Assembly (NCBI RefSeq): GCF_036227605.1
Contig: NZ_CP109487.1
Span: 9,225,001-9,289,000 of the forward strand
Source of the DNA: Streptomyces sp. NBC_01439
Lineage (GTDB): Bacteria > Actinomycetota > Actinomycetes > Streptomycetales > Streptomycetaceae
Length of the DNA: 64,000 bases
Reading direction: 5' to 3'
The translations under genes and the position numbers were made by a program. A model generated the notes under the pieces. The model was not told the DNA's origin. It ran no database searches and saw nothing but the letters and a program-made list of their open reading frames with translations. Of the stretch, positions 1-64,000 are shown in pieces (the first letter of the stretch is position 1; each line of letters opens with the position of its first letter).

Positions 1-1
1 G

Positions 2-412
2 GGCACCGAGATCGCCACCGGCACCTCGGAAAGGATGAACTACAAGACCACCCTCAAGCCCAAGGACATCCTCACCTTCTCCGCGCAGAACGCCATGGTC
101 CGCACCACCGGCACCCTGAACGTCAACGACGACACCGGCAGCGCCACCGTGGAGAACATCACCGTCGACAGTCCCTCCACCGTCACCGCCAGCTCGCTCA
201 TCGCGCAGACCTTCACCGGGGCCGGGCAGTGCGAGACGCTGCGGCCCACCCGAGACGCCGCGGACCCCCAGCCCACCGGCCCCTCCCGTGGATCCAGCAA
301 GGCGATCGAAGGCCTTCCGGACGTGTACGAGATCCAAGCACCGGCCTCCGGCACCCGCCCGAGCACCACCAAGCACCTCAAGCCGGCCCGGATCTCCACC
401 CACCACGGCTAG
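2..412 (+). CDS. 3' end of an unrecognised (probably exported) protein gene, truncated by the window edge
   Basis: The frame is open from the first bases of the window, so the true start lies outside it; the first internal ATG is at 35. The product is rich in Thr, Ser, Asn and Val, without membrane segments, as in secreted beta-rich actinomycete proteins, and then turns Pro/Ser/Thr-rich. The stop codon TAG (410-412) coincides with the left edge of an inverted-repeat element, so the last residues and stop may be created by that insertion. I do not recognise the family. Confidence 0.5.
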   Translation, partial: GTEIATGTSERMNYKTTLKPKDILTFSAQNAMVRTTGTLNVNDDTGSATVENITVDSPSTVTASSLIAQTFTGAGQCETLRPTRDAADPQPTGPSRGSSKAIEGLPDVYEIQAPASGTRPSTTKHLKPARISTHHG

Positions 413-607
413 GCCGTCTCTTCCGGATCTTGTCGGGCCCGCGGCGCCCGGCACCGCACCCGGCCGCGTTGTCGGGGCGCCCGAGTACGTCCAGTACACG
501 GGCGCCCCTCCGCCTTGCCGGCCTTCCCCTCGGCCCTGGCGGGCCTGGGGAGACCCCATGGCACCGGACGCCGCGGGCTCGGCCGACAAGATCCGGAAGA
601 GACGGCC
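412..607. mobile_element. MITE-like element with 25-bp perfect terminal inverted repeats
   Basis: The 25 bases at 412-436 (GGCCGTCTCTTCCGGATCTT and on to TGTCGG) are exactly the reverse complement of 583-607. The similarity continues inward for about 20 more bases with a 4-base insertion (GCCCGCGGCG on both sides), giving an imperfect inverted repeat of about 45 bp. The element is about 196 bp and carries no convincing gene, which fits a non-autonomous miniature element derived from an IS. No obvious target-site duplication is seen at the edges. A very strong transcription terminator is the alternative, but the 146-bp spacer argues against that. Confidence 0.6.
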
Positions 608-964
608 CAGTCCAGCGCCGGTACTCGTCGAACCACACACCACCGGAATCGACACCCCAACAAACGGAGCGCGGCCCAACCACCCTGGCGAACTGCACGC
701 CCACAGGCCCAGTGCCCGACCGGACCTCAACCACCCGGCCGGGCACACGTCCGAACATGCCGGTCCTCCCTGTGCGTGCGCACGCCCGAGCGCCGGGCGA
801 CCTCGCCCACGCGCCCGGCACTGCGGCGACCAGCAGGCCGCCTGCGCCCTTTGCGGGACCTCAGCCAGACGAGCGGGCCTGCGGCCCTGGCGAGCGGAGC
901 AGCGCGGCCTGACCAGGGTCACACCGAGGGTGCGACCAACGAGGCTGCGGCCGCAAAGGCAGTG
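608..964. other. gene-free stretch, no recognisable feature
   Basis: Open frames exist on both strands but none has a ribosome-binding site, consistent third-position GC or a recognisable domain. The minus-strand reading around 780-830 faintly resembles a degenerate helix-turn-helix, too weak to call. Confidence 0.3.
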
Positions 965-2177
965 TCACGTGTTCTTGTTGAGGAAGTCGAGGAGGATCTG
1001 GCGGCTGGTCTGGGAAGTGAGGCTGCCGTAGGCGTCGTCGAAGGCGTGCTCGGCGAATGGGAGTTCCTTCACCGTCGTGTCCACCTCCTTGGCCCGGAGC
1101 GAGGCGCCGAAGTCCTTGATGGTGTCGGGGCGGGTGCTGCGATCGCGGTCTCCCACGACGAGCAGGGTGCGCTGCAGGCCCTCTTGGACGTCGGTGATCG
1201 GGGAGACCTCGCGGTAGCGCTCGGGGTAGCGGGCAGGCGTGCCGCCGGTGAAGAGTTCCGCGGCCTCACGGGTGCCGGCGACGTCCTCCTTCCACATGCC
1301 GTCGACATCGGTGCCCGGGTAGAAGCCGACGACGGAGAACGGGGGCTTCGGAGTGGCGCCGTCGGTGGCCCGTATGGTGCCGTTCTTGAGCCGGTAGGCC
1401 GTGTTCATGGCGAGCCTGCCGCCAGCTGACATGCCGCCCAGCGATATACGGGACGAGTCGATGCCGTACTCGTCGGCGTGCTCCCGCGTCCAACCCAGGG
1501 CGGTCATCAGGTCCTGCGGGGCCTTGTTCCACGTGGGGCGCTCGGGGGTGGCCAGGCGGTAGTCGACGGCAATGACCGCCATGCCGTGGTCCGCCAACCA
1601 ACGGCCAATACCCCGCAGGTCGCTCTTGTCGAAGGTGTGGAAGCCTCCGGCATGGGCGAGCACGATGGCCGGCACCTTGCTGTCCCGGCTCTCCTTGGCC
1701 AGGTACACGTCCGCTTCGAGCGCCTCACCGTCATGGGTGGCGTAGACGTGGGTCGCGTCCGGTGCGGCACCGACGGGGGAGGCGAGCTGGCTGAAGACCT
1801 GTCTGAAGGAGACCTTCGTACCGGCGTCGCGCGTGGCAGTGAACTGGACGCTCCCGATGCCCAGGGCAGCGGTGGTTGACAGTGCGGTCACCGCGGTGAG
1901 GACGCGCCCCCAGCGCACCAAGCCGCTACGCCAAGCCAGGGTTCCCAGAGCGGTACCAACGATGCCGATGAGTGCTATGTGGAGGGGGTACTGTCCGCCG
2001 ACGACCGGCCGATGACGCCGGCCTTGGGGATGGCCGGAAGTACGCACCCAGCATGATGGCAGATGTGAAGAAGGCCAAGACCGAGGCGACCGAAGCGAGA
2101 ACGACGCGTAGGGACCTCTTGATCCTGCCGGGGGACGAGGCCTGGGAACCAGGTACCGGGTATGAGACTTCTGACAT
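965..2177 (-). CDS. membrane-anchored alpha/beta hydrolase (esterase-like), apparently frameshifted near the N-terminus
   Basis: The C-terminal 300 residues are an alpha/beta hydrolase of the esterase/lipase type: oxyanion region HAGGF, nucleophile elbow GMSAGG, and a C-terminal region ending in a His within EHAFDD. An N-terminal membrane portion (hydrophobic helices, including one just after GGQYPLHIALIGIVG) precedes it, suggesting an extracytoplasmic catalytic domain. The likely start is ATG at 2177 with an AAGGAA ribosome-binding site. From there a good membrane segment reads in one frame to about 2060, a short stretch (AIPKAGVIG) makes sense in a second frame, and the rest is in the third. 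Two single-base indels between about 2010 and 2060 would restore one frame. They may be real mutations or sequence errors. Confidence 0.7.
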
Positions 2178-2619
2178 GGTGGCGTTCCTTGAAGGCGTGG
2201 GGCGCGGGAGGACGGTGCCTCCAACTGGGGCTTTACAAGGTTCGCCTTCAAGGTCGGTGATCTGCGTCCCCCGGAGGAGCCAACCTGCTGCGTAGCCCTC
2301 CAGGGCTACGCCGACCTGCAACGCCGACGCCTCGACCGGAGCAACGACCACCTGCCGCCGACGGTGTATCAGCAGGACCATCGAGGAGCCGACGGGACGG
2401 AATGCCACGGCGGCCCCTCCGACCCACTCCTCCATGGCCCCACCAGAGAGGCGAACGGCCACCCGATGCGGCAACCGAGGCTGGCACGGCACGGCAACGC
2501 CGCCAGGGCGTTCCCCAGGAACCTCGAAGACGGTGGTGAGGATGGAGGCCGAGCGCCCCGTTGGACGCCGCGGCCACAGCGGCAGTCGCCGGCCCGGCGA
2601 TCCTAAGAAAGCGGCCCGG
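2178..2619. other. intergenic stretch with a possible minus-strand coding relic
   Basis: On the minus strand about 2230-2540 reads without stops with moderately coding-like composition in the same frame as the start of the hydrolase, but has no recognisable domain or start signal. It could be the remains of a gene between the response regulator and the hydrolase. No other feature is seen. Confidence 0.25.
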
Positions 2620-3321
2620 CTAGGTGGCGGTTCGGAGCGAGGGCGTCCAGTGGGTAGCGTTGCCGGGAACGACCAGGCCGGTTTCGTAGGCGAAGACGGC
2701 GGCCTGGGTCCGGTCGCGCAGCTGCAGTTTGTGCAGAATGCGACCCATATGGGTCTTGACGGTCTCTTCAGCGACGACCAACACCTGGGCGATCTCCGCA
2801 TTGGACATGCCCTGCGCCACCTGCGCGAGAACTTCGCTCTCGCGGTCGGTGAGCGCATCGATGCGCACATCGGTCGGCTGCTTGGCGCTCGGACTCACGC
2901 GAGAGAACTCTGCGATGAGCCGCATCGTGATGTCGGGTGCGAGCAAGGCCTCGCCCCGGGCCACCACCCTTACGGCTTCGGCAAGCTGGATGCCGGAGGC
3001 GTCCTTGAGGAGGAAACCGGAAGCCCCGGCGCGCAGCGCCTCGTACACGTACTCGTCGAGGTTGAAGGTGGTCAGGATGAGGATCTTCGTCGATGGCCCG
3101 GGGGCGGACACGACCTGGCGGGTGGCCTCGATGCCGTCCAGGCCGGGCATCCGGATGTCCATCACCATCACATCGGGCGCCAGCTCCTCGGCCCGGGCTA
3201 CGGCCTGCCTACCGTTCTCGACGGTGGCAACGACCTCGATGTCGGGCTGGGCGCCGAGCAGGATGGCGAAGGCCTCCCGGACCATGGCCTGGTCATCGGC
3301 GATGAGCACGCGGATGGTCAT
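2620..3321 (-). CDS. NarL/FixJ-family response regulator (orphan)
   Basis: A two-domain DNA-binding response regulator of 233 aa. The receiver domain (about 1-120) shows the acidic pair D9-D10, the phospho-acceptor D55 in DVMVMDIRMPG, the Thr of the TTF segment and the conserved Lys in LLKDAS. The C-terminal LuxR-type helix-turn-helix begins at LTDRESEVL and contains VAEETVKTHMGRIL. ATG 3321 overlaps the stop of an upstream frame by ATGA, the usual arrangement for a kinase-regulator pair. Only the last 30 or so codons of that kinase remain, so the regulator has lost its local partner. It would respond to an unlinked kinase or be non-functional. Confidence 0.93.
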   Translation of the reverse strand: MTIRVLIADDQAMVREAFAILLGAQPDIEVVATVENGRQAVARAEELAPDVMVMDIRMPGLDGIEATRQVVSAPGPSTKILILTTFNLDEYVYEALRAGASGFLLKDASGIQLAEAVRVVARGEALLAPDITMRLIAEFSRVSPSAKQPTDVRIDALTDRESEVLAQVAQGMSNAEIAQVLVVAEETVKTHMGRILHKLQLRDRTQAAVFAYETGLVVPGNATHWTPSLRTAT

Positions 3322-3410
3322 GCGTAGGCCTCCGTGTCGGCGGCGGTAGTAGCGGCTTCGGACTCGGACTCGGACTTGGGCACGGGCGGGGGGCCGGCAT
3401 CGCGTGGCAA
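3318..3410 (-). pseudogene. C-terminal scrap of the partner histidine kinase
   Basis: On the minus strand the frame ends with the motif RVVLPRDAG followed by a Pro/Ser/Glu-rich tail and a TGA overlapping the ATG of the response regulator. This is how HATPase domains of NarL-partner kinases usually end. Upstream of about 3410 the sequence instead codes, on the other strand, for an unrelated protein, so the kinase was cut off by a rearrangement. Confidence 0.55.
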
Positions 3411-3428
3411 TACCACGCGGGCGACCTG

Positions 3429-3911
3429 GTGATCCCGAAGGACCTCGCCCTCGACATCGCGCTGGTCGTCGACGGCGACCTGATCGTGCACGGCTTCCTG
3501 GACGACTACGTCCACGACATCGGCATGCTCGTGGTGCTCGGCGACCTGGTGGTCCGCGACCTGGTCTCCTGGGGCTCGGTATACGTGGACGGCGACCTGC
3601 GGGCGGAGGGCATCGTCTACGGCTACTACAACGACTTCACGTTCGAGGTGAAGGGCGAGGTACACGCCCGAGCGCTGGTGTTGTACGACAAGTCCGCCTC
3701 TTACAAGACGGGGGAGCTGGGCGTGGAGGTGGAGTCCTACCATCCGCCCAAGGAGCAACTCCGGGCCGCCCGCGACATTTTCGTACCGCAGGTGTACGAC
3801 GGTGGCGCGAAGCGGGCCAGGAAGGGCCTGCTGCCGAAGCTGGGCCGCCCGAGCTACCGGCGGGTCTGCCGTCGGCTGCGGGACGGTAAGCCACTGTTCC
3901 GTAGCGCTTAG
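3429..3911 (+). CDS. bactofilin-like / polymer-forming beta-helix protein, probably 5'-truncated
   Basis: The product contains repeating short beta-strand units such as LVVDGDLIVHG, LVVLGDLVV and VYVDGDLRAEG, the pattern of a right-handed beta-helix as found in polymer-forming (bactofilin-like) proteins, followed by a basic C-terminal tail. The nominal start GTG 3429 has no ribosome-binding site, and the same frame continues upstream in register (AWQYHAGDL) to about 3400, where it runs into the remnant of the histidine kinase on the opposite strand. The gene therefore most likely lost its 5' end in the same rearrangement that removed the kinase. Function unknown. Confidence 0.55.
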   Translation: MIPKDLALDIALVVDGDLIVHGFLDDYVHDIGMLVVLGDLVVRDLVSWGSVYVDGDLRAEGIVYGYYNDFTFEVKGEVHARALVLYDKSASYKTGELGVEVESYHPPKEQLRAARDIFVPQVYDGGAKRARKGLLPKLGRPSYRRVCRRLRDGKPLFRSA

Positions 3912-3912
3912 G

Positions 3913-3944
3913 AGCCCACCAGCCCACCAGCCCACCAGCCCACC
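3913..3944. repeat. four tandem copies of an 8-bp unit
   Basis: AGCCCACC occurs four times in perfect tandem immediately after the stop of the preceding gene. It is a short low-complexity satellite, prone to slippage. The rest of 3945-4240 has no gene I can support. Confidence 0.85.
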
Positions 3945-4241
3945 TGCTTCCTCACGCTCAACTACACGTAGAAAGCCACCCACCTGGCGCGCCGGTCTTC
4001 AGCCGAGGAGGCCCGAACCTCCAAAGCGCTTCTGGCCCCAGGCGGAACGGGAGGCGCTGCTGGGGCGAGTCGAGGAAGGGGAGAGGGGGAGGGTGGCAAC
4101 CAGCATGCGGCGCCATCACGCTTGAGGACTGGGACTACACCCACGACAACGCCGTACCGCCGCCCGAGTCGCTGGCCCCGTCGAGAGCATCGAACAGCCT
4201 TCCTCCTTCCGAGCATTGGCTGTTGGAAAAGGCTGGTTCAG

Positions 4242-4608
4242 TTGACCGCCACGACGTCGGACGGCACCCGGCTGACCGGACCGGCCTGGTACCAAGTCCA
4301 CACCCTGGCCTACGCCCAGGAACTCGGCCACGACGTCCACCCCATCGAGGCCTCCCTGCGCAGCGAGACCGGCGCCCACCTCGGCCCCTGGCACGACCGC
4401 CTCAAGACGGCGTTCATGGACACCCTGGCCGACCTTGGGCGTGTCACCAAGGACGTGACCGACGGCGGATGCCTGGCCGCGATGGAGGACGGCCGGGTGC
4501 GCCGCCTGACCGTCCACCTCCCCGCCGCCTACTCCGAGCGCCTCTTCACCGCCGTTGCCCAAGGCGCTGCCCACCGCGACCTGCGCGCGATCGTCCCTCA
4601 CAGCCGTC
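4242..4608 (+). pseudogene. remnant containing the middle of a telomere terminal-protein (Tpg-like) gene
   Basis: From TTG 4242 the frame has strong coding bias. Its first 80 or so residues (TSDGTRLTGPAWYQ onward) are unrecognised. It then reads EDGRVRRLTVHLPAAYSERLF, which matches the conserved central block of Streptomyces Tpg proteins (DDGRxRRLTVxLPPxYAxRLF) and the second copy in this window near 34.3 kb. The match stops at about 4600, exactly where the 3' end of soxR begins on the other strand, so the C-terminal Tpg part is missing. The upstream part may be a fusion. Non-functional as a terminal protein. Confidence 0.5.
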
Positions 4609-5062
4609 GGGGCCCGACGCCTTCGTCGGCGAGCGCGTCGCCGGGGTTCAGCAGAGCGCAGGCCTTCATCGAGAGACATCCGCAGCCGATGCACCCGGTG
4701 AGCTCGGCCTCAAGCCGCTCGATGGTCTGTCGGCGCTCCTCCAGTCGACGCTTCCACTCACGCGAGGCCCGCTGCCACTCCTGGTGGCTCGGCGGACGGT
4801 CGAGCGGCACATCGGCGAACGCCTCCCGGAGGTCTTGCAACGGGATGCCGATTCGTTTCGCCACCGAGATCAACGCGATACGACGCAGCATGTGCCGCGG
4901 GTAGCGGCGCTGATTGCGCTCGTCGCGTTCGGAGGCGATCAGACCGAGCTCTTCGTAGAACCGCAGAGCGGAGACCGCTGATCCGGTCCGCGCGCTCACC
5001 TCGCCGATGCTCAGCCAGTCGTCCGGGGTGGCCCGGACACCGACGGAAAGATCGCTCGTCAT
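4598..5062 (-). CDS. soxR: SoxR, redox-sensing MerR-family transcriptional regulator
   Basis: 154 aa. The N-terminal winged-helix region (LSIGEVSARTGSAVSALRFYEE) is followed by a long dimerisation helix and the diagnostic [2Fe-2S] motif C-x2-C-x-C-x5-C at Cys124, 127, 129 and 135, with wording CIGCGCLSMKAC almost identical to enterobacterial SoxR. In streptomycetes SoxR answers redox-cycling compounds (including the organism's own pigments) rather than superoxide alone. ATG 5062 is chosen because it lies just downstream of the SoxR box; upstream in-frame codons cross the operator. The gene is divergent from a ferredoxin gene, with the SoxR box between them. Confidence 0.95.
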   Translation of the reverse strand: MTSDLSVGVRATPDDWLSIGEVSARTGSAVSALRFYEELGLIASERDERNQRRYPRHMLRRIALISVAKRIGIPLQDLREAFADVPLDRPPSHQEWQRASREWKRRLEERRQTIERLEAELTGCIGCGCLSMKACALLNPGDALADEGVGPRRL

Positions 5063-5079
5063 CCAGAGCCTCCTCTTGC

Positions 5080-5097
5080 CCTCAAGCCTACTTGAGG
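5080..5097. promoter_or_regulatory. SoxR box between soxR and the ferredoxin gene
   Basis: CCTCAAGCCTACTTGAGG has perfect 7-bp arms (CCTCAAG/CTTGAGG) around a 4-bp centre and matches the enterobacterial sox box consensus except in the centre. For the rightward ferredoxin promoter it lies between a possible -35 TTGCCC (5076-5081) and -10 TACGGT (5101-5106), a 19-bp spacer, the over-long spacing that MerR-family activators correct by DNA distortion. It also lies just upstream of the soxR start, so autoregulation is likely. Confidence 0.9.
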
Positions 5098-5157
5098 CCC
5101 TACGGTCGGCTGCGTCGGAACGGCAAGCAGAAATGATCTGGAGAGGATGGCAGTCCA

Positions 5158-5481
5158 ATGACGTTTGTGATCGCGTTGCCCTGTGTCGACGTGAAGGACA
5201 AGGCATGCATCGAGGAGTGCCCTGTCGACTGCATCTACGAGGGAGAGCGCATGCTCTATATTCACCCGGACGAGTGCGTCGACTGCGGCGCCTGCGAACC
5301 AGCGTGCCCAGTCGAAGCGATCCTCTTCGAGGACGACACCCCGCAGGAATGGCAGCACTTCAACGCTGTGAACGCCGAGTTCTTCTCCGACCTCGGTTCC
5401 CCCGGTAGCAGCGCGAGGCTCGGCCCGATCGAGAGGGATCATCCGCTCGTCACGGCGCTGCCGCCTCAGGGAGCCAATTGA
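5158..5481 (+). CDS. fdxA: seven-iron ferredoxin (FdxA type), predicted SoxR target
   Basis: 107 aa with the cysteine pattern of 7Fe ferredoxins: Cys9, 17 and 50 for a [3Fe-4S] cluster and Cys21, 40, 43 and 46 for a [4Fe-4S] cluster (ACIEECPVDC and CVDCGACEPACP). It carries electrons to cytoplasmic redox enzymes. The start has GGAG spaced 7-10 bases upstream. Its promoter contains the SoxR box, so induction by redox-active compounds is predicted, perhaps to supply or buffer reducing equivalents. Its stop overlaps a possible downstream TTG start by TTGA. Confidence 0.93.
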   Translation: MTFVIALPCVDVKDKACIEECPVDCIYEGERMLYIHPDECVDCGACEPACPVEAILFEDDTPQEWQHFNAVNAEFFSDLGSPGSSARLGPIERDHPLVTALPPQGAN

Positions 5482-5618
5482 GCCAACAGGCCGTGGAGCA
5501 GCACATGACCGTAGCCGCCACCATCCGATGCCCAGCCGAGCACACCGACGGCGGAGTCTGCAAGACGTCCACCACAGCACGGGAACGCCGGATCCGTGGT
5601 GGCGGCTACAGCTACTGA
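5478..5618 (+). CDS. possible small protein translationally coupled to the ferredoxin
   Basis: A 46-aa frame begins with TTG at 5478, overlapping the ferredoxin stop (TTGA), with AGGGAG 5 bases upstream; an internal ATG is at 5505. The product has two cysteines (RCPAEHTDGGVCK) and a basic C-terminus. No family is recognised. It could be a partner of the ferredoxin or the start of a decayed gene. Confidence 0.35.
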   Translation: MSQQAVEQHMTVAATIRCPAEHTDGGVCKTSTTARERRIRGGGYSY

Positions 5619-5958
5619 CCGACACCCTCACTGATCGTGCCACGAGCACGGTCAGGTTCGAAGACCCGGCCCTCCTGTAGGTCCGCTCGCCTCGGGAAGA
5701 GAACAATTGCCGCCTGGGAAGCGATCTTCAACCGGTGTCTCCTGACTGGCATCTCAGCAGGTCAACGAGTCGGTACCTGACAGAGGCGCTTCGACAGGAC
5801 ACTCGGGCCGCTTCGGTCGACTCCGATCCGCTTCCAGATCGCCACCCTGCGGGCGCACCAGTCTGATCCGTAAGGCATACCCGCCGCCGCCCGATTTCCT
5901 CCTGGTCCGCGGAGACGGAAGAATCTGCCGAACACGTGGCACGCTGGAGGGACGTCAA
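5619..5958. other. gene-free stretch
   Basis: No frame with coding bias or start signal is seen. The promoter of the downstream SUKH gene is presumably here, but no clear hexamers are visible. Confidence 0.3.
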
Positions 5959-7167
5959 TTGACATCGGACATAGGCACGTTTGCCAGCCCATCCGCCGAG
6001 CGCCCGCCCTCCTCTGTACCCATCGACTGGACGGCCGTCGAGGACTGGCTCGGACTGCGGCTACCGGCTGACTACAAGCGGCTCGCCGACCGGTACGGGC
6101 CGCTGGACTTCGGTGAGTACGTGTGGATCCACGTGCCGTGCGTCCAGCGGGACCGCTTCGACTACGGTGACTGGCTGCGTGCGACGCACCGGCAGGCGCG
6201 GATCGAGGCGCGGGGGCTGCCCGAGGTCGAGCGGCCCGTGTTCCACCCCGAGCCCGGAGGCCTGTTGGCCTGGGGCTGCACACGGGGCAGCGACGTACTG
6301 TTCTGGGACACCTCGGCCTCCGTCGACCCCGACAAGTGGACCGTGGTGGTACGGCACTCGGGGGCGGTGCCGGGCAGTGGCCTGCTCCGCTGGCACCGGT
6401 ACGACCTGACGTTCACCGATTATCTGCGGCACACCGTCCGCGACACCTGGGAGCTCCCTTCTCCTCCCGGCCCGCTGCTGGGCCCGCTGCCGGGCGCCGT
6501 CGCGCGAACCGGCTTCCTCCCCGACGCCGCGCCGTGGACCCCACCCGCTCCTACCCCACCTCGGCTCACCGAGGCCGAGCGCCGAATCGCGCTGGAGACC
6601 GGCACCGGGCTGGACGCATTGCGGCTGCTGTCGCCGCCACCCGAGCGCCCGTACCTCGGCAACCTCGGCAACGGCTCCTGGGAAGGGTTGTTCGTCGAAC
6701 TGGGCACACGGCTGCCCGGGGAGTACGTGCGGCTGATGGACGGGTACGGCGCCGGCATCTGGAACGGGTGGCTACGTTTCCACACCCCGCTCCGGACCGG
6801 CGAGCGGCGTTTCCTCACACACGTCGAGGACACAGCGGACGCCTACCGGGAGCTCAAGGACGACCACCCGGGCTGGTACCCGCTGGCCGTCTGGCCCGAG
6901 CCCGGCGGCTTCCTCGCCTTCGCCAACTCCATCGACGGCGACTACCTCGGCTGGCTCACCGAGGGCGAGGATCCCGATACATGGCCGCTGATCCTCTGGC
7001 CCCGCCACGCAGACCAGGGACCGCCACTCGAGGGCGGCCTGATCGACACCCTCCTCGACTGGCAGCGCGGCACCCTGGTCGCGCCCGGGTTCGCCACCCC
7101 GGACGAGGACGACGACCCTGCCGAGGTCGCGGACTTCCGGCCCTTTGACGACCGCGCCTACTGGTGA
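5959..7167 (+). CDS. tandem SMI1/KNR4 (SUKH)-domain protein, probable immunity-type protein
   Basis: 402 aa with two copies of a SUKH-like domain, about residues 20-165 and 225-385. Each opens with an LRLPADYKRLADRYGPLDFG-type segment (second: TRLPGEYVRLMDGYGAG) and ends with a FHPEPGGLLAWG / VWPEPGGFLAFA strand, linked by a Pro-rich spacer. SUKH proteins are commonly immunity proteins for contact-dependent or ESX-delivered toxins. TTG 5959 is supported by GGAGG 8 bases upstream. No toxin gene is adjacent, so its partner is unknown. The duplication within one chain is notable. Cytoplasmic by sequence. Confidence 0.75.
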   Translation: MTSDIGTFASPSAERPPSSVPIDWTAVEDWLGLRLPADYKRLADRYGPLDFGEYVWIHVPCVQRDRFDYGDWLRATHRQARIEARGLPEVERPVFHPEPGGLLAWGCTRGSDVLFWDTSASVDPDKWTVVVRHSGAVPGSGLLRWHRYDLTFTDYLRHTVRDTWELPSPPGPLLGPLPGAVARTGFLPDAAPWTPPAPTPPRLTEAERRIALETGTGLDALRLLSPPPERPYLGNLGNGSWEGLFVELGTRLPGEYVRLMDGYGAGIWNGWLRFHTPLRTGERRFLTHVEDTADAYRELKDDHPGWYPLAVWPEPGGFLAFANSIDGDYLGWLTEGEDPDTWPLILWPRHADQGPPLEGGLIDTLLDWQRGTLVAPGFATPDEDDDPAEVADFRPFDDRAYW

Positions 7168-7535
7168 GGCCTCAGCTGGCACTCGTGCGGTTGTCCGTCC
7201 GGCGGGTGCGCCGGGGTGTCGCGCTCGCGCCGCCGTTGACGATGCGCCGGCCCAGGCGATGCCCCGTGCCGTCCTACTCAGGGGTGGATGAGATGGCCAA
7301 CGGCCGAGAGTAATGCTGCAGGGGCCCCGGTGGTGCCACGTAGCGCGCTGTTGTGGTGACAACTACCCTGCCCTACCCGCACATAGTCTCACCCGGCCGG
7401 GCAGCCATCGGTCCAACCGACTGCGTGCCGGAGAAGCGCGGCCGGATTCGCGGAGGCCATGGCCTCGGAGGATGACGGTGGCCTCCCCCACGCGGGTCGG
7501 AGGCGGTCAATGAGCGCAGCACGGGCTGGTCGGTG
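7168..7535. other. gene-free stretch before a transposase relic
   Basis: No gene, hairpin or repeat that I can support. Confidence 0.3.
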
Positions 7536-7539
7536 TGGC

Positions 7540-8274
7540 CCTTGTGTCAGATCGCGGTGCCGTGACCGCGAGGGTGCGTTGCATGACGCGGGCGACGACA
7601 CCGCCGGGTGTGCACCCTCGGTGCTGCTCGAGGTCGAGTTGGCCCTTGAAGGTCTCGTTGACTGACTCGATGACCTGCCGCAAGGGCTTGAACAGTGGTG
7701 CGCCGAGCCGGCTGCAGCAGCCGGATGCCCTGCTCGGCCAACGGATGCTCGAAGTCGCGACCGAAGTCCCGATCAGCGTCTGCTCGGGCTGGCCGGCGAC
7801 GAGCCCCGGTTCGGCCGCGATTAGGCGAGGGTGAAGGCGACCGGCAGGCCCTGGAGGGTGCACACCAGGTGCAGCCGAAAGCCCCAGAAGAAGCGGCTGT
7901 GGCTCGCGCAGTCCACGGGTGTGGAGTCCAGGATCCACACGTCGTTGCTCCACACTGAGGTGTCGGTGGCCAGAGTCCGGGTGACCCGGCGAAGCAGCTT
8001 GGCGGCCTTGCATGGCCGCTTGTTGTAGCCGGGAAGCTTCGGCAGGCAGGGGAAGAGATGCCGCAGGTGAGCGTGGGCATGGCGGAGCCACCCGGCCTCG
8101 GAGGTGACGCCGAGCATGGCCTGCATCATCGTGAGCGTGACTAGCTCAGCATCGGTCAGCTCGCGGAGCATTCCCGACGACCGGACGCCAGGGTGCATGA
8201 CGCGGCGACGCCTTCAGCAGGTCGTCCGTCTTCACGCAATGTGCGGTCGTGAGCGGGTCCAACTCTGTCTTCAC
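7540..8274 (-). pseudogene. IS982-type transposase, multiply frameshifted and internally deleted
   Basis: Starting at GTG 8274 the minus strand reads VKTELDPLTTAHCVKTDDLL, then in shifted frames LTDAELVTLTMMQAMLG, the conserved WSNDVWILDSTPVDC (first catalytic Asp), SHSRFFWGFRLHLVC, and near the end FKPLRQVIESVNETFKGQ with GGVVARVMQRTLA. These are the landmarks of Streptomyces IS982/IS4-like DDE transposases. At least three frames are needed and about 30 codons are missing after DSTPVDC. Inactive. No clear terminal repeats found. Confidence 0.8.
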
Positions 8275-9030
8275 ACTCTGACGTTGGGTTCCCCCGCCTC
8301 ATAGCGCAACCGATCCCTTGGAATCGATCATCTACTGCTGTGACCGGGAAGGTTCGCCGGGCTGGGTGGTCGGGCCGCGGCGGGCGGCCCAGGTGTGGTC
8401 GATGCCTTTGCGGCGCCGTTTGGTCCGCACATCTGGTCGTCGCCGACGGAGTAGCAGACGTGGAAGCAGGTGATGCCGTGGGTGCGCCGGTAGGCGATCG
8501 GGGTTGGTTTGGCGTTGAAGTCGAGGTCCGGGGGCTCCTTCCAGGTTCTGGTCGGCGAGGACCGCACTGCGGCCCGGCTGCTGGTTACTGGGCGCCCCCG
8601 ATGCCGTGCATCTGCCTCAGCGCGCCCGTGCGTCGTTGACGGGCACGGCGACGGCCAAGTGTTCGACCGTCCAGTACTCCTCCTCAACCCGCAGCTTGTC
8701 TGAGGAGGTCGGCCGCGTTGCAGTGGTCCTCGCGGCCGGCGTGCCGGCGCGCGGGCTGGAGGTGCCGGTCGCCTACGGAATCGTGGTGGTGCCCGGTTTT
8801 GGGTCGGAGTCGACCGTGGGGCGGGTGGGTCGTGGTCTCGGGGGGACGGTCGCGGCGAGCTTCGGGCTGGAACTCACTACGGTTGCGATCACGCTGAGCG
8901 TCAACGCGGTGAACCATCTGGATCTCAAAGACTCGCTTCCTGGGCGAGTTGAGGATTCGGAACGAAGAGCGGTGACGGCGCTCCAGTTCGGCGAAGGGCA
9001 GGTCATGCAGGGCACCGAAGATCGTCAACG
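8275..9030. other. IS-derived or decayed sequence without an intact gene
   Basis: Short coding-like fragments occur on both strands (for example DKLRVEEEYWTVEHLAV on minus near 8640-8705 and a GC3-rich plus-strand run about 8730-8960), but no continuous frame, start or recognisable domain. It looks like degraded genes flanking the transposase relic. Confidence 0.35.
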
Positions 9031-9048
9031 AAGATGAGAAGAGGGCAA

Positions 9049-9933
9049 ATGCGTGCAATGAGGATGAGGGCCAGTGGGGCTGCCGCATTGGCATTGATGC
9101 TGACATCGCCTGCGGGAGTTGCCTTGGCAGCGCAGACCGCGGGTCCGCCGGCCCCTTCACCACCCGTGGGGGCGCAGTTATCGGCCCGCCCCGGTGAGAG
9201 GCTCACGTTTGCGGTGGGCTCGTACCTGCCGGGGATGAACGGAAACTGGGTAAGTTCTGAGATCTTCATTGAGCACGGGACGCTGAGGATGAACGATCCG
9301 GTCATCAGCGCCGTGGCCACCGTGGCATGTGACGCCCGACCAGGTGTCTACCCGGTCGAGCGGTCGGGGCCCGGCGGGCCCACCAAAGGCGCCAAGGGCG
9401 ATGTCTGGGTGACCGTCAAGGTCGCGGACATCGACGAGAGCGAACGCACGGCGTGCCCCGCGGAAGTGGCGGCCCTTCCCCCGGAGCAGCAGGAGGAGCG
9501 CTGGCCTGCGGGTGACTCCTGGCCGCAGTCGCCCTGGGACGTACGGACTTTCTGGCCGGGCGAGAAAATGACGCCCACGGGCTCGGACGCGGACCTGGGG
9601 TACGGCGACACTCTCACCTCGCCGGGCTTCACCGGGGAGGCCGTCATGAGCGGTGCCAAGGCCGTCCTGACGGCGAAGGCGGTCGTTCGCTGTGACGCCC
9701 AGCCCGGCCTGTTCGAGGTCCGCTGGGTGGGCAGGGACGAGGTCTGGGCCCGCTACCGGGTAGCGCCGATCGACGAGGTGGCCCGCCGGGCGTGTCGGGA
9801 CCAGCAAGCCGCGCTGGCGGGCGGGCAGTCCGCGGGGAGGGCGGCCTGGCTCGTCGGTGCCGCCGCCGCTCTGGCCGCCGCAGGTGCGGGGACCTACGTC
9901 CTGTTCCGGCGCCGCCGCGCCGCCTCCCGTTGA
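9049..9933 (+). CDS. exported, C-terminally membrane-anchored protein of unknown function
   Basis: About 294 aa. Signal peptide with hydrophobic core AALALMLTSPAGVALAA, then a mostly beta extracytoplasmic region containing two related repeats, each with a single Cys pair (VACDARPGVYPVE ... TACP and VVRCDAQPGLFEVRW ... RACRD), a C-terminal transmembrane helix (about residues 265-285) and a basic RRRRAA tail. The repeat pairs suggest two disulphide-bonded domains facing the wall. ATG 9049 is preferred because AGAGGG lies 5 bases upstream; an earlier ATG at 9034 lacks a site. No neighbours in an operon. Confidence 0.8.
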   Translation: MRAMRMRASGAAALALMLTSPAGVALAAQTAGPPAPSPPVGAQLSARPGERLTFAVGSYLPGMNGNWVSSEIFIEHGTLRMNDPVISAVATVACDARPGVYPVERSGPGGPTKGAKGDVWVTVKVADIDESERTACPAEVAALPPEQQEERWPAGDSWPQSPWDVRTFWPGEKMTPTGSDADLGYGDTLTSPGFTGEAVMSGAKAVLTAKAVVRCDAQPGLFEVRWVGRDEVWARYRVAPIDEVARRACRDQQAALAGGQSAGRAAWLVGAAAALAAAGAGTYVLFRRRRAASR

Positions 9934-10271
9934 TCCTCGGAGCGGGGACCGTATGAGCACTACTGCCCGGGAGGGGAGCTCTCCCGGGTGCGGGAGGCCC
10001 TTGCTTGCCCTTCGGGCTCGACGGGACGGCGTGGTGACGAGCCCCGCGGAGGCCCTGAAGCTCACCGCCGAGCAGACGCGTCGCATCACCGAGGCCGGCA
10101 CCGAGATGGTTGACCGACGCCGCGCGCTCAAGCAGCGATACCTCCACCGGGAACGCCCCGCACCGCATCCGGTGCGGGAGGGCGATCAGCGGGTTCACCG
10201 CCCCGAGCACCCGGGCCGCCCCATCGGTCTCTCTGTCGGCGACGGCTGAACTCGGACCCTCTGACGGCGTA
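9934..10271. other. two opposed gene fragments abutting the IS21 element
   Basis: Plus strand about 10030-10140 (SPAEALKLTAEQTRRITEAG onward) has strong coding bias and an amphipathic helix, and minus strand about 10280-10135 (TDGAARVLGAVNPLIALPHR) also reads like protein. Neither has a start or full domain. These are scraps brought together by rearrangement next to the insertion sequence. Confidence 0.3.
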
Positions 10272-10338
10272 TCAAAAGTGACCCACTTGGTGATCTTCAT
10301 CTGACTCTGACCTTGGTGATCAAGGTCAGGAGGGAAGG

Positions 10339-11586
10339 GTGATCCTCGTGGAGGACTGGGCAGAGATCCGCCGGCTGCATCGGGCCGAGCGGATGCCGAT
10401 CCGGGCAATCGCCCGGCATCTGGGGATCTCGAGGAACACGGTCAAGCGGGCTCTGGCCACGGACCGGCCACCGAAGTACGAGCGTGCGGTGAAGGGCTCG
10501 GCGGTCGACGCGGTCGAGGTGCAGATCCGTGAGCTTCTGCGGGAGACCCCGACGATGCCGGCGACGGTGATCGCGGAGCGGATCGGCTGGGACCGCGGGA
10601 TGACGATCCTCAAAGACCGGGTGCGCGAGCTCCGGCCGGCCTATGTTCCGGTCGACCCGGTCTCGCGGACGGTTTATCGGCCCGGCGAGCTGGCCCAGTG
10701 CGACCTGTGGTTTCCCGAGGCGGACATTCCGCTGGGCTATGGGCAGTGCGGGCGGATGCCGGTGCTGGTGATGGTCTCCGGCTACTCGCGGGTGATCACC
10801 GCGAGGATGCTGCCCTCGAGGCGGACCGGGGACCTGATCGACGGGCACTGGCGGCTGCTGACCGAGTGGGGTGCGGTGCCCAAGACGCTGGTCTGGGACA
10901 ACGAGGCCGGCGTCGGCCGCGGCCGCCCGACCTCCGAGTTCGCCGCGTTCGCGGGCCTGCTCGCCACGAAGATCTACTTGTGCCGACCTCGCGATCCAGA
11001 AGCGAAGGGCCTGGTCGAGAGGGCGAACGGCTACCTGGAGACCTCGTTCCTGCCCGGCCGCCACTTCAGCGGCCCGGACGATTTCAACAGCCAGCTGACG
11101 GCCTGGCTGAAGGTCGCCAACCGCAGGATCCACCGCACCCTCGGCGCCCGCCCGGCCGACCGATGGGAAGCCGACCGGGCCCAGATGCTGACCCTCCCGG
11201 CCGCCGACCCGCCGACCTGGTGGCGGTTCCAGGTCCGCCTCGGCCGCGACCACTACGTCCGCGTCGACACCTGCGACTACTCCGTCGACCCGGCCGCGAT
11301 CGGCCACCAGGTCACCGTCCTGTCCGACAACGAAAAGGTGATCGTCCTGGCCGCGGGCGGGGAGATCGTCGCAGAACACACCCGCTGCTGGGCCCGCCAC
11401 CAGACCATCACCGACCCCCAGCACGCCGAAACCGGCCGGATCATGCGCCGAGAACACCACCACCAGCGGCCCACCGGTCACATCCGGTCCGTCGATTCCG
11501 GCCCGCTGGTCGAAGTCGAACAACGCGAGCTTGGCACCTACGACCGTCTGTTCACCGTGATCGACGGTGGAAGAGAGGTGATCTGA
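10339..11586 (+). CDS. istA: IS21-family transposase IstA
   Basis: 415 aa. N-terminal helix-turn-helix (PIRAIARHLGISRNTVKRAL, residues 20-39) binds the terminal repeats; the rve/DDE domain has D122 in QCDLWF, the second Asp in LVWDNEAGVG and the Glu in PEAKGLVERANGYLE; a beta-barrel-like C-terminal domain follows. GTG start with AGGAGGGAAGG just upstream. One base separates its stop from the istB ATG, so translation is probably coupled. No frame disruption, so the element may be active. Confidence 0.96.
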   Translation: MILVEDWAEIRRLHRAERMPIRAIARHLGISRNTVKRALATDRPPKYERAVKGSAVDAVEVQIRELLRETPTMPATVIAERIGWDRGMTILKDRVRELRPAYVPVDPVSRTVYRPGELAQCDLWFPEADIPLGYGQCGRMPVLVMVSGYSRVITARMLPSRRTGDLIDGHWRLLTEWGAVPKTLVWDNEAGVGRGRPTSEFAAFAGLLATKIYLCRPRDPEAKGLVERANGYLETSFLPGRHFSGPDDFNSQLTAWLKVANRRIHRTLGARPADRWEADRAQMLTLPAADPPTWWRFQVRLGRDHYVRVDTCDYSVDPAAIGHQVTVLSDNEKVIVLAAGGEIVAEHTRCWARHQTITDPQHAETGRIMRREHHHQRPTGHIRSVDSGPLVEVEQRELGTYDRLFTVIDGGREVI

Positions 11587-11587
11587 C

Positions 11588-12430
11588 ATGCCCCGCACCA
11601 CCATCGCCGACACCACCGAGGACACCACCGCCGCTTCGGCTGGAGTGAACCGGCGGACCGGGCAGCAGACCGCCTCCGACCTGGCCTTCCTCGCCCGCGC
11701 GATGAAAGCCCCCGCACTCTTGGATGCCGCGGGCCGACTGGAGGAACGGGCCCGCAAGGAATCCTGGACCCACACCGAATACCTCGTCGCCTGCCTCCAG
11801 CGGGAGGTATCCGCCCGGGAATCCCACGGCGGCGAAGCGAGAGTACGGGCGGCGCGTTTCCCCGCGGTCAAGACCCTGGAGGAACTCGATGTCACCCACC
11901 TGCGCGGCCTGACGCGCCAGCAGCTGGCGCATCTGGGCACGCTGGACTTCATCGCGGGCAAGGAGAACGTCGTCTTCCTCGGCCCGCCCGGCACCGGCAA
12001 GACCCACCTGGCCACCGGACTTGCGGTCCGGGCCTGCCAGGCCGGTCACCGCGTCGCGTTCGCCACCGCGGCCGAGTGGGTCGACCGCCTGGCCGATGCC
12101 CACCACACCGGCCGCCTGGCCGACGAACTCACCCGACTCGGACGCTATCCGCTGATCGTGGTGGACGAGGTGGGATACATCCCCTTCGAGGCCGAAGCCG
12201 CGAATCTGTTCTTCCAGCTCGTCTCGAACAGATACGAACGCGCGTCCGTGATCGTCACCAGCAACAAGCCCTTCGGACGCTGGGGAGAAGTCTTCGGCGA
12301 CGAGACTGTCGCCGCCGCCATGATCGACCGCCTCGTCCACCACGCCGAGGTCCACTCCCTCAAGGGAGACTCCTACCGCATGAAAGGACGAGAACTCGGC
12401 CGCGTTCCCACCGTCAACGACAACGACTGA
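11588..12430 (+). CDS. istB: IS21-family ATPase helper IstB
   Basis: 280 aa AAA+ ATPase related to DnaC: Walker A GPPGTGKTHL, Walker B LIVVDEVGY, sensor-like SVIVTSNKPF and the C-terminal IDRLVHHAEV / GDSYRMKGRE landmarks of IstB. It selects target DNA and activates IstA. The N-terminal 40 residues are Thr/Ala-rich. Ends 50 bp before the right terminus. Confidence 0.96.
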   Translation: MPRTTIADTTEDTTAASAGVNRRTGQQTASDLAFLARAMKAPALLDAAGRLEERARKESWTHTEYLVACLQREVSARESHGGEARVRAARFPAVKTLEELDVTHLRGLTRQQLAHLGTLDFIAGKENVVFLGPPGTGKTHLATGLAVRACQAGHRVAFATAAEWVDRLADAHHTGRLADELTRLGRYPLIVVDEVGYIPFEAEAANLFFQLVSNRYERASVIVTSNKPFGRWGEVFGDETVAAAMIDRLVHHAEVHSLKGDSYRMKGRELGRVPTVNDND

Positions 12431-12485
12431 ACCGACACCAGCGGGTCACTTTTCAACCGGCCAAACTGGTCCACTTTTCAGCCGA

Positions 12486-12760
12486 CGCCGACACTCTCTC
12501 TTGAAGGCGGCGTTGAAGCTTCCGCGGCGGCGTTGTCCGCGCTGGACCCGACCGTGCCAGTGCTCTGCCGGCCCCCCGCTGAACTGCAGATCTCAGCGAA
12601 GGCACTGCTGACGAGCTCGGTTCGCACGTGTTCGGGGATCGCCCACCCGGCGAGTTGGTGTGGGGCGAGGCCGATGATGGTCGCGATGCAGAACGGCTTC
12701 GAGCCGCTGACCGGCAGGTTGTGATGTCGGCAGTAAGGCGAAGGCCACATGCGCCGTCCG
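12486..12760 (-). pseudogene. IS3-family OrfB transposase remnant cut by the IS21 element
   Basis: The minus strand encodes pieces typical of IS3 integrase-like transposases: IATIIGLAPHQLAGWAIPEH followed by VRTELVSSAF, and TGTVGSSADNAAAE followed by an (F)NAAFKRE equivalent. The order is right but the segment between is shortened and frames shift. It ends at the right terminus of the IS21 element. Confidence 0.7.
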
Positions 12761-12814
12761 ACGCGGTCGGAGCACCGGGCGGTTCCGGCGGCGGCGCGGA
12801 ACCGGTGCGGCCGC

Positions 12815-13666
12815 CTACCGGCCCAGGGCGCCGCGCAGGGTGATCCCGTACCGGGTGCGCAGCCGGCGCATCTCCCAGAAGGAGAGGGCGGTCACCGACA
12901 GGGGTGCTCCGGCGAGAAAGAGGAACCACACGCTTTGTGGGGCGTTGACCGGTGGCCCGTCGATGGCTTGGAGGACCGACATCGCCACGATGACGACCGG
13001 GGACAGCAGGGGCGGCAGCACCTCGTGGACGTCAGCGGTCCGGAATGAGTGGTGGACGCACAGCACCGAGGACGTCAGGACGAAGGGCAGCAGGAAGAGG
13101 GAGGCCATCCCGGTGAGCAGGCTCAGGAGGAAGCCGACGTCGCCGGCTCCTCCGAACAGCCGGTCGTGCAGGTCGGGCCTGAAGGAGAAGGCCAGCAGGG
13201 CCGCCGCTCCGAAGAGGACGCCGAACGCCGTCAGCGGGCCGGGCAGCCGCCGGCGGTACCGGCTGCGCAGCGGCGGCCGGGCCGCGAGCACGAAGGCGCC
13301 GACCGCCAGTGGTCCCACGACCATCAGCACGGCGGCGGCGATCAGCACCTCGGTGAGCTTGTCGTTGATTACGTCCTCGGCCCCCTGGCGCAGCGAGTAC
13401 GCGTAGAACAGCCAGGCCGTGGCACCCAGGCCGATGCAGGTACGGGCCACCTGGGTCCCGGAGATGGCGGGGTCGGCCAGCCGGTCCTCGCGTCCCGGCC
13501 GCTGGAAACGGGCGGCCGTGACGAAGGGAGCCATCAGCACCGTCACACAGCCGTGGCGCGGCGCCTGCTCCCGGTCCGCCGGTGGCGTCCCGTACGGTCC
13601 GGCGTCGGCCCGTCCCGCCCGAGGCCAGCCGTCCGGCTGCTGCTCGTACCCGTCCCGCCGCGCCAT
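12815..13666 (-). CDS. polytopic membrane protein of unknown function
   Basis: 283 aa from ATG 13666, preceded by GGGAG. A 90-residue hydrophilic, Pro/Gly-rich N-terminus is followed by about six hydrophobic segments (TCIGLGATAWLFYAYSL; VLIAAAVLMVVGPLAVGAFV; FGVLFGAAALLAFSF; FLLSLLTGMASLFLLPFVL; PVVIVAMSVLQAI; SVWFLFLAGAPLSVTAL). No transporter or enzyme motif is seen. Monocistronic by context. Upstream in-frame sequence is not coding-like. Confidence 0.75.
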   Translation of the reverse strand: MARRDGYEQQPDGWPRAGRADAGPYGTPPADREQAPRHGCVTVLMAPFVTAARFQRPGREDRLADPAISGTQVARTCIGLGATAWLFYAYSLRQGAEDVINDKLTEVLIAAAVLMVVGPLAVGAFVLAARPPLRSRYRRRLPGPLTAFGVLFGAAALLAFSFRPDLHDRLFGGAGDVGFLLSLLTGMASLFLLPFVLTSSVLCVHHSFRTADVHEVLPPLLSPVVIVAMSVLQAIDGPPVNAPQSVWFLFLAGAPLSVTALSFWEMRRLRTRYGITLRGALGR

Positions 13667-14405
13667 GCAGCGCTCCCGTCCCCCGAGTTGATCAAGATCG
13701 AGAGGGGACTGTACCGGGCGCCTTCCGTCCCCCGGGCGCCGGGTCCGCACCCGGGGCGCCCGCGTACTGACTGAGGCATCGCTTCTTTTGGTGTGATCGC
13801 CTACATGTGGTCGAGCCGCCGCGCCGCGGCCTCCTTGCCGACGGCCGTTCACCGAACGCGCCAACGCCTCACACGCCTCACAAGAGATTGAGCACGCCCA
13901 CATCCCTGCGCGCCTCCGGTGTGGGAAACCTCCTCGACTGACACCACACCGTCAACGCCGCCGGGCCCTTGCTCCACTGGAGACAGGGGGCCTGCAGCCA
14001 GGAAACATCACCGCTGGCCCTTCGGGGCCGCGGCTGCCGATCACGGCCTCTGCCAGTCACCAGAGGTGGCTGCGCGGCGGGGCTGTTGTCGATCGGGATT
14101 TCGTTCACCCGCTCCTGGGTGGTTGCGAGGTTCGGGGTCGTGCCGGCGGGTGCGTACGCGAAGCCGTTCCGTTCCTCCAGGACGCGGGGCTCGTTGGGGC
14201 GGAGGTGGCTGGCGCCGCCGCGGCACGCGGGTTCACCCGCTTGAACCGGCCTGCGATCCGGGCCATGGCTTGGTCGAAAAACGCCAGCCAACGGGCGGCG
14301 TCAATGCCGTGACCCGCGGCCATCGCATGATCTTCGGGAGTTCACACGACCCCCGTCGTTCGGCGGTTTCCAGGCGCCGTTGCCGTTCCCACCCGGCCCC
14401 CGTGA
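13667..14405. other. gene-poor stretch with a transposase relic
   Basis: Apart from the relic at about 13990-14323 nothing with coding bias is present. Confidence 0.35.
13990..14323 (-). pseudogene. IS701-like transposase fragment
   Basis: On the minus strand MAAGHGIDAARWLAFFDQAM and ARIAGRFKRVNPR in one frame, then ERNGFAYAPAGTTP in another, resemble the start of IS701-type transposases (RIAGRFxRxEPR ... RKNGWxLAExAG). It is frameshifted and lacks the catalytic region. Confidence 0.5.
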
Positions 14406-14410
14406 CACCG

Positions 14411-14451
14411 GTACAGCAGCCCGCTGCACACCGATCGGCGGGCTGCTGTAC
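14411..14451 (-). terminator. strong hairpin terminator of the CocE-type hydrolase gene
   Basis: GTACAGCAGCCCGC (14411-14424) pairs perfectly with GCGGGCTGCTGTAC (14438-14451), a 14-bp stem with a 13-base loop, 22 bp beyond the stop at 14473. No T tract, as is usual in streptomycetes. Confidence 0.8.
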
Positions 14452-14472
14452 GGGCACTGGAGCCGTGGGGTA

Positions 14473-16278
14473 TCAGCCCAGCGGCAGCTCCAGCCGGGCC
14501 TCGCTCCCGCTCACTGAGCTGACCGTGGTGGTGGTGAGGGCGGGGAGGTCGGAGCCAGCGTAGGAGTACAGCGGGTCACGGCTGTTGATCACCAGGCAGA
14601 GGCGGTGCCCGACCGGCAGGTCGTAGGAGACGGCCTGGAGGAACCAGACGATGGCGGTGTCGGCCTTCGGGGTCAGGTCGGTGGCCGTGTACGGCTCGTG
14701 GGTGATGATCCGGGCGGTGCCGTCCGGGGCGACGTCGTACAGGTACGCGATCACCGTGGCGGCGTCGACGTTGCTGCGCACGGTGAGCCGCACGGTGGCG
14801 GCGCCCCGGATCCGGCGGGCCACCTCACCGGAGCCGGTCAGCGGGTCGGTCGACCAGACCAGCAGCTGGTCGCGCTCGAACTTCGCGGGCTCGTACGCCT
14901 TGGGGTTGCCGAACCACTCCTGCTGCCCGGTCTTGAGCAGCTCGCCCGCGACGGAGGCGGTCAGGGCGCCGGCTTCGAAGTCCCGCGACCACCCGGCGGT
15001 CGGCTTGTCGGTCAGCGCGCCGTCTCCACTGTCGCCGGTGCCGGTGAGGTACCAGGCCTCGCTGCCGGTGGTGGCCTCGTGCCAGGACGCGTACGTCTCG
15101 CGGCGCGCCGGGGCGGTGATCAGGTGGGTGCCGCCCGAGTTGGCGACCGTCCGGTAGGTGAACATGCTCTGGCTGTTCACCGCCGGCCAGTTCGGTACGT
15201 CGTTGTCGACGCCGAGCAGATGGTGGTCAAGCCACTCGTAGGCCTCCCGCGTCGGCACCGCCAGCCCGGGGAACGGCGCACCGAGCACCAGCCCGGCCAG
15301 GCCGGGGCCCTCGGGGGCGCCGTGGTCGCCGATCCACAGGTTCAGCCGCTTCGGCACGGTGAGCCGCTCGAAGAGGTCGAGCACCGGGTTGACCGGGAAC
15401 AGCGTCTCGTGCCAGGTGTTCGAGATGAACGTCGGGATGCCCCGCGCGTTCGTCTGGTCGACGTACGTCTCTGGGGAGCGCTCAGTGCCCCACGCGATCA
15501 CTTCGTCGAGGTTCCGGCCGCTCATGAAGTCCTTGAGGACCTGCTGGGCCCTTTCGTCGAACTTCTCCTCCAGCGGGCCACCGGTGAAGTCGATCAGCGC
15601 CTGCACGGCCTCCAGGTGCCGGGTGCCGTTGTTGTACAGACTGGTGGCGAGGTTCCCCCAGGTGCTCAGCGCGACCACGGCGTCGACCCGGCCGGCCGGG
15701 TCGTGCGCGGCGACCAGTTGGCTGATCCCGGAGCCGTAGGACTCGCCGAGGAAGCCGATCCGGCTGGGCTCGAGGGACTGCTGCGCGTAGTCGATCACGT
15801 ACGAGCCGTCGGCCCAGTCGTTGGGCCCGGCCACGTCGACGAAGCCTTCGGAGGTCGACGGCCAGCCCTCGATGCCGATGCCGCGCGGCGAGTAGGCGAG
15901 CACGTGGTAGCCGCGCTGCGCCAGCTTGAGGTACGCGTAGAGGAAGGGCAGCCAGCCGTACGGGTTCCAGCCGGCGGGCACGATCACCACGGGGTGCGGG
16001 GCGTCGTCCTTCAGCTTGATCCTGAATGCCGACAGCCGGACACCGTCGTGCGTGGTGATGCGGGGGAGTGCGATCGTGGCGATCCGCTTCACCTCGGCCA
16101 CCAGCTCCGAGAGCTCCGGCGGGAGTTCGAGGCCCTCCTCGCCCTGAAGGGAGGCGAGCAGTGCCCGGGACACGTCGACGACGGCCTGGCTGACGGTGTG
16201 GCCTGGGCCCCAGATGCCGTTGGTGGCGATGTCGGTGAGCGTCGCTTCGGTGACCGACGGAGTCGGGTCACTGGTCAT
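14473..16278 (-). CDS. CocE/NonD-family (X-Pro dipeptidyl-peptidase S15-like) hydrolase
   Basis: 601 aa from ATG 16278 (AAGGTGG upstream). The alpha/beta hydrolase core shows the nucleophile motif GESYGSG with Ser180, the oxyanion Tyr region around NPYGWLPFLY, and a late Asp/His region (NLWIGDHGAPEG). The C-terminal jelly-roll domain typical of S15/CocE enzymes occupies about residues 440-601 (RIRGAATVRLTVRSN; HRLCLVINSRDPLYSYAG). Such enzymes cleave acyl or peptide bonds; the substrate cannot be read from sequence. No signal peptide. Single gene with its own terminator. Confidence 0.9.
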   Translation of the reverse strand: MTSDPTPSVTEATLTDIATNGIWGPGHTVSQAVVDVSRALLASLQGEEGLELPPELSELVAEVKRIATIALPRITTHDGVRLSAFRIKLKDDAPHPVVIVPAGWNPYGWLPFLYAYLKLAQRGYHVLAYSPRGIGIEGWPSTSEGFVDVAGPNDWADGSYVIDYAQQSLEPSRIGFLGESYGSGISQLVAAHDPAGRVDAVVALSTWGNLATSLYNNGTRHLEAVQALIDFTGGPLEEKFDERAQQVLKDFMSGRNLDEVIAWGTERSPETYVDQTNARGIPTFISNTWHETLFPVNPVLDLFERLTVPKRLNLWIGDHGAPEGPGLAGLVLGAPFPGLAVPTREAYEWLDHHLLGVDNDVPNWPAVNSQSMFTYRTVANSGGTHLITAPARRETYASWHEATTGSEAWYLTGTGDSGDGALTDKPTAGWSRDFEAGALTASVAGELLKTGQQEWFGNPKAYEPAKFERDQLLVWSTDPLTGSGEVARRIRGAATVRLTVRSNVDAATVIAYLYDVAPDGTARIITHEPYTATDLTPKADTAIVWFLQAVSYDLPVGHRLCLVINSRDPLYSYAGSDLPALTTTTVSSVSGSEARLELPLG

Positions 16279-16850
16279 TCGGAACCACCTTCTCTGTGAA
16301 CGGATGCCGATCGGCACCATGATCAGATCAGAGGGAGCCGGAATGACACGTCATCAACATTCACCGGAGCTAGTGATGTTGTTGCGATGTGGGATATCGC
16401 GCGCCCCGGCTACGCCACGCACTACATACTTGGCGCCCCACTGCGCCGCCCGCAGAATTCTGGAGCGCATGCTCCACGAATGGCATCCGACAGTCCGCTG
16501 AACCTACTGCGTTGCCGCGCACAGCACGCTCGATGACTTCACTTCAGCCCGAGATCACGAAGTCACACTGGAGTATTAGCCGAGCCCGGGCAAACACGGG
16601 CCCGTCGGGTAGCGGTGCAGGGTCGGGCGTTTGGCCTCGGCTTTCGGCGTGAGGTTCACGGTCGTCTCGAACCTGGCACCGTTGGGCGGATTCGAGCGCG
16701 GCCGCCTTTTGGCCCCGGACGTACGGGGCGAGACGCCTTTCTGCCGCTGGAGTGGCCGGCTCATGTGACGTGCGAGTCCTGATCACCAAGCAGCAGGTCG
16801 GGGTGCGCATCGGCCACGGTCACGATCCCCGGTCCAGTGTCGGTGGCATG
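16279..16850. other. mostly gene-free, with one possible short frame
   Basis: Contains the hydrolase promoter region, somewhat AT-richer around 16320-16400, and a minus-strand frame with good codon bias at 16576-16764; nothing else supported. Confidence 0.3.
16576..16764 (-). CDS. possible 62-aa hypothetical protein or gene relic
   Basis: The frame has GC-rich third positions throughout (GARFETTVNLTPKAEAKRPT...) and is basic, but lacks a good ribosome-binding site and any recognised domain. It may be the 3' part of a truncated gene. Confidence 0.25.
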   Translation of the reverse strand: MSRPLQRQKGVSPRTSGAKRRPRSNPPNGARFETTVNLTPKAEAKRPTLHRYPTGPCLPGLG

Positions 16851-17075
16851 TCAGCCGATGAGGGTGCGCAGGAAGGGCACGCTGCCTCCGGCACTGAGGA
16901 GCCCGGCGAGAACCGCGCCGGCGGCCGGGGTGCCGCTGAGGAACGTGAGGCCACCGACGACCAGGCCGATGACGAACCCTGCCAAGAGGATGATGGCGGT
17001 GTGCTGACTCACGAAGGGGTCGTTCTGCATCGGCTCGGGCTGGTTCGGCGGGGTAGGCGTAGATGTTGAACTCAC
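16851..17075 (-). CDS. small membrane protein, two transmembrane helices
   Basis: 74 aa from GTG 17075 with GGAG 8 bases upstream. A short Pro/Thr-rich cytoplasmic start is followed by HTAIILLAGFVIGLVVGGLTF and AGAVLAGLLSAGGSVPF as two hydrophobic helices. The Gly-rich helices resemble small holin-like or stress-related membrane proteins of streptomycetes, but no family is certain. Divergent from the sigma-factor gene. Confidence 0.65.
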   Translation of the reverse strand: MSSTSTPTPPNQPEPMQNDPFVSQHTAIILLAGFVIGLVVGGLTFLSGTPAAGAVLAGLLSAGGSVPFLRTLIG

Positions 17076-17268
17076 TGACTGCTCCAGCGGTGTTGGTGGT
17101 CGGACGCCTGCTCCTACGTCGCGTCCGGCCCGGGACCCCACGGATTGATTCGAGTTGGTTCGAGTCCCCCACGGCTTCCGGGAAATCTTGAAAGGATGCG
17201 TGGGGTATCCGCGTGCGACGCACATACAAGAAATGGCCGCACGACGACAGGACAGGAAGGGAGAGGAC

Positions 17269-18129
17269 ATGGAAGGCGACGACGCGGGCGGGCAGTCCGC
17301 GGCCGAGCCTGTTCACGACCTTCGGCATTCGGTTCAACCGAGGCTCCAGGATCAAGATGAGCCCGTAGCCGACGACGGGCTGCACCAGCTGAACGGCGAC
17401 GACAGTCGTGACGCCGAACGGCTGCAGGGGAGGACCGATGCTGACCAGCAGATCTTCGATATCCTCGCCCGGGATGACTTCCAGGGCCCGCGTTACGATC
17501 GGTTTGTGGACGAGCTGGTCCGCTACAGCATCCCGGTACTGCGCGGATGGATGTACTCCGGTTTCATCTTCACACTGCTCGCCAAACGCGGCCACGCCCT
17601 CCAGCCACACGACTTCGAACGGGAACTACTGGCGTCGGACAGTGACCTGCGGGAGGAGTTGGCGATCATGACGATAGCCTGCGCACTGCCCCGCTTCAGA
17701 CAACGAGCGCTCATCGAGGGCGGCTGGACCCCTGTGGGTGGCGCGAGCATCAGCACCTACTTCATCGGCGCCTGCACCTACGAATTCGCCAACGAGTTCC
17801 GTCGGTGGCGGAAAGGCGAGGAACGACACCGCCGCGCCCTGCAGCATCTACAAGAGCACTCCGGGGACCCCGTCAGCCCGGTCAGGGTCGACGACGAAGT
17901 CCTGGGCAAAATGGTGGTGCAAGGGCGCTTGAGCCGCATCAAGAACACCCGGACTCGAGTGGCCGTGGCCTTGACCATCGACGACTGCCCTCAGGATGAA
18001 ATCCGCGAAGTCTTGGACGCGGCATCGGTCCGCGTAGTCGAGGGACTGCTCCATCGCTGGCGGACCAATGAGCAGCGAAACTGGGACAGGGAAGAAGGTG
18101 ACGAACATGGTGAGCCAGGAAGACGATGA
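17269..18129 (+). CDS. atypical RNA polymerase sigma factor (ECF-like)
   Basis: 286 aa from ATG 17269 with GGGAGAGG upstream. Residues about 60-190 resemble sigma region 2 in an unusual form: ALPRFRQRALIEGGWTPVGG followed by SISTYFIGACTYEF and RRW. The GW-P--GA-L-TYF-GAC signature occurs in a group of streptomycete sigma factors. The C-terminal 60 residues contain a weak helix-turn-helix (TIDDCPQDEIREVLDAASVR) as region 4. A 55-residue acidic N-terminal extension is present. The gene overlaps the following GNAT gene by 23 bp, suggesting coupled translation, and a membrane anti-sigma factor is absent. Confidence 0.7.
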   Translation: MEGDDAGGQSAAEPVHDLRHSVQPRLQDQDEPVADDGLHQLNGDDSRDAERLQGRTDADQQIFDILARDDFQGPRYDRFVDELVRYSIPVLRGWMYSGFIFTLLAKRGHALQPHDFERELLASDSDLREELAIMTIACALPRFRQRALIEGGWTPVGGASISTYFIGACTYEFANEFRRWRKGEERHRRALQHLQEHSGDPVSPVRVDDEVLGKMVVQGRLSRIKNTRTRVAVALTIDDCPQDEIREVLDAASVRVVEGLLHRWRTNEQRNWDREEGDEHGEPGRR

Positions 18130-19093
18130 CTTCGAGGCATTGCTGGAGAGGTCGTCCCTGGGCAGCCCAGCCGCCCGAAGGCTACGCGAGCGCACCCCGC
18201 ACAGCCAGGCTCGTACGGTGCGCAGGATCATCGAGCTGCGCAATCAGATCGCACACTCAAGTGGCGGCCCGGAGGGGACCGTGCAGGCCGCCCACGAGCT
18301 TCTCCAATTCCTCGAGGACAGTGGGTACCGCACGCAAGGAGCACTCTCTGACGAGCTGCTCAGTGTGATCCGTGCCGCCCTCACCGTCGCCGATGCGGGA
18401 CATACCGCTCAGGGACCCACAAGTCCTGAAGAACCTCCCACAGCCTTCCAGCCGCGCACTGTGACCTTCTCCGACAATCCCATCAACACTGAGCGCCTGC
18501 TGCTGCGTCCCCTCCACGATGAGGATGTGCCCGCACTGGCCGAGATGATGAACGACGAACAGGTCGCGGCTTGGATCACTGCTCCGCAGCCTTACACGGA
18601 GAGCGACGCGCGCGCTTGGGTCACCGAGTACGCCCCAACCGAACGCGCTGAGGGCCGCGGCATCGTCTTTGCCATCGTCGAGACCCTCACGCAGCGCCTT
18701 GTCGGCACCGTGCACCTGCGCAACACCGACTGGCGGGTGCGCTCCACCGAGATGTCGTACATCGTCGCCCCCTGGGCTCGAGGCGAGGGCTACGCCTCCG
18801 AGGCGGCGCTCGCCACTGCGCACTGGCTGTTCAGCGAGCAGAAGTTCGAACGCATCGAACTGCGCACGGCCGCCGACAACACCGCCTCCCAGCAGGTCGC
18901 CCAGAAGATCGGCTGCCTCAGCGAGGGCGTCCTGCGTAACGCGTGCATAGTGCGCACCCGCATGAACGACGGCGCTTGGACCGCCGTACGCACCGACTTC
19001 ATCGTCTGGAGCCTTCTGCCGGAGGACCTTGACGGAGCCGTGGAGCAACTGGCCGATACCAGCAGTCTGACGCGCTACTCGGACTGGCACTGA
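18107..19093 (+). CDS. GNAT N-acetyltransferase with an extra N-terminal domain, coupled to the sigma factor
   Basis: 328 aa from ATG 18107 (AAGGTGA upstream), inside the 3' end of the sigma gene. Residues about 1-95 form a helical domain of unknown family (EALLERSSLGSPAARRLRER, AHELLQFLEDSGY). Residues about 120-300 are a RimJ/RimL-type acetyltransferase: TERLLLRPLHDEDVPALAEM, the acetyl-CoA loop region YIVAPWARGEGYASEA, and the C-terminal NTASQQVAQKIGCLSEGVLR. The overlap suggests the two proteins are made in fixed ratio; the N-terminal domain could bind the sigma factor. That role is inference. Confidence 0.8.
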   Translation: MVSQEDDDFEALLERSSLGSPAARRLRERTPHSQARTVRRIIELRNQIAHSSGGPEGTVQAAHELLQFLEDSGYRTQGALSDELLSVIRAALTVADAGHTAQGPTSPEEPPTAFQPRTVTFSDNPINTERLLLRPLHDEDVPALAEMMNDEQVAAWITAPQPYTESDARAWVTEYAPTERAEGRGIVFAIVETLTQRLVGTVHLRNTDWRVRSTEMSYIVAPWARGEGYASEAALATAHWLFSEQKFERIELRTAADNTASQQVAQKIGCLSEGVLRNACIVRTRMNDGAWTAVRTDFIVWSLLPEDLDGAVEQLADTSSLTRYSDWH

Positions 19094-19600
19094 GGGTTTG
19101 TAGCCCAGATAGCCACGACCGGACATACGGACGCCCCCGCAACCCAGAGGTGCGAGGGCACCCGTGTGCTGCGTGTGAGCCCTTCTGCGCGGCGATCGCG
19201 GCCTTCCCGCTTGCCGCACCCGGCCGGCGAAGCGGCATGGCCGTTGAAAGCGGAGCCCTTTCCGAGCTCATCTCGAGGCGTGGTGAAGGACAAGGACTGC
19301 CTTCACGCGTACGGAGCGGGGGAGAGCGGAGAGGTCGAGGTCTTCGGGCACGTAGCGCGGGCGCCCTTCGTGCCGCGCCCGCTGCCCGAGTGCGGGCAAC
19401 AGGCCTTCGGGGTAGGCGTGCAGAGGGGCAGCGGTTGACGTCCGGCCCGGGGCCGGCCGCGACGGCATGTCGGCCCGGGGAGTTGCGGCCTGCTCGCGGA
19501 GGCGTCCCGCGTTGGCTGGGTTGTCGTCGAGGGCCTCCACCACGTGGTGGAGGTTGCCCCGGAAGATCAGACGCCGACCGGTGAAAGGTGCTGATTTCCT
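19094..19600. other. gene-free stretch with minus-strand coding-like relic
   Basis: Minus strand about 19640-19270 stays open with moderate coding bias but has no start signal or recognised domain. Confidence 0.3.
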
Positions 19601-19601
19601 T

Positions 19602-19702
19602 GCGAGGTCCCTGGCGTATACCTGTACCGGACCGAGGGCACGCACTTCGGCCGGCACGGGAACTTCTGGACCCTCCCGACGTTCTACTCCCGGACCCACT
19701 AA
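19602..19702 (+). pseudogene. 3' scrap of an unidentified gene
   Basis: The frame ending at TAA 19702 reads EVPGVYLYRTEGTHFGRHGN followed by FWTLPTFYSRTH, a convincing protein C-terminus with no upstream continuation. No family recognised. Confidence 0.35.
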
Positions 19703-19737
19703 CTGACCGGCTGACCTGACCCCCTGAAGGAGCGCGC

Positions 19738-20046
19738 ATGCGGACAATGGATTCCGACGCCCGGCGGCTTTTGGCCGTGGCGGTCGAGGTGGCGCGGGTG
19801 CGTCACGGTGTCGCTGTCGAACCTCGAGACTTGGCGGTCGCCCACGTCCTGCGCGAGTTGACCCCGGCAGGCGAGTCCCCCACTATCTCCGCCCAGAACA
19901 GCACCTCACCGCCTCAGATCCGCATGTCTCCCGAAGTCGAGGAGGTTCTCGCGCTGAAAACAGACGAGCCCGTCGTATTGGGCGAGTTCCTGGCCCTGGC
20001 CGAAAAGTCCGGACCGGAGCTGTGCGAGTACCTCGGAGTGAAGTGA
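19738..20046 (+). CDS. small hypothetical protein, Clp-N-like helical motif
   Basis: 102 aa, start ATG 19738 with AAGGAG upstream. The first 45 residues (DARRLLAVAVEVARVRHGVA followed by VEPRDLAVAHVLREL) resemble one helix-repeat of Clp N-terminal domains; the rest is a helix-rich acidic tail. Its stop overlaps the GTG start of the next gene (GTGA), so the two are translationally coupled. Function unknown. Confidence 0.7.
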   Translation: MRTMDSDARRLLAVAVEVARVRHGVAVEPRDLAVAHVLRELTPAGESPTISAQNSTSPPQIRMSPEVEEVLALKTDEPVVLGEFLALAEKSGPELCEYLGVK

Positions 20047-20460
20047 AGAAGCGATACCTGGCCGCCGTCCTTCCCCTTGTCCTGACCAGCTGTGGAGGGG
20101 GGCGGCGGTCCTTCGTTGCCAAGGGATCTGGAGCGGTCCGGGTGGCAGAGCGAACCCGTGCTGAAGGGCGCCGAGATGGAACGGGGCCAGGCCTCGCCGG
20201 CCGCCTGCGACAAGCTCTTCACCCTGCTTGGTCACGAGGAGGACACTGACGCCTTCCGCGGCTTCAAGAAGGGCGAGGCCCCGTACCCCCTAGTCCGCGA
20301 GTGGAACGGCAACGGCGTCCCCTCCGACCTTACGCAGGTTGCCGAGGCCTGCCCGGCGATGAGCATGGCCTGCGGACCGACCACGCTCACGTATACGGTC
20401 GTCATCGAGGAGAAGAGCGGCACGACGCGGCTACGGCTGACGGCGACGGCGTCCGGCTAG
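20043..20460 (+). CDS. lipoprotein gene with a frameshift in a G6 tract
   Basis: From GTG 20043 the product begins with a lipoprotein signal peptide: KKRYLAAVLPLVLTSCGGG, lipobox LTSC. After codon 20 the frame must change: the continuation (PSLPRDLERSGWQSEPVLKG onward, to ASG* at 20460) is in another frame, and one extra G in the GGGGGG run at 20097-20102 would join them. The mature part has three Cys and no known domain. Either a sequencing indel, a mutation, or slippage-based phase variation. Coupled to the preceding gene by GTGA. Confidence 0.6.
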
Positions 20461-20469
20461 AGGGTCGCA

Positions 20470-20768
20470 GAGATGGTCCTGGGCTCCTGCGTAGCCTCTG
20501 CCCGCAGCGCCTCACGGAGATACAGCGCGAGGTGGTGGCCGCCGTGAGAAACCCGGCGAAGAACATCTTCATCGCCTCCGAGCACCTTGCCCAGCCCAGG
20601 GCCGAGAGAGGGTTCGCCGACGTGCTGCCGGAGGACATGACTCGCAAACAGACGAGGGAACTCGCGGCCCGCTACAACGGCGGCCCCTCCTACGAAAGCA
20701 GCAGCGTGCAGGCATACGGCCGTCTACTCGACGGCAACCTGGATGACGCGGGGAGAGCATTGCGGTGA
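20470..20768 (+). pseudogene. C-terminal part of a lysozyme/DUF-like protein gene
   Basis: The plus frame ending at TGA 20768 reads QREVVAAVRNPAKNIFIASE, then DMTRKQTRELAARYNGGPSY and YGRLLDGN, the ending of a family seen in streptomycete ORFs with a muramidase-like fold. No start codon or 5' half remains (upstream is the lipoprotein gene), so it is probably a truncated or frameshifted gene. Its stop overlaps the next start. Confidence 0.45.
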
Positions 20769-21103
20769 ACGAGACGAGGACCATGACCCAGCAGCGCCTC
20801 AGGAGCCCCTCGCATCAGATAGGCGCTGTCGTGTGCGCCATCCTCCTGACCTTGGGCGGCCTGGCGAGCGGATACTTCCTCCTGCTCGCCTACGCTGCGG
20901 AACCCGCCGGCCCCTGGGACAGCGAAGGCGTCGCCCACTCCCATTTCGCGGCCGGCCTGGCCCTGGCCCTTGCCGCCGTGATCGCACTCCTCACGTGGGT
21001 GTTCGTGAAGGCCGAGTGGCTGCGCAGATGGTGGTTGACCCTGCCGGCACTGCTGGCCTTCGCCGCGATCCTGCGCCTTACCCTCCTCACGCCTGAGCTC
21101 TGA
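20765..21103 (+). CDS. small integral membrane protein, three transmembrane helices
   Basis: 112 aa from GTG 20765 (overlapping the upstream TGA). Hydrophobic segments are GAVVCAILLTLGGLASGYFLLL, FAAGLALALAAVIALLTWVF and WWLTLPALLAFAAILRLTLL. No motif or family. Probably the last gene of the small operon beginning at 19738. Confidence 0.65.
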   Translation: MNETRTMTQQRLRSPSHQIGAVVCAILLTLGGLASGYFLLLAYAAEPAGPWDSEGVAHSHFAAGLALALAAVIALLTWVFVKAEWLRRWWLTLPALLAFAAILRLTLLTPEL

Positions 21104-21687
21104 CGCCGTGGACGAGTTGATTCTGGTCGCGTGCTGAGGAACTCGGAGGCTGGACAGAGGAGGTGGCGCAGCGCACCTCCACGGTCTCCCGGAAACGGCC
21201 CTCGGCAGGGCGCAGATACGGGCGAAGTCCGCGAGGTCGACGCTTCCACCACCGGCGCCGGGAGGCAGAAACGGGCTCAGTGCGACGGCCAGCAGCCGCA
21301 CTGTGGCCGGCTGTGTGCGGGTGGCGGGGGAGTGGGCCGGTGGACGGACGGGTTGCTTCCGCCCCCGTGGCGCTGCCAACCGCGTACAGGACCCCGGCTG
21401 CCGTCACACTTCGCCGGTCACTACTCCGGTCGGCCGCACTCAGCCCTCTGCTGCACCCTGCGCCGGTGGACGTGCGATCACACCTTCCGAGACGGCCGCG
21501 AACAGCGCGTGTGAGGACGTGGACGCGCCGGCGGACTGACAACCGGTGGCGGCCGCCGTGTTCAGCGCCCACTGCCGCATCGCTCACGCGCCCCAGCGTC
21601 GCGCCTGGCGCTGTCGGTGCTGCCGAATAGGCTGATCACTTCGGTGGGCACGGGCGGACGGCCCGTGTCCGTGGAGCAGGGGGCATC
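21104..21687. other. gene-free stretch containing the left copy of a diverged repeat
   Basis: No frame with convincing start or domain on either strand; see the repeat at about 21345-21455. Confidence 0.35.
21345..21455 (+). repeat. left copy of a diverged direct repeat flanking the DUF6461-like gene
   Basis: Aligns with 22400-22512 over about 110 bp at roughly three bases in four, including CCCCGTGGCGCTG / CCCCGTGGTGCTG, GCCGTCACACTTCGCCGG / GCCGTCACACGTCGCCGG and CCGGTCGGC / CCGGTCAGC. Alignment by eye. Confidence 0.55.
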
Positions 21688-22284
21688 GTGGTGGGCGGAA
21701 TTCAGTGGCTTGTGGATCAGGATCCTTGGCAGCACACAGTGGTCTTCGCGCGCGGCATCGAGCCGGAGGAACTGGGCCTGCGGATGGGTGGGACGCCGGG
21801 ATCCGTCGTGTCGCCGATCACGGATGCGCAGGCGTGGGACATGGTCTTGGACCTCAGTACGGACGATGAAGACGTCGTGCGGGTCGGTGCGTGTGCTGGC
21901 TGGTCCTTCGCCATCGAATACGGGCTGGGCGACGGGGGTGGCCGGCTGTCCGAGGTCTCCCTGAACGGAGTGGAGGCCGTCGGCCTGGAGCCTTCCCCTG
22001 ACCATCCGCCGTCGATGTTCGCCTACGCCAGAGACGGTGTGCACGTCTGTAGCTTCGGGATCGGTGAAGAAGTCTGGCGATGGGGTGAGGACCCGGACCT
22101 TCTGTTGCCGGAGCTGATAGCAGCTGGTGTACTGCACCCGGACGGCCAGTACGCGCGACCGGAGAGCGAGGACTACCGCGACCGAGACCGGCATACGCTG
22201 GCGCTCATCGAGGCCCGGTTCGGGCTGCTCCTTCCCCGTGACGCAATGGCGCACCAGCGCCTACCCGCCTTCCTCATCCGGTGA
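21688..22284 (+). CDS. DUF6461-like protein of unknown function
   Basis: 198 aa from GTG 21688 with GGAG and GGGGG upstream. It starts GIQWLVDQDPWQHTVVFARG followed by IEPEELGLRMGG, the pattern of a streptomycete family annotated DUF6461, and contains the matching central block (AGWSFAIEYG and FSFGIGEEVWRWGEDP-like strand). No catalytic motif or membrane segment. The gene stands alone, flanked by two diverged direct repeats, so it may have moved as a cassette. Confidence 0.7.
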   Translation: MVGGIQWLVDQDPWQHTVVFARGIEPEELGLRMGGTPGSVVSPITDAQAWDMVLDLSTDDEDVVRVGACAGWSFAIEYGLGDGGGRLSEVSLNGVEAVGLEPSPDHPPSMFAYARDGVHVCSFGIGEEVWRWGEDPDLLLPELIAAGVLHPDGQYARPESEDYRDRDRHTLALIEARFGLLLPRDAMAHQRLPAFLIR

Positions 22285-22399
22285 CCAGCAGCGGAGCGAG
22301 CAGCGAGCCGACGGCCACGCGGGCGGGGAATCGCCAGCGCGGCAACGCCCTGCCGGACCCCCGCCGAGAGGTGCAATAGCGACCGCTGTGGAGCCGCCT

Positions 22400-22512
22400 T
22401 CGGACGGGCTGCTCCCGGCCCCGTGGTGCTGTCGACCGCGGGTAGGCCAGGTAGCCGTCACACGTCGCCGGCGCCGCCCCCGGTCAGCAGTCACCCCGGC
22501 TCCGGCCTCTGT
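22400..22512 (+). repeat. right copy of a diverged direct repeat flanking the DUF6461-like gene
   Basis: Partner of 21345-21455; same orientation, about 1.05 kb apart. Contains neither IS ends nor an obvious gene. Confidence 0.55.
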
Positions 22513-24224
22513 CCCCTACCGCATCCAGGGCCTCGGGTGAACCCGGGCAGGACGATGCAGGGTTGTCGGCGTCGACGTCTTCACGGCCCACATGACACAT
22601 GCCCATGAGGATCTGCAGCAAGCCAAGCCGTCCGTGCACTGTTCGGCACGGACGCAGGTGCACAGACCGAAGGTGTCCGAGATCTGCATCGCCCGGCTTG
22701 CTCCGCTTGGCCGCACCCACATGCAGTCACTGCGCGACGCGATCCGGCAAGCGCCGCCGAGACGCCGTCCTCGCTCGCCGTGCGGAGCGGGCTCGGGTGG
22801 ACCAGGCGGAATATCGGGCGAAGCTGCGGCGCGCGGTCGAGCAGCAGCGGGCCGAGCACGAAGCCGCCCGCCCGGTCTGCGACGTCCGCGGACGAGGTTC
22901 GACCGTGACCCATGGAGGAACAGCCAACAGTGTCAGCCGACGCTGTGCGAGACCAAGATGGTCGCGGCCACGGACCAGCTGAGCGCGACCGCCTGGAGCA
23001 GGGGGCCGCCCCGACCGAAAAGCCCGCGGCTGGCGTTCCCGCTTCCGCCCCGGGCGGGCCTCTTGATGCCTGGGCAAGCCCCGGTCCCCGGTCTCTGGAC
23101 GGTTTCGGCACGGGTACTCGCCCTCCGGTCGTCTTCGGAGTTGGGCTCGATGCGCTGCGGCGGGCCGCTTTACTCATCGGATGATTACACAGGGCGAGCA
23201 GCTTCTCATTCTGAGTGATAAGCCTCACCGGCGGGTCGGCTGGGCCAACGACTCCCTTGGCTCGTAGGGGAGTTGATGCTTCGTCGCCGGTCAAGCGAGA
23301 GACCTCCTCATTCGGTCAGCGTGAATGTGCCGTGTGGGTCGCACTCCCTCTATGGGTTTGTGTATACGTCGACTTCAAGGGGAGTCGGTGGGGGTCTGCG
23401 TAAAACCGGAACAGGGTAATGGCGACTGCAAGAGATCCATTTGGAAAATAATGGGTGGGACTGATTCTGAACCGTCAGTCAACTTGTGAGCGAGGAACTG
23501 TTCGGGCCGACCTGGGCCGCTCGGGTACGGTCGAAGGGTGTGTAGGGCGTACCAGGTGCATGTTTGGAAGAAGTCAACAGTGATCGCAGGATGTCTTTGT
23601 CTGAACGGTTGTATGCAGGGCCGCTCGGCGTCCGCGTGCGGTAGATGTGGCAATTCGGGCCGTAGTGGACATGTGGGACGGCCGGCTGGAGCGCGATCTC
23701 ACCCGACCGCGAGTCGGATTTCTCGCCGTGCAACCCCCCATAAATACGGCAAGTGGGCGACTGAAGGCCCTCGCCCGCAACTCTCTCGCGGCTCATGGTG
23801 TTAACTGGGCACAGGTCTGAGCCTTGGTGGGTCCAGGCCCTTTCAGGAGGCCCTCGGCGGGTGGTACCCCGGGGGCCTCTTTGTTTTTCTGCCCTTTACG
23901 TACATTTAACGTTGCTGCCGTGATTTGCAGATATCTACTTGCGCGTGTCGCGCACTTTGGAAACGTTGGAAAAAGTGATGGCGTTTTCTTTGATGCAGCG
24001 CGCAGCTATATTCGGCAGTGTGTGACTTGCCCTATGGAGAAGGGAAGTGCGTCGAGCTAAATGGAGCCGGGTAGGGGCGGCTGGGATTCGCTCCAACGAC
24101 GGAGTAACGTGGCTTGCCTGACGTCGTCGACGCCGCTTCCGGCTACCAACCGGAGAGCACAGGCGGAGGAGAGGGCGCTGGACCCACCACCTGCTGTGTC
24201 CCCGATCGAAGGAGCTCAGACCAG
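22513..24224. other. long stretch without a clear gene; partly lower GC
   Basis: 22700-22910 encodes a helical, Arg-rich segment (RRRDAVLARRAERARVDQAE and AEHEAARPVC) that may be a relic, and 22912-23184 is open but featureless. From about 23200 to 24060 the sequence is visibly less GC-rich than its surroundings, has few coding-like frames and ends with a T-tailed terminator at 23847-23890, so a non-coding RNA or foreign DNA is possible. No known RNA family is recognised. Confidence 0.4.
23847..23890 (+). terminator. intrinsic terminator with T tract
   Basis: GAGGCCC (23847-23853) pairs with GGGCCTC (23873-23879), followed by TTTGTTTTT. This classical T-tailed form is uncommon in streptomycetes. 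No protein gene ends nearby on the plus strand, so it may end a non-coding transcript. Confidence 0.7.
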
Positions 24225-24392
24225 ATGGCCACCGCCGTTACTCACGGCGTCGTCACGCGTGGAGCGCGGACTCAGCCTGTCCGCCCCACTGCAGAGCCGA
24301 CACTGACTGCCCGTCACCAACCTGGTGGTACGCAGTCCTCCCACACGCTCGTGAACACGAACGCTTCCTCCGTCTCCGGAACGGGGGAGTAG
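24225..24392 (+). CDS. possible 55-aa leader protein upstream of the Crp-like gene
   Basis: ATG 24225 with AAGGAG 10 bases upstream opens a Thr/Gln/Pro-rich 55-codon frame whose TAG stop lies 4 bases before the ATG of the Crp-like regulator. Position and site suggest a translated leader or coupled small protein. The sequence has no recognisable domain. Confidence 0.4.
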   Translation: MATAVTHGVVTRGARTQPVRPTAEPTLTARHQPGGTQSSHTLVNTNASSVSGTGE

Positions 24393-24396
24393 GTAG

Positions 24397-25131
24397 ATGC
24401 CACCGAACGTGGAAGCCTTCCACACCACCGATGTCCTCATGGGGCGTCAACCGATGCCCCCGGGAAGTTTCCTCGGCAACCTCTCGGCAGCAGCTTGGCC
24501 CCACTTCGTCCACACCTGGGGGCCCGACGCCCGCACCTACCAGAGAGGCGAGGAACTTCCCCTCGGCCCCGGGAACCAGCACGTCTATATCGTCATGGGT
24601 GGCTGCGTCATCCAGGAACGCTTTCCCCTCGGCCGAGGCCACAGGGCTCCCAAGGTGTCTCGCTTCCGCGGCGTCGGGCAGGTCGTGGGCGAAGCGAAGC
24701 TCATCGATCCGTCTTCGTCCGTCACCACGTGGTGCCTGAGCACAACATGGGTCATGCCCTGTGACGCGCGACGCCTGCACGTACTGCTCAAGCAGAGCCG
24801 TGAGGTCGAAGACGCCCTCCTCCTCAGCCTCGAGGCGCGCAACCGCAGCGACGAGCTGATCTACAGCACCGCCGACCGGTCACCGGTCCAGCGTGTCGGC
24901 ACCCTGCTCGCCCACCTCGCCGTCGTCGCCGGCGCCAAGGACCCTAACGACCCCGAGCGCATCACGATCACAGGACTCAGCCAGACGAACATCGCCGACG
25001 CCCTCCTCCTGGGCAAGTCCACCGTGGAAAAGGCCGTGGCTCAGTTGCGCGAGTACCAAGTGGTCGCCTGCAAGTACCGGCAACTCATGGTCACTGACAT
25101 GCGCAGGCTCCAAGGCGTCGCTGCCTCATAG
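24397..25131 (+). CDS. Crp/Fnr-family transcriptional regulator
   Basis: 244 aa. The N-terminal cupin-like cyclic-nucleotide-binding domain (about 25-145: YQRGEELPLGPGNQHVYIVM, GCVIQERFPL, FRGVGQVVGEAKLI) lacks the full canonical cAMP phosphate-binding motif, so the ligand may differ. A connecting helix leads to the C-terminal winged helix (SQTNIADALLLGKSTVEKAV). ATG has GGGGAG upstream. It precedes a membrane coiled-coil protein by 92 bp and probably shares its transcript. Targets unknown. Confidence 0.85.
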   Translation: MPPNVEAFHTTDVLMGRQPMPPGSFLGNLSAAAWPHFVHTWGPDARTYQRGEELPLGPGNQHVYIVMGGCVIQERFPLGRGHRAPKVSRFRGVGQVVGEAKLIDPSSSVTTWCLSTTWVMPCDARRLHVLLKQSREVEDALLLSLEARNRSDELIYSTADRSPVQRVGTLLAHLAVVAGAKDPNDPERITITGLSQTNIADALLLGKSTVEKAVAQLREYQVVACKYRQLMVTDMRRLQGVAAS

Positions 25132-25223
25132 CTCGCAGCGCCCGTTCCCCGGAACGAACGGTCTCCACGGACGCTGAACATCCAAGACTTGGTCCAGCAG
25201 TGATTCCAGAAGGAACGACCACG

Positions 25224-25733
25224 ATGCTCCCCAGCTACACCGTCCTGGCCATCGGTACCAGTGCGGGCACCTTGATCGTCGGCGCCATCGGTGCGGTCAT
25301 CGGCATGGCCGCCCTGACCGTATCCGTTCTCCTCTACCGTCACGGACAGCGCGTCTTGCACGACACCCGTACCGCGCGAGCCATCGACCGAAACGGCGAC
25401 GACCTGAACGACATCGACACAACTCTCAGGCAGAGTCACGAAAAACTGTGCGAGTTCGCCCAGGTGCCGTGTACGACCGGCGACCTCGCTTCACTGCGCC
25501 AGCTTCGCACCCAGATCAGCACCCCTGCCAATGCGCCGGAAGCCATGCGCACTGAGCTGAGGGAAGTCGTTGAGGGCTTCACCTCATACCTTTCAACAGG
25601 TCTCCCCTCGCTCACGAGCGGAGACCGACGACAGCAGTTGGAGCGCGCCATGGAACAGGAAAATGCCCGCATGCACCTGCACACAGCGATCATGAAGGCT
25701 CAGCAGAAGAGCCGCGCGCTCCGCAAGGGCTGA
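25224..25733 (+). CDS. membrane-anchored coiled-coil protein, unknown function
   Basis: 169 aa from ATG 25224 with AGAAGGAA upstream. One N-terminal transmembrane helix (SAGTLIVGAIGAVIGMAALT and VSVLLY) followed by a long, charged, mostly helical cytoplasmic part (DLNDIDTTLRQSHEKLCEF; RRQQLERAMEQENARMHLHT). No family recognised. Lies downstream of the Crp-like regulator and ahead of a hairpin. Confidence 0.7.
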   Translation: MLPSYTVLAIGTSAGTLIVGAIGAVIGMAALTVSVLLYRHGQRVLHDTRTARAIDRNGDDLNDIDTTLRQSHEKLCEFAQVPCTTGDLASLRQLRTQISTPANAPEAMRTELREVVEGFTSYLSTGLPSLTSGDRRQQLERAMEQENARMHLHTAIMKAQQKSRALRKG

Positions 25734-25750
25734 GAAAGCGGCGACCAGTA

Positions 25751-25778
25751 CGGGCGGACTGCAACACGCGTCCGCCCG
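25751..25778 (+). terminator. hairpin terminator after the coiled-coil gene
   Basis: CGGGCGGAC (25751-25759) pairs perfectly with GTCCGCCCG (25770-25778), 18 bp after the stop codon; no T tract. Confidence 0.7.
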
Positions 25779-25910
25779 CCTACCCGGTCGTGTGGCTACC
25801 ACCCACGCATCCCGAAGGCGGAGGGTTGTTCGAACCGCTCCGGCACCAGAACTACTGGCGCTTGCTTTCCCCTTCGGGGCTGGCCACCGGAGTGAGGGGA
25901 GACGTGACAA

Positions 25911-25931
25911 CGGCCTCTCGTGCAGAGGCCG
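25911..25931 (-). terminator. hairpin terminator of the ABC-exporter operon
   Basis: CGGCCTCT (25911-25918) pairs perfectly with AGAGGCCG (25924-25931) around a 5-base loop, 18 bp beyond the last gene of the minus-strand operon. Confidence 0.7.
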
Positions 25932-25948
25932 GGTCTGGGGGTGGGGAC

Positions 25949-26548
25949 TCAAAGACCCCGGATGGTCAGGGGCGGTCGGCACCATGTCAGTGCGAACGCC
26001 ATGCCTGCCGGGAGCAGGGCGGCGACGAGGAGCAGTGCGGGGACGGAGTCGGCGGGGTGGAGGATCCAGGCCCACTGCTCGGGTTGGCCGTTGCGGACCC
26101 AGCCCGTGGCGGCACAGATGAGGGGGATGCAGGCGAGGGCTGAGGTGGACAGGTGCCGGCCGAGGATGGGCATGAGGAGCAAGGCGAGTGCGGTGTAGCC
26201 GGCAAGGTTGCGGCCCAGGACGGTGGTGAGGCCGTCCGAGCCGGCGAGGCGGCTGACCACTGCGGTGCTCAGTCCGAGGAGACCGACGGCCCCGGCAAGC
26301 GCGGTGTCCCAGACGCGTAAGGATCGGCTCGCGACCGTCTCGGTGGCGAGGTCGCCTCGCCCTGTGCCGTAGAGAAGGACGATCGCCGGCGCCAGCGTGA
26401 TCAGGTGCCCGATCAGGAAAACACCTGATGCCCCGGTGAGCGCGGGTACGGGGAGCCGAACGTCGCCGATGAGGAGGCCGAGGACGATGGTCGCGGCGAG
26501 GGTGGCCAGGAGGGCGGGGACCGCGCGGGCCTTGCACCACCAGATCAC
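25949..26548 (-). CDS. membrane subunit of an ABC-type exporter operon (unknown family)
   Basis: 199 aa with about five to six hydrophobic helices (ALLATLAATIVLGLLIG; FLIGHLITLAPAIVLLYG; ALAGAVGLLGLSTAVVS; YTALALLLMPILG; VPALLLVAALLPAGMAFAL). Its start overlaps the 3' end of the larger membrane gene (ATGA-type), so it is in the same operon as the ATP-binding gene. Probably an accessory permease half. No substrate can be deduced. Confidence 0.75.
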   Translation of the reverse strand: MIWWCKARAVPALLATLAATIVLGLLIGDVRLPVPALTGASGVFLIGHLITLAPAIVLLYGTGRGDLATETVASRSLRVWDTALAGAVGLLGLSTAVVSRLAGSDGLTTVLGRNLAGYTALALLLMPILGRHLSTSALACIPLICAATGWVRNGQPEQWAWILHPADSVPALLLVAALLPAGMAFALTWCRPPLTIRGL

Positions 26549-27819
26549 TGGCCGCTCCCGGCAACGAGGGCGATCGGGGGCTCGTCGGTGCAGTTGGCCA
26601 TGGCAGCGGTGTTGCGCCGGTACCAGTCAAGCTGGACGTTCTTCGGCTGGCTGAGGACCTTCTCGGTGACGAAGGCGACGTCGCGTGGGTCGAAGCGGCC
26701 CTCGATGAGGCGGGTTTCCCCGGTGGCCGTGGCATAGAGCCACGCCGCGACGGGTCCTTGAGCAGCACCGGCTGGGTAGACGTCTCCGTTGAGGACGCAG
26801 GCGGGAGGCTTGGGAAGGAACCCGGAAACGACACCGGCCGCGAGGTCGCGGGGGGTGGGCCGGGTGGGGATGCCGAGCTTGCTCTCCCCCGGGCCGGGTT
26901 CAGCCGCCATCGTGAGGATGGGCGCGATGGTGAGTCCGGCTGTGGCCAGGCGGTCTGTCGCGGCCCGGGCCCCTGCCGCGATCATGCCCGCTCGGGGTTC
27001 CAGCTCCGGCCACAGGCACACCTTGGGGGCGCCGTTGTCGCAGACCAGTTCGGAGGCAGGGCGGGCGACGACGGGGTCGTAGCCGATGTCCCGAGCCAGG
27101 TAGCCCGCGATTCCGGCGCCCGAAACCGCCACGACTACGGCTGCCGCGGCTGCCGTGAGGGTGCCTCGGAAGTGGATCAGGACCAGGGCGGCGCCGCTGA
27201 CGGCAAGGGCGAAGACGGCGCCGCTCCACAGGGCGCGGGGGTCGATGACCTGGTCAACGGCGCAGCAGCTGTCGAGGCTGCTGGCGACGAGGTGCCGGAT
27301 CCAGCGGATGTTCCAGGACGCGGGGTAGGCGTTGGCGATGAAGGCCACGATCAGTGCGAGGGGCGCCGCGAGCGCGCCGGGCAGGGCTCGGCCCAGGACG
27401 GCTCCCGCGAGAGTGTTCGCGATGAGGGCGGCGGTGGAGACGGCGAGGATGCCCAGGTCCGGGATGCCGAAGCCGAGGTCGGCGGCGGCCGCGGCAGGGG
27501 CGAACGCGACGAGGAGGGCGAGCACGCCCATGGCGACGACCGGGGCGAGGGCGGGGAAGGCGATGGCCAGCGGGGAGCGGACCGGACCCTGGTCGAAAAC
27601 GCGTCCCCGATGGAGGCGGGCGCTTTCCCATGCCCCGGCAGCCGCGCATGCGGAGGCGATGAAGGGCTGGGCGAACGTCGCGGTGCCGGTGGCGGAGGGC
27701 CAGTACAGCGGCGTCACCCAGGTGGTGAGGTCGTCGCCCAGGGCCGTGACCACGAACAGGGCGAGCAGGGGCAGCAGCCAGGTGGTCGAGGAGGAACGGA
27801 TGACGGCGCGCAGCAGCAT
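26545..27819 (-). CDS. ABC-exporter permease-like membrane protein (DUF7224-like)
   Basis: 424 aa. About six hydrophobic segments in the first 230 residues (LPLLALFVVTALG; FIASACAAAGAWE; VVAMGVLALLVAF; ILAVSTAALIANTLAGAVL; LALIVAFIANAYP; SGAVFALAVSGAALVLI), then an extracytoplasmic Cys-containing C-terminal domain of about 170 residues. This arrangement occurs in actinobacterial ABC exporters of peptides or unknown substrates. It starts 1 bp from the stop of the ATP-binding gene. Confidence 0.75.
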   Translation of the reverse strand: MLLRAVIRSSSTTWLLPLLALFVVTALGDDLTTWVTPLYWPSATGTATFAQPFIASACAAAGAWESARLHRGRVFDQGPVRSPLAIAFPALAPVVAMGVLALLVAFAPAAAAADLGFGIPDLGILAVSTAALIANTLAGAVLGRALPGALAAPLALIVAFIANAYPASWNIRWIRHLVASSLDSCCAVDQVIDPRALWSGAVFALAVSGAALVLIHFRGTLTAAAAAVVVAVSGAGIAGYLARDIGYDPVVARPASELVCDNGAPKVCLWPELEPRAGMIAAGARAATDRLATAGLTIAPILTMAAEPGPGESKLGIPTRPTPRDLAAGVVSGFLPKPPACVLNGDVYPAGAAQGPVAAWLYATATGETRLIEGRFDPRDVAFVTEKVLSQPKNVQLDWYRRNTAAMANCTDEPPIALVAGSGQ

Positions 27820-27820
27820 C

Positions 27821-28576
27821 TCAGACCTCCTTGCCGACGAGACGGGCGTAGGCGTTCTCTGCGTGTGCGCGGGGTGAGTCGCCGTGGTCGGCCAGCTCGT
27901 GGAACTGGGCGGTCGTGCCCTGGAAACGGACGGTTCCCTCGTCCAATACCACGACCTGGCTGTAGAGGTCGAAGAGGTCTTCGGTCTGATGCGTGGAGAC
28001 CAGGATCTGGACGGCCCCGGTGAGTTCCTCGACGAGTCGGCGGAAAACGGACCTCTGCTGTGGATCGAGTCCGGCGGTCGGCTCGTCCATGAGGATCAGT
28101 TCGCTGCGGTGCGCAAGTGCCCCCGCGATGCCCATTCGACGGAGCTGGCCCCCGGAGACCTGGTGGCTCTTGCGGTCTGCGAGCTTGCTCAGCAGGACCT
28201 GGTCAAGAGCGCGCTCGGACGCCTGCCAGGCGTCTCTACGGGACATTCCCTTGAGCCAGCCTGCGTAGGCGACCTGCTCCCGGACGGTGAGGCCGGGCAT
28301 CGGCGTCACCTGTTGGGGAATCCAGGCGACCTGGCGGCGGAAGGCTGCCCTCTCGCGGCGTTGCGCAGGATCGAGGTCATTGAAGGACAGTCTGCCGCCG
28401 AGGGGACGCAGCTGTGATGAGGCCAGCGCCATGAGCGTCGACTTGCCGGCGCCGTTGGGTCCCAGGAGGACTGTAGCGGGGCTGTCCAGGTGAAGGTCGA
28501 ACCCATCGAACACGTCGTTCCTCCGGGTGTACCGGAAGGTTACGCCGTCGAAAACCAGAGCCATGAGGCTGCGCAA
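27821..28576 (-). CDS. ABC transporter ATP-binding protein
   Basis: About 251 aa. Walker A GPNGAGKST, Q-loop within QVAWIPQQ, signature VSGGQLRRMG, Walker B LILMDEPTAGL and the switch His in VSTHQTEDLFDL are all intact. TTG 28576 or ATG 28564 is the start; neither has a strong ribosome-binding site. First gene of a three-gene operon with two membrane proteins, as in CcmA/DRA-type exporters. A 33-bp palindrome lies about 50 bp upstream. Confidence 0.93.
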   Translation of the reverse strand: MRSLMALVFDGVTFRYTRRNDVFDGFDLHLDSPATVLLGPNGAGKSTLMALASSQLRPLGGRLSFNDLDPAQRRERAAFRRQVAWIPQQVTPMPGLTVREQVAYAGWLKGMSRRDAWQASERALDQVLLSKLADRKSHQVSGGQLRRMGIAGALAHRSELILMDEPTAGLDPQQRSVFRRLVEELTGAVQILVSTHQTEDLFDLYSQVVVLDEGTVRFQGTTAQFHELADHGDSPRAHAENAYARLVGKEV

Positions 28577-29323
28577 TCCGCCGCCCGATGTGCGGGCGGC
28601 TGGTAGTGGTCTGCTGAAACGTGTGTAGCCTCAAGAGCCCTGTGAAACAGGAGACTTGAGGCCGTAGTCGCGCAATGTGTATCAATACAGGGTGGTGACG
28701 TTGCGCACCGTCAGGTATCGGCCGAATTTCAGGCCCGACACACAGTGCAGCGGCCCGGGCGTTCGGCACGGGCACGGTGCACGGCCGGCCGCCCTGGAAT
28801 CCACCGTCACCCCCGCCGCCGGCGGCAGCACCGACTTCCGTGTGGAACAGGAGAAGGCGTGCCCGGACACTCCCTGCATTGCAGCAGGGGAGAGGAGCGT
28901 CCCAAGCGGCGACCCCGCAGGGCACTGAGTACCGTCGCCGGGCACGCCGGCGGACCGGCGCGTAGGAGCGGCGAAGTCCCTGCAATGGGGGCGGAGCGAA
29001 CCGATCGGCGCATTCGGCCTTCGCCAGGCAGCTGCAGGGGATGGGGCCGAAGGCACTGCGCCAACTACGGCTGGGCGACGGCGTGGGCGTGCGTCCATGC
29101 GGAACTCGGTCTCCATAAGGCCTTCCTACGCCGAGCGTGGCGAGCCTGCGCTGCTGCTCCTCGTTCAGCCGGTCCCAATTCCGCAATCGTCACTGGGTGT
29201 GGCGCTAGTCAATAGTGACCGCGGAGGCGTTTGAGGGGCGGACGATGTACGAGTGACCCAGCGCGTGAACGCTGCGGCGCGGTGGCTGCCGAGGGCGCGT
29301 GCGTGATGGTGCACCCTCGAACA
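28577..29323. other. intergenic stretch with an operator-like palindrome and a possible coding relic
   Basis: Plus strand about 28700-28928 reads as a Cys-containing exported-type peptide (for example ACPDTPCIAAGERSVPSGDP) but has no start signal; probably a relic. No other gene. Confidence 0.3.
28628..28662. promoter_or_regulatory. long imperfect palindrome upstream of the ABC operon
   Basis: GCCTCAAG (28628-28635) and CTTGAGGC (28655-28662) are perfect inverted arms, and CCTGT/ACAGG inside them also pair around GAA. It lies about 52 bp upstream of the ATP-binding gene, so it could be a repressor operator or an attenuator hairpin for that operon. Confidence 0.55.
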
Positions 29324-30577
29324 TCACACCTTCTCTTCAGCCGTTTGCCTGGTGGGGTGGGCTGCTGCGATGCGGTCGTTGCTGAGCCAGTGGAACAGGA
29401 CCGGCCCGAGAGCGACGACGACGGCGCCGGCGATGATGAAGGGCCAGGACAAGCCGAGTGCGCGGGCCAAGAGACCGCCCAGGACCGCTCCCAGGGCAGA
29501 TGCGCCGGTCGACAGCGTCCGGAAGACGGCAGTGACTCGACCGAGCAAGTGGTCCGGAATGAGCCGGGCCCGCAGGCTCACGGCGATGACCGATTGGGTC
29601 ACCACGACGAATCCGTCCAGCGCCATCAGGGCGCTGAGGACGACGACGTGGTCGGCCAGCCCCAGGGCGACGGTCGCCACGCCGGACACGCCGGTGGTCC
29701 AGAGCAGGGTCGTACCGGGGCGAGTGAGCCTGCCGACGCGGTCGCCGTACACGCCGCCGAGGAAGGCTCCGACCGCACCGCCGGCGAGGACGAAACCGAA
29801 GACGGAGGGGCCTGCGTCGAGACGTTCGACCACGGTCAGGGAGATGAGGCTGTAGGTGGCCGAGCTTGCCAGGTTGCCGACGCCGAACAGGACGCACAGG
29901 GCAACGAGTAGGGGCGAGCCGGTGAAGCCACGCACTCCCGCTGTGAGGTCTTCCGTGAAGGTGGTCGCGGCCCTGCCGGGCGCCCGCTTGCTGCGCGCGA
30001 GGGGGAGCACGGTCAACAGCAGTGCGGCCACGGCATAGCCAGTTGCACCCAGGGCGAAGGGAGCGGCGACTGCGAGCGCGAAGAGACTGCCGCCCAGCGG
30101 AGGACCGACGAAGTTGTTGGCGACGGTGTAGGTCGCCTGGAGCCTGCCGTTGGCCCGTTCGAGCTGATGGTCCTCGACGAGCGTGGGCACCAGCGCCGAG
30201 GAGGTGTTGTCGTACAGGGTTTCGGCCAGGCCGAACAGGAACGACAAGGTGCACAGCATGAGGATGTGCACGTGCCCGGTTGCCAGGATCAGGGTCAGGA
30301 GGCCGACACCCAGGGCCCGAGTGGTGCTCGCCATGCGGAGCAGGAGCACACGGTCGACACGGTCCGCCAGGGTTCCTAACGGCACCGAGAACAGCAGCCA
30401 CGGCAGGTACTGCATGGCGGTGATCGTGGTGATGGCCAGGGGGTCGCGAGTGATGGTCAGGGCGACCAGTGGCGTGGCGGACAGCAGCATCCCGTCCGCG
30501 AGGTTCGACGTGGCCGTGGATATCCACAATCGCCGGAACCCGCGCCAGGCTGCTTGATCGTGTGCCGAGTCTGACAT
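29324..30577 (-). CDS. MFS exporter (drug/macrolide-efflux type)
   Basis: 417 aa from ATG 30577 with GGGAGAA upstream. Twelve hydrophobic segments with MFS landmarks: LADGMLLSATPLVALTITRD, the loop motif PLGTLADRVDRVLLLRMAST (motif A type), and in the second half VYGDRVGRLTRPG. The arrangement matches proton-driven effluxers of the MefA/enterobactin-exporter group. The substrate is unknown. Monocistronic. Confidence 0.9.
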   Translation of the reverse strand: MSDSAHDQAAWRGFRRLWISTATSNLADGMLLSATPLVALTITRDPLAITTITAMQYLPWLLFSVPLGTLADRVDRVLLLRMASTTRALGVGLLTLILATGHVHILMLCTLSFLFGLAETLYDNTSSALVPTLVEDHQLERANGRLQATYTVANNFVGPPLGGSLFALAVAAPFALGATGYAVAALLLTVLPLARSKRAPGRAATTFTEDLTAGVRGFTGSPLLVALCVLFGVGNLASSATYSLISLTVVERLDAGPSVFGFVLAGGAVGAFLGGVYGDRVGRLTRPGTTLLWTTGVSGVATVALGLADHVVVLSALMALDGFVVVTQSVIAVSLRARLIPDHLLGRVTAVFRTLSTGASALGAVLGGLLARALGLSWPFIIAGAVVVALGPVLFHWLSNDRIAAAHPTRQTAEEKV

Positions 30578-30874
30578 CGTCGTTCTCCCTTGACGAGCTG
30601 TACGGTCGCACCGTGACGCTACAGGCGTCTCTTCGGGACCACCGAAAGCGTGAAGTGCCGGCTGGCCGAAGACTTTCTGGCTCTGTTCACGTTCAGCAGC
30701 AGCGATTGTTGATGGGTTTAAGCAGTGTCTGGTCGGCCATCTGGCGCGTGGATGTTCACGAGAAGTAGCGGCAGTGCCGTGTAGCTGAGGCGAACATCGT
30801 GAGGGGACGCTGGCTCGGTTCACGTTGAATCCCGGATGCTGGCGCCCGGACGAAGGTGCGAGGATCTGTTCGTG

Positions 30875-31318
30875 GTGACGGATGCAGAGTGGACTCGGAT
30901 CCGGAGGGACTTGCGCTTCGGGCAGATATTTGAAGGCACCGTGGTGAAGGTTCCCCGGCCCGGTGTGATCGGGATCTTCGTGGACATCGGCCTGAGCGTC
31001 GGAGGGTTTGTCGACGTCCTGTGGCTGTCGGGTGAGGTCGAGGACTGGCCAGCGGAAGGCACGGTTGCCGATTTCAAGATTTGGTGGGCTGACGGCCGCC
31101 AACAGATCCGGCTGGTGCCATGCGATTCTCGGTATCTGCGGAACGACTTCGCAGCCCTGGTCGAACGCATCCGCCCTGGTTGGCCATCCGACGACGGCCA
31201 GCCGGTGCCTGACCCCGAGCCTCCCCCCTACGAGGAGCGGACCGCCCTTCGCCCTGATGGCCGCGGGCCAACTTCCCGTGAGGCTGGACAAACGGCCGAC
31301 GGCCCTGGCGGGAGCTAG
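30875..31318 (+). CDS. S1-like RNA-binding-domain protein, C-terminus possibly altered by an IS
   Basis: About 147 aa from GTG 30875 (or GTG 30872). Residues 8-80 read FGQIFEGTVVKVPRPGVIGI then FVDIGLSVGGFVDV, the beta-barrel pattern of an S1 domain, followed by an acidic/Pro-rich tail. The last 25 codons run to the edge of an IS21 relic on the opposite strand, so the natural end may be lost. Probably binds RNA; role unknown. Confidence 0.6.
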   Translation: MTDAEWTRIRRDLRFGQIFEGTVVKVPRPGVIGIFVDIGLSVGGFVDVLWLSGEVEDWPAEGTVADFKIWWADGRQQIRLVPCDSRYLRNDFAALVERIRPGWPSDDGQPVPDPEPPPYEERTALRPDGRGPTSREAGQTADGPGGS

Positions 31319-31329
31319 CTGGCCGCGGC

Positions 31330-31745
31330 TTCGGCTCGGGCTCGGGGTGCTGGCGCGGCGGTAGGAGTCGGTGCCGGTCTCGATGATGGCGCCGCCGAAG
31401 GCGAGGCGGTCGACGATGGCCGCGCAGAGGCGGGGATCGGTGAACGTCTTCGTCCGGCCGCCGAACGACTCGTTCGAGGCGACGGCCACGATGTTCTTCT
31501 CCTCGCGTTCGGTCAGGACCTGGAAGAGGAGTTCGGCGCCGCGGCGGCCGAGCCCCATCCCAGCCGAGTCCGTCGATGCAGGGCAGGTCGATACGGCCGT
31601 TGCGGGCGAATATCTGCGAGAGCTGCTCCTCATCGGCGGCCTCGACGAGCAAGTTGACCAGCTTCGTCGCCAGCACGTACTCGAGCCGGTAGTCGGCCAT
31701 CGCCGCCTCGGTCCCCAGCGCGATCAGCATGGTCGAAGCCGTCGA
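31330..31745 (-). pseudogene. IS21-type istB relic, frameshifted
   Basis: Minus strand pieces YVLATKLVNLLVEAADEEQL, IDLPCIDGLG (Walker B area) and, in another frame, GRRGAELLFQVLTEREEKN then IVAVASNESFGG and ETGTDSYR match the C-terminal half of IstB proteins of a type different from the intact IS21 copy at 11.6 kb. N-terminal half absent. Confidence 0.75.
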
Positions 31746-31960
31746 TGGTGAAGTTGTGGATCACGTCGCGGACCCGGTCCACGCTGATGAACGACACTCC
31801 GGCGATCTTCGCCACCGGCATGCCCTGCGCGGACAGCGGATCATCTGGGCCCGCCGCCAGGTCACACCGACCCGATGCCCCTGCTGATGATCTGCAGCAG
31901 CCGTCCGCCTCGTCGTCATCGATCTCGCGCGCCCGCACCTGCCCAGCCACAGACCAGCAC
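31746..31960 (-). pseudogene. IS630-type transposase N-terminal relic
   Basis: Minus strand reads QVRAREIDDDE, then in other frames SRGIGSV and QGMPVAKIAGVSFISVDRVR followed by DVIHNF, the helix-turn-helix start of IS630 transposases. It joins the istB relic directly, so the two elements were fused by recombination. A second, shorter IS630 relic is at 38016. Confidence 0.65.
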
Positions 31961-32004
31961 CCTGGCAGATCCCCACAGCCCCCGCCAGGGCCACCACACG
32001 AGTG

Positions 32005-32661
32005 TCAGAAAGCGGCCTCGGCAAAGCGGCTCCGCAACCACGCTGCCTCCGCAGGCATCAGGTTCGGGTCAGCCAGCTTGGCCCTGACCGCCTCCTGGAT
32101 CCGTCCCGTGGGATCGCTCCGAGAGCCGTCGCGTATGCCGCGCAGCAACAAGCCCCGCCCCAGGCGGGCGGCAAGTCCGCGGACGTCCGCGCTGCCGATG
32201 GTCACCATTGTCATCGCCACATCGGCAGCGGGATCACCAGCGCTCGCGTTGCACCAGTCGATCACCACCGGGCCCCGGCGGGTCAGCATGACATTGCCCG
32301 GATGCAGGTCCAGATGCAGCACCCGATCATCATCCGCCGTGCTGAAGCGCTTGGGCAGCCACTCCGGTGCCGGCAGCACGTGCAAGCGGTCGTGGAGGCC
32401 GCCCAGCATCCGGCCGAGGGAACCCACCTGCCACGGGCGCCGGGCCATCACGTCCAGCATCGTCGGCCCGGTCAGCCGCTCCAGAACCATGTCGGTCCCG
32501 GTGGCCTCGTACACCTGGGGCACCGGATACCCGCATGCCGTCAGGTGCGTCATCAGACGCGACTCCAGACCAGTGGGACCCCCGTGCCGGTACCGCCGCA
32601 GCACCCTGGACTCATCCAGGGCATACACATCGGCATCCCGACCCCGCGCGATCAACTCCAT
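32005..32661 (-). CDS. aminoglycoside-phosphotransferase-family kinase
   Basis: 218 aa from ATG 32661. The kinase-like fold shows the catalytic Brenner motif HLDLHPGNVML and the metal-binding VIDWCNASAGDP, with a short N-lobe (GRDADVYALDESRVLRRYRH). It is shorter than aminoglycoside kinases (about 260 aa), and streptomycetes carry many such proteins with unknown small-molecule substrates, so resistance cannot be claimed. Start chosen to match the N-lobe; the ribosome-binding site is weak. Confidence 0.8.
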   Translation of the reverse strand: MELIARGRDADVYALDESRVLRRYRHGGPTGLESRLMTHLTACGYPVPQVYEATGTDMVLERLTGPTMLDVMARRPWQVGSLGRMLGGLHDRLHVLPAPEWLPKRFSTADDDRVLHLDLHPGNVMLTRRGPVVIDWCNASAGDPAADVAMTMVTIGSADVRGLAARLGRGLLLRGIRDGSRSDPTGRIQEAVRAKLADPNLMPAEAAWLRSRFAEAAF

Positions 32662-32738
32662 GCGGTGCAGTCTGTCTTGACGGACCAGCCCGCGCCAACA
32701 GGGCGAACGCTGCCTCACGCGACACTAGGGTGGGACGC

Positions 32739-33404
32739 GTGCCGATACCTGTACATGCCTTCGCCCACCGGCCGTTGACGGCAGCGGCTGTCGCCGAGCT
32801 CGTCGCTCTGCCGGCCGAGCTGCACATCCACTATGACGACGTCGAAGCGGTGATCCTGCAACGCGGATGGAGCTGGGAGCACGACCTGGTCTGCGACTCC
32901 TTCCGCACCGGATACGGACATGTGTTGTGCGCTGAGGGCGGCAATCCGTTCGGGCAGCCAGAGGCCCGGCGTTTCCTGGTTTTCGGCGAGGTCTACCCCG
33001 TCGACCCGGACGACGAGAGCATGACGAACGGACCGTGGTTGTACGGCCTCATGGACGACTGGCAGGAACAGGCCGGCTGGAGTGGGCGCCGAACGGGCAC
33101 CGATCAGGACTGCGAGTACGTCCTTGCGCAGGCAGCGCGAGCCGTCACCGAGTACCTCGGCTCAGCTCCAGAGCGCACGATTCTGTCGTCCGCAGCGGTG
33201 GTCACAGGTCCTGCGCTGACGCACCGCGTCTGGCGCACCCGCACCCACGCGCTGGTACTCGGACCGGCGGCAGACAACGGCCCTTACGGCTACCTCACCC
33301 ACCTTCAGCTGTCCTACACACCACTCGGCTGCGGCCCTGACCTGCCGCGCGAAGAGGACGAAGACGGCCTGGCCAGATGGATCACTGCGCACGTCGACTG
33401 GTGA
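32739..33404 (+). CDS. hypothetical protein
   Basis: 221 aa from GTG 32739, with AGGGTGGG upstream. Acidic, soluble, Trp-rich (RGWSWEHDLVCDSF, PWLYGLMDDWQEQAGWSG) and with consistent coding bias. No motif or membrane segment recognised. Divergent from the kinase gene with only 77 bp between starts, so the two may share a control region. Confidence 0.65.
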   Translation: MPIPVHAFAHRPLTAAAVAELVALPAELHIHYDDVEAVILQRGWSWEHDLVCDSFRTGYGHVLCAEGGNPFGQPEARRFLVFGEVYPVDPDDESMTNGPWLYGLMDDWQEQAGWSGRRTGTDQDCEYVLAQAARAVTEYLGSAPERTILSSAAVVTGPALTHRVWRTRTHALVLGPAADNGPYGYLTHLQLSYTPLGCGPDLPREEDEDGLARWITAHVDW

Positions 33405-33420
33405 CCCCCGGGCCCGCCGC

Positions 33421-33933
33421 ATGAGTGGGCCTTGCATGCGGGCCCCGGGCCGGTGCTGGGTGAGCACGACTTCGACCCGGACCGAGCGCCTCCCCGGAGC
33501 GCCGCACTTACTGAGCTTCCTGTGTCTGACGCTGATACGACAAGTGGAAGATTATTGCGGGTCGTGGTTCACCGATCCACGAGCTACCGGATCGCTACGT
33601 GCTCTCCGAAACGCCGCAGCCGTTGGCAGTGCTGCGTACGGGCTCTGGTGCGCCGAGCACGGGCTGGCCGTCGAGCCGGTGATGGAGTGGCATCCCGGCG
33701 GAGGGATCCGCTGCACCGGCCTGTCCCGGACCCGTGGCCTCGCGGCCGGCGGTGGTCGGTGGTCGGTCAGACTGACCGCTGTGACGGATGGCGAGAAGGC
33801 CGAGGTCCCGGGCGAGGCCATCGGGGCTTACTACCTGGCAGAAGTCGCGGCCGACGACCTGGACTCCGACGACCTCTCCTGGACGCTGGTAGACGCCCTT
33901 CGCCGCGCGGGAGCTGTGAGGAGCCCGGCGTAG
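33421..33933 (+). CDS. hypothetical protein, start uncertain or 5'-truncated
   Basis: Coding bias is good only from about 33543 (GTG, VEDYCGSWFTDPRATGSLRA) to the stop; the first 40 codons of the open frame look non-coding. The product is about 130 aa, soluble, with a single Trp-Cys cluster (GLWCAEHG). No family recognised. Confidence 0.45.
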   Translation: MSGPCMRAPGRCWVSTTSTRTERLPGAPHLLSFLCLTLIRQVEDYCGSWFTDPRATGSLRALRNAAAVGSAAYGLWCAEHGLAVEPVMEWHPGGGIRCTGLSRTRGLAAGGGRWSVRLTAVTDGEKAEVPGEAIGAYYLAEVAADDLDSDDLSWTLVDALRRAGAVRSPA

Positions 33934-33955
33934 AAGGGGCTGTCCGTACCGGGCG

Positions 33956-34425
33956 ATGCGCTCGGGACGCGGTGCCGCGAGGAAGGAACACGGCTGGTGG
34001 GGGGACATCGATGACGCCCTGGCCCGCGCCGATCGGGAGGGGTTCACGCGGGAGCCGCCCAAGGCCCTGAAGGGGGCGGATCGATTTCTTGGTCAGACAC
34101 AGCTGAAGTCGACCGAGGGCGTCGCCGTAGAGCTTGGTGTCAGCCAGCGGTCGGTGGAGCGTTATCGCAAGGGCGAACGGAAGGTTCCGCCGAAGGGATC
34201 GCCGACCGCATCGACGACGCCGTCTGCGCACGATGCCAGTCCGTGGTCCGCAGCCGCCGCCGCAAGCAGGCTGCCGCCAGCACCGGCATCACGCTGGAGA
34301 CCCGCATCCGGTACGGGTGCACCACCGCGGTCGGCACGACCGACGACGGCAGCTTCCGCCACCTGGCCGTCCACCCTCCACCCGCGTACGCGCAGCGCCT
34401 CTTCAACTGCTTGCGCCGATGGGCA
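33956..34425 (+). pseudogene. decayed telomere terminal-protein (tpg-like) gene
   Basis: The N-terminal part in one frame (IDDALARADREGFTREPPKA then LGVSQRSVERYRKGERKVPP) is the helix-turn-helix region of Streptomyces Tpg. At about 34195 the frame changes to ADRIDDAVCAR, RRRKQAAASTGITLETRIRY and TTDDGSFRHLAVHPPPAYAQ followed by RLF, the Tpg central region. The C-terminal block containing the priming-residue region is missing because the sequence meets the 3' end of the opposite gene at 34436. Tpg caps the telomeres of linear Streptomyces replicons. This copy is dead. Confidence 0.8.
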
Positions 34426-34435
34426 TGCCCGCAGG

Positions 34436-34954
34436 TCAGCTGTGTCCGGCGGCCATGGAGTCGAAGGTCTCCCGCATCATCCGGTCGATGGCTCCGGGCT
34501 GTTCGATCAGGGAATCGAAGAGGTCGGCGAGCAGCCACAACACGAAGCCGTGCACCAGAGCTTCCTCCGGCGGAATCTGCCCGTACCGGTCACGCCACGC
34601 CACGGTGTCCATGCCCATGGCGGCGGCCATGAGAACGCCGGTGACCATCGGCACCTGAGCCGGGTCGGCCGTCTCGAAGCCGGGGAGCCTGCGGATCACT
34701 GCGGGAATCAGATCGCTGAGCGGATCAAGCCGGTCTTCGCCACCGGACTGTTCGGCGATCAGGTATCCGGTCAGCACGCCCACCAGGAAGACCGTGCCCC
34801 GGGACACCTCCTCGCGTCCGTACGCATCCACCGCGGCCTTGACCCGCTGCTGCGCCTCTTGACGCTCTTCGGCGGAAGTCCGCTTCTCCAGGACCCGATA
34901 TGAGTCCCACGCCGCACGGACCGCCTCATCCACCACTACGCCTTCACTGGTCAT
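34436..34954 (-). CDS. hypothetical helical protein
   Basis: 172 aa from ATG 34954. Mostly alpha-helical, soluble, with a charged N-terminal half (EERQEAQQRVKAAVDAYGRE) and a hydrophobic central helix (GTVFLVGVLTGYLIA). Good coding bias. No family recognised; the 3' end abuts the tpg relic. Confidence 0.6.
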   Translation of the reverse strand: MTSEGVVVDEAVRAAWDSYRVLEKRTSAEERQEAQQRVKAAVDAYGREEVSRGTVFLVGVLTGYLIAEQSGGEDRLDPLSDLIPAVIRRLPGFETADPAQVPMVTGVLMAAAMGMDTVAWRDRYGQIPPEEALVHGFVLWLLADLFDSLIEQPGAIDRMMRETFDSMAAGHS

Positions 34955-35791
34955 GGAACGACCGTAGGCCAGCCAACGCGCCGGCTGGTATCCCCTTGGA
35001 GGAAACCACCGGGTCTCGCGACTGCCGTGACCTTGGAGAGCGCCGGTCTTCCGGCCGCCGCATCGAGCCGGGGCAACGCGCATCCCTGGCATGGAGCTCA
35101 CCAGTAGCCGCGGCGGCGTTCGGCGCCGCGTCGGACCTCGCGCCGACACTCCGGGCAGTTCGGCAGGCAGCTCATCCGGCGCGGCCGATCCCTCTTGGCC
35201 CAGCTGAACCCGTACAAGGCTGTGGCCGTGCTGCACGGCTGGATCTCTTCGTCCTCAGTGGCATGCGAGCCGTAGCCCGGTACGTTCCAGGTGACCGTTG
35301 CCTCCCTGACGTACGGTGCGCCCTTGGGTCAGTCATAGATCGATTCGGTCGTGGCACAGCGTATGAGCAGGTCAGGCCTAGTTCAGCGCTTGCCGTACCG
35401 GAGCTGCGAGCTGGCATCGACCGAGTCGGGCTCGAAGGACGGGTCGCAGTCGTTTGCGTGATCTCACGAGCCCGGCTTCTGGTAGCGCATCAGCGAGCGG
35501 GACATCAACAGCAGCCGCGCCAGGTCGCGCTGACCAAACCGAACGGTTCTCGCCTCCGAGGCGTAGCCGTACGCCGGGTCGTGGGCGGGCTTCTTCGACA
35601 TCGGTCCTGGTTCGCGCTGCTCCGGCGGTCAGCCCTCGGACACCGACATCCGCGCCTGGCTTTCGGCGTGCGGGGCGGACGACCAGGCCGACGATGATCG
35701 ATCCGCTCCACGGCTGAATCCACGGCGGACGCGGTCGGGGAGGCGGGCGTGGCGTCGGGATTTGTGCGGGTTGTCGGGTGATGATGGCGAA
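34955..35791. other. gene-free stretch with scraps
   Basis: A minus-strand ending near 35380 (NDCDPSFEPDSVDASSQLRY then GKR*) looks like a gene 3' end, but no body is present. Nothing else supported. Confidence 0.3.
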
Positions 35792-36427
35792 GTGCGACTT
35801 GATCATGTGTCCTATGCGGTGGCCCGCGACAGCTTCGTCTCGACCGTCCAGTGGATCGGATCGGCCCTCGGCGCCGGGTTCGTCGACGGGGGCGTGCACC
35901 CGAGATTCGGCACCCGCAACTTCATTCTCCCGCTGAGCGGCGGCACCTACGTCGAGGTCGTCACCACACTCGACCACCCCGCCGCCGACCGCGCACCCTT
36001 CGGCCAGGCGGTTGCGCGCCGCGCCGCCGAAGGAGGCGGTTGGCTCGGTTGGGTGGTCTCCGTCGACGACATCGCCCCGGTCGAGGCCCGCCTCGGCCGC
36101 ACCTCGGCCGAAGGCCACCGTGTCCGCCCCGACGGATTCGACCTGAGGTGGAAGCAGATCGGCTTGCTGGAACTGTTGGAAGACCCGCAACTGCCTTACT
36201 TCCTACAGTGGTTGGTCCCCAGCGAGGAGCGCCCGAGTGCCGACCCGCGTACCTCCAGCACCATCCACGGGGTCTCCATCGCCGGCGACGCCGCCTCCAT
36301 CGCCGAGTTCCTCGGAGAACCGGCCGACCACCCCCTCGACCAGATCGACGTCACCTGGGTCGAGGACGAGGAACCGGGCCTGGTATCGGTCGAGTTCGCC
36401 ACCGCCCATGGCCCGGTCACGATCTGA
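35792..36427 (+). CDS. VOC-family (glyoxalase-like domain) protein
   Basis: 211 aa from GTG 35792, the codon that gives the usual family start VRLDHVSYAVARD. Two beta-alpha-beta modules are seen: HVSYAV with FGTRNFILPLSGGTYVEVV, and STIHGVSIAG with EPGLVSVEFATAHGP. The first His and the Glu of YVEVV are candidate metal ligands. Related proteins include ring-cleavage dioxygenase and antibiotic-binding folds; the substrate is unknown. Monocistronic. Confidence 0.85.
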   Translation: MRLDHVSYAVARDSFVSTVQWIGSALGAGFVDGGVHPRFGTRNFILPLSGGTYVEVVTTLDHPAADRAPFGQAVARRAAEGGGWLGWVVSVDDIAPVEARLGRTSAEGHRVRPDGFDLRWKQIGLLELLEDPQLPYFLQWLVPSEERPSADPRTSSTIHGVSIAGDAASIAEFLGEPADHPLDQIDVTWVEDEEPGLVSVEFATAHGPVTI

Positions 36428-36656
36428 CCGGGGCCCGACTGCCCCGCGGGAGCAGCCGGCCGGGGTCTCCTGGCTAGCGCGCGTCTCTTTTATGGGTTGG
36501 TGAGTCGATCGGATGTGTCTGCCCGGTTGGGACCTGCCCGGGCGATCACGTATGCGCCGGATGACGAGGATTACCGCCGCAGTTGCGCCAAGGGGGTTTT
36601 CGAGCCCGACCCGGACACTTCCGCAGCCACCGAATTCGTGCTCGGGGGACAGGCGA

Positions 36657-36790
36657 TGGGCAAGGAGTTCCGAGTAGCCGTGGGTGTGGTGACGCCGTTC
36701 GCCGCGCCGTCGCTGGCAGCGTGCGAAGGTTCCTCCGGCGACGGGGCGGATGGAGCGAAGGGTGATGCGCCCAGGGTGAACCCGCCGCGC
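36657..36790 (+). pseudogene. 5' fragment of a lipoprotein gene
   Basis: ATG 36657 starts a lipoprotein-type signal (KEFRVAVGVVTPFAAPSLAAC, lipobox SLAAC written without Leu at -3 strictness) followed by a Gly/Asp linker (SSGDGADGAKGD). The frame then becomes non-coding, so only the export signal remains. Confidence 0.45.
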
Positions 36791-36805
36791 GAGCGACCCA
36801 GGCCC

Positions 36806-37030
36806 TCACCTCACGCACCACCTCCACCAGCGTGGTTCGTTCTGGCCCCTGGCCCAGCGGCCGACTTGCTTGGGGTCTTCGATGGCGGCGAGGCGCGCGA
36901 CGACGCGCTGGCTGAACTGGCCCTGCAGGAAGCTCGCGATCCCCTGGATCTTCAGTTCGGCCGTGTCGAGGCAGGCGCGGTTTTCGGCTCTTTCAGCCTG
37001 AGCCAGTTCACCGATGTGGAGGACAGGGGT
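36806..37030 (-). pseudogene. fragment of a DNA-binding / antitoxin-like protein gene
   Basis: The minus strand encodes DTAELKIQGIASFLQGQFSQ followed by RVVARLAAIEDPKQVGRWAR and GQNEPR, the helix-turn-helix pattern (DPKxVGRWAxGxxxPR) of Xre-like regulators related to Xre-MbcA-ParS proteins. Both ends are lost. Confidence 0.5.
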
Positions 37031-37425
37031 CACCGTGTGGCTCGACCGCCGAAACACCGACGACGAGGCCTCCCTCGCGGTCCTCATCCAGACCCTGGGC
37101 ATCCCGGGCGACCGTGTACGACACCTCACCTGGTGCCCGCACCCGGTGGTCCAGTTGCTGTCGCCGTCCCCTCCCGAAGGCGGCCGGCGTTCATCACGCT
37201 GGACAGGCTTTCTCCGGAAGCGCAGTAAGGCTGGGGACGGTTTCGCCACCTCCTAGTGCCGCATCAGGCAACGTTCGCCTCGCTGTGACTTGTCGTCTGG
37301 TTGCTGGGTCGAACAGCGCGAGCATGCAGTCTCATCGAGGTTTTCGCCAGGCACACCGGCCAGGCCCTGGAACCTGCGCCGTCGACCGGGGCCCTTGCCT
37401 GAAGCATCATCAGATGAGCCTTTCG

Positions 37426-37939
37426 TCAGGTTTGGTTGCCTGAGGGAGCAACATAAGAACGCATCTGCGCGACGCGCCCGTCGGCCGTAATCCATTCAGC
37501 TGCGGAACTGCCGGCGTACCGCCATCCGGCACGTTCATAGAGGTTGATGGCCGCGGTCGCCCCGGCTTCGACTTCCAGAACGGGCCTGAGTCCGTCGGCT
37601 GCAGCTACTTCGATCGCCTTGTCCAGCAGCTTCGCGGCCACCCCTCGTCGGCGGGCGCCAATACTGACGAAGAACCGCGCCACGGACACCAGACGCTGCG
37701 AAGGCAGACCGACAGCGATGGCCAGCGCCTCCCCGGGACGAGCGAGGGCCAGATGACCCCAGGACAGCCGAACCATCCACGGCCACCCAGGCATCGAGCA
37801 TGCTTCTGGGAGTCAGTCAACCTTCGGGATCGACAGGCCAATCCACTGGATAGCGATCTGCCGCATGGACCGTGGCGAGTGCCTGTACGCAGCCGTGCAT
37901 GTCGTCATCGGCGCGAGGGCGAAGCGTCAGTTCGTTCAT
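37426..37939 (-). pseudogene. GNAT acetyltransferase with a nonsense codon and a frameshift
   Basis: From ATG 37939 the minus strand reads NELTLRPRADDDMHGCVQAL and on to WPVDPEG, then TGA (37817-37819) where family members have Trp (GWLTP), then LTPRSMLDAWVAVDGSAVLG. One extra G near 37760 shifts the frame; after it GHLALARPGEA, ARRRGVAAKLL (acetyl-CoA loop) and AINLYERAGWRY follow to the stop at 37426. All parts of the fold are present, so the damage is recent. Confidence 0.85.
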
Positions 37940-38015
37940 TCCAGGATCTTGACACGTCGCCGTTCACGATGAAGTCCCCACTCCACAGTCCGGAAAGGGT
38001 GCTCACAATGATCGC

Positions 38016-38111
38016 GTGGCTATACGCGTGCGTGTGCGTCAGATCGATGACGACGAGGGGCAACGGCTGCTGCGGATCGTCCGCTGGGGTACTGGGTCGT
38101 TGGTGACCTGA
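38016..38111 (+). pseudogene. IS630-type transposase N-terminal scrap
   Basis: GTG 38016 opens VAIRVRVRQIDDDEGQRLLR then IVRWGTGSLVT*, the extreme N-terminus of the same IS630 type as the relic at 31746-31960 (EIDDDE... SRGIGSV). Ends by a TGA where the parent reads TWRRAQM. Confidence 0.65.
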
Positions 38112-38193
38112 CGGCGGGCTCAGATGGTGCCGCGGAAGCGGATACCCATGAGCCGCTGGACGAGTGCACGGGCAAGCTGCGTAGCATCCCCGG

Positions 38194-38590
38194 ATGCCAA
38201 TCACCAGTTACCTCTTACACGGGCCGCGAGTGGTCATACGCCGCGTCCGCAGTCAGGACTACGACGAACTCACAGCGCTTGCCCCGGAGAGCGCCGCGGT
38301 GCTTCGCCGCTGTCTGGCGCCCGCGAGAACACAGTGGAAGCGTTCGAGAGCTACCTCGAACGACTTGAGCAGCCCACCCGTGCGGGCCTCGTGATTTGCC
38401 CGCACAGCACCGGTGCGGTCACATTCAGCCGGACAACACTTCCTTGCTGAACCTCGTCAAGCGCGGACTGGGCTACCAGCGCGAGGGCTATTCCGCAGTC
38501 TTCCAGTTCATCAACGGCGAGTGGAGGGAGCACGAGTGCTGGGTGATCACCGCCGAGATGCACAGACAGCAGCACAGCTTATGCCCCCTG
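38194..38590 (+). pseudogene. RimJ/RimL-type acetyltransferase gene with an internal deletion
   Basis: Starts PITSYLLHGPRVVIRRVRSQ (ATG 38194). A frame change near 38325 leads to NTVEAFESYLERLEQPTRAG, then the sequence jumps from the beta-strand ICPHSTGAV directly to IQPDNTSLLNLVKRGLGYQR and EGYSAVFQFINGEWREHE. The middle third, including the acetyl-CoA-binding loop, is deleted. Confidence 0.75.
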
Positions 38591-38825
38591 ACACTCTGCG
38601 GGGTGAGATCGGGGGACAGCTGCGCAGCCAGCCGACGCTGACGCTCGGACAGCCCAACTCAACCGCCCTACACGACACTTGGCGGGGATGGCTCAGGCAT
38701 GGGCGCTGAGATCCCGTACCAGCTGTAGGTTCACAAGAACCGCACACCATAATTTCAGCGTCGATTGCATACACAGGCCATACTGGACCGCTCGCGGACG
38801 CGATCATGGACGGTAGAAGTACGCG

Positions 38826-39965
38826 TCAGCTCATCCGCAGACCGACTGCCAGCGTCAGTTCAAGGACTCGGTCCGGCGATGTGAGATCCGGAAACAGCTC
38901 CCGCAGTTGCGACATCCGGTACCGGACGGTCTGGGGATGGACGAACAGCGCCGCCGCCACCTCATCCCGCCTGCCCTGGTGCATCAGCCACGCCCGCAGC
39001 GTCTCCTCCAGCCGCCGCGCGGTCGCGACGGGCAAGGTCCGCAACGGCGCGAGGGCACGGGCACGCAGGTCTGCGAACGCGTCCACGTCGGCGCTCAGCA
39101 CCAGCTCGGGCAGGTGGTCCTCGGTGTCGCGGATATCGGAGGAGAGGGAGCGCGCGCGTGCCGCCCGTGCGTACGAGGCGGACGCACGAGTCCACGGCCG
39201 GGCCGGGCCGACCACTGCGGTGCGGTCGGTCAGCTGCCGCAAGAGACGTGATCGGTCCGCATCGGGGACGAGCAGCACACCGGTGGCGTCTGGCAGATCG
39301 TCGAGGACGAGGGTGCTCGGGTCGAGCGCGCGGTAGGCAGGCCGGGCCTGGGCGGCGGGCAGCAGGACCGCGGTCAGTGAAACCGGAGGCTGCCACCCGG
39401 CCCGTTGAACAGAGGCCAGCAGCACGTCCGGGCTCGCGCCGGTGAGGAGGTCGCGGGCCAGGTGTTCCAGGTGGCGCTCTTGGTCCCGACCCCGGGCGGC
39501 CAGTTCGTCGGCGTGGCCCGCGGCGCTCGCGGCGGAGAGCTCGTCGATGTAGGCGAAGGTCAGCTCGGCGAACTTGGCGACCTCGGCGGCGGGCAGACCT
39601 GCGGGAACCGCACCCGCTGCCAGGCATCGCCAGGCTACGCGGGCGCCGACGCGGTAGGCGCTGAGCAGGGCGTCCATCGAACGGCCGTCGCGCACCTCGC
39701 CGCGGCCCAGCTCGTAGGCTGCGTCACCGGCGTCGCCGCCCGTGGCGTTCCCGCTCGCGAGGTCCAGGTAGTGCCCCAGGGCGGTGCGGACGGCACGGCG
39801 GATGGTGCCGCCCATGCGGCCCGAAAGGGCGTTGGCGTAGGGAGGCACCTCGTCGATGATCGCCTGGACGACCTCGTCGGCGGTGGTTTTCAGCGCGGCC
39901 CGAAGTGCGGTGACCGTCGTCTCATCCAGGGCCAGTTCGGTGGCCCTCCGGAGTGCATGGCTCAT
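38826..39965 (-). CDS. PucR-family transcriptional regulator, probable regulator of the desaturase operon
   Basis: 379 aa. The N-terminal 150 residues are an all-helical sensor region (IDEVPPYANALSGRMGGTIR; LLSAYRVGARVAWRCLAAGA) of the RsbT-co-antagonist/PucR type; the C-terminal HTH_30 domain reads RRLEETLRAWLMHQGRRDEV, AAALFVHPQTVRYRMSQLRE and ELTLAVGLRM. It is divergent from the ferredoxin reductase gene with 86 bp between starts, an arrangement conserved for regulators of this desaturase system (family knowledge), so lipid-desaturation control is inferred. Confidence 0.9.
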   Translation of the reverse strand: MSHALRRATELALDETTVTALRAALKTTADEVVQAIIDEVPPYANALSGRMGGTIRRAVRTALGHYLDLASGNATGGDAGDAAYELGRGEVRDGRSMDALLSAYRVGARVAWRCLAAGAVPAGLPAAEVAKFAELTFAYIDELSAASAAGHADELAARGRDQERHLEHLARDLLTGASPDVLLASVQRAGWQPPVSLTAVLLPAAQARPAYRALDPSTLVLDDLPDATGVLLVPDADRSRLLRQLTDRTAVVGPARPWTRASASYARAARARSLSSDIRDTEDHLPELVLSADVDAFADLRARALAPLRTLPVATARRLEETLRAWLMHQGRRDEVAAALFVHPQTVRYRMSQLRELFPDLTSPDRVLELTLAVGLRMS

Positions 39966-40051
39966 GTTTTATTCTCTGTGAACAATTCAGCCGACCAAAT
40001 TTACGTCCTGCGGTCAAGACTTTACGCCTTGAAGCGCATCAAGCTGGAGTC

Positions 40052-41107
40052 ATGACGAGTACAGCCCTCCGCAGTAGGGCGTGGAAACTGCTGGAGATGG
40101 TCACGACGCCGCTGCTGCCGTCGGACTACCTCGACCTGGTCAGCCCGCTGCGTGCGGGTGCGGATCTGCGAGGGCGCATCGAGGCCGTGCATCCCGAGAC
40201 GGGTGACGCCGCGACCATCGTGATCAGGCCGGGGCGGGGCTGGCGCGGGCACACGGCCGGTCAGTACGTGAGGATCGGGGTCGACGTCGACGGGAGGCGC
40301 CTGTGGCGTGCCTACTCCCTCACCTCGCCGACAAACCGCCAGGACGGCCGCCTCACGATCACCGTGAAGGCGATCCCGGACGGCAAGGTCAGCAACCACC
40401 TGGTCCGCAGCGCGAAACCGGGCACCTTGATCCAGCTCGACCAGGCAACCGGTGACTTCGTGCTGCCGGAGGCCAAGCCCGCGAAGGTGCTCTACCTGAC
40501 GGCCGGCAGCGGCATCACGCCCGTGATGGGCATGCTGCGCGACGTCGAGTTCGACGATGCCGTCATGGTCCACTGCGCGCCACAGCCGCAAGACGTGATC
40601 TTCCGCAACGAACTGCACGACATGGTCGCGGACAAGAAGCTGCGGCTCACCGAGGTGCACACCGACACGGACGGCATGCTCGACATGGCCCGTCTCGACG
40701 AACTGGTACCCGACTGGGCCGAGCGCGAGACCTGGGCCTGCGGGCCCGCGGGCCTGCTCGACGCCGCCGAACGGCTCTGGAGCGAACACGGCGTCCAAGA
40801 GCGCCTGCACACCGAACGTTTCCGCCCCGGCATCGTCGTCGCCGGTGACGGCGGCGAGGTCACGTTCAGCGCCACCGGCAAGACCGTTGACGCGGACGGC
40901 GCCACGCCGTTGCTGGACGTCGGCGAGGAGGCCGGCGTGCTCATGCCGTCCGGGTGTCGCATGGGCATCTGCTTCGGCTGCGTCACGCCGCTCAAGGCGG
41001 GCGCCGTCCGCGACCTGCGCACCGGCGAGATCACCGAGGCCGAGCCGGGCGTCCTCATCCAGACCTGCGTGTCCGCCGCGGCGGGCCCCTGCGACATCGA
41101 ACGGTAG
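40052..41107 (+). CDS. ferredoxin reductase, electron donor for the adjacent desaturase
   Basis: 351 aa from ATG 40052 (GGAG upstream). Order of domains: FAD-binding barrel (about 55-145, RAYSLTSP binds FAD), NAD(P)H domain (LTAGSGITPVMGML; WACGPAGLLDAAE) and C-terminal plant-type [2Fe-2S] domain with CRMGICFGCV and a final Cys in LIQTCVS (C-x4-C-x2-C-x28-C pattern). It passes electrons from NAD(P)H to the membrane desaturase encoded 7 bp downstream, like mycobacterial Rv3230c with DesA3. Confidence 0.93.
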   Translation: MTSTALRSRAWKLLEMVTTPLLPSDYLDLVSPLRAGADLRGRIEAVHPETGDAATIVIRPGRGWRGHTAGQYVRIGVDVDGRRLWRAYSLTSPTNRQDGRLTITVKAIPDGKVSNHLVRSAKPGTLIQLDQATGDFVLPEAKPAKVLYLTAGSGITPVMGMLRDVEFDDAVMVHCAPQPQDVIFRNELHDMVADKKLRLTEVHTDTDGMLDMARLDELVPDWAERETWACGPAGLLDAAERLWSEHGVQERLHTERFRPGIVVAGDGGEVTFSATGKTVDADGATPLLDVGEEAGVLMPSGCRMGICFGCVTPLKAGAVRDLRTGEITEAEPGVLIQTCVSAAAGPCDIER

Positions 41108-41114
41108 GAGCACC

Positions 41115-42233
41115 TTGACCGCCATCGACCCCACCGCCCACCTGACCGCGGAGCAGATCGAGGAGCTCGGCCGCGAGCTGGACGCGATCCGCGACGAGGT
41201 GATCGCCAGCCGCGGCGAGAAGGACGCCGCCTACATCCGAAAGGTCATCTCGGCGCAGCGCAAGCTCGAGCTGGTCAGCAGGGGCGTGCTGCTGTTCTCG
41301 TTCTTCCCGCCCGCTTGGCTGATCGGCACCGCCGGACTGTCCGTGGCGAAGATCATGGACAACATGGAGATCGGCCACAACATCCTGCACGGTCAGTGGG
41401 ACTGGATGAGGGACCCGAAGATCCACTCCACCACCTGGGAATGGGATCACGTCTCGCCGTCCGAGCAGTGGAAGCACTCGCACAACGAGCTGCACCACAC
41501 GTACACGAACGTGATCGGCAAGGACAACGACCTCGGCTACGGCATCATGCGCGTCGACGAGGACCAGAGGTGGCACCCGTTCCACCTCGGCCAGCCGCTG
41601 TGGAACTTCATCAACGCCTGCTTCTTCGAGTACGGCATCGCAGCGTACGACCTGGAGCTCGGCAGGAACCTGAGCAAGCGCCGCCGCAAGAACCCGGAGT
41701 TCCGCGCGCGGGCCAAGGCCGTGGGCCGCAAGATCCGCAAGCAGGTGCTCAAGGACTACGTGATCCACCCGCTGCTGTCCGGCCCGTCGTTCCTCACCAC
41801 GCTCGCCGCCACGTTCACCGCGAACCTGGTCCGCAACATCTGGTCCCACTCGGTGATCATGTGCGGGCACTTCCCCGAGGGCGTACAGGTCTTCGAGCGC
41901 CGGTCGATCAAGGGCGAGACGCGCGGCCAGTGGTACCTGCGCCAGATGATGGGCTCGGCGAACATCAGCGGCAGCAGAGCCATGCACTTCATGACCGGCA
42001 ACCTGTCGCACCAGATCGAGCACCACCTGTTCCCGGACCTGCCGAGCAACCGGTACGCCGAGGTCGCGGTGAAGGTGCGCGCGCTGTTCGAAAAGTACGA
42101 GCTGGAGTACGTCACCGGGCCGCTGCCCAAGCAGGTGTTCTCCGCGTGGCGCAAGGTCTTCCGGCTCTCGCTCCCGAACAAGAAGCCCAAGGTCAAGACG
42201 CCGAACCGCGATCAGGAACTGGTCGCTGCCTGA
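41115..42233 (+). CDS. membrane fatty-acid (acyl-CoA/acyl-lipid) desaturase
   Basis: 372 aa from TTG 41115 (TAGGAG upstream). The three His boxes of membrane di-iron desaturases are intact: GHNILHGQW, HSHNELHHTYTN and HQIEHHLFP. Two hydrophobic hairpins are present (LLFSFFPPAWLIGTAGL; FLTTLAATFTANLV). The closest functional model is the DesA3 acyl-CoA delta-9 desaturase partnered by an oxidoreductase. Cotranscribed with the ferredoxin reductase. Likely adjusts membrane fluidity under the divergent PucR regulator. Confidence 0.95.
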   Translation: MTAIDPTAHLTAEQIEELGRELDAIRDEVIASRGEKDAAYIRKVISAQRKLELVSRGVLLFSFFPPAWLIGTAGLSVAKIMDNMEIGHNILHGQWDWMRDPKIHSTTWEWDHVSPSEQWKHSHNELHHTYTNVIGKDNDLGYGIMRVDEDQRWHPFHLGQPLWNFINACFFEYGIAAYDLELGRNLSKRRRKNPEFRARAKAVGRKIRKQVLKDYVIHPLLSGPSFLTTLAATFTANLVRNIWSHSVIMCGHFPEGVQVFERRSIKGETRGQWYLRQMMGSANISGSRAMHFMTGNLSHQIEHHLFPDLPSNRYAEVAVKVRALFEKYELEYVTGPLPKQVFSAWRKVFRLSLPNKKPKVKTPNRDQELVAA

Positions 42234-42828
42234 GTCCCGGTTGTGGTTCAGACCCTTCGGCCGTACCGGCAGCACCGACGGGTTCGGTGAGAGCCGTTGC
42301 GGACGGTGGGCGGCCGCGACATCACACCGTACGACACGGGAACCGGGGCGGCCCGGCGTCTGGCTGCGCTGCCTGGAGGCGCGCCAGGAGTTCAGCACAC
42401 AGCAGCCCCCGGCGAGGTGGCGTAGTGCGCTGACCTGCCGTGGTCGGGCCGGTAGCCGGGTGCGTACGCGCACTCGGTTCGCCGACGGGCGGGCCGGGTG
42501 GAAGGCACGGGCTGCGACGTGGACACTGCCGGAACCTCTACCTGCACCGGCGTGACCCGCCAGGTCCTCACCCCAGATCGAGCGGGACTCCGTCGCGGTG
42601 GAGGCGGCCCCGGGGACGACCGAGCAGCACCGGTGTGGCGGGGGTTCGCCCGCCGGATGTCGCACCCTCCGCCCGTCCCGGACCCGGACCCGCACACGCA
42701 CTGGACACACCCGGACGGGCGGCCGTCGGGCCTCCGGGCGGTGTTGCGTACGTGTCGGAGTCATCCGCGGCACACAGTGAACGAGCGGCGCGGGCCGCAT
42801 CGAAGCGACACGTGAGAGAGGTGGTCGT
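42234..42828. other. gene-free stretch
   Basis: Open frames on both strands are Arg/Pro-rich and have no start signal or family; they look like GC-rich noise. The promoter of the downstream oxidoreductase should lie at the right end. Confidence 0.35.
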
Positions 42829-44082
42829 ATGTCCTCGGGCCTCGACACGACTGACGTGCTGATCGTCGGTGCCGGAGCCGCCGGGTTGGCGTGCGCCCGG
42901 GACCTGCTGGCGGCCGGTGTGCGCGTACGGGTGGTGGAGGCCAGCGACGCGGTCGGCGGACGCATGCGTTCGGACCGGGTCGGGGGCTTCGTCGTGGACC
43001 GCGGGTTCCAGGTGTTCAACACCGCATACCCCCAGGTCCGTGGCAGGTTCGACCTGAAGAAACTCCGGCTCCGGCCCTTCACGCCGGGGTTCCTCGTTCA
43101 CACTCCGACCGGAAGACTCAGCTTCAACGACCCCACCCGTCGCCCGGGCACGCTGCCCGAGTTGCTCTCGGGTCGCCTCGCCGGCCGTCGCGACCTGGCC
43201 GCCCTCGGCCTGTTGTCTGCTCGTGACATGCTGCTGCCCCCGGCTCGGCTCAAACGACGGCCGGACACCACTGTCCGCACCGCGTTCGCCGACGCCGGGA
43301 TCTCCGAAGCGTTCGTCGAGCGATTCTTCCGCCCCTTCGTGTCGGGGGTCTTCCTGGAGGACGAACTGGAGACTTCCGCACGGGTGTTCCACATGGTGTG
43401 GCGGAGCATGCTGCGCGGAACGATCTGCCTGCCAACCGAGGGCATCGGGGCGGTCCCGCAGGCCCTTGCCGCCGACCTACCAGAGGGTGCCGTGCGGCTT
43501 GAGACCCCAGTGGCCGAGCTCACGGCCGACGGTGTGCTCACCACCGAGGGACGGGAGATCCCGGCACTCGCCGTCGTGGTCGCCACCGGCCCCGGGGGCG
43601 TCGCAACGCTGCTCCCCGAGGTGACCCTGCCCGCCTACCGAACGTTGACGACGTACTACCACGTCGCTCCGCGGTCCCCCCTCGGCGAGCCGACCCTACT
43701 CGTGGACACCCGCCGCCGCTTCCTCAACACCTGCGTCCTGAGCGACGTCGTGCCCGGCTACGCACCACCCGGCCACGCCCTCATCGCCACGTCGGTCACC
43801 GGCCGGGACGGGCAGGGCCGTGAGCGCGAGCTCCGAAAGGCGCTCGCGGAGGCGTACGGCACGGACACGGACGGCTGGGACCTCGTCACCGTCCGCACCA
43901 TCGAGGACGCACTGCCTTCCATGGCTCCGCCGCAGCCGCTGACCCGTACCACGCGCGTCGCGCCGGGCCGCTATGTGTGTGGTGATCACCGGGCCACCGG
44001 TTCCACCCAGGGCGCGCTGGCCTCCGGTGCGCGGGCCGCCCGCGAGGTGCTGCACGACCTGCGGCGCCATGGCGTGGCGTGA
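42829..44082 (+). CDS. FAD-dependent amine-oxidase/protoporphyrinogen-oxidase-like protein
   Basis: 417 aa; ATG preceded by GAGAGAGG. The Rossmann FAD motif VLIVGAGAAGLACARDL is at residues 10-26, followed by VVEASDAVGGRMRSDRV (the GGR motif of flavin amine oxidases) and a C-terminal FAD-contact GRYVCGDHRATGSTQGALAS. The middle is a substrate domain with LSGRLAGRRDLAALGLLSA. Carotenoid desaturases, monoamine oxidases and UDP-galactopyranose mutases share this build; the substrate is unknown. Confidence 0.9.
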   Translation: MSSGLDTTDVLIVGAGAAGLACARDLLAAGVRVRVVEASDAVGGRMRSDRVGGFVVDRGFQVFNTAYPQVRGRFDLKKLRLRPFTPGFLVHTPTGRLSFNDPTRRPGTLPELLSGRLAGRRDLAALGLLSARDMLLPPARLKRRPDTTVRTAFADAGISEAFVERFFRPFVSGVFLEDELETSARVFHMVWRSMLRGTICLPTEGIGAVPQALAADLPEGAVRLETPVAELTADGVLTTEGREIPALAVVVATGPGGVATLLPEVTLPAYRTLTTYYHVAPRSPLGEPTLLVDTRRRFLNTCVLSDVVPGYAPPGHALIATSVTGRDGQGRERELRKALAEAYGTDTDGWDLVTVRTIEDALPSMAPPQPLTRTTRVAPGRYVCGDHRATGSTQGALASGARAAREVLHDLRRHGVA

Positions 44083-44379
44083 ACGTACCCGTACCTCGTA
44101 CAGGCTTGAGCCGCGTCAGGCGGTGCAGCTGACGGCGCAGGGGATGGGTCTGGACAGGGTGGGGGTGCGGCTTTGGACTTCAAGGCCACTCCCGTGGCCA
44201 GGAGGCCCGCCTTGTGCCATCACCAGGCCGGTACCTCTCCCGGCGGGGATGGCGCCAGCCAACGAGCTCACCGGGCTTCGAGAGCCTCGGCCCGGGCCCG
44301 ACGCAGGGGCGGGCCCCGGCGAATGCCGCCCGAAGTGACCCGCCCGACTGTTCCGCTAGATCGGCAGGGAGCAAGTGAG
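44083..44379. other. gene-free stretch
   Basis: No frame with start or family; possibly the decayed 5' part of the CoA-transferase gene that follows. Confidence 0.3.
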
Positions 44380-44805
44380 AGGGATGACGAGTTCGCCCGG
44401 CCGTCCGGTGAGGCGGGTGTCCGTGACGGCCGGGCGGATCACGGTGACGGAAGCGGAGGAGCCGGCGGGGGCGGGCGAAATCGCCCCGGACCAGGTGCAC
44501 TTGCCCGGAGTGTTCGTCCAGCAGGTGGTAGAGGTCGTGGCCGCGGATCCTTGGGCGGACAAGCGGATCGAGCGGCGTACTGCGCGCCGACAGCAGGGCG
44601 AGGCGGTCAGGCGGTCTGAGATGGCACTGACACGTGAGCAGATGGCGGTGCGCGCCGCCCGCGAACTGCCCGCGGTCATCGACGTGTCCCCGCCGGGCTG
44701 CTGCTGCGGGAACTGGTCCACGGTGTCACCGTGGACGAGGTCCGTGCCGCCCCCGGCGTGGAGCTGACCGTCTCTGCGGAGCTGGAGATCAACGCCGACG
44801 GCTGA
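44380..44805 (+). pseudogene. collapsed 3-oxoacid CoA-transferase genes (A and B subunits)
   Basis: The plus strand reads AGRITVTEAEEPAGAGEIAP followed by DQVHLPGVFVQQVV and KRIERRTARR, the C-terminus of subunit A (family: xxITVAEAEEIVPxGELDPDxVHxPGVFV...KRIERRT). It is followed at once by ALTREQMAVRAARELP, the N-terminus of subunit B, and then by ELVHGVTVDEVRAAPGVELT near its end (TGA 44805). Most of both genes is deleted. Succinyl-CoA:3-oxoacid transferase activates acetoacetate, fitting the hydroxybutyrate dehydrogenase downstream. Confidence 0.8.
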
Positions 44806-44911
44806 CGGGCCACGGCTCCCGGCTGTTCGCGTCCGGCGCCTTCTGCGAAGCGGACCCCTCGGGCCCACTTCGGCGTTGCCGCAACAGCGCGCCACGAGAT
44901 CGTATGGTGCT

Positions 44912-44954
44912 CCCATATGTTCCGGCGCGAGACTATGTGTTTCATACATGTGGG
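44912..44954. promoter_or_regulatory. inverted repeat upstream of the hydroxybutyrate dehydrogenase gene
   Basis: CCCATATGT (44912-44920) and ACATGTGGG (44946-44954) are inverted arms with one mismatch, 33 bp before the ATG. A possible operator; the regulator is unknown. Confidence 0.4.
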
Positions 44955-44986
44955 AAGTGTCCTCGGCTTCCCGCATGCTTCCGGCC

Positions 44987-45784
44987 ATGACAAGCGGAAT
45001 CCATCCCGGGGGCGGCACCGCGCCGGCCGCCGGCGGAGCGGTCGACCTCACCGGACGGACCGCCCTAGTGACTGGAAGCGGCAGCGGAATCGGCCGGGCC
45101 TGCGCCGTGGCCCTGGCCTCGGCCGGGGCCCGCGTTCACGTGGTGGACCTCGACGCGGACGCGGCCAAGGCCGTGGCGGATGCGACCGGCGGCCACCCGC
45201 ACACGGTCGACGTGGCCGATGCCGCGGCGCTTGCGCGGCTGCCGAAAGACGTGGACATCCTGGTCAACAACGCAGGGTTGCAGCACGTGGCGCCGCTGAC
45301 CGAGTTCCCCCCGGAACGCTTCGAACTGATCCAGCGGGTGATGGTCACCGCACCGTTCCTGCTGCTCCGGCACACCCTCCCGTACATGTACGCCGGTCAT
45401 TGGGGCCGGGTCGTCAACATCTCCAGCGTCCACGGGCTGCGGGCCAGCGCGTACAAATCGGCGTACGTGACGGCAAAGCACGCCCTCGAAGGCCTGAACA
45501 AGGTCACCGCCCTCGAAGCCGCGCCCCACGGAGTGACCAGCAACTGCGTCAACCCCGGCTACGTCCGCACCCCGCTGGTCGAGCACCAGATCGCCTCGCA
45601 GGCTGCCGCCCACGGCATCGCCCCCGAGAGGGTCGTATCCGATGTGCTGCTCACCCGGCCCGCGATCAAGGAGCTGATCGCCCCGGAGGCCGTCGCGGCG
45701 GTCGTGCTCTGGCTGTGCGGCCCCCAGACCGCACAGCTGACCGGGGCTTCCCTGCCGCTCGACGGGGGCTGGACCGCCTCCTGA
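44987..45784 (+). CDS. 3-hydroxybutyrate dehydrogenase-like SDR
   Basis: 265 aa from ATG 44987. Classical short-chain dehydrogenase: NAD motif TGSGSGIGRA (residues 29-38), NNAGLQHVAPL, catalytic Ser in NISSVHGLRAS, YxxxK as SAYVTAKHALEG, and the C-terminal ASLPLDGGWTA. The LQHVAP--EFP and PGYVRTPLVE wording matches 3-hydroxybutyrate dehydrogenases. NAD-dependent oxidation of 3-hydroxybutyrate to acetoacetate is the likely reaction. It sits between a dead 3-oxoacid CoA-transferase and a truncated MFS carrier, so the pathway is no longer complete here. Confidence 0.88.
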   Translation: MTSGIHPGGGTAPAAGGAVDLTGRTALVTGSGSGIGRACAVALASAGARVHVVDLDADAAKAVADATGGHPHTVDVADAAALARLPKDVDILVNNAGLQHVAPLTEFPPERFELIQRVMVTAPFLLLRHTLPYMYAGHWGRVVNISSVHGLRASAYKSAYVTAKHALEGLNKVTALEAAPHGVTSNCVNPGYVRTPLVEHQIASQAAAHGIAPERVVSDVLLTRPAIKELIAPEAVAAVVLWLCGPQTAQLTGASLPLDGGWTAS

Positions 45785-45853
45785 GATCCCGTACCTGACG
45801 CACTTGACACACCTCCCGCACATCCCCATCAACCGAGGAGTGGTCACCCTGCC

Positions 45854-45925
45854 ATGGAATCCCAGTCCCCAGGAGGCGGCATCCGCCGCATCCTGATCGG
45901 CACCACCATCGAGTGGTATGACAAC
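45854..45925 (+). pseudogene. N-terminus of an MHS-type MFS transporter, cut after EWYDN
   Basis: ATG 45854 (GAGGAG upstream) encodes MESQSPGGGIRRILIGTTIE then WYDN, the start of metabolite:H+ symporters of the MHS family (GTTIEWYDxFLYG). After the AAC codon (45923-45925) the sequence is foreign. Position after bdhA suggests a hydroxybutyrate or related carboxylate carrier. Confidence 0.8.
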
Positions 45926-45998
45926 TCATCTGATCGGGGCTATGACCTGTCGTATCCCAGGATTTGTGCGATCGAAGTCAGCACGGAACCAGCACGGG
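45926..45998 (+). mobile_element. end of an unidentified element inserted at the EWYDN codon (copy 1)
   Basis: From TCATCTGATCGGGGCTATG to the motif GTCAGCACGGAACCAGCACG (45977-45996) this 73-bp segment aligns with 51074-51146, which follows the same codon in a different MFS gene. No transposase gene remains alongside. Site-specific elements such as IS110/IS1111-type would behave like this. Confidence 0.6.
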
Positions 45999-46611
45999 TC
46001 AACGGCGCGCCTGCTAGATGCTGACGAAGTGGCTTTCGCGGCGCATGCCACTGGCTCGACTGGCGTATCGGGGCCGACTACGGAGCGTCGCCGATTCCGC
46101 CATCCAAGGTCTTCAGGTGTAGGTGTCCTGAGGTTGTCTCTCGCCCAAGGAAGCGGCGTTGTTCCATGCCCTCGACTGGTGTCTGCAGTGCCTTCGCCTG
46201 GTTCCGAAAGTGTGTGGTCATCGACCAGGTCCCCGCAGCCGCAGCCGCAGTGAGGGGAGGGAGCGTTGGGAGCACCCTGAGCCCGGGCACATCCCTGCAG
46301 GTGTGGGGAGCAGCGGACCCGCGCAGATACGGGCCCCGCTGGTTCGGGGAGCAGGCTTCTTGACCTGTGATCACTGGTCGCTCCCCGACGGCCCCCCCAG
46401 GGCGGATACCGCATGCGTCCGGTCGCCAGGCGCGTAGCTTAGGAGAAGAGCATCCTCCGGAAGATTCGGACGGTCCCCAGTTCGATCTCTGGTCGGTTTG
46501 GCCCATCACCTCACCCGTAGAGCAGCGCTTTGGGACGCGAACCATGTGGTTCTCCGGCCGGAGTTCGGTGTTCTTCCTTGTCGGCGGCCTGGGGGTGGGC
46601 AGGCCGGGTTT
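45999..46611. other. gene-free stretch beyond the element end
   Basis: No coding frame supported. It could be the non-coding body of the inserted element. A tRNA-like string near 46430-46500 was considered and rejected. Confidence 0.35.
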
Positions 46612-47259
46612 TCAGGATCGGCCGGAGTGCAGGAGGCGTCGGGCGAACGCGGAGAGGGCATGGGCGATGCGCTCGTGGGGGATGCCCAGGGTGTTGTGCT
46701 GATGGTGGTAGAGCTGCGGGGCCAAGGGGCCGAGGGCGATGTCGGCGAGCGCGTCGGGGTCCGGGGATCCGCCGGCGATGAGCAGGGTGCGCACATGGAG
46801 GCGCCAGAAGCCGTAGGCGCCGGTGGCGTAGCGGGCGGGCCCGGTTTCCGCGCCCAACGCGAGGGGCAGATGCCGCCGGATCAAGTCCAGGTAGGCGATG
46901 TAGAACGCCGCCAGTCGTTCGGCGGGGGGTGCCCCAGGCCCCAGGGGCGGCGGTCCGTAGATCATCTGCCCCTGTAGCAGGCGTTCGTGCTCGTCCAGGA
47001 GGGCGGTGGCGACGGAGGGCGGGTCGGGGAACGAGCGGTAGAGGGTCGCGCGGCCGACACCCGCGGCCTTCGCGATCTGCTCCATCGTCACGGTGCTCGG
47101 ATCGTGTGCGGTGAAGAGCGCTTCGGCAGCGGAGAGGATCTGTGCGCGATTGCGCACCGCGTCGGCCCGCTGCCGGGGTGCGGTGGCACCTCGGGGTGCC
47201 GCCTGGAGGTCACCGCGGAGGACCACCTGCGGGGCGGGATGCTCGTCGCCGTTGCTCAT
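46612..47259 (-). CDS. TetR-family repressor of the adjacent DMT transporter
   Basis: 215 aa from ATG 47259 (AGGTG upstream). Helix-turn-helix TMEQIAKAAGVGRATLYRSF at about residues 60-79, preceded by RNRAQILSAAEALFTAH; the rest is the variable ligand domain. Divergent from the transporter gene; two inverted repeats in the 107-bp gap are the likely operators. Ligand unknown, probably a transporter substrate. Confidence 0.92.
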   Translation of the reverse strand: MSNGDEHPAPQVVLRGDLQAAPRGATAPRQRADAVRNRAQILSAAEALFTAHDPSTVTMEQIAKAAGVGRATLYRSFPDPPSVATALLDEHERLLQGQMIYGPPPLGPGAPPAERLAAFYIAYLDLIRRHLPLALGAETGPARYATGAYGFWRLHVRTLLIAGGSPDPDALADIALGPLAPQLYHHQHNTLGIPHERIAHALSAFARRLLHSGRS

Positions 47260-47283
47260 GCAGGTCACCTTACTTCCCAGAAA

Positions 47284-47310
47284 CCTAAGTGGACAGCTTG
47301 TCCGCTTAGG
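47284..47310. promoter_or_regulatory. TetR-type operator
   Basis: Arms CCTAAGTGGACA (47284-47295) and TGTCCGCTTAGG (47299-47310) are inverted with one mismatch around GCT. The GGACA/TGTCC core is typical of TetR operators. Lies 25 bp upstream of the repressor start. Confidence 0.8.
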
Positions 47311-47322
47311 AGCCTCTGGACT

Positions 47323-47353
47323 ACATTAAATGAGACGAGCGTCCGTTTAATGT
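47323..47353. promoter_or_regulatory. second inverted repeat in the tetR-DMT gap
   Basis: ACATTAAA (47323-47330) and TTTAATGT (47346-47353) are perfect inverted arms; between them GACGAGCGTC repeats the GAC/GTC core. It covers the region where the transporter promoter should be, 14 bp before its ATG, so repressor binding would block the transporter. Confidence 0.6.
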
Positions 47354-47366
47354 GGGGGAGAACGAG

Positions 47367-48305
47367 ATGAACGCTGCGCTGCTCACGGCAGCCCTCCTGG
47401 TGGGGTGCCTCCTGGCCGTCCAGGCGTCGGTCAACCTGCAACTGAACAAGGCTGTGGGAACCCCTTACGGCGCCTCCACGGTCCAACTGGGCGTGGCCAC
47501 CGGACTCCTGGTGGTCCTGGCGGCACTAACCGGGGCGCTCGGCGCGCTCGGGAAGCTCCCCGGCGTCGAGTGGTGGCACCTGCTGGGCGGCCTGGCGAGC
47601 CCCCTCTACATCACCAGCGGCATACTGCTCTTCCCCCGGCTGGGGGCCCTGGCCTCGGTCGGGCTGTTCGTCACGGGGCAGATGTTCTCCTCCTTGGTCC
47701 TCGACTTGGGCGGCCTCCTCGGGCTGGAGAAGAAGGGCCTGAGCCCGGGCGTCGCTCTCGGCGCCCTCGCGGTCCTCGCGGGCATCATCGTGATCATCCG
47801 AGGGCAGCGGGCGACCGCCCCGCCCGGAGCCCCGACGACGTCGGGCCCGGGCCGGATCGGATGGATCGTCCTCGGCATCGTCGCCGGCGGTGTGCTCCCG
47901 GTTCAGGGCGCGGTCAACGCCGAGCTCCGGCATGGTCTGGGCGCCCCGATCGCGGTGGCGGCCTTCAGCTTCACGGTGGCCACGCTCACCATCACCGTCG
48001 TCCTGCTGGTGCTGCGCCTGACGGGCAAGACCCCCAGGCCGCAGCTGGCCCCGCTGAAGGCGATGCCCTGGTGGGGCTGGCTCGGCGGAGCCTGCGCCGC
48101 GGGCTACGTCACCGGCACGTTCTTGCTGATCCCCGAGATCGGCGCTGCCGTGACCGTCGGGCTGACCGTGACCGGCCAGCAGCTGACCTCCGCCCTGATC
48201 GATCACCGGGGCATGTTCCGGCTGCCGACCCGGGTGCTGAGCGTGCCGCGTCTGACGGGACTCGGCCTGCTGCTCGCCGGATCGCTGGCCATCCAACTCG
48301 TCTGA
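47367..48305 (+). CDS. DMT-superfamily transporter (YdcZ-type, tandem halves)
   Basis: 312 aa from ATG 47367 (GGGGGAG upstream). Ten hydrophobic helices arranged as two homologous halves, each containing the sequence type VQASVNLQLNKAVGTPYGAS / VQGAVNAELRHGLGAPIAVA and the later VGLFVTGQMFSSLVLD / VGLTVTGQQLTSALID. This is the DMT_YdcZ family of exporters. Induction through the divergent TetR repressor is predicted. Substrate unknown. Confidence 0.93.
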   Translation: MNAALLTAALLVGCLLAVQASVNLQLNKAVGTPYGASTVQLGVATGLLVVLAALTGALGALGKLPGVEWWHLLGGLASPLYITSGILLFPRLGALASVGLFVTGQMFSSLVLDLGGLLGLEKKGLSPGVALGALAVLAGIIVIIRGQRATAPPGAPTTSGPGRIGWIVLGIVAGGVLPVQGAVNAELRHGLGAPIAVAAFSFTVATLTITVVLLVLRLTGKTPRPQLAPLKAMPWWGWLGGACAAGYVTGTFLLIPEIGAAVTVGLTVTGQQLTSALIDHRGMFRLPTRVLSVPRLTGLGLLLAGSLAIQLV

Positions 48306-48345
48306 GCTCGCGCTCGTACGACCCTGAGAGAGAAGACTGTTCCTG

Positions 48346-49146
48346 TTGGAGACCTACGCCGTAGGGCCCGAACTGCACGCCCTGCCCTCTGCGCTGCCGA
48401 TACCCGACTCAGGCCTGCAACCGGTCAACGCCTACCTGCTGCGCGGTGAGCAGCCGATGCTGGTGGACGCCGGTATGCCCGTGGACCGGGACGCGTTCGA
48501 AGAGGCCCTGTGGTCCCTGGTGGACCCCGCCGATCTGCGGTGGATCGCCATCACCCATGACGACCGGGACCACACCGGGAGCCTGATGCGGATACTCGAT
48601 CGCGCTCCCGGTGCCAAGGTCGTCACGAACGGGATATCACTCACCCGACTGTCCGAGGAATTCGAGATCCCGCGTGGGCGGGTCGTGACGGTGAACTCCG
48701 GGAGCCGGTTATCGATCGGTGACCGGACTGTGAGCTTCCACCGGCCGCCCACGTTCGACTCGCCGGGCACGCTCGCGGTATTCGACCACGAGGCCGGCAC
48801 GCTCTTCAGTTCGGACAGTTTCGGCACCGTCCTGCCTGAAACCGTGCAGCACGTCGGTGACGCCGACGCCAAGGAATTCTTCGAAGGCTTCGACGTCCTG
48901 AACCGGGCGATCGCCCCGTGGACGGCCCTCGTCGACGCGGAGAAGTTCCTCCGCACCGTCCAGGCGGTGTCCTCCCTCTCCCCGGCCCGACTGCTGTCCG
49001 CCCACGGGCCGACGGTGGAGGGCCGGATGGTCGCCTCCCTGATGGAGGCTATGGCCCGCATTCCGTTCCTGCCGGCATGGCTCCCGGGCGCGGACGTCGA
49101 CCTCGAAGCCGCCTTGGACGCGCACGGTGGCCGGGCCGCCCCCTGA
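48346..49146 (+). CDS. MBL-fold metallo-hydrolase
   Basis: 266 aa from TTG 48346 (41 bp after the transporter stop, so possibly cotranscribed). The metal-site motif reads ITHDDRDHTGSL (His-x-Asp-x-Asp-His, with Asp in place of the second His, as in flavodiiron-like and related oxidoreductase-type MBL proteins), later DHEAGTLFSSDSFG and SAHGPTVEG supply Asp and His ligands. The reaction is unknown; hydrolase or redox role. Confidence 0.82.
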   Translation: METYAVGPELHALPSALPIPDSGLQPVNAYLLRGEQPMLVDAGMPVDRDAFEEALWSLVDPADLRWIAITHDDRDHTGSLMRILDRAPGAKVVTNGISLTRLSEEFEIPRGRVVTVNSGSRLSIGDRTVSFHRPPTFDSPGTLAVFDHEAGTLFSSDSFGTVLPETVQHVGDADAKEFFEGFDVLNRAIAPWTALVDAEKFLRTVQAVSSLSPARLLSAHGPTVEGRMVASLMEAMARIPFLPAWLPGADVDLEAALDAHGGRAAP

Positions 49147-49220
49147 CTGTCCGGGCACTCGACTCTCAGCCACCGTCGAGCTCTCGAACCTCAGCGACTG
49201 CTGAGCCCTGAATCACCACT

Positions 49221-49252
49221 CCATCACTCCATCACTCCATCACTCCACCATT
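49221..49252. repeat. short tandem repeat of an 8-bp unit
   Basis: CCATCACT three times in tandem, followed by the variant CCACCATT, just upstream of the DsbA-like gene. Copy number may vary. Confidence 0.85.
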
Positions 49253-49276
49253 CCTTGAAACCCCTCGGAGCCACCG

Positions 49277-49969
49277 TTGACCACCGCATCCCTGACACCG
49301 CCGCCGGGCATCATCACCGTCTTCTCGGACATCTGGTGTTCGTTCGCACACATCGCCATCCACCGTCTGCACGCCACGCGCAAGCGGCTCGGACTCGAGA
49401 CCCAGGTCGGCTTCGACCTGCGGGCCTTCCCCCTTGAGCTCCTCAACGACGCGCCCAGCCCCCGCCCCGGAACCGACAGCGAGGTGGGCCGGATGGCCAG
49501 CCTGGAGCCGGCGGCCGGCTGGCAGCTCTGGCAGGCCAAGGACTGGCTCTATCCCTCCACCATGCTGCCCGCGCTGGAGGCGGTCCAGGCCGCCAAGTTG
49601 CAGTCCCTTGCGGCGTCCGAACAGCTCGACCTCGGCCTGCGGAAGGCGTTCTGGGCCGAGTCGCGGTCCGTCAGTCACCGCAAGGTCATCCTGGACGTGG
49701 CCGCGGAGACCGGCGTCGTCGACGTGACGGCGCTGGCGGAGGCCCTGGACGACGGCCGAGCCCGCAGCAACCTCTCCGGCCAGACCGCGGTCGCCCGTAC
49801 CGAGGCGGTCAGTTGCAGCCCGCACCTGTTCCTGCCCGACGGCAGCGACTGGGCCAACCCCGGGATCGACGTACGCTGGGAAGGCTCCTACGGCGTCGGC
49901 TTTCCGGTGATCGAATCCGACGACCCGACGATCTACGAGGACCTTCTCCTGACGACTGCCACGGGCTGA
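49277..49969 (+). CDS. DsbA/FrnE-family thioredoxin-fold protein
   Basis: 230 aa from TTG 49277 with GGAG upstream. The thioredoxin-like start [20 protein letters not shown] has a WCSF site in place of CxxC, so a single Cys (as in FrnE-like/HCCA-isomerase-type members), followed by the helical insertion ([20 protein letters not shown]) and the return strands [18 protein letters not shown]. Cytoplasmic, no signal peptide. Probably an oxidoreductase or isomerase with unknown substrate. Confidence 0.8.
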
Positions 49970-50019
49970 CACTGCGGCCGGAGTCTCAGTGACTTGCATG
50001 GTCAACGGCCTGGAGGTGG

Positions 50020-50327
50020 GGAGCGTAGTGGGTGTGCGGCGGTCGCGGGACGGTCATGCCGGGCGAACCGAGAACTGTCAGATCGGCGTCCTCGCCGCCT
50101 ACGCCACCACCGTGCGCGGCCACGCTCTGGTCGACCGCGAGCTCTACCTGCCCAAGCCCTGGACCGAAGACCGTGAGCGCGGCCGCGCCGACGGATCCAC
50201 GAGGGCGGCCCCGCCGATGTTGCCGCGCAGGCCCTGTACGGCATCGACGGGCCTGCTCTCGGTCCTCGCCGACGAAATCAGCCGGTACGTCAGGCAGAGC
50301 CTGAGCGCTTCGCCGGATGCGGCGTGA
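50020..50327 (+). pseudogene. IS701-type transposase fragment
   Basis: The plus strand reads [20 protein letters not shown] then [20 protein letters not shown] and [11 protein letters not shown], the conserved central block of IS701/DDE_5 transposases ([17 protein letters not shown]...RALIDRELYLPxSWT). Only about 50 residues remain and the rest to 50327 is unrelated. Confidence 0.75.
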
Positions 50328-50383
50328 GGCACGCCCCGCCGCACCACCGCTTGCCCCTATCGACCCTTGAGCAAGGACATCTG

Positions 50384-50570
50384 ATGCGTTACACGACCTT
50401 CGGACACCGGACCGGCCTGCGTGTGTCCTAGTACGCGCTCGGCACGGCGAACTTCTGCACCCGCTGGGGTGCCCGCGGGCAGCATCCAGGCCTGACGGAT
50501 TCGGTCTTCACGCGCGAGACCGAGCTGAGCCGGCCGCTCGAGTTCGAGGCCGTGGTCCAAGCGGCCTGAC
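50384..50570 (+). pseudogene. aldo/keto-reductase N-terminus with a nonsense codon
   Basis: ATG 50384 encodes MRYTTFGHRTGLRVS, then TAG (50429-50431) where relatives have Glu, then YALGTANFCTRWG, the family start VSEYALGTANFGTRWG. After about 50470 similarity is lost. GAG to TAG plus truncation. Confidence 0.75.
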
Positions 50571-50681
50571 GCCCGGTGGCGGGACCGCGGTGCGACCGGT
50601 CTCGCCAGGCCGGCCGCATCCCCGGACTGGCAGTGCCAAGGATCCGGTCCGCCCGTGAATAGCCGAGTTCAACGCTGCGTA

Positions 50682-50776
50682 GTCAGCACCGAACGAGCAC
50701 GGGACGACGAGTCGCCAGAGGTGCTGACAAGGGCTTTGGGGTCAGCGCCGAACCAGCACGGGAGTCAGCATCGGGG
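50682..50776 (+). repeat. cluster of the 22-bp motif also found at the element ends
   Basis: GTCAGCACCGAACGAGCACG (50682 on), GTCAGCGCCGAACCAGCACG (50741 on) and a partial GTCAGCATCGGGG (50764 on), plus an inverted GTGCTGAC at 50721-50728. The same motif occurs at 45977 and 51125, inside the two element copies. Confidence 0.7.
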
Positions 50777-50931
50777 TGCAAAACAGGCTGATCCACGCTT
50801 TGAGGCAGGAGTCGGTTAGGTGTTCCGGAAGCCTTCAAGGTGTCCAAGGCAGCGGCGTGGTGGTTGGGTACACAAGGTGGTGCCTGAATGTGATGTCCCG
50901 CCACATATGTTGCCGACCTGCGGGCTTCTAC

Positions 50932-50945
50932 GGTGTGGCCACACC
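50932..50945. promoter_or_regulatory. 14-bp perfect palindrome upstream of the second MFS relic
   Basis: GGTGTGGCCACACC, 32 bp before ATG 50978. Likely the operator of the former transporter gene; GntR/IclR-type regulators use such sites, but the regulator is not identified. Confidence 0.5.
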
Positions 50946-50977
50946 AAACGTCCCCGCAGCCCCCGGAAGTGGTGCAC

Positions 50978-51073
50978 ATGACCTCCCCCGCAACAGCCGC
51001 ACCATCGTCAACCGGAATTCGCAGAATCGTCGCCGCCAGCCTCATCGGGACCACCATCGAGTGGTACGACAAC
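50978..51073 (+). pseudogene. N-terminus of a second MHS-type MFS transporter, cut at the same codon
   Basis: ATG 50978 encodes MTSPATAAPSSTGIRRIVAA then SLIGTTIEWYDN, with an N-terminus different from the first copy. After AAC (51071-51073) the foreign sequence TCATCAGACCAGAGCTAGGA begins. A paralogous gene interrupted at the same position. Confidence 0.8.
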
Positions 51074-51146
51074 TCATCAGACCAGAGCTAGGACCTGCAG
51101 ATTTCCCGCCGCTACCCCTCCGAAGTCAGCACCGAACCAGCATCGG
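51074..51146 (+). mobile_element. end of the unidentified element at the EWYDN codon (copy 2)
   Basis: Aligns with 45926-45998 from TCATC..GA.C.G.GCTA.GACCTG to CGAAGTCAGCACCGAACCAG (51122-51141). Divergence between copies shows two old, independent insertions or one element type with drift. The sequence beyond 51146 differs from copy 1. Confidence 0.6.
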
Positions 51147-51429
51147 AGAATCTCGCGTGGGCAGACGAACGAGGATGTACACGTTCCGCCTGGCGGCGAC
51201 GTTGAGTCGAATCCCGGAGCCGGTCACGTACCGTAGCGCGCTACCCCACTACCGAGCTGGTGCTTGGTGGCCCCGCAGCTCGAAGTCAACGGGCTCGGCG
51301 ATGGTGGCGGCGATCGAGTCTTGGGCGCCTCCCGCGCGGGCGACTGACCGCCCCGAATCGTTCTACCCTCGCAGCCCCATCCCCGCAGGCGCGCGGTGGC
51401 AAGGACATGTCCGTCCGGCGGCGTCTCTT
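51147..51429. other. gene-free stretch
   Basis: No supported feature. Confidence 0.3.
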
Positions 51430-51570
51430 GGGTGCCGCGCAGCTCAGGACGGCCAGGCGGCCGGTCTCCGCGACAACTTTGTCGACGGCCGTGGTGATGG
51501 CGTCGTCGGTGTCCTCGGCGTCCAGCACGGTCACGATGGTGACCGTGGCCAGTGTGTCCGGCGGGACCAG
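51430..51570 (-). pseudogene. short-chain dehydrogenase fragment
   Basis: Minus strand VTVLDAEDTDDAITTAVDKV then VAETGRLAVLSCAAP matches the second beta-alpha unit of SDR enzymes up to the NNAG-like motif (here SCAA). Both ends missing. Confidence 0.55.
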
Positions 51571-51608
51571 TTGTCGCGACGGCGGGTGCCTGCTCGTAGG
51601 CTGCGGCC

Positions 51609-52250
51609 ATGACCGAGACCCAGACCCCGACGCCCCGCGACGCCTTCGACATGCTCATGGCCGGTAACCGGCGCTTCGTCGCCGGTACCCCCGAGCACCC
51701 GAACCAGGACGCCACCCGCCGCACCGAGGTCGCACCCTCCCAGCAGCCCTTCGCGGTGATGTTCGGGTGTTCGGATTCCCGGCTGGCCGCCGAGATCATC
51801 TTCGACCGTGGCCTGGGTGACCTGTTCGTGGTCCGCACCGCCGGGCACGTCGCCGGTACCGAAGTCCTCGGGTCCATCGAGTTCGGCGTGAGCGTTCTCG
51901 AAGCGCCACTGGTTGTCGTCCTCGGCCACGACTCGTGCGGCGCGGTCGCCGCTGCCTGCTCCGCCCTGGAGAACGGGCAGACGCCGGGCGGCTTCGTTCG
52001 GGACGTTGTCGAACGGGTGACCCCGAGTGTGCTGGCAGCCCGTGCCGCCGGACGCGAGACGGCCGAGGAGATCCTGGCCGAGCACATCGAGCACACCGTG
52101 GACCTGCTGTTGGAACGCTCCCGTGTCCTGGCCGAGGCGGTGGCGGCCGGCCGGTCCGCCGTGGTGGGGCTGTCCTACCGCCTGTCCGACGGCAGCGCCC
52201 AGCTCGTCGCCACGCGCGGCCTCGACGCGGCCGTCCCTACCACGTCCTGA
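51609..52250 (+). CDS. beta-class carbonic anhydrase
   Basis: 213 aa; ATG at 51609. Zinc ligands and catalytic dyad are intact: Cys54, Asp56 and Arg58 in MFGCSDSR, His107 and Cys110 in LGHDSCGA. RTAGHVAGTEVLGSIEFGV is the usual core. Interconverts CO2 and bicarbonate in the cytoplasm. The start TEx..PRDAFDMLMAGNRRF is normal for the family. No partner gene. Confidence 0.96.
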   Translation: MTETQTPTPRDAFDMLMAGNRRFVAGTPEHPNQDATRRTEVAPSQQPFAVMFGCSDSRLAAEIIFDRGLGDLFVVRTAGHVAGTEVLGSIEFGVSVLEAPLVVVLGHDSCGAVAAACSALENGQTPGGFVRDVVERVTPSVLAARAAGRETAEEILAEHIEHTVDLLLERSRVLAEAVAAGRSAVVGLSYRLSDGSAQLVATRGLDAAVPTTS

Positions 52251-52269
52251 CCGCCCCGGCCGTGGCCGC

Positions 52270-53247
52270 TCACTGGGAGGATCGGGGCCCCGCGGCCCGG
52301 CGAAGCCTGTTGGCGATCGCGAGGCCCAGCCCCTCCTCCACCGGCAGGGACGCGACGATGAGGTCGCATCCCTGCTGGTCGAGCTCACGCAGGAACCCGT
52401 ACAGCCCGTGCGCGTAGGCGTCCAGCGAACCGGGCAGGGGCACCACGACGTGCGCCTTCACCGCAGCGTCGGCGAGGGGCGGGGGAAGAAGGACGCCTAC
52501 CTGGTGCCCCGCCTGCTGGGCGAGCTCGGCTTCGGCGACGACCTTCTCCGGCTCGACGAGGACGACCCGGGCACGCGGCGCGTAGTGCGACGGGTGCTGG
52601 CCCGGTACCCGGACATCGCTCGTAGACGGGACCACGACCGGGTGCCCCAGCACCGCTTCGAGGTCCTCACGCGTCACCCCGCCCGGCCGCAGGATGCTCG
52701 GGGTCTCACCCGTGACGTCGACGATGGTCGACTCGACGCCAACCTGGCAGGAGCCGCCGTCCAGGACGAAATCGACGGCGTCACCGAGCTCCGCCCGAAC
52801 GTGGTCGGCGGTGGTGGGGCTGACCGAGCCGAAGCGATTCGCGGACGGGGCCGTGATGCCGCCGCCGAAGGCCGACAGCAGCGCGAGGGCAACGGGATGG
52901 TCGGGCACGCGCACGGCCACCGTCTCCAGACCATCGGTGGCTTCGAGCGGCACGCGGTGGCCGCGCCGCAGGACCAGGGTCAGCGGCCCGGGCCAGAAGT
53001 GTTCAGCCAGTAGGCGCGCGGCCGCGGGCACCTCCTCGACCCAGGCGTCCAGCTCGTCCGCAGCGGCGATGTGGACGATCAGCGGGTGAGAGGCCGGCCG
53101 CCCCTTGACCTGGAAGATCCGCGCCACGGCAATGGGGTCCTCGACATCCGCGCCCAGACCGTAGACGGTCTCGGTCGGCAAGGCCACCAGGCCCCCCGCC
53201 CGCAGCACGTCCGCTGCCCTCTCGATGTCAGTGGTTACTGTCGCCAC
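52270..53247 (-). CDS. Sua5/YwlC-type threonylcarbamoyl-AMP synthase
   Basis: 325 aa with both domains of the Sua5 type: the YrdC domain (about 1-205: LPTETVYGLGADVEDP, FQVKGRPASHPLIVHI, FWPGPLTLVL, ITAPSANRFGSVSPT, ESTIVDVTG, ILRPGGVT) and the C-terminal Sua5 domain (PGQHPSHYAPRARVVLV onward). It makes the t6A precursor for tRNAs decoding ANN. In streptomycetes this is normally a single core gene in the chromosome centre, so this may be an additional copy. ATG 53247. Confidence 0.93.
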   Translation of the reverse strand: MATVTTDIERAADVLRAGGLVALPTETVYGLGADVEDPIAVARIFQVKGRPASHPLIVHIAAADELDAWVEEVPAAARLLAEHFWPGPLTLVLRRGHRVPLEATDGLETVAVRVPDHPVALALLSAFGGGITAPSANRFGSVSPTTADHVRAELGDAVDFVLDGGSCQVGVESTIVDVTGETPSILRPGGVTREDLEAVLGHPVVVPSTSDVRVPGQHPSHYAPRARVVLVEPEKVVAEAELAQQAGHQVGVLLPPPLADAAVKAHVVVPLPGSLDAYAHGLYGFLRELDQQGCDLIVASLPVEEGLGLAIANRLRRAAGPRSSQ

Positions 53248-53411
53248 CCTCGTACTTCCCTCTCACGATTCCGTTCACCACGTACCTGATCCCGCCGGCG
53301 TATGACCAAGAGACCCATGCACGCCTTACCACCTCCATGAGGCCGCCCAGGCCGGATGGCCCGGTCGCGCTGACCGGCCGACATCAGGGCGGGCTCGAAG
53401 AGGATCGGACG

Positions 53412-53642
53412 CTCGGCCGTCCTTCGCCTCGAATTCCACGGCGACCACATCGAGATCCGCGTCACCGACACCAGCCCCGAACCGGCAGAGCCCCGCCTGC
53501 CACGGACCGACGGGACCGGCGGCTACGGATGGCACCTCATCGACCGCCTCACCACCCACACCGAACCCACCCCCTGCGGAGGCACGACGGGCGGGTCATC
53601 GTGCCGACGTCAGCGGGGGCCCGTGGACGACTGCCCCCGCTG
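53412..53642 (+). pseudogene. fragment of an anti-sigma-type ATPase (HATPase_c) gene
   Basis: The plus strand encodes LRLEFHGDHIEIRVTDTSPE and GTGGYGWHLIDRLTTH, the second half of RsbW-like kinases of streptomycetes (V-D-SP...GGxGLxLVDxL). No start or N-box remains. Confidence 0.6.
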
Positions 53643-53649
53643 ACGTCGG
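53604..53649 (-). terminator. very strong hairpin terminator of the ESX-like operon
   Basis: CCGACGTCAGCGGGGG (53604-53619) pairs perfectly with CCCCCGCTGACGTCGG (53634-53649), a 16-bp stem, 2 bp after the stop of the last gene of the minus-strand operon. Confidence 0.88.
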
Positions 53650-53651
53650 TT

Positions 53652-54239
53652 CTACGCCTCGCAGCCGTACTTCTTGGCGAGCTTGGTGGCGGCTTCCCGC
53701 ACCACGGCCGCATTGTTGCTGATCTCGGGGGCGTCCCGGTCGACGAGGTCCTTCTCCTCTTTCTCCCCCTTCTTGGAGGGCGCCATGAGCGTCACCGCGA
53801 TGTTCGGCGCCGTCGAGCCCATGCGGGCGGCACAGCCGGCGGGCAGGTTGGCCTCGGCCCTGTCGGGAAGCGCCCAGCCGGTGAAGCCGGGGCCGAGGGG
53901 GACGGAGTCCTTGGGCTTGTAGTGAGGGTCGTTCCGGTTGTCTTCGATGATCAGGGTGTAGACCCCTCGGGGGTAGTCGCTGTCCGCGTTGGCGCGCAGC
54001 ACCTGGCACCCCTTGAACACCGCGTGATCGGTGCTCTTGCCCTTGCTCTCCCACTCCTCCGTGCTGGCCTCGCCCCCCTTGCCGTCGTCGATCAGTTCCG
54101 CCGTCTGCCGGCTGAGCGCCCCATGGCACAGTGTCTGCGGTAGCGGCGGCTTCTCGTCGTCAGGCCAGAAGCTCGCCGTCACGACGGCCACCCCGGCGGC
54201 GCCGAGCACGACGGTCAGCGGCAGCCACTTCTTGTTCAT
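53652..54239 (-). CDS. exported or membrane-anchored protein of the ESX-like locus
   Basis: 195 aa, ATG 54239 with GAGGG upstream. One N-terminal transmembrane/signal segment (WLPLTVVLGAAGVAVVTASF), then an acidic extracytoplasmic domain with three to four Cys (TLCHGALS, KGCQVLRA, PAGCAARMG, KKYGCEA). Same orientation as, and 290 bp beyond, the membrane paralogue gene. Related proteins recur near ESX/WXG-type loci of streptomycetes. Function unknown. Confidence 0.7.
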   Translation of the reverse strand: MNKKWLPLTVVLGAAGVAVVTASFWPDDEKPPLPQTLCHGALSRQTAELIDDGKGGEASTEEWESKGKSTDHAVFKGCQVLRANADSDYPRGVYTLIIEDNRNDPHYKPKDSVPLGPGFTGWALPDRAEANLPAGCAARMGSTAPNIAVTLMAPSKKGEKEEKDLVDRDAPEISNNAAVVREAATKLAKKYGCEA

Positions 54240-54531
54240 CGGTATCCCTCGGAGGAAGACGGCGGTCGCTGCCCCGCATCACGCTGTCGACGGCGGACCG
54301 GCGCGTAGCGTTCTGCCGTCGTCGGCGTTGTCCTGTGGTGGGGGAGTGCACCCGCTTGAGCGGGGCGGTTCACGGGGGAAGGGCGTTGCCCCCGTCCCCG
54401 GGTGCATGGGTGGTGTTGGCTGCGGTGCGAAACGGTTCTGCGATGTCTGGCCGGCGGCCACGGGTCGGACGGAAGGGCCTGCTTCGTGGCGGCGGTGAAG
54501 GCTGGGCTTTCTCGCAGTGAAGCCCGAGGGC

Positions 54532-55500
54532 TCAGTGCTTAGTTTCCTGGTGGGCGTTGCGGGCGCTGTTTTCCACTTTGGTGAGCAGGTCCTGCCGGGT
54601 GGGCTCGTCCATGGTGCGGGTGTGTGCCCAGGTGCGGGCCATGTCAAGGCCCTGGGCACGCAGGTGTTCCGCGCGTTGCTGTTCGGGGGTGTTCTTGAGT
54701 TCCTGGAGCCACGTGGCGGTGAGGCGACCGGCCGACTCCGATTGGTTTGCCTGTTCGGTGAGCAGACGGTCGAAGACCGTGGTGTGCCATTTTCGGGCCT
54801 CTTGGGCGTCCTGGCTTACGGCTGCGTCGGCGATGCCGTCGAGGATGCCGAGGGCGCGGGCGTTCTTCGTCGGTGGCAGGGAGAGGTCTACGCCGGTCGC
54901 GTCCGCAGGGACGGCCGCAAGCTGGGCAGCCGCGGTGTGGGTCTCCGCCATTCGCAGCAGGGCGTACGCCTGGGGATCCACCGCCACCGCGCGCAGGGTT
55001 TTCGTGAGCACGTTGTTCCAGACCGACAGGTGGTATGTACCATCGGCTTCCCAGGGCGACTTGTTGTCGCCCGCGTTCACTATGTACTCGTTGTCAAGAC
55101 CGGCGAGCATCTCATGTACGTCGGGGGCGTAGTCGGCCAGGGCGGTGGCAAGGGGCACCCTCAAGGCGGGGTCGATCTCGATCTTCTGCGACTGCACCCA
55201 GCCGAGCGCAAAGACAACATCTTTCATCGCCTGCGCCTGCGCCTGGGTGTGACGCCCCGGTTGGCTGCCCGTAGTCGCCTTTACGATCGCCTCTCCGATC
55301 GCCGCGCAACTGATGCCGGGGTGGACAGAGTGCCCCACCGACTTCTGCACCCTCGTGTCTTCGGCCAGGCCGTTACAAGTAGGGGCCGTCTCGCGCCCGA
55401 CGAGGAACCAGGCAACGAATCCGCCCAGCAGCGCCAGGCATACTCCTGCCGCAGCCCAAGCCTTCGCCGACACGGCTCGGCGTCCTGTGCTCCCCGTCAT
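54532..55500 (-). CDS. membrane-anchored paralogue of the secreted protein's C-terminal domain
   Basis: 322 aa from ATG 55500. One transmembrane helix (WAAAGVCLALLGGFVAWFLV) near the N-terminus, then an extracytoplasmic domain. RHTQAQAQAMKDVVFALG and VPLATALADYAPDVHEMLAG then LDNEYI align with PHTEGQARIMHDVIGGLG and EPLARALGTYTADTHEILGG then LDSKYI of the upstream gene; later RALGILDGIAD matches TALGVMSSIRE. So it is a tethered copy of the C-terminal domain of its neighbour, 33 bp downstream in the operon. An immunity or sequestering role is plausible but inferred. Confidence 0.75.
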   Translation of the reverse strand: MTGSTGRRAVSAKAWAAAGVCLALLGGFVAWFLVGRETAPTCNGLAEDTRVQKSVGHSVHPGISCAAIGEAIVKATTGSQPGRHTQAQAQAMKDVVFALGWVQSQKIEIDPALRVPLATALADYAPDVHEMLAGLDNEYIVNAGDNKSPWEADGTYHLSVWNNVLTKTLRAVAVDPQAYALLRMAETHTAAAQLAAVPADATGVDLSLPPTKNARALGILDGIADAAVSQDAQEARKWHTTVFDRLLTEQANQSESAGRLTATWLQELKNTPEQQRAEHLRAQGLDMARTWAHTRTMDEPTRQDLLTKVENSARNAHQETKH

Positions 55501-55532
55501 CGATGTCCCCACTTCTCTGCCTGCCTGCCCGA

Positions 55533-56597
55533 TCAGTTCGTCGTGTCGGTCAGGTATTTGTGTGCTGTCTCCGTACCGCGGACCCGGCCTTCGAGGACAT
55601 CGCGGGTGTAGTCCTGGACGTCGCTCTCCGAGATGTCGGCCCGGTCGTTGGCCCATTCGCGGATCAGGATCGGCGCCTGGGTGTTGACGGAAAGGTACTC
55701 GTCCGCGATCTGGGGGTTGACCTTGGCATCGACCTCTCCCTTCATCCGGTTGCCCCACTCCCAGGCCCAGGTGTCCACGCCGCGCTGGATCGCGTCGCCG
55801 AAGGCGAGCGAGACACCGCCGGCCGTGGTGAAGTACATGGGAGTCACCGCACCGCCGATGACGTGGTAGGCGAGCTTCGCCTTCCAGTCGGCCTCGCTGT
55901 ACCCGGCCATCCGGCCGTCGTTGATCACGTCCTCCCGGATGGAGCTCATGACGCCCAGAGCCGTACCCGCTTTGTTGATCGGGTTGGTGAGCTCCGATCC
56001 GTGCGCTCCCTTGGGGATCTCTTCGAGGGAGAGGTCGATGTACCGGGATTCCGCCTTGTGGAGCGTTCCGTAGGCCTCGGGGTCCTCCGAGAGGCCACGC
56101 ATGAACTGCACCAGATCCTTCTGGCTGACCGCCATGTGGATCTTGTCGCCGTCTTGGAAGTAGCCGGCCCCGGAAGCGGAGATGTACTTGGAGTCCAGGC
56201 CTCCGAGGATCTCGTGGGTGTCGGCGGTGTAGGTGCCCAGGGCGCGGGCCAGGGGCTCGCGCATGTTCTCGTGGACGCTCTGGTCGGGTCCGAGCCCGCC
56301 GATCACGTCGTGCATGATGCGCGCCTGTCCCTCGGTGTGCGGGGTCGCCGGCCGAGGTTCCTGGTTCGGGCCGAGCGGCGTATGGCCGGTCGTGCCGGAT
56401 TCAAGGAGCAGTCCCAGACCGGTGCGGGCGTCCTTGCCCTCACTCTCGATGTCGCTGCGTGTCTCGATCTCGCCGTGCCAGACGGGAGTGTCGTCGAACT
56501 TCCAGTCGCGTTCCTTCAGCAGGTACTGGAGGTTGTCGTTCTTGTGGTCTGCACCCGGGTCGAGATACGAGGTGGCGGCGGCGGGGTCCTTGGACAT
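55533..56597 (-). CDS. C-terminal portion of the large DUF6571-like/WXG-locus protein (after an in-frame TGA)
   Basis: This frame is the exact in-phase continuation of the gene above it: after TGA (56634-56636) the codons read FANDPLDGLLGIMSKDPAAA and on, with ATG 56597 as the first internal start. No ribosome-binding site is evident before that ATG. The 354 residues are helical and contain the domain duplicated in the downstream membrane protein (PHTEGQARIMHDVIGGLG). One hydrophobic stretch (YHVIGGAVTPMYFTTAGGVS) is present. Made only if the TGA is read through or reinitiated. Confidence 0.7.
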   Translation of the reverse strand: MSKDPAAATSYLDPGADHKNDNLQYLLKERDWKFDDTPVWHGEIETRSDIESEGKDARTGLGLLLESGTTGHTPLGPNQEPRPATPHTEGQARIMHDVIGGLGPDQSVHENMREPLARALGTYTADTHEILGGLDSKYISASGAGYFQDGDKIHMAVSQKDLVQFMRGLSEDPEAYGTLHKAESRYIDLSLEEIPKGAHGSELTNPINKAGTALGVMSSIREDVINDGRMAGYSEADWKAKLAYHVIGGAVTPMYFTTAGGVSLAFGDAIQRGVDTWAWEWGNRMKGEVDAKVNPQIADEYLSVNTQAPILIREWANDRADISESDVQDYTRDVLEGRVRGTETAHKYLTDTTN

Positions 56598-56633
56598 GAT
56601 GCCGAGCAGGCCGTCGAGCGGGTCGTTGGCGAA

Positions 56634-57812
56634 TCATCCGCCGTTCTTGCCGCTGAAGTCGCCCTGCAGATCCCAGACGTTCGGATCGCCGCCGCGCTTC
56701 TTGTCCTCGGCCGAGCGGATGTCGTCCGCCAGGTCGTGCAGGAACGGCGCCGAGTATCCGTCGCCGCTCTGCATCAGCGTGATCAGACTCTGATAGCCCC
56801 GGACCTGCTGCTCCCCGTGGCGACGACTGATGACGTTCGGAGCCTCGGCGGCTACCGCTAGGTCGAACTTCTCGACACCGGCCTTCTTCAGCTGCTCCCG
56901 GAAGTCCTTGTAGAACTTCGACTTCGGGTCCTGCATCGCGTTGGACAGAGAGTTGGCGAGCCCCTTCTCCAGGTCCAGGTAGGTCTGCTTGCCCGTTTTG
57001 TCATCCTGATACGCCAGGTCGTTGAGCTTGTTCGTGAACTTGAGCGTGTTCTGGGCACCCATCCCGTTGAGGAAGGTCTGGTTGAACTCGGTGCTCTTGG
57101 CGTTGTCGCGGAAGGAACGGTCCAGCTCGGCGTAGTCGGCTGCCGACACCTTGTCGCCGCTGTTGATACGAGTGGCGATGTCCTCGGCGTTACGGGCCTC
57201 GTACACCTCGATGTCGCCCTGCGCGTCGGCGTTGAAGCCGTTGAGGGTTCCGTCGTTGCCCTTGCCGAAGGCGTCCTTGTTGCTGTCCACCACGACCGCC
57301 CCAAGGGCGATCTTGACGCCGTGGTCGGCTTCGGAGACGGCCTTGACCCGGTCGTTGATGTGCTGCTGCCACTTGTTGACCGCGTCACGGCTGGTGGTTT
57401 GGCCGTCCGGGTCGTGGTGATAGGCGCTGCGCTCGGCGGGAGTCAGTTTGGCGTAGTCGAATGCGACCGTGCCCTGCTCCGAGACGGTCATGCCCGCCTT
57501 GATCGCGTCGTCGCGCGCGGACTCGAGGCGCTTCTTCAGGTCGGCGAACTGGGTGTGGGCATCGCGCAGCAGGCTCTCGACCGCCTTTGCTTGGATCTGC
57601 GCTGCGGAGTACTCGTACCGTGTGGCCGCGAAGCTCGTTTGGGCGACGCCGACACTGACACCGCTCCAGTCGGGCCCCATGGTGATCTTCTGGACACTGT
57701 CGCCGTAACGGGTCTCGACCTTCCTCAGCTCGCCCGCCATATCGTCCCACTTGCCCGCTGCCGTCGTCAGCAGGCCCAGGTCGGTCGACATCACTTCGTG
57801 GTACGTCAACAT
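56634..57812 (-). CDS. N-terminal portion of the large DUF6571-like/WXG-locus protein, ended by an in-frame TGA
   Basis: 392 aa from ATG 57812 (AAGGCGGAG upstream). The first 110 residues are a WXG100-like helical hairpin (LTTAAGKWDDMAGELRKVET; PDWSGVSVGVAQ gives the W-S-G turn; AHTQFADLKKRLESARDDAI), followed by helical regions with HDPDGQTTSRDAVNKWQQHI. Streptomycete DUF6571-type proteins have this layout and about 750 residues; with the C-terminal part this gene would give 759. The final GKNGG-TGA-FANDP suggests TGG (Trp) changed to TGA. Confidence 0.8.
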   Translation of the reverse strand: MLTYHEVMSTDLGLLTTAAGKWDDMAGELRKVETRYGDSVQKITMGPDWSGVSVGVAQTSFAATRYEYSAAQIQAKAVESLLRDAHTQFADLKKRLESARDDAIKAGMTVSEQGTVAFDYAKLTPAERSAYHHDPDGQTTSRDAVNKWQQHINDRVKAVSEADHGVKIALGAVVVDSNKDAFGKGNDGTLNGFNADAQGDIEVYEARNAEDIATRINSGDKVSAADYAELDRSFRDNAKSTEFNQTFLNGMGAQNTLKFTNKLNDLAYQDDKTGKQTYLDLEKGLANSLSNAMQDPKSKFYKDFREQLKKAGVEKFDLAVAAEAPNVISRRHGEQQVRGYQSLITLMQSGDGYSAPFLHDLADDIRSAEDKKRGGDPNVWDLQGDFSGKNGG

Positions 57813-57825
57813 GTACTGCTCCGCC

Positions 57826-58254
57826 TTACAGACCGTTGAGCTTCGAGTGGGTGCCCAGGGGACGGAACCCGTCCCCCGTGCCGAGGTCGTTCTGTACGAA
57901 CAGGCCCGAGGCGCCGCGCAGCGATCCCTTTTCAGAACCGAGCCGGCCCATCAGGACTTTCACCTGCTGGTCCCACGTGTCCGCCACCTTCTTCAGCCCC
58001 ACTGCCGCGTCCCAGCCGTCGAAGCCCTTGACCGCGGTGTTGGTGCTCTCGTCCGCGTGCTCCGTCGCCTTCTTGGTGTTCGGCTCGAGCTCGGTCTGAA
58101 TGGTGTTTGCGGCAGACCTCTTCTGCGCCGGCGTCGAAGCGAAAGTCCCACCGCCACCGCCGTCGGCCGCCGGAACACTGTTGAGCCGCATCGCCGCCTG
58201 ATCTGCGGCCCTTGCTCTCTCGCCGCCCCACTCCTGCGTGAAGTCCCCCGACAC
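57826..58254 (-). CDS. small WXG100/ESX-like helical protein
   Basis: 142 aa, ATG 58254, first gene of the operon and 13 bp upstream of the next start. A helical N-terminus (TQEWGGERARAADQAAMRLN), a Gly-rich break, then a long helix pair with FDGWDAAVGLKKVADTWDQQ containing the GW turn. Its size and position match the small partner in type VII secretion-like loci. It could be a chaperone or co-secreted partner of the large protein. No EccC ATPase gene is in the window. Confidence 0.7.
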   Translation of the reverse strand: MSGDFTQEWGGERARAADQAAMRLNSVPAADGGGGGTFASTPAQKRSAANTIQTELEPNTKKATEHADESTNTAVKGFDGWDAAVGLKKVADTWDQQVKVLMGRLGSEKGSLRGASGLFVQNDLGTGDGFRPLGTHSKLNGL

Positions 58255-58988
58255 GACCGTCCCCGTTCAACTCGAAAAGCCTTGTTTCCTGCAGACCGTC
58301 AAACTGCCTGTGTTCGCGGACGAACCACGGATCGACGACGGTCTGGGAGCTGCGAATATGCGCTGTGCCATGCCTGCCGCGTCCAGTACTGCCGCGGCAG
58401 CGACCATCGGATGCCGGGCACGGCGCAGCTCTCCTTGGCACACGGCATTCCTTGATCCTCTCTGTCGCTTCGCGGCAGCACACTGCCGTAGACCGGCAGT
58501 CTTCACCTGCCATCCGCTGCCGGTGGAGGAGACTTCGCTACCTGTGGCGCTGATTCCACGTAAGTGGCTTCGCCGAAGCGATGAGAACGGGGAGGGGGCG
58601 GAGCCGGAAGCGCCGTAAGGGCAGCTGACGAGATGTGCCGAGTGCCTGCGCGACGCCGCCTGCACCACCGGGCGCCGCATGACTCACACCGAGCCGGAGG
58701 CACGCCGCCGACGGGGAGCGGGCTGCAGGGCTGCCCAGCCCACCTGGGTAACGGCACGGCGGCAGCTCATCGATCACGCGTGCGGATTCATTGCGATCGA
58801 GCGCGGCTGCCGATCAGGTCGCGGGACGCGCGTATCTGCGTCGTGAACCGCCCCCACGGGGGGCGGAAAGAGCCTGTTCCGCCACTCCCGATCTGCGGCC
58901 CGGGCCTGGGGGAAGCCTGGGCCCCGTGGCCGCAGCATGCGAGTCTGGGATCAGTCCGATCTTCCCCTCCTGCCAGGAGGCACATGCC
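58255..58988. other. gene-free stretch; promoter region of the ESX-like operon
   Basis: No coding frame is supported. The divergent promoters of the operon (left) and the small membrane protein (right) should lie at its ends. Confidence 0.35.
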
Positions 58989-59165
58989 ATGCTCCGTGCT
59001 CCCTGTCGTGGGCCGGTATCGCCACTCCTTCCCGCCGGTCTCGTCCTCACCGCGGCCGGTCTGGCGCTGTACGTGGTGCCCCGCTGCGGTACGCCGTTGT
59101 TCGCTGTCGGCGCGTTCGTGCTGGCGGTCGTGGCCGCGGTGTGGGTGACGGCCCGCCACCGCTGA
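58989..59165 (+). CDS. small membrane protein
   Basis: 58 aa from ATG 58989, with GGAGG 8 bases upstream. Two hydrophobic helices (SPLLPAGLVLTAAGLALYVV and PLFAVGAFVLAVVAAVWVTA) separated by PRCGT. No family; stand-alone. Confidence 0.6.
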   Translation: MLRAPCRGPVSPLLPAGLVLTAAGLALYVVPRCGTPLFAVGAFVLAVVAAVWVTARHR

Positions 59166-59313
59166 AACGCGCAGCGCGTGGCATGATCGCCACGGACCAG
59201 CGCTGCTGCGCACCGGCATCGGACTGCACTCTTCTGGTGGCACAGACAGCGCCCGTCTGTCTGCGTGGCACCCTTGTTCCGCGCCATAGAGGTGTTGCGA
59301 TCAGGGGGACGAC

Positions 59314-60375
59314 GTGGCTGACCAGGCAGTATCGAACGAGCATGTGGCAGGGCTGCCCGATCTCCTGCACTCTGCCTGTCTCACGGGGCGCCGACTGACC
59401 CGCGCCGAACTCGAGGCCTGCCGGGTCCGGGGGGAACGGGCGGCGGAACTGGGCGTGCCGGTTCGTGGGCCCCTGCGGCAGCACGTGTGCGCGGCTCAGG
59501 AGGCACTTACGACCCTGCCCCCCGCAGCGGCAGGTTCATTGCTGGCCGTGCTGGAGCAGGCGGTGGATGCGTTCGTGGAGGGTTACGAGCGTGCCCAGCA
59601 TCAGGCAGTACGCCAGGAGGAGGCCGCACGTCGGGAGTTCATCGACGACCTGCTGTACGGGCGCAGCGATCTGGGCCGGCTGGCTGAGCGTTCCGAACGG
59701 TTCGGGCTGCGTCTGTCCCAGGCCCACGCGGTGGCCGTGGCGACGGGCCCGGAGCCGTACGGGGACGGGTACCCGGTGGCGCGCGGGATCGAGTCGGCGG
59801 TGCTGGCCCGGTTCGCGGGCCGGCAGATCCTGCTGACCACGAAGGACGGGCGGCTGATCTGTGTGGCCCCCGGAGACCAGCCCGATGTTCTGGCGTTCTT
59901 CGCGAAGCAGGCTTACGCGGCCACCGACGGTGGCCGCGTCGCGATAGGCCGCTCCCACCCCGGTGCCGGGGGCGTGGTGCACTCCTACGAGGAGGCACTG
60001 AACGCCCTGGACCTGGCGGAGCGGATGGGCCTGGAAGGTCCGGTGCTGCACGCCGCGGATCTACTGGTGTATCCGGTCCTGACACGGGACCGGCAGGCGA
60101 TGGCGGACCTTGTGGAAAGCGTGCTGGGCCCACTCCGCAAGGGGCGCGGTGGCGCCCGGCCCTTCATCGACACCCTCACCGCGTATTTCGACAGCGGTTG
60201 CGTCGCGACCGAGACAGCGCGGCGGCTTTCGCTGAGCGTGCGGGCACTGACCTACCGGCTGCAGCGGATCCACAGCCTCACCGGCGCCGACCCAGCCGAC
60301 CCGGTCAACCGCTACACCCTCCAGACCGCGGTGATCGGCGCCCGCCTGCTCGGCTGGCCCGACACCGAGCTGTGA
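59314..60375 (+). CDS. PucR/CdaR-family transcriptional regulator
   Basis: 353 aa from GTG 59314 (GGGGG upstream). N-terminal helical region, a GGDEF-like central domain (FGLRLSQAHAVAVATG; GGRVAIGRSHPGAGGVVHSY), and a C-terminal HTH_30 (LVESVLGPLRKGR; LTAYFDSGCVATETARRLSL then SVRALTYRLQRIHSLTG). Convergent with the ion-transport operon, 10 bp between stops. Its target is not evident; the neighbouring operon is a candidate only by proximity. Confidence 0.9.
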   Translation: MADQAVSNEHVAGLPDLLHSACLTGRRLTRAELEACRVRGERAAELGVPVRGPLRQHVCAAQEALTTLPPAAAGSLLAVLEQAVDAFVEGYERAQHQAVRQEEAARREFIDDLLYGRSDLGRLAERSERFGLRLSQAHAVAVATGPEPYGDGYPVARGIESAVLARFAGRQILLTTKDGRLICVAPGDQPDVLAFFAKQAYAATDGGRVAIGRSHPGAGGVVHSYEEALNALDLAERMGLEGPVLHAADLLVYPVLTRDRQAMADLVESVLGPLRKGRGGARPFIDTLTAYFDSGCVATETARRLSLSVRALTYRLQRIHSLTGADPADPVNRYTLQTAVIGARLLGWPDTEL

Positions 60376-60384
60376 GCCCGCACC

Positions 60385-60606
60385 TCAGCGCGTGCGGTTC
60401 CTGCGGGCCGCCGCCCAGTGCTCCCGGATGCGGCAGCGAAGCCGGTGGGCCACCTGGCCGAGGCTGATCAGCAAGGCGGCGCTCGCCGCACACGCCACCA
60501 GCGAGGCAGGCGCGTCCCTGAGGTGCCCTCCACCCCACAACAACGCGGTGAGCCCACCCCACCACAGGGCGATGGAGACGGCCTCCACGCGCCGGCTGCG
60601 TGCCAT
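60385..60606 (-). CDS. small membrane protein, last gene of the ion-transport operon
   Basis: 73 aa from ATG 60606 with GGGAGG upstream, 48 bp after the permease stop. Two hydrophobic segments (SIALWWGGLTALLWGGG; ASLVACAASAALLISLG) and a basic C-terminus (RLRCRIREHWAAARRNRTR). No family; perhaps an accessory subunit. Confidence 0.65.
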   Translation of the reverse strand: MARSRRVEAVSIALWWGGLTALLWGGGHLRDAPASLVACAASAALLISLGQVAHRLRCRIREHWAAARRNRTR

Positions 60607-60653
60607 GCCGAACCTCCCTTTCTCGCCTTCCCAGTGGAAGGGGCGGTCGGTTC

Positions 60654-61952
60654 TCACGCCAGGGCGAAGTAGCGCAGCCACAGGTAGACGGCCGAGATGG
60701 CGATGGTGACGGCGGTGACGACGAGGCCGTACTTGGTGAACTGCCAGAAGCTGATGGGGTGGCGGTTGCGTTCGGCGATGCCGAGGACGACGACGTTGGC
60801 GGAGGCGCCGATGGCGGTGGCGTTGCCGCCGAGGTCGGCGCCCAGGGCGAGGGCCCACCACATGACGTGGTCGGGGTCACCGCCCATGTCGGTGACGAGT
60901 TCGCTGGTGATGGGCGCCATGGTGGCGACGTAGGGGATGTTGTCCACGATCCCCGACAGCACGGCCGAGCCGCCCAGCAGGAGCATGGTGCCGCCCAGTT
61001 GGGCTCCGCCGATGATGCCCGCGAGGGAACTCGCGAGCTCGCCGATGACGCCGGTCTCGATGAGGGCGCCGACCATGACGAACAGGCCCGCGAAGAAGGC
61101 GAGGGTCGGCCATTCGACCTCGCCGAGCACCTCGCCGGTCTCGACCTTGGAGATCGCGATCAGCAGACCGGCACCCAGGAGCGCGACGACGCTGGGTTCG
61201 TAGTGCAGCACGGGGTGCAGGACGAACCCGGCGACGACCAGGGTCAGGACGCCCAGACCCTGAATGAGCAGCCGGGGCTCCTTGATCGCCTCGCGTTCGC
61301 GCAGCTTCATGATTTCGGCGGCGCGCTGCTCGTCGAAGACGAAGTGCTTGGCGAACATGAGTCGGCAGAGCAGCACGAGGACGAGGGTCAGGACCGCGGC
61401 CAGCGGGGCGAGGTGAACGAGGAAGTCGTTGAAGGTGAGGCCGGCCCGGCTGGCGATGATGATGTTGGGCGGGTCGCCGACGAGGGTGGCGGTTCCGCCG
61501 ATGTTGGACGCGAACACCTCGGCGAGCAGGAACGGAATCGGCGACAGCTTCAGCCGGTCGCAGACCAGGAGCGTCACCGGCGCGACGAGGAGCACGGTGG
61601 TGACGTTGTCCAGCAGGGCGGAAGCCACGGCGGTGATGACGACCAGCATGGCCATCACCCGGAACGGTTTGGCTTTCGCCTTCTTCACCGACCAGATGGC
61701 CAGGTACTCAAAGAGACCGGTCCGCTTCAGGACGCCGACGATCATGATCATGCCGAGCAGCAGGAAGATGACGTTCCAGTCGATGCCGGTCTTGTCCGAG
61801 TGGAAGGCGGCCTTGTCGTCCGTGGCGCCGATGGCGAGCATCAGGGCCGCGCCACCGAGGGCCGCGGCGACGCGGTGGATCCACTCGGTGATGATCAGGA
61901 CGTAGACGCCCGCGAAGACGGCGATCGCGGCCCAGCTCTGCCAGCCGCTCAC
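60654..61952 (-). CDS. SLC13/ArsB/NhaD-type ion permease
   Basis: 432 aa with 11-12 hydrophobic helices. Family landmarks: ASALLDNVTTVLLVAPVTLL, ASNIGGTATLVGDPPNIIIA (the conserved GDPPN motif) and, in the second half, SGIVDNIPYVATMAPI. These occur in the ion-transporter superfamily including arsenite (ArsB), Na+/H+ (NhaD) and dicarboxylate carriers. ATG overlaps the CBS gene stop by 4 bp (ATGA). With an Na+/H+ antiporter in the operon, NhaD-like sodium/proton exchange or anion transport is plausible. Confidence 0.92.
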   Translation of the reverse strand: MSGWQSWAAIAVFAGVYVLIITEWIHRVAAALGGAALMLAIGATDDKAAFHSDKTGIDWNVIFLLLGMIMIVGVLKRTGLFEYLAIWSVKKAKAKPFRVMAMLVVITAVASALLDNVTTVLLVAPVTLLVCDRLKLSPIPFLLAEVFASNIGGTATLVGDPPNIIIASRAGLTFNDFLVHLAPLAAVLTLVLVLLCRLMFAKHFVFDEQRAAEIMKLREREAIKEPRLLIQGLGVLTLVVAGFVLHPVLHYEPSVVALLGAGLLIAISKVETGEVLGEVEWPTLAFFAGLFVMVGALIETGVIGELASSLAGIIGGAQLGGTMLLLGGSAVLSGIVDNIPYVATMAPITSELVTDMGGDPDHVMWWALALGADLGGNATAIGASANVVVLGIAERNRHPISFWQFTKYGLVVTAVTIAISAVYLWLRYFALA

Positions 61953-62416
61953 GCCTTGCCTCCCACGTCGAGCAGATGGCGCATCAAAGAGGCGGCCGAG
62001 ACCACCCCCACCAACCGGCGTCCGTCGTCGTCGCGGTCGACGACGGCCACCAGCGGGACGTGGCTACGCGCCATGAGGGCTGCGATCTGAAGAGCCCCGG
62101 CCTCCGGGCCGACGAAGGCCGGTTTGAACGTCCGCCGCGGGATCCACTCGGCCACGCTCTTGCCGGCCAGGTCCTCGGTGAGGCCGTCGGCGTACCGGTC
62201 GTCGATGACGGCTGCGAGCAGCGGGTCCTCCATGACGTACTCGGGCACCAGCTGCCGAACCAGCTGGGACCCGGGCACCACCGCGTACGGCGTCCCGTCG
62301 GAGTCCAGGACCAGGAGCGCGGCGAGGTCGTGCTCGGCGAGCAGACGGACCGCGTCCACGGCCGGGTCATCGGTGGTCACATGTGGATAGGGCTCGGCGA
62401 GATCACGGGCGATCAT
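61949..62416 (-). CDS. CBS-domain-pair protein
   Basis: 155 aa from ATG 62416 (GGAG upstream). Two CBS motifs (about 1-60: AVRLLAEHDLAALLVLDSDG; and 90-150: QIAALMARSHVPLVAVVDRD then RLVGVVSAASLMRHLL). CBS pairs bind adenosyl nucleotides and regulate transporters. It overlaps the antiporter gene by 14 bp and the permease by 4 bp, so it is probably the nucleotide-sensing regulator of one or both. Confidence 0.92.
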   Translation of the reverse strand: MIARDLAEPYPHVTTDDPAVDAVRLLAEHDLAALLVLDSDGTPYAVVPGSQLVRQLVPEYVMEDPLLAAVIDDRYADGLTEDLAGKSVAEWIPRRTFKPAFVGPEAGALQIAALMARSHVPLVAVVDRDDDGRRLVGVVSAASLMRHLLDVGGKA

Positions 62417-63713
62417 GGCGCTTCTCCTGGTCGGGTGCACTGCTCAGCGCGGGAACGGGGGCGGTCGGCTTTGGGGCGTGGTCGTCGTCAGTGGGGATGC
62501 CTGCCAGGTCTTCCACGTCGAAGAGGCGGGCGATCGGCACGTCGGTGCTGGAGTGGGCGATGATCGAGAAGGCGATGCAGACCGCGATCAGCGTGTACGC
62601 CTGTTCGCCCTGAGGGATGCCAGCCTGGAGCACGAGCAGGCCGTAGACGACGGACGCGAAGCCCTTGGGCCCGAACCAAGCGGCGACCAGCTTCTCCCGC
62701 CGCTCGATCCGCGCCCCCAGCAGGGAAACCAGCAGGGAGGCGGGGCGGATCAGCACGATCGCCAGCACCACGGCCGCGTAACCGCCCACCGACAGGTCCC
62801 CGAACAGCGCCGGGGTGAGCAGCGCGCCGAAGACGAGGAGGGCCGCGAACTTGGCCAGCTCCGCGAGCATCTCGCCCAGCGGCTCGAACACCGTCTTCGC
62901 CTCGGGCGAGACGGACGCCAGGACGGCGCCGGCGGAGAACGCCGCCAGGTAGGGGTTGGCATGGGTGAGGTGGCACAACGCGTACAGGATGATCCCGGTG
63001 GCCAGTGGCAGCAGCGGCTGGAGCTTCGGCTCGGCGCCCAGCAGCCGCAGCCGAACCAGGCCCGCCACCAGCAGCGGCAGCACAGCCCCGAAGACCAGAC
63101 CGAGCCCGAGCTCGAGGGCGATCTCGCCGACGGAGGCATCCGCCTGGCCGGAAGTGGGGCCGGCCGCGGCGATGAGGAGCAGAACGACGGGCAGCGCGAG
63201 GCCGTCGTTGATACCGCTCTCCACGTTCAGCAGCTGCCGCAGCCTGGCGGGCACTTCCTTACGGCCCACGATCGCGGAGGCGAAGACCGGGTCGGTCGGC
63301 GCGAGCACAGCACCGACGAGGAACGACGTCGTCCAGTCCAGCCCGACCAGATAGTGGGTGATCACCGCCATGCCGGCCATGGCCAGCGGCATGCCCAGCC
63401 CCAGCGCACGGGCCGGGTTCCTCCAGTTCTGCCGCAGCTTCGGGAACGAGACGTGCATCCCGTCGGTGAACAACACCGCGAACAGCGCCAGATCGGCAGT
63501 CACCGAGACGATCTCACTGCCGGCCGTGATGTGGATCAGTCCGAGAAATCCGTCACTGACCAGCGCCCCGCCCAGCAGGAACAGCAGCGAGGTTGACAGA
63601 ACAGTCCTGGCCGCGAGGCCGGACAGCAGCACGGCGACCAGCAGCGCCACACCAAAAACAGCGACGAGCACCATGACGTCAAAACCCCGATCCGCGAAGA
63701 GAGCTATCCCCAT
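62403..63713 (-). CDS. CPA1-type Na+/H+ (cation:proton) antiporter
   Basis: 436 aa from ATG 63713 (GGGAAG upstream). Twelve or so hydrophobic helices. Ion-binding core motifs: VLAPTDPVFASAIVG and LLNVESGINDGLALPVVLLL (the ESGxND signature of NhaP-like antiporters), then WFGPKGFASVVYGLLVL. A charged, Pro-rich cytoplasmic tail follows. First gene of a four-gene operon with a CBS protein, an SLC13-like permease and a small membrane protein, suggesting pH/sodium homeostasis. Confidence 0.93.
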   Translation of the reverse strand: MGIALFADRGFDVMVLVAVFGVALLVAVLLSGLAARTVLSTSLLFLLGGALVSDGFLGLIHITAGSEIVSVTADLALFAVLFTDGMHVSFPKLRQNWRNPARALGLGMPLAMAGMAVITHYLVGLDWTTSFLVGAVLAPTDPVFASAIVGRKEVPARLRQLLNVESGINDGLALPVVLLLIAAAGPTSGQADASVGEIALELGLGLVFGAVLPLLVAGLVRLRLLGAEPKLQPLLPLATGIILYALCHLTHANPYLAAFSAGAVLASVSPEAKTVFEPLGEMLAELAKFAALLVFGALLTPALFGDLSVGGYAAVVLAIVLIRPASLLVSLLGARIERREKLVAAWFGPKGFASVVYGLLVLQAGIPQGEQAYTLIAVCIAFSIIAHSSTDVPIARLFDVEDLAGIPTDDDHAPKPTAPVPALSSAPDQEKRHDRP

Positions 63714-63878
63714 CGCCGACCAGACTTCCCGGCACACCACGGCGGACTTTACAGGTTCCATACGCCTCTTTGACGATTCCCTGACAGCAGTTGAGCGAAC
63801 CGGAAGGTTGCCGGACTCCGGCATGAACGTGCCACCGAAACACCGTCTATCGTGGGCGTCCGATCCAGGAAGGTACCG

Positions 63879-64000
63879 ATGAACGGCAACCCCACCTACC
63901 ACGCGATCGCCCTCGCGGCCGGCACACTGCTCGCGCTGCCCATCCCCGTGGCGATCCTCACCGGCTGGACGCCACGCGTCCTGCGAGGGCGGCGACCGGC
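63879..64000 (+). CDS. start of a membrane protein gene, cut by the window edge
   Basis: ATG 63879 with AGGAAGG upstream. The visible 40 residues contain one hydrophobic segment (YHAIALAAGTLLALPIPVAI) followed by a basic stretch. Divergent from the antiporter. Identity cannot be read from so little sequence. Confidence 0.55.
   Translation, partial: MNGNPTYHAIALAAGTLLALPIPVAILTGWTPRVLRGRRP

Follow-up and report, generated by a model that had tools for sequence, protein, structure and literature searches.

Two junctions in the 5′ ends of MHS-transporter genes

In the window (the 64,000 nucleotides of the Streptomyces sp. NBC_01439 chromosome analysed here), the 5′ end of an MHS-transporter gene is broken twice at one and the same codon and runs into a block of about 76 bp (45854–45998 and 50978–51146), which raises the question of what was inserted there, and by which route. 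A sequence-only reading had described the shared codon, the same kind of following sequence and the dissimilar N-termini upstream, and the alignment bears out all three. Unlike DNA upstream gives way to near-identical ACCACCATCGAGTGGTAYGACAACTCATC, followed by GA.C.G.GCTA.GACCTG and GTCAGCACxGAACCAGCA, before the sequences diverge. The core pattern is matched twice in the window versus 0.00 times expected (up to 3 mismatches; 100 shuffles), and GTCAGCACNGAACCAGCA four times versus 0.29 (up to 3 mismatches). A third copy of the junction is found at genome position 9366684, 91 kb past the other two.

The junctions had been placed at 45925|45926 and 51073|51074. Both are present at these sites, albeit with bounds that are 3 bp off. 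Intact MHS genes carry an F codon (GTTIEWYDFFLYG) directly after GTTIEWYD; thus, the AAC previously translated as “N” is already island sequence, which puts the junctions at 45922|45923 and 51070|51071. Arm repeats at 50682 and 50741, upstream of the second N-terminus, were missing from the earlier description.

Judged by the arrangement of the DNA, both junctions are very probably attachment sites, at which a tyrosine integrase inserts genomic islands into the 5′ part of MHS genes, in or next to ATCGAGTGGTACGAC. The left end of an island (AACTCATC...GACCTG...GTCAGCACNGAACCAGCACGG) would join onto the first codons of the gene, and the right end would contribute arm repeats and, about 390 bp later, a new 5′ coding end joined to the remaining gene. 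The transporter frame would thereby be restored, and as each right end re-creates the target, a further island could land, giving rise to tandem arrays. The second island, E2, starts at 51071, directly abutting the right end of the first, E1 (45923–51070). Genomic DNA directly shows both ends, the array and the intact gene that closes it, besides an empty site, remnants of the integrase and intact relatives of it. We infer the exact strand-exchange point, arm binding, promoter activity, and past excision and transfer. The features of the locus are as follows.

44987–45784, + strand: native short-chain dehydrogenase (SDR) gene bordering the islands on the left (adh_short, 1.3e-43)
45854–45922, + strand: native MHS 5′ end, interrupted by the island after ...GTTIEWYD; forms the left half of attL
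45905–45922, + strand: core ACCATCGAGTGGTATGAC, common to attL, attR and attB
45923–45998, + strand: left end of E1, AACTCATCTGATCGGGGCTATGACCTG ... arm GTCAGCACGGAACCAGCACGGG, arm at 45977–45998 (alignment, motif matches)
46612–47268, − strand: E1 cargo, TetR-family regulator (TetR_N, 5.2e-12)
47364–48305, + strand: E1 cargo, YdcZ-type exporter (DMT_YdcZ, 1.2e-59)
48346–49146, + strand: E1 cargo, metallo-beta-lactamase-fold protein, ODP type (ODP, 1.2e-13)
49277–49969, + strand: E1 cargo, DsbA-like protein (DSBA, 1.6e-10)
50471–50566, + strand: tyrosine integrase remnant, last ~32 codons (32 aa, 78% identical to the tail of the integrase at genome position 9525270)
50665–50689, + strand: conserved right-end block GAGTTCAACGCTGCGTAGTCAGCAC, non-coding, overlapping the first arm
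50682–50703, + strand: right-end arm repeat 1
50741–50762, + strand: right-end arm repeat 2
50763–50977, + strand: upstream segment brought by the island, putative promoter for the rebuilt MHS gene (same segment 5′ of the intact MHS gene at locus L004)
50978–51070, + strand: island-borne replacement MHS 5′ end, 31 codons, with the core at 51053–51070; right end of E1
51071–51146, + strand: left end of E2, arm at 51125–51146; E2 runs on past the window

Native operon, empty site and rebuilt gene

The first N-terminus is native to the chromosome, as part of an SDR–MHS operon, and the second is island-borne, on the right end of E1. Their dissimilarity thus reflects a native 5′ end in one case and a replacement supplied by the island in the other. 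In an island-free relative (one genome, compared across both flanks) the SDR, MHS and regulator genes are contiguous, with SDR directly 5′ of MHS. The locus thus has the attachment-site features of a tyrosine-integrase genomic island: attL and attR share a core, and a relative offers the empty attB. In Streptomyces sp. NBC_01439 the operon is split by 255 kb of islands, E1 and then more, and an intact MHS gene at genome positions 9525939–9527336 is rebuilt by the last right end of the array.

Empty sites in actinomycete genomes had been proposed as a check, and the island-free gene provides one. The earlier reading was right that insertion is specific for the DNA encoding the conserved GTTIEWYD motif. 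The empty site rules out a single duplicated transporter pseudogene, which had been named as a refuting outcome. Descent of both loci from a single ancestral pseudogene by copying is hardly credible: the second junction and the copy at 9366684 do share nearly the same N-terminus, but the first N-terminus is native to the SDR–MHS operon and the second island-borne, the sequences diverge on both sides, and other Streptomyces have this junction as well. The earlier statement that this is not one duplicated block therefore stands. A tRNA target was rejected, as the window holds no tRNA.

Island E1 and the tyrosine integrase

At 68.2% G+C, E1 matches its flank (68.1–68.6%), and foreign G+C was rejected as its mark. 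E2 is rearranged, with a right end at genome positions 9295900–9295938 that has no MHS 5′ end after it. E1 retains both ends and a 32-aa integrase remnant, and the four E1 proteins scanned include no transposase, transfer gene, TraB or Rep. This is the composition of a CIME, i.e. an element that keeps attL and attR and has lost its integration and transfer genes. With an integrase remnant only, E1 would be a CIME-like passenger, now mobile only by an integrase acting in trans.

PF00589 remnants adjoin the right-end arms at 9295459 and 9525270, and such C-terminal remnants next to arm repeats are all that this genome has of an integrase at island ends. In other Streptomyces, intact relatives of 427–433 aa adjoin the same junction. 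Three of them (L109, L081 and L114) lie 251–268 bp from left-end arms, and both of those scanned carry PF00589. An island with both ends and an intact integrase, SPB162, measures about 178 kb. Some findings weigh against the integrase reading. L081 and L114 have Leu in place of the HxxR-box histidine (position 353 of L221). Intact copies are rare: a full-length match at 60% identity or more was found in four of 392 genomes. Two intact integrases (L237, L238) have no recognisable end inside their loci of ~4.3 kb. The string “EFNAA*” before right-end arms was rejected as the integrase C-terminus, since the frames upstream are unrelated; the integrase tail ends farther upstream. A serine recombinase was likewise rejected, with five resolvase matches in the genome and none at 9.27–9.53 Mb.

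These data bear on the type of element. The sequence-only reading had suggested an IS110/IS1111-type element, and such a transposase element, or another that reads the motif DNA, possibly RNA-guided, would explain why one conserved DNA motif is hit in the same orientation. Its probability is close to nil given the lack of a transposase, DEDD or other, among the four E1 proteins, and islands of 5 to ~190 kb, far from a short element, with tyrosine-integrase genes or remnants at their ends. As for an RNA guide, no Rfam match was obtained in 45800–51400 at E values up to 1. Degenerate prophages with the MHS gene as attB are very improbable: while the tyrosine integrase carries Pfam phage-integrase domains, all 745 matching phage records are below 60% identity (29% being the best among the matches listed). 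The arm motif has a single match in viral contigs, with no recognisable island end around it, and a viral origin was rejected on this basis. We consider it unlikely, though less so, that the islands are decayed self-transmissible AICEs or ICEs that had their own conjugation genes, as opposed to cargo islands always moved by a helper. The integrase is of phage/ICE type, and the decay of ICEs and IMEs to CIMEs with accretion is described in passages of PMC5704250; the absence of transfer genes from the scanned E1 proteins argues against it.

Island ends across Streptomyces

The ~76-bp block is the left end of a Streptomyces genomic-island family. Its pattern occurs in 50 of 392 sampled genomes; core and arm were both present in 22 of the 30 left-end loci checked, and in a second set the arm started 51 bp past AAC in 32 of 37 left ends. 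At right ends, the arm repeats (22 bp each) precede the core by ~390 bp. Among 26 right-end sites, 24 have the core (two lack it within 700 bp), four are tandem hybrids and 20 continue into an MHS gene. This gene is full length at 18 of the 20, with an arm-to-core distance of 387–405 bp, and broken at two. Two loci (L235, L236) show a right end and an intact MHS gene, with no left end nearby among the left ends listed. In NBC_01439 itself the arm occurs at nine places, all on the + strand, eight of them within 9.27–9.53 Mb.

The cargo varies, with phage-defence genes in some sister islands and metabolic genes in others. PADLOC matched seven of ten hand-picked proteins (L081, L192, L194, L202, L222), one of them weakly (PDC-S69, L194), and gave no match for the other three (two of L202, one of L192) or for ten large proteins of L192, L193, L195–L198, L200 and L201. 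One L192 protein is counted in both sets. These mixed results suggest that defence is the cargo of some islands only; as a general island property it was rejected.

Comparison with known systems

On insertion, SXT provides prfC with a new 5′ end. For the SXT/R391 ICEs, a tyrosine integrase, the 5′ end of prfC as target and tandem arrays are described (PMC2791158, PMC4489591), and a tyrosine integrase, a protein gene targeted at its 5′ end and arrays recur here. Integrase and host group are different, the E1 proteins scanned include no conjugation genes, and, judged by their MHS target, the islands fall outside a family defined by an SXT-family Int and prfC insertion. According to sections of PMC5704250, a new element enters the attR of a CIME; the present islands have another target, and E1 retains a short integrase remnant. 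Overall, the islands appear to work like SXT at prfC combined with CIME accretion. Excerpts of PMC9513070 report AICE accretion at a Streptomyces tRNA-Arg gene, and those of PMC3218068 integrase-based site-specific integration of AICEs such as pSAM2 in Streptomyces. AICEs differ in that their targets are mostly tRNA genes and that they encode TraB and Rep. PAISt of Streptomyces turgidiscabies is a large island that integrates site-specifically into a protein-coding gene and is excised in modules. It is alike in size, host genus and type of target, and unlike in its site, a palindrome of 8 bp at the bacA 3′ end. The open-access literature searched yielded no description of the MHS site or island family, no paper on tyrosine-recombinase integration in the MHS family in Streptomyces, and no text containing the arm letters.

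A possible portable arm and its implications

The arm module is also present at the ends of IMPDH-like, SbcD-like, TerD and HAD genes, and three Streptomyces tyrosine integrases compared with the MHS integrase are 31–32% identical to it over the full length. It is possible, if slightly doubtful, that a portable arm (ACCTGC, 25–26 bp, GTCAGCACNGAACCAGCACGG) is common to a Streptomyces tyrosine-integrase superfamily whose core specificity was re-aimed at the ends of other conserved genes. If true, targets would change while arms stay fixed (MHS 5′, IMPDH-like 5′, SbcD-like 5′, TerD 3′ and HAD-hydrolase 3′), making integrase retargeting directly testable. Since many islands have ends but lack an integrase close by, a single integrase could act in trans on several, and if so these could include defence islands. 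Cloning is a possible use for the integrase. With this, a site in Streptomyces where acquired DNA lands repeatedly is named, and sequence tags for both ends make island borders readable from genomes.

Junctions and array

The window occupies positions 9225001-9289000 of a chromosome of 9578283 bp. Two MHS-type transporter N-termini of unlike sequence converge here in ACCACCATCGAGTGGTAYGAC and then continue into homologous sequence. The sequence-only reading, that two MHS genes are broken at the same codon by homologous sequence, is borne out. Its breaks at 45925|45926 and 51073|51074 require correction, as intact MHS genes read GTTIEWYDFFLYG at the motif and AAC is already foreign; the junctions are thus 45922|45923 and 51070|51071. 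The array is composed as follows.

Window 45784 (genome 9270784): end of the SDR gene
Window 45854 and 50978: starts of the MHS-type N-termini
Window 45923-51070: first island, E1
Window 51071 onward: second island, E2
Genome 9366684: third copy of the junction
Genome 9366724 to the intact MHS gene: further island
Genome 9525939-9527336: intact MHS gene
Genome 9527398: start of the regulator frame

The outer junctions are separated by 255 kb. E2 appears rearranged, because a right end at 9295900-9295938 has no MHS 5' end after it and the N-terminus at 9366684, about 71 kb away, has lost its arms. At genome 9431900, 161 kb on, lies a diverged copy of the E1 stretch next to its left end, window 46067-46330 (a 32-bp match at 94%, with a longer resemblance by eye).

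Island ends and empty site

All three left junctions are followed by the repeat GTCAGCACNGAACCAGCACGG (the arm). Two more copies precede the second N-terminus, at window 50682 and 50741, and others lie at genome 9295917, 9525653 and 9525709. An 18-base form, allowing up to 2 mismatches, occurs 9 times in the genome, always on the + strand, and 8 of these places fall within 9.27-9.53 Mb (reversed pattern: 1 place). Compared by eye, window 50682-51070 is resembled throughout by the DNA left of the intact MHS gene. Together, the repeat positions and this likeness define two end types.

Composition of the island ends
Left end: core, AACTCATC..., arm
Right end: GAGTTCAACGCTGCGTA block, arms, upstream segment, N-terminus, core

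In a relative, G002, the native neighbours SDR, MHS and regulator are contiguous, with identities of 74% (SDR, to that of the window), 80% (MHS, to the intact gene here) and 62% (regulator).

A left-end pattern search returned 58 places in 50 of 392 Streptomyces genomes (backward control, 7 places). The check covered 30 of these 58 places: the MHS core sits at exactly the right offset in 23, the arm is present in 23, and 22 show both. An arm scan yielded 37 left ends with the core upstream among the matches listed (117 stretches); several of these stretches, from unrelated bacteria, simply match by chance. Among the matches listed, the arm starts 51 bp past AAC in 32 of these 37 left ends (otherwise 48, 50, 50, 50 and 59), and an inverted arm pair comes next in 13 of 37, versus 10 of 2000 random spots.

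Right ends were sampled at 26 sites, from loci preselected for right-end matches plus L004 (the intact MHS locus), L222 and L223; the window's own tandem hybrid stands outside this sample. The core is missing within 700 bp at two (L196 and one of L194). The other 24 lead into the left end of a next island (4 tandem hybrids) or into MHS (20). Of the latter, 18 encode 429-455 residues from the core onward, at an arm-to-core distance of 387-405 bp, and two are broken (L195, L233). Two loci, L235 (G004:C5) and L236 (G012, near 3314423), show a right end and intact MHS, with no left end nearby in the left-end pattern search.

Integrase

The PF00589 profile matches the genome at 17 places. Two of them, 9295459-9295707 and 9525270-9525476, are remnants, each lying to the left of a right-end arm (at 9295917 and 9525653, respectively). 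Window 50471-50566 encodes a 32-residue tail of the same integrase. A profile search of the genome gave no serine recombinase match in the island region. Intact relatives adjoin left ends in L109, L081 and L114, with the C-terminus 251-268 bp from the arm. In the two scanned with Pfam, L221 (the L109 gene) and L081, phage integrase, central and SAM-like domains were found. R218, R356, H379 and Y389 (L221 numbering), which we take to be the catalytic positions, are common to six full-length members; L081 and L114 have leucine in place of the HxxR histidine.

Of 392 Streptomyces genomes, 4 (G016, G246, G320, G220) have a full-length match at 60% identity or above, and 50 show the left-end pattern. 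Among the matches listed, an integrase lies within 1.5 kb of only 3 of 36 MHS left ends; since the count relies on similarity to 12 query integrases, divergent or distant ones may escape it. In the islands of L109, L081, L114 and L026 the integrase or its remnant lies by the left end, in those of L172, L173, L099 and L088 by the right end; in the cases inspected its C-terminus faces the nearer arms.

Arm modules at other genes

Among the matches listed, 32 of 37 MHS left ends have the box ACCTGC beginning 31-32 bp upstream of the arm. It has this spacing in 15 of 58 places classed as neither MHS left nor right end, a class in which chance matches and right-end first arms remain; at other positions within 110 bp it occurs 2 and 3 times, respectively, again among the matches listed. 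L061, counted among the 15, is of the MHS left-end type and has lost its core.

Conserved-gene frames whose ends lie at ACCTGC-arm places (Pfam applied to L128, L127, L131 and L055)
IMPDH-like gene: L053, L094, L115, L126, L128
SbcD-like metallophosphatase (the name SbcD is our assumption): L121, L127
TerD gene: L131
HAD hydrolase: L055
Gene without a name: L070, L075, L101, L133, L151

Integrase similarity within 1.5 kb was found at 6 of 14 box-type and 2 of 44 other places among the matches listed, and the latter two (L088, L099) are MHS-island right ends. Full-length alignment of the L070, L131 and L133 integrases with the MHS integrase gives 31-32% identity. As the targets were read off flanking frames rather than empty sites, the arm module at other genes is regarded as a lead.

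Cargo

E1 encodes a TetR regulator, a YdcZ-type exporter, an ODP-type metallo-beta-lactamase-fold protein and a DsbA-like protein. Hand-picked proteins from sister islands at or next to the MHS site gave PADLOC defence matches.

PADLOC matches in sister islands
L081:3450-5189, AbiU
L194:3548-7374, GajA- and GajB-like (Gabija-like)
L222:1707-5390, LmuA and LmuB (Lamassu)
L202:9343-11391, pPIWI

The first residues of an L114 protein are identical to those of the L081 AbiU. For other islands, ten large proteins sampled at eight loci, an acetolactate synthase among them, gave no PADLOC match.

Mechanism and classification

Read from sequence, the island's 5' segment is joined to the remainder of MHS. 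The integrase would probably recombine the core of a circular island with the MHS attB, and we infer promoter activity of the upstream segment and arm binding. Such recombination is likened to that of SXT at prfC, for which a 5'-end target and tandem arrays are described (PMC2791158, PMC4489591). E1 corresponds to a CIME, defined as an element without integration or transfer genes that keeps attL and attR, and the array fits accretion (PMC5704250, PMC9513070). The kind of element is known; judged by the open literature that was searched, family and site are new. The arm shared between different targets most deserves follow-up.
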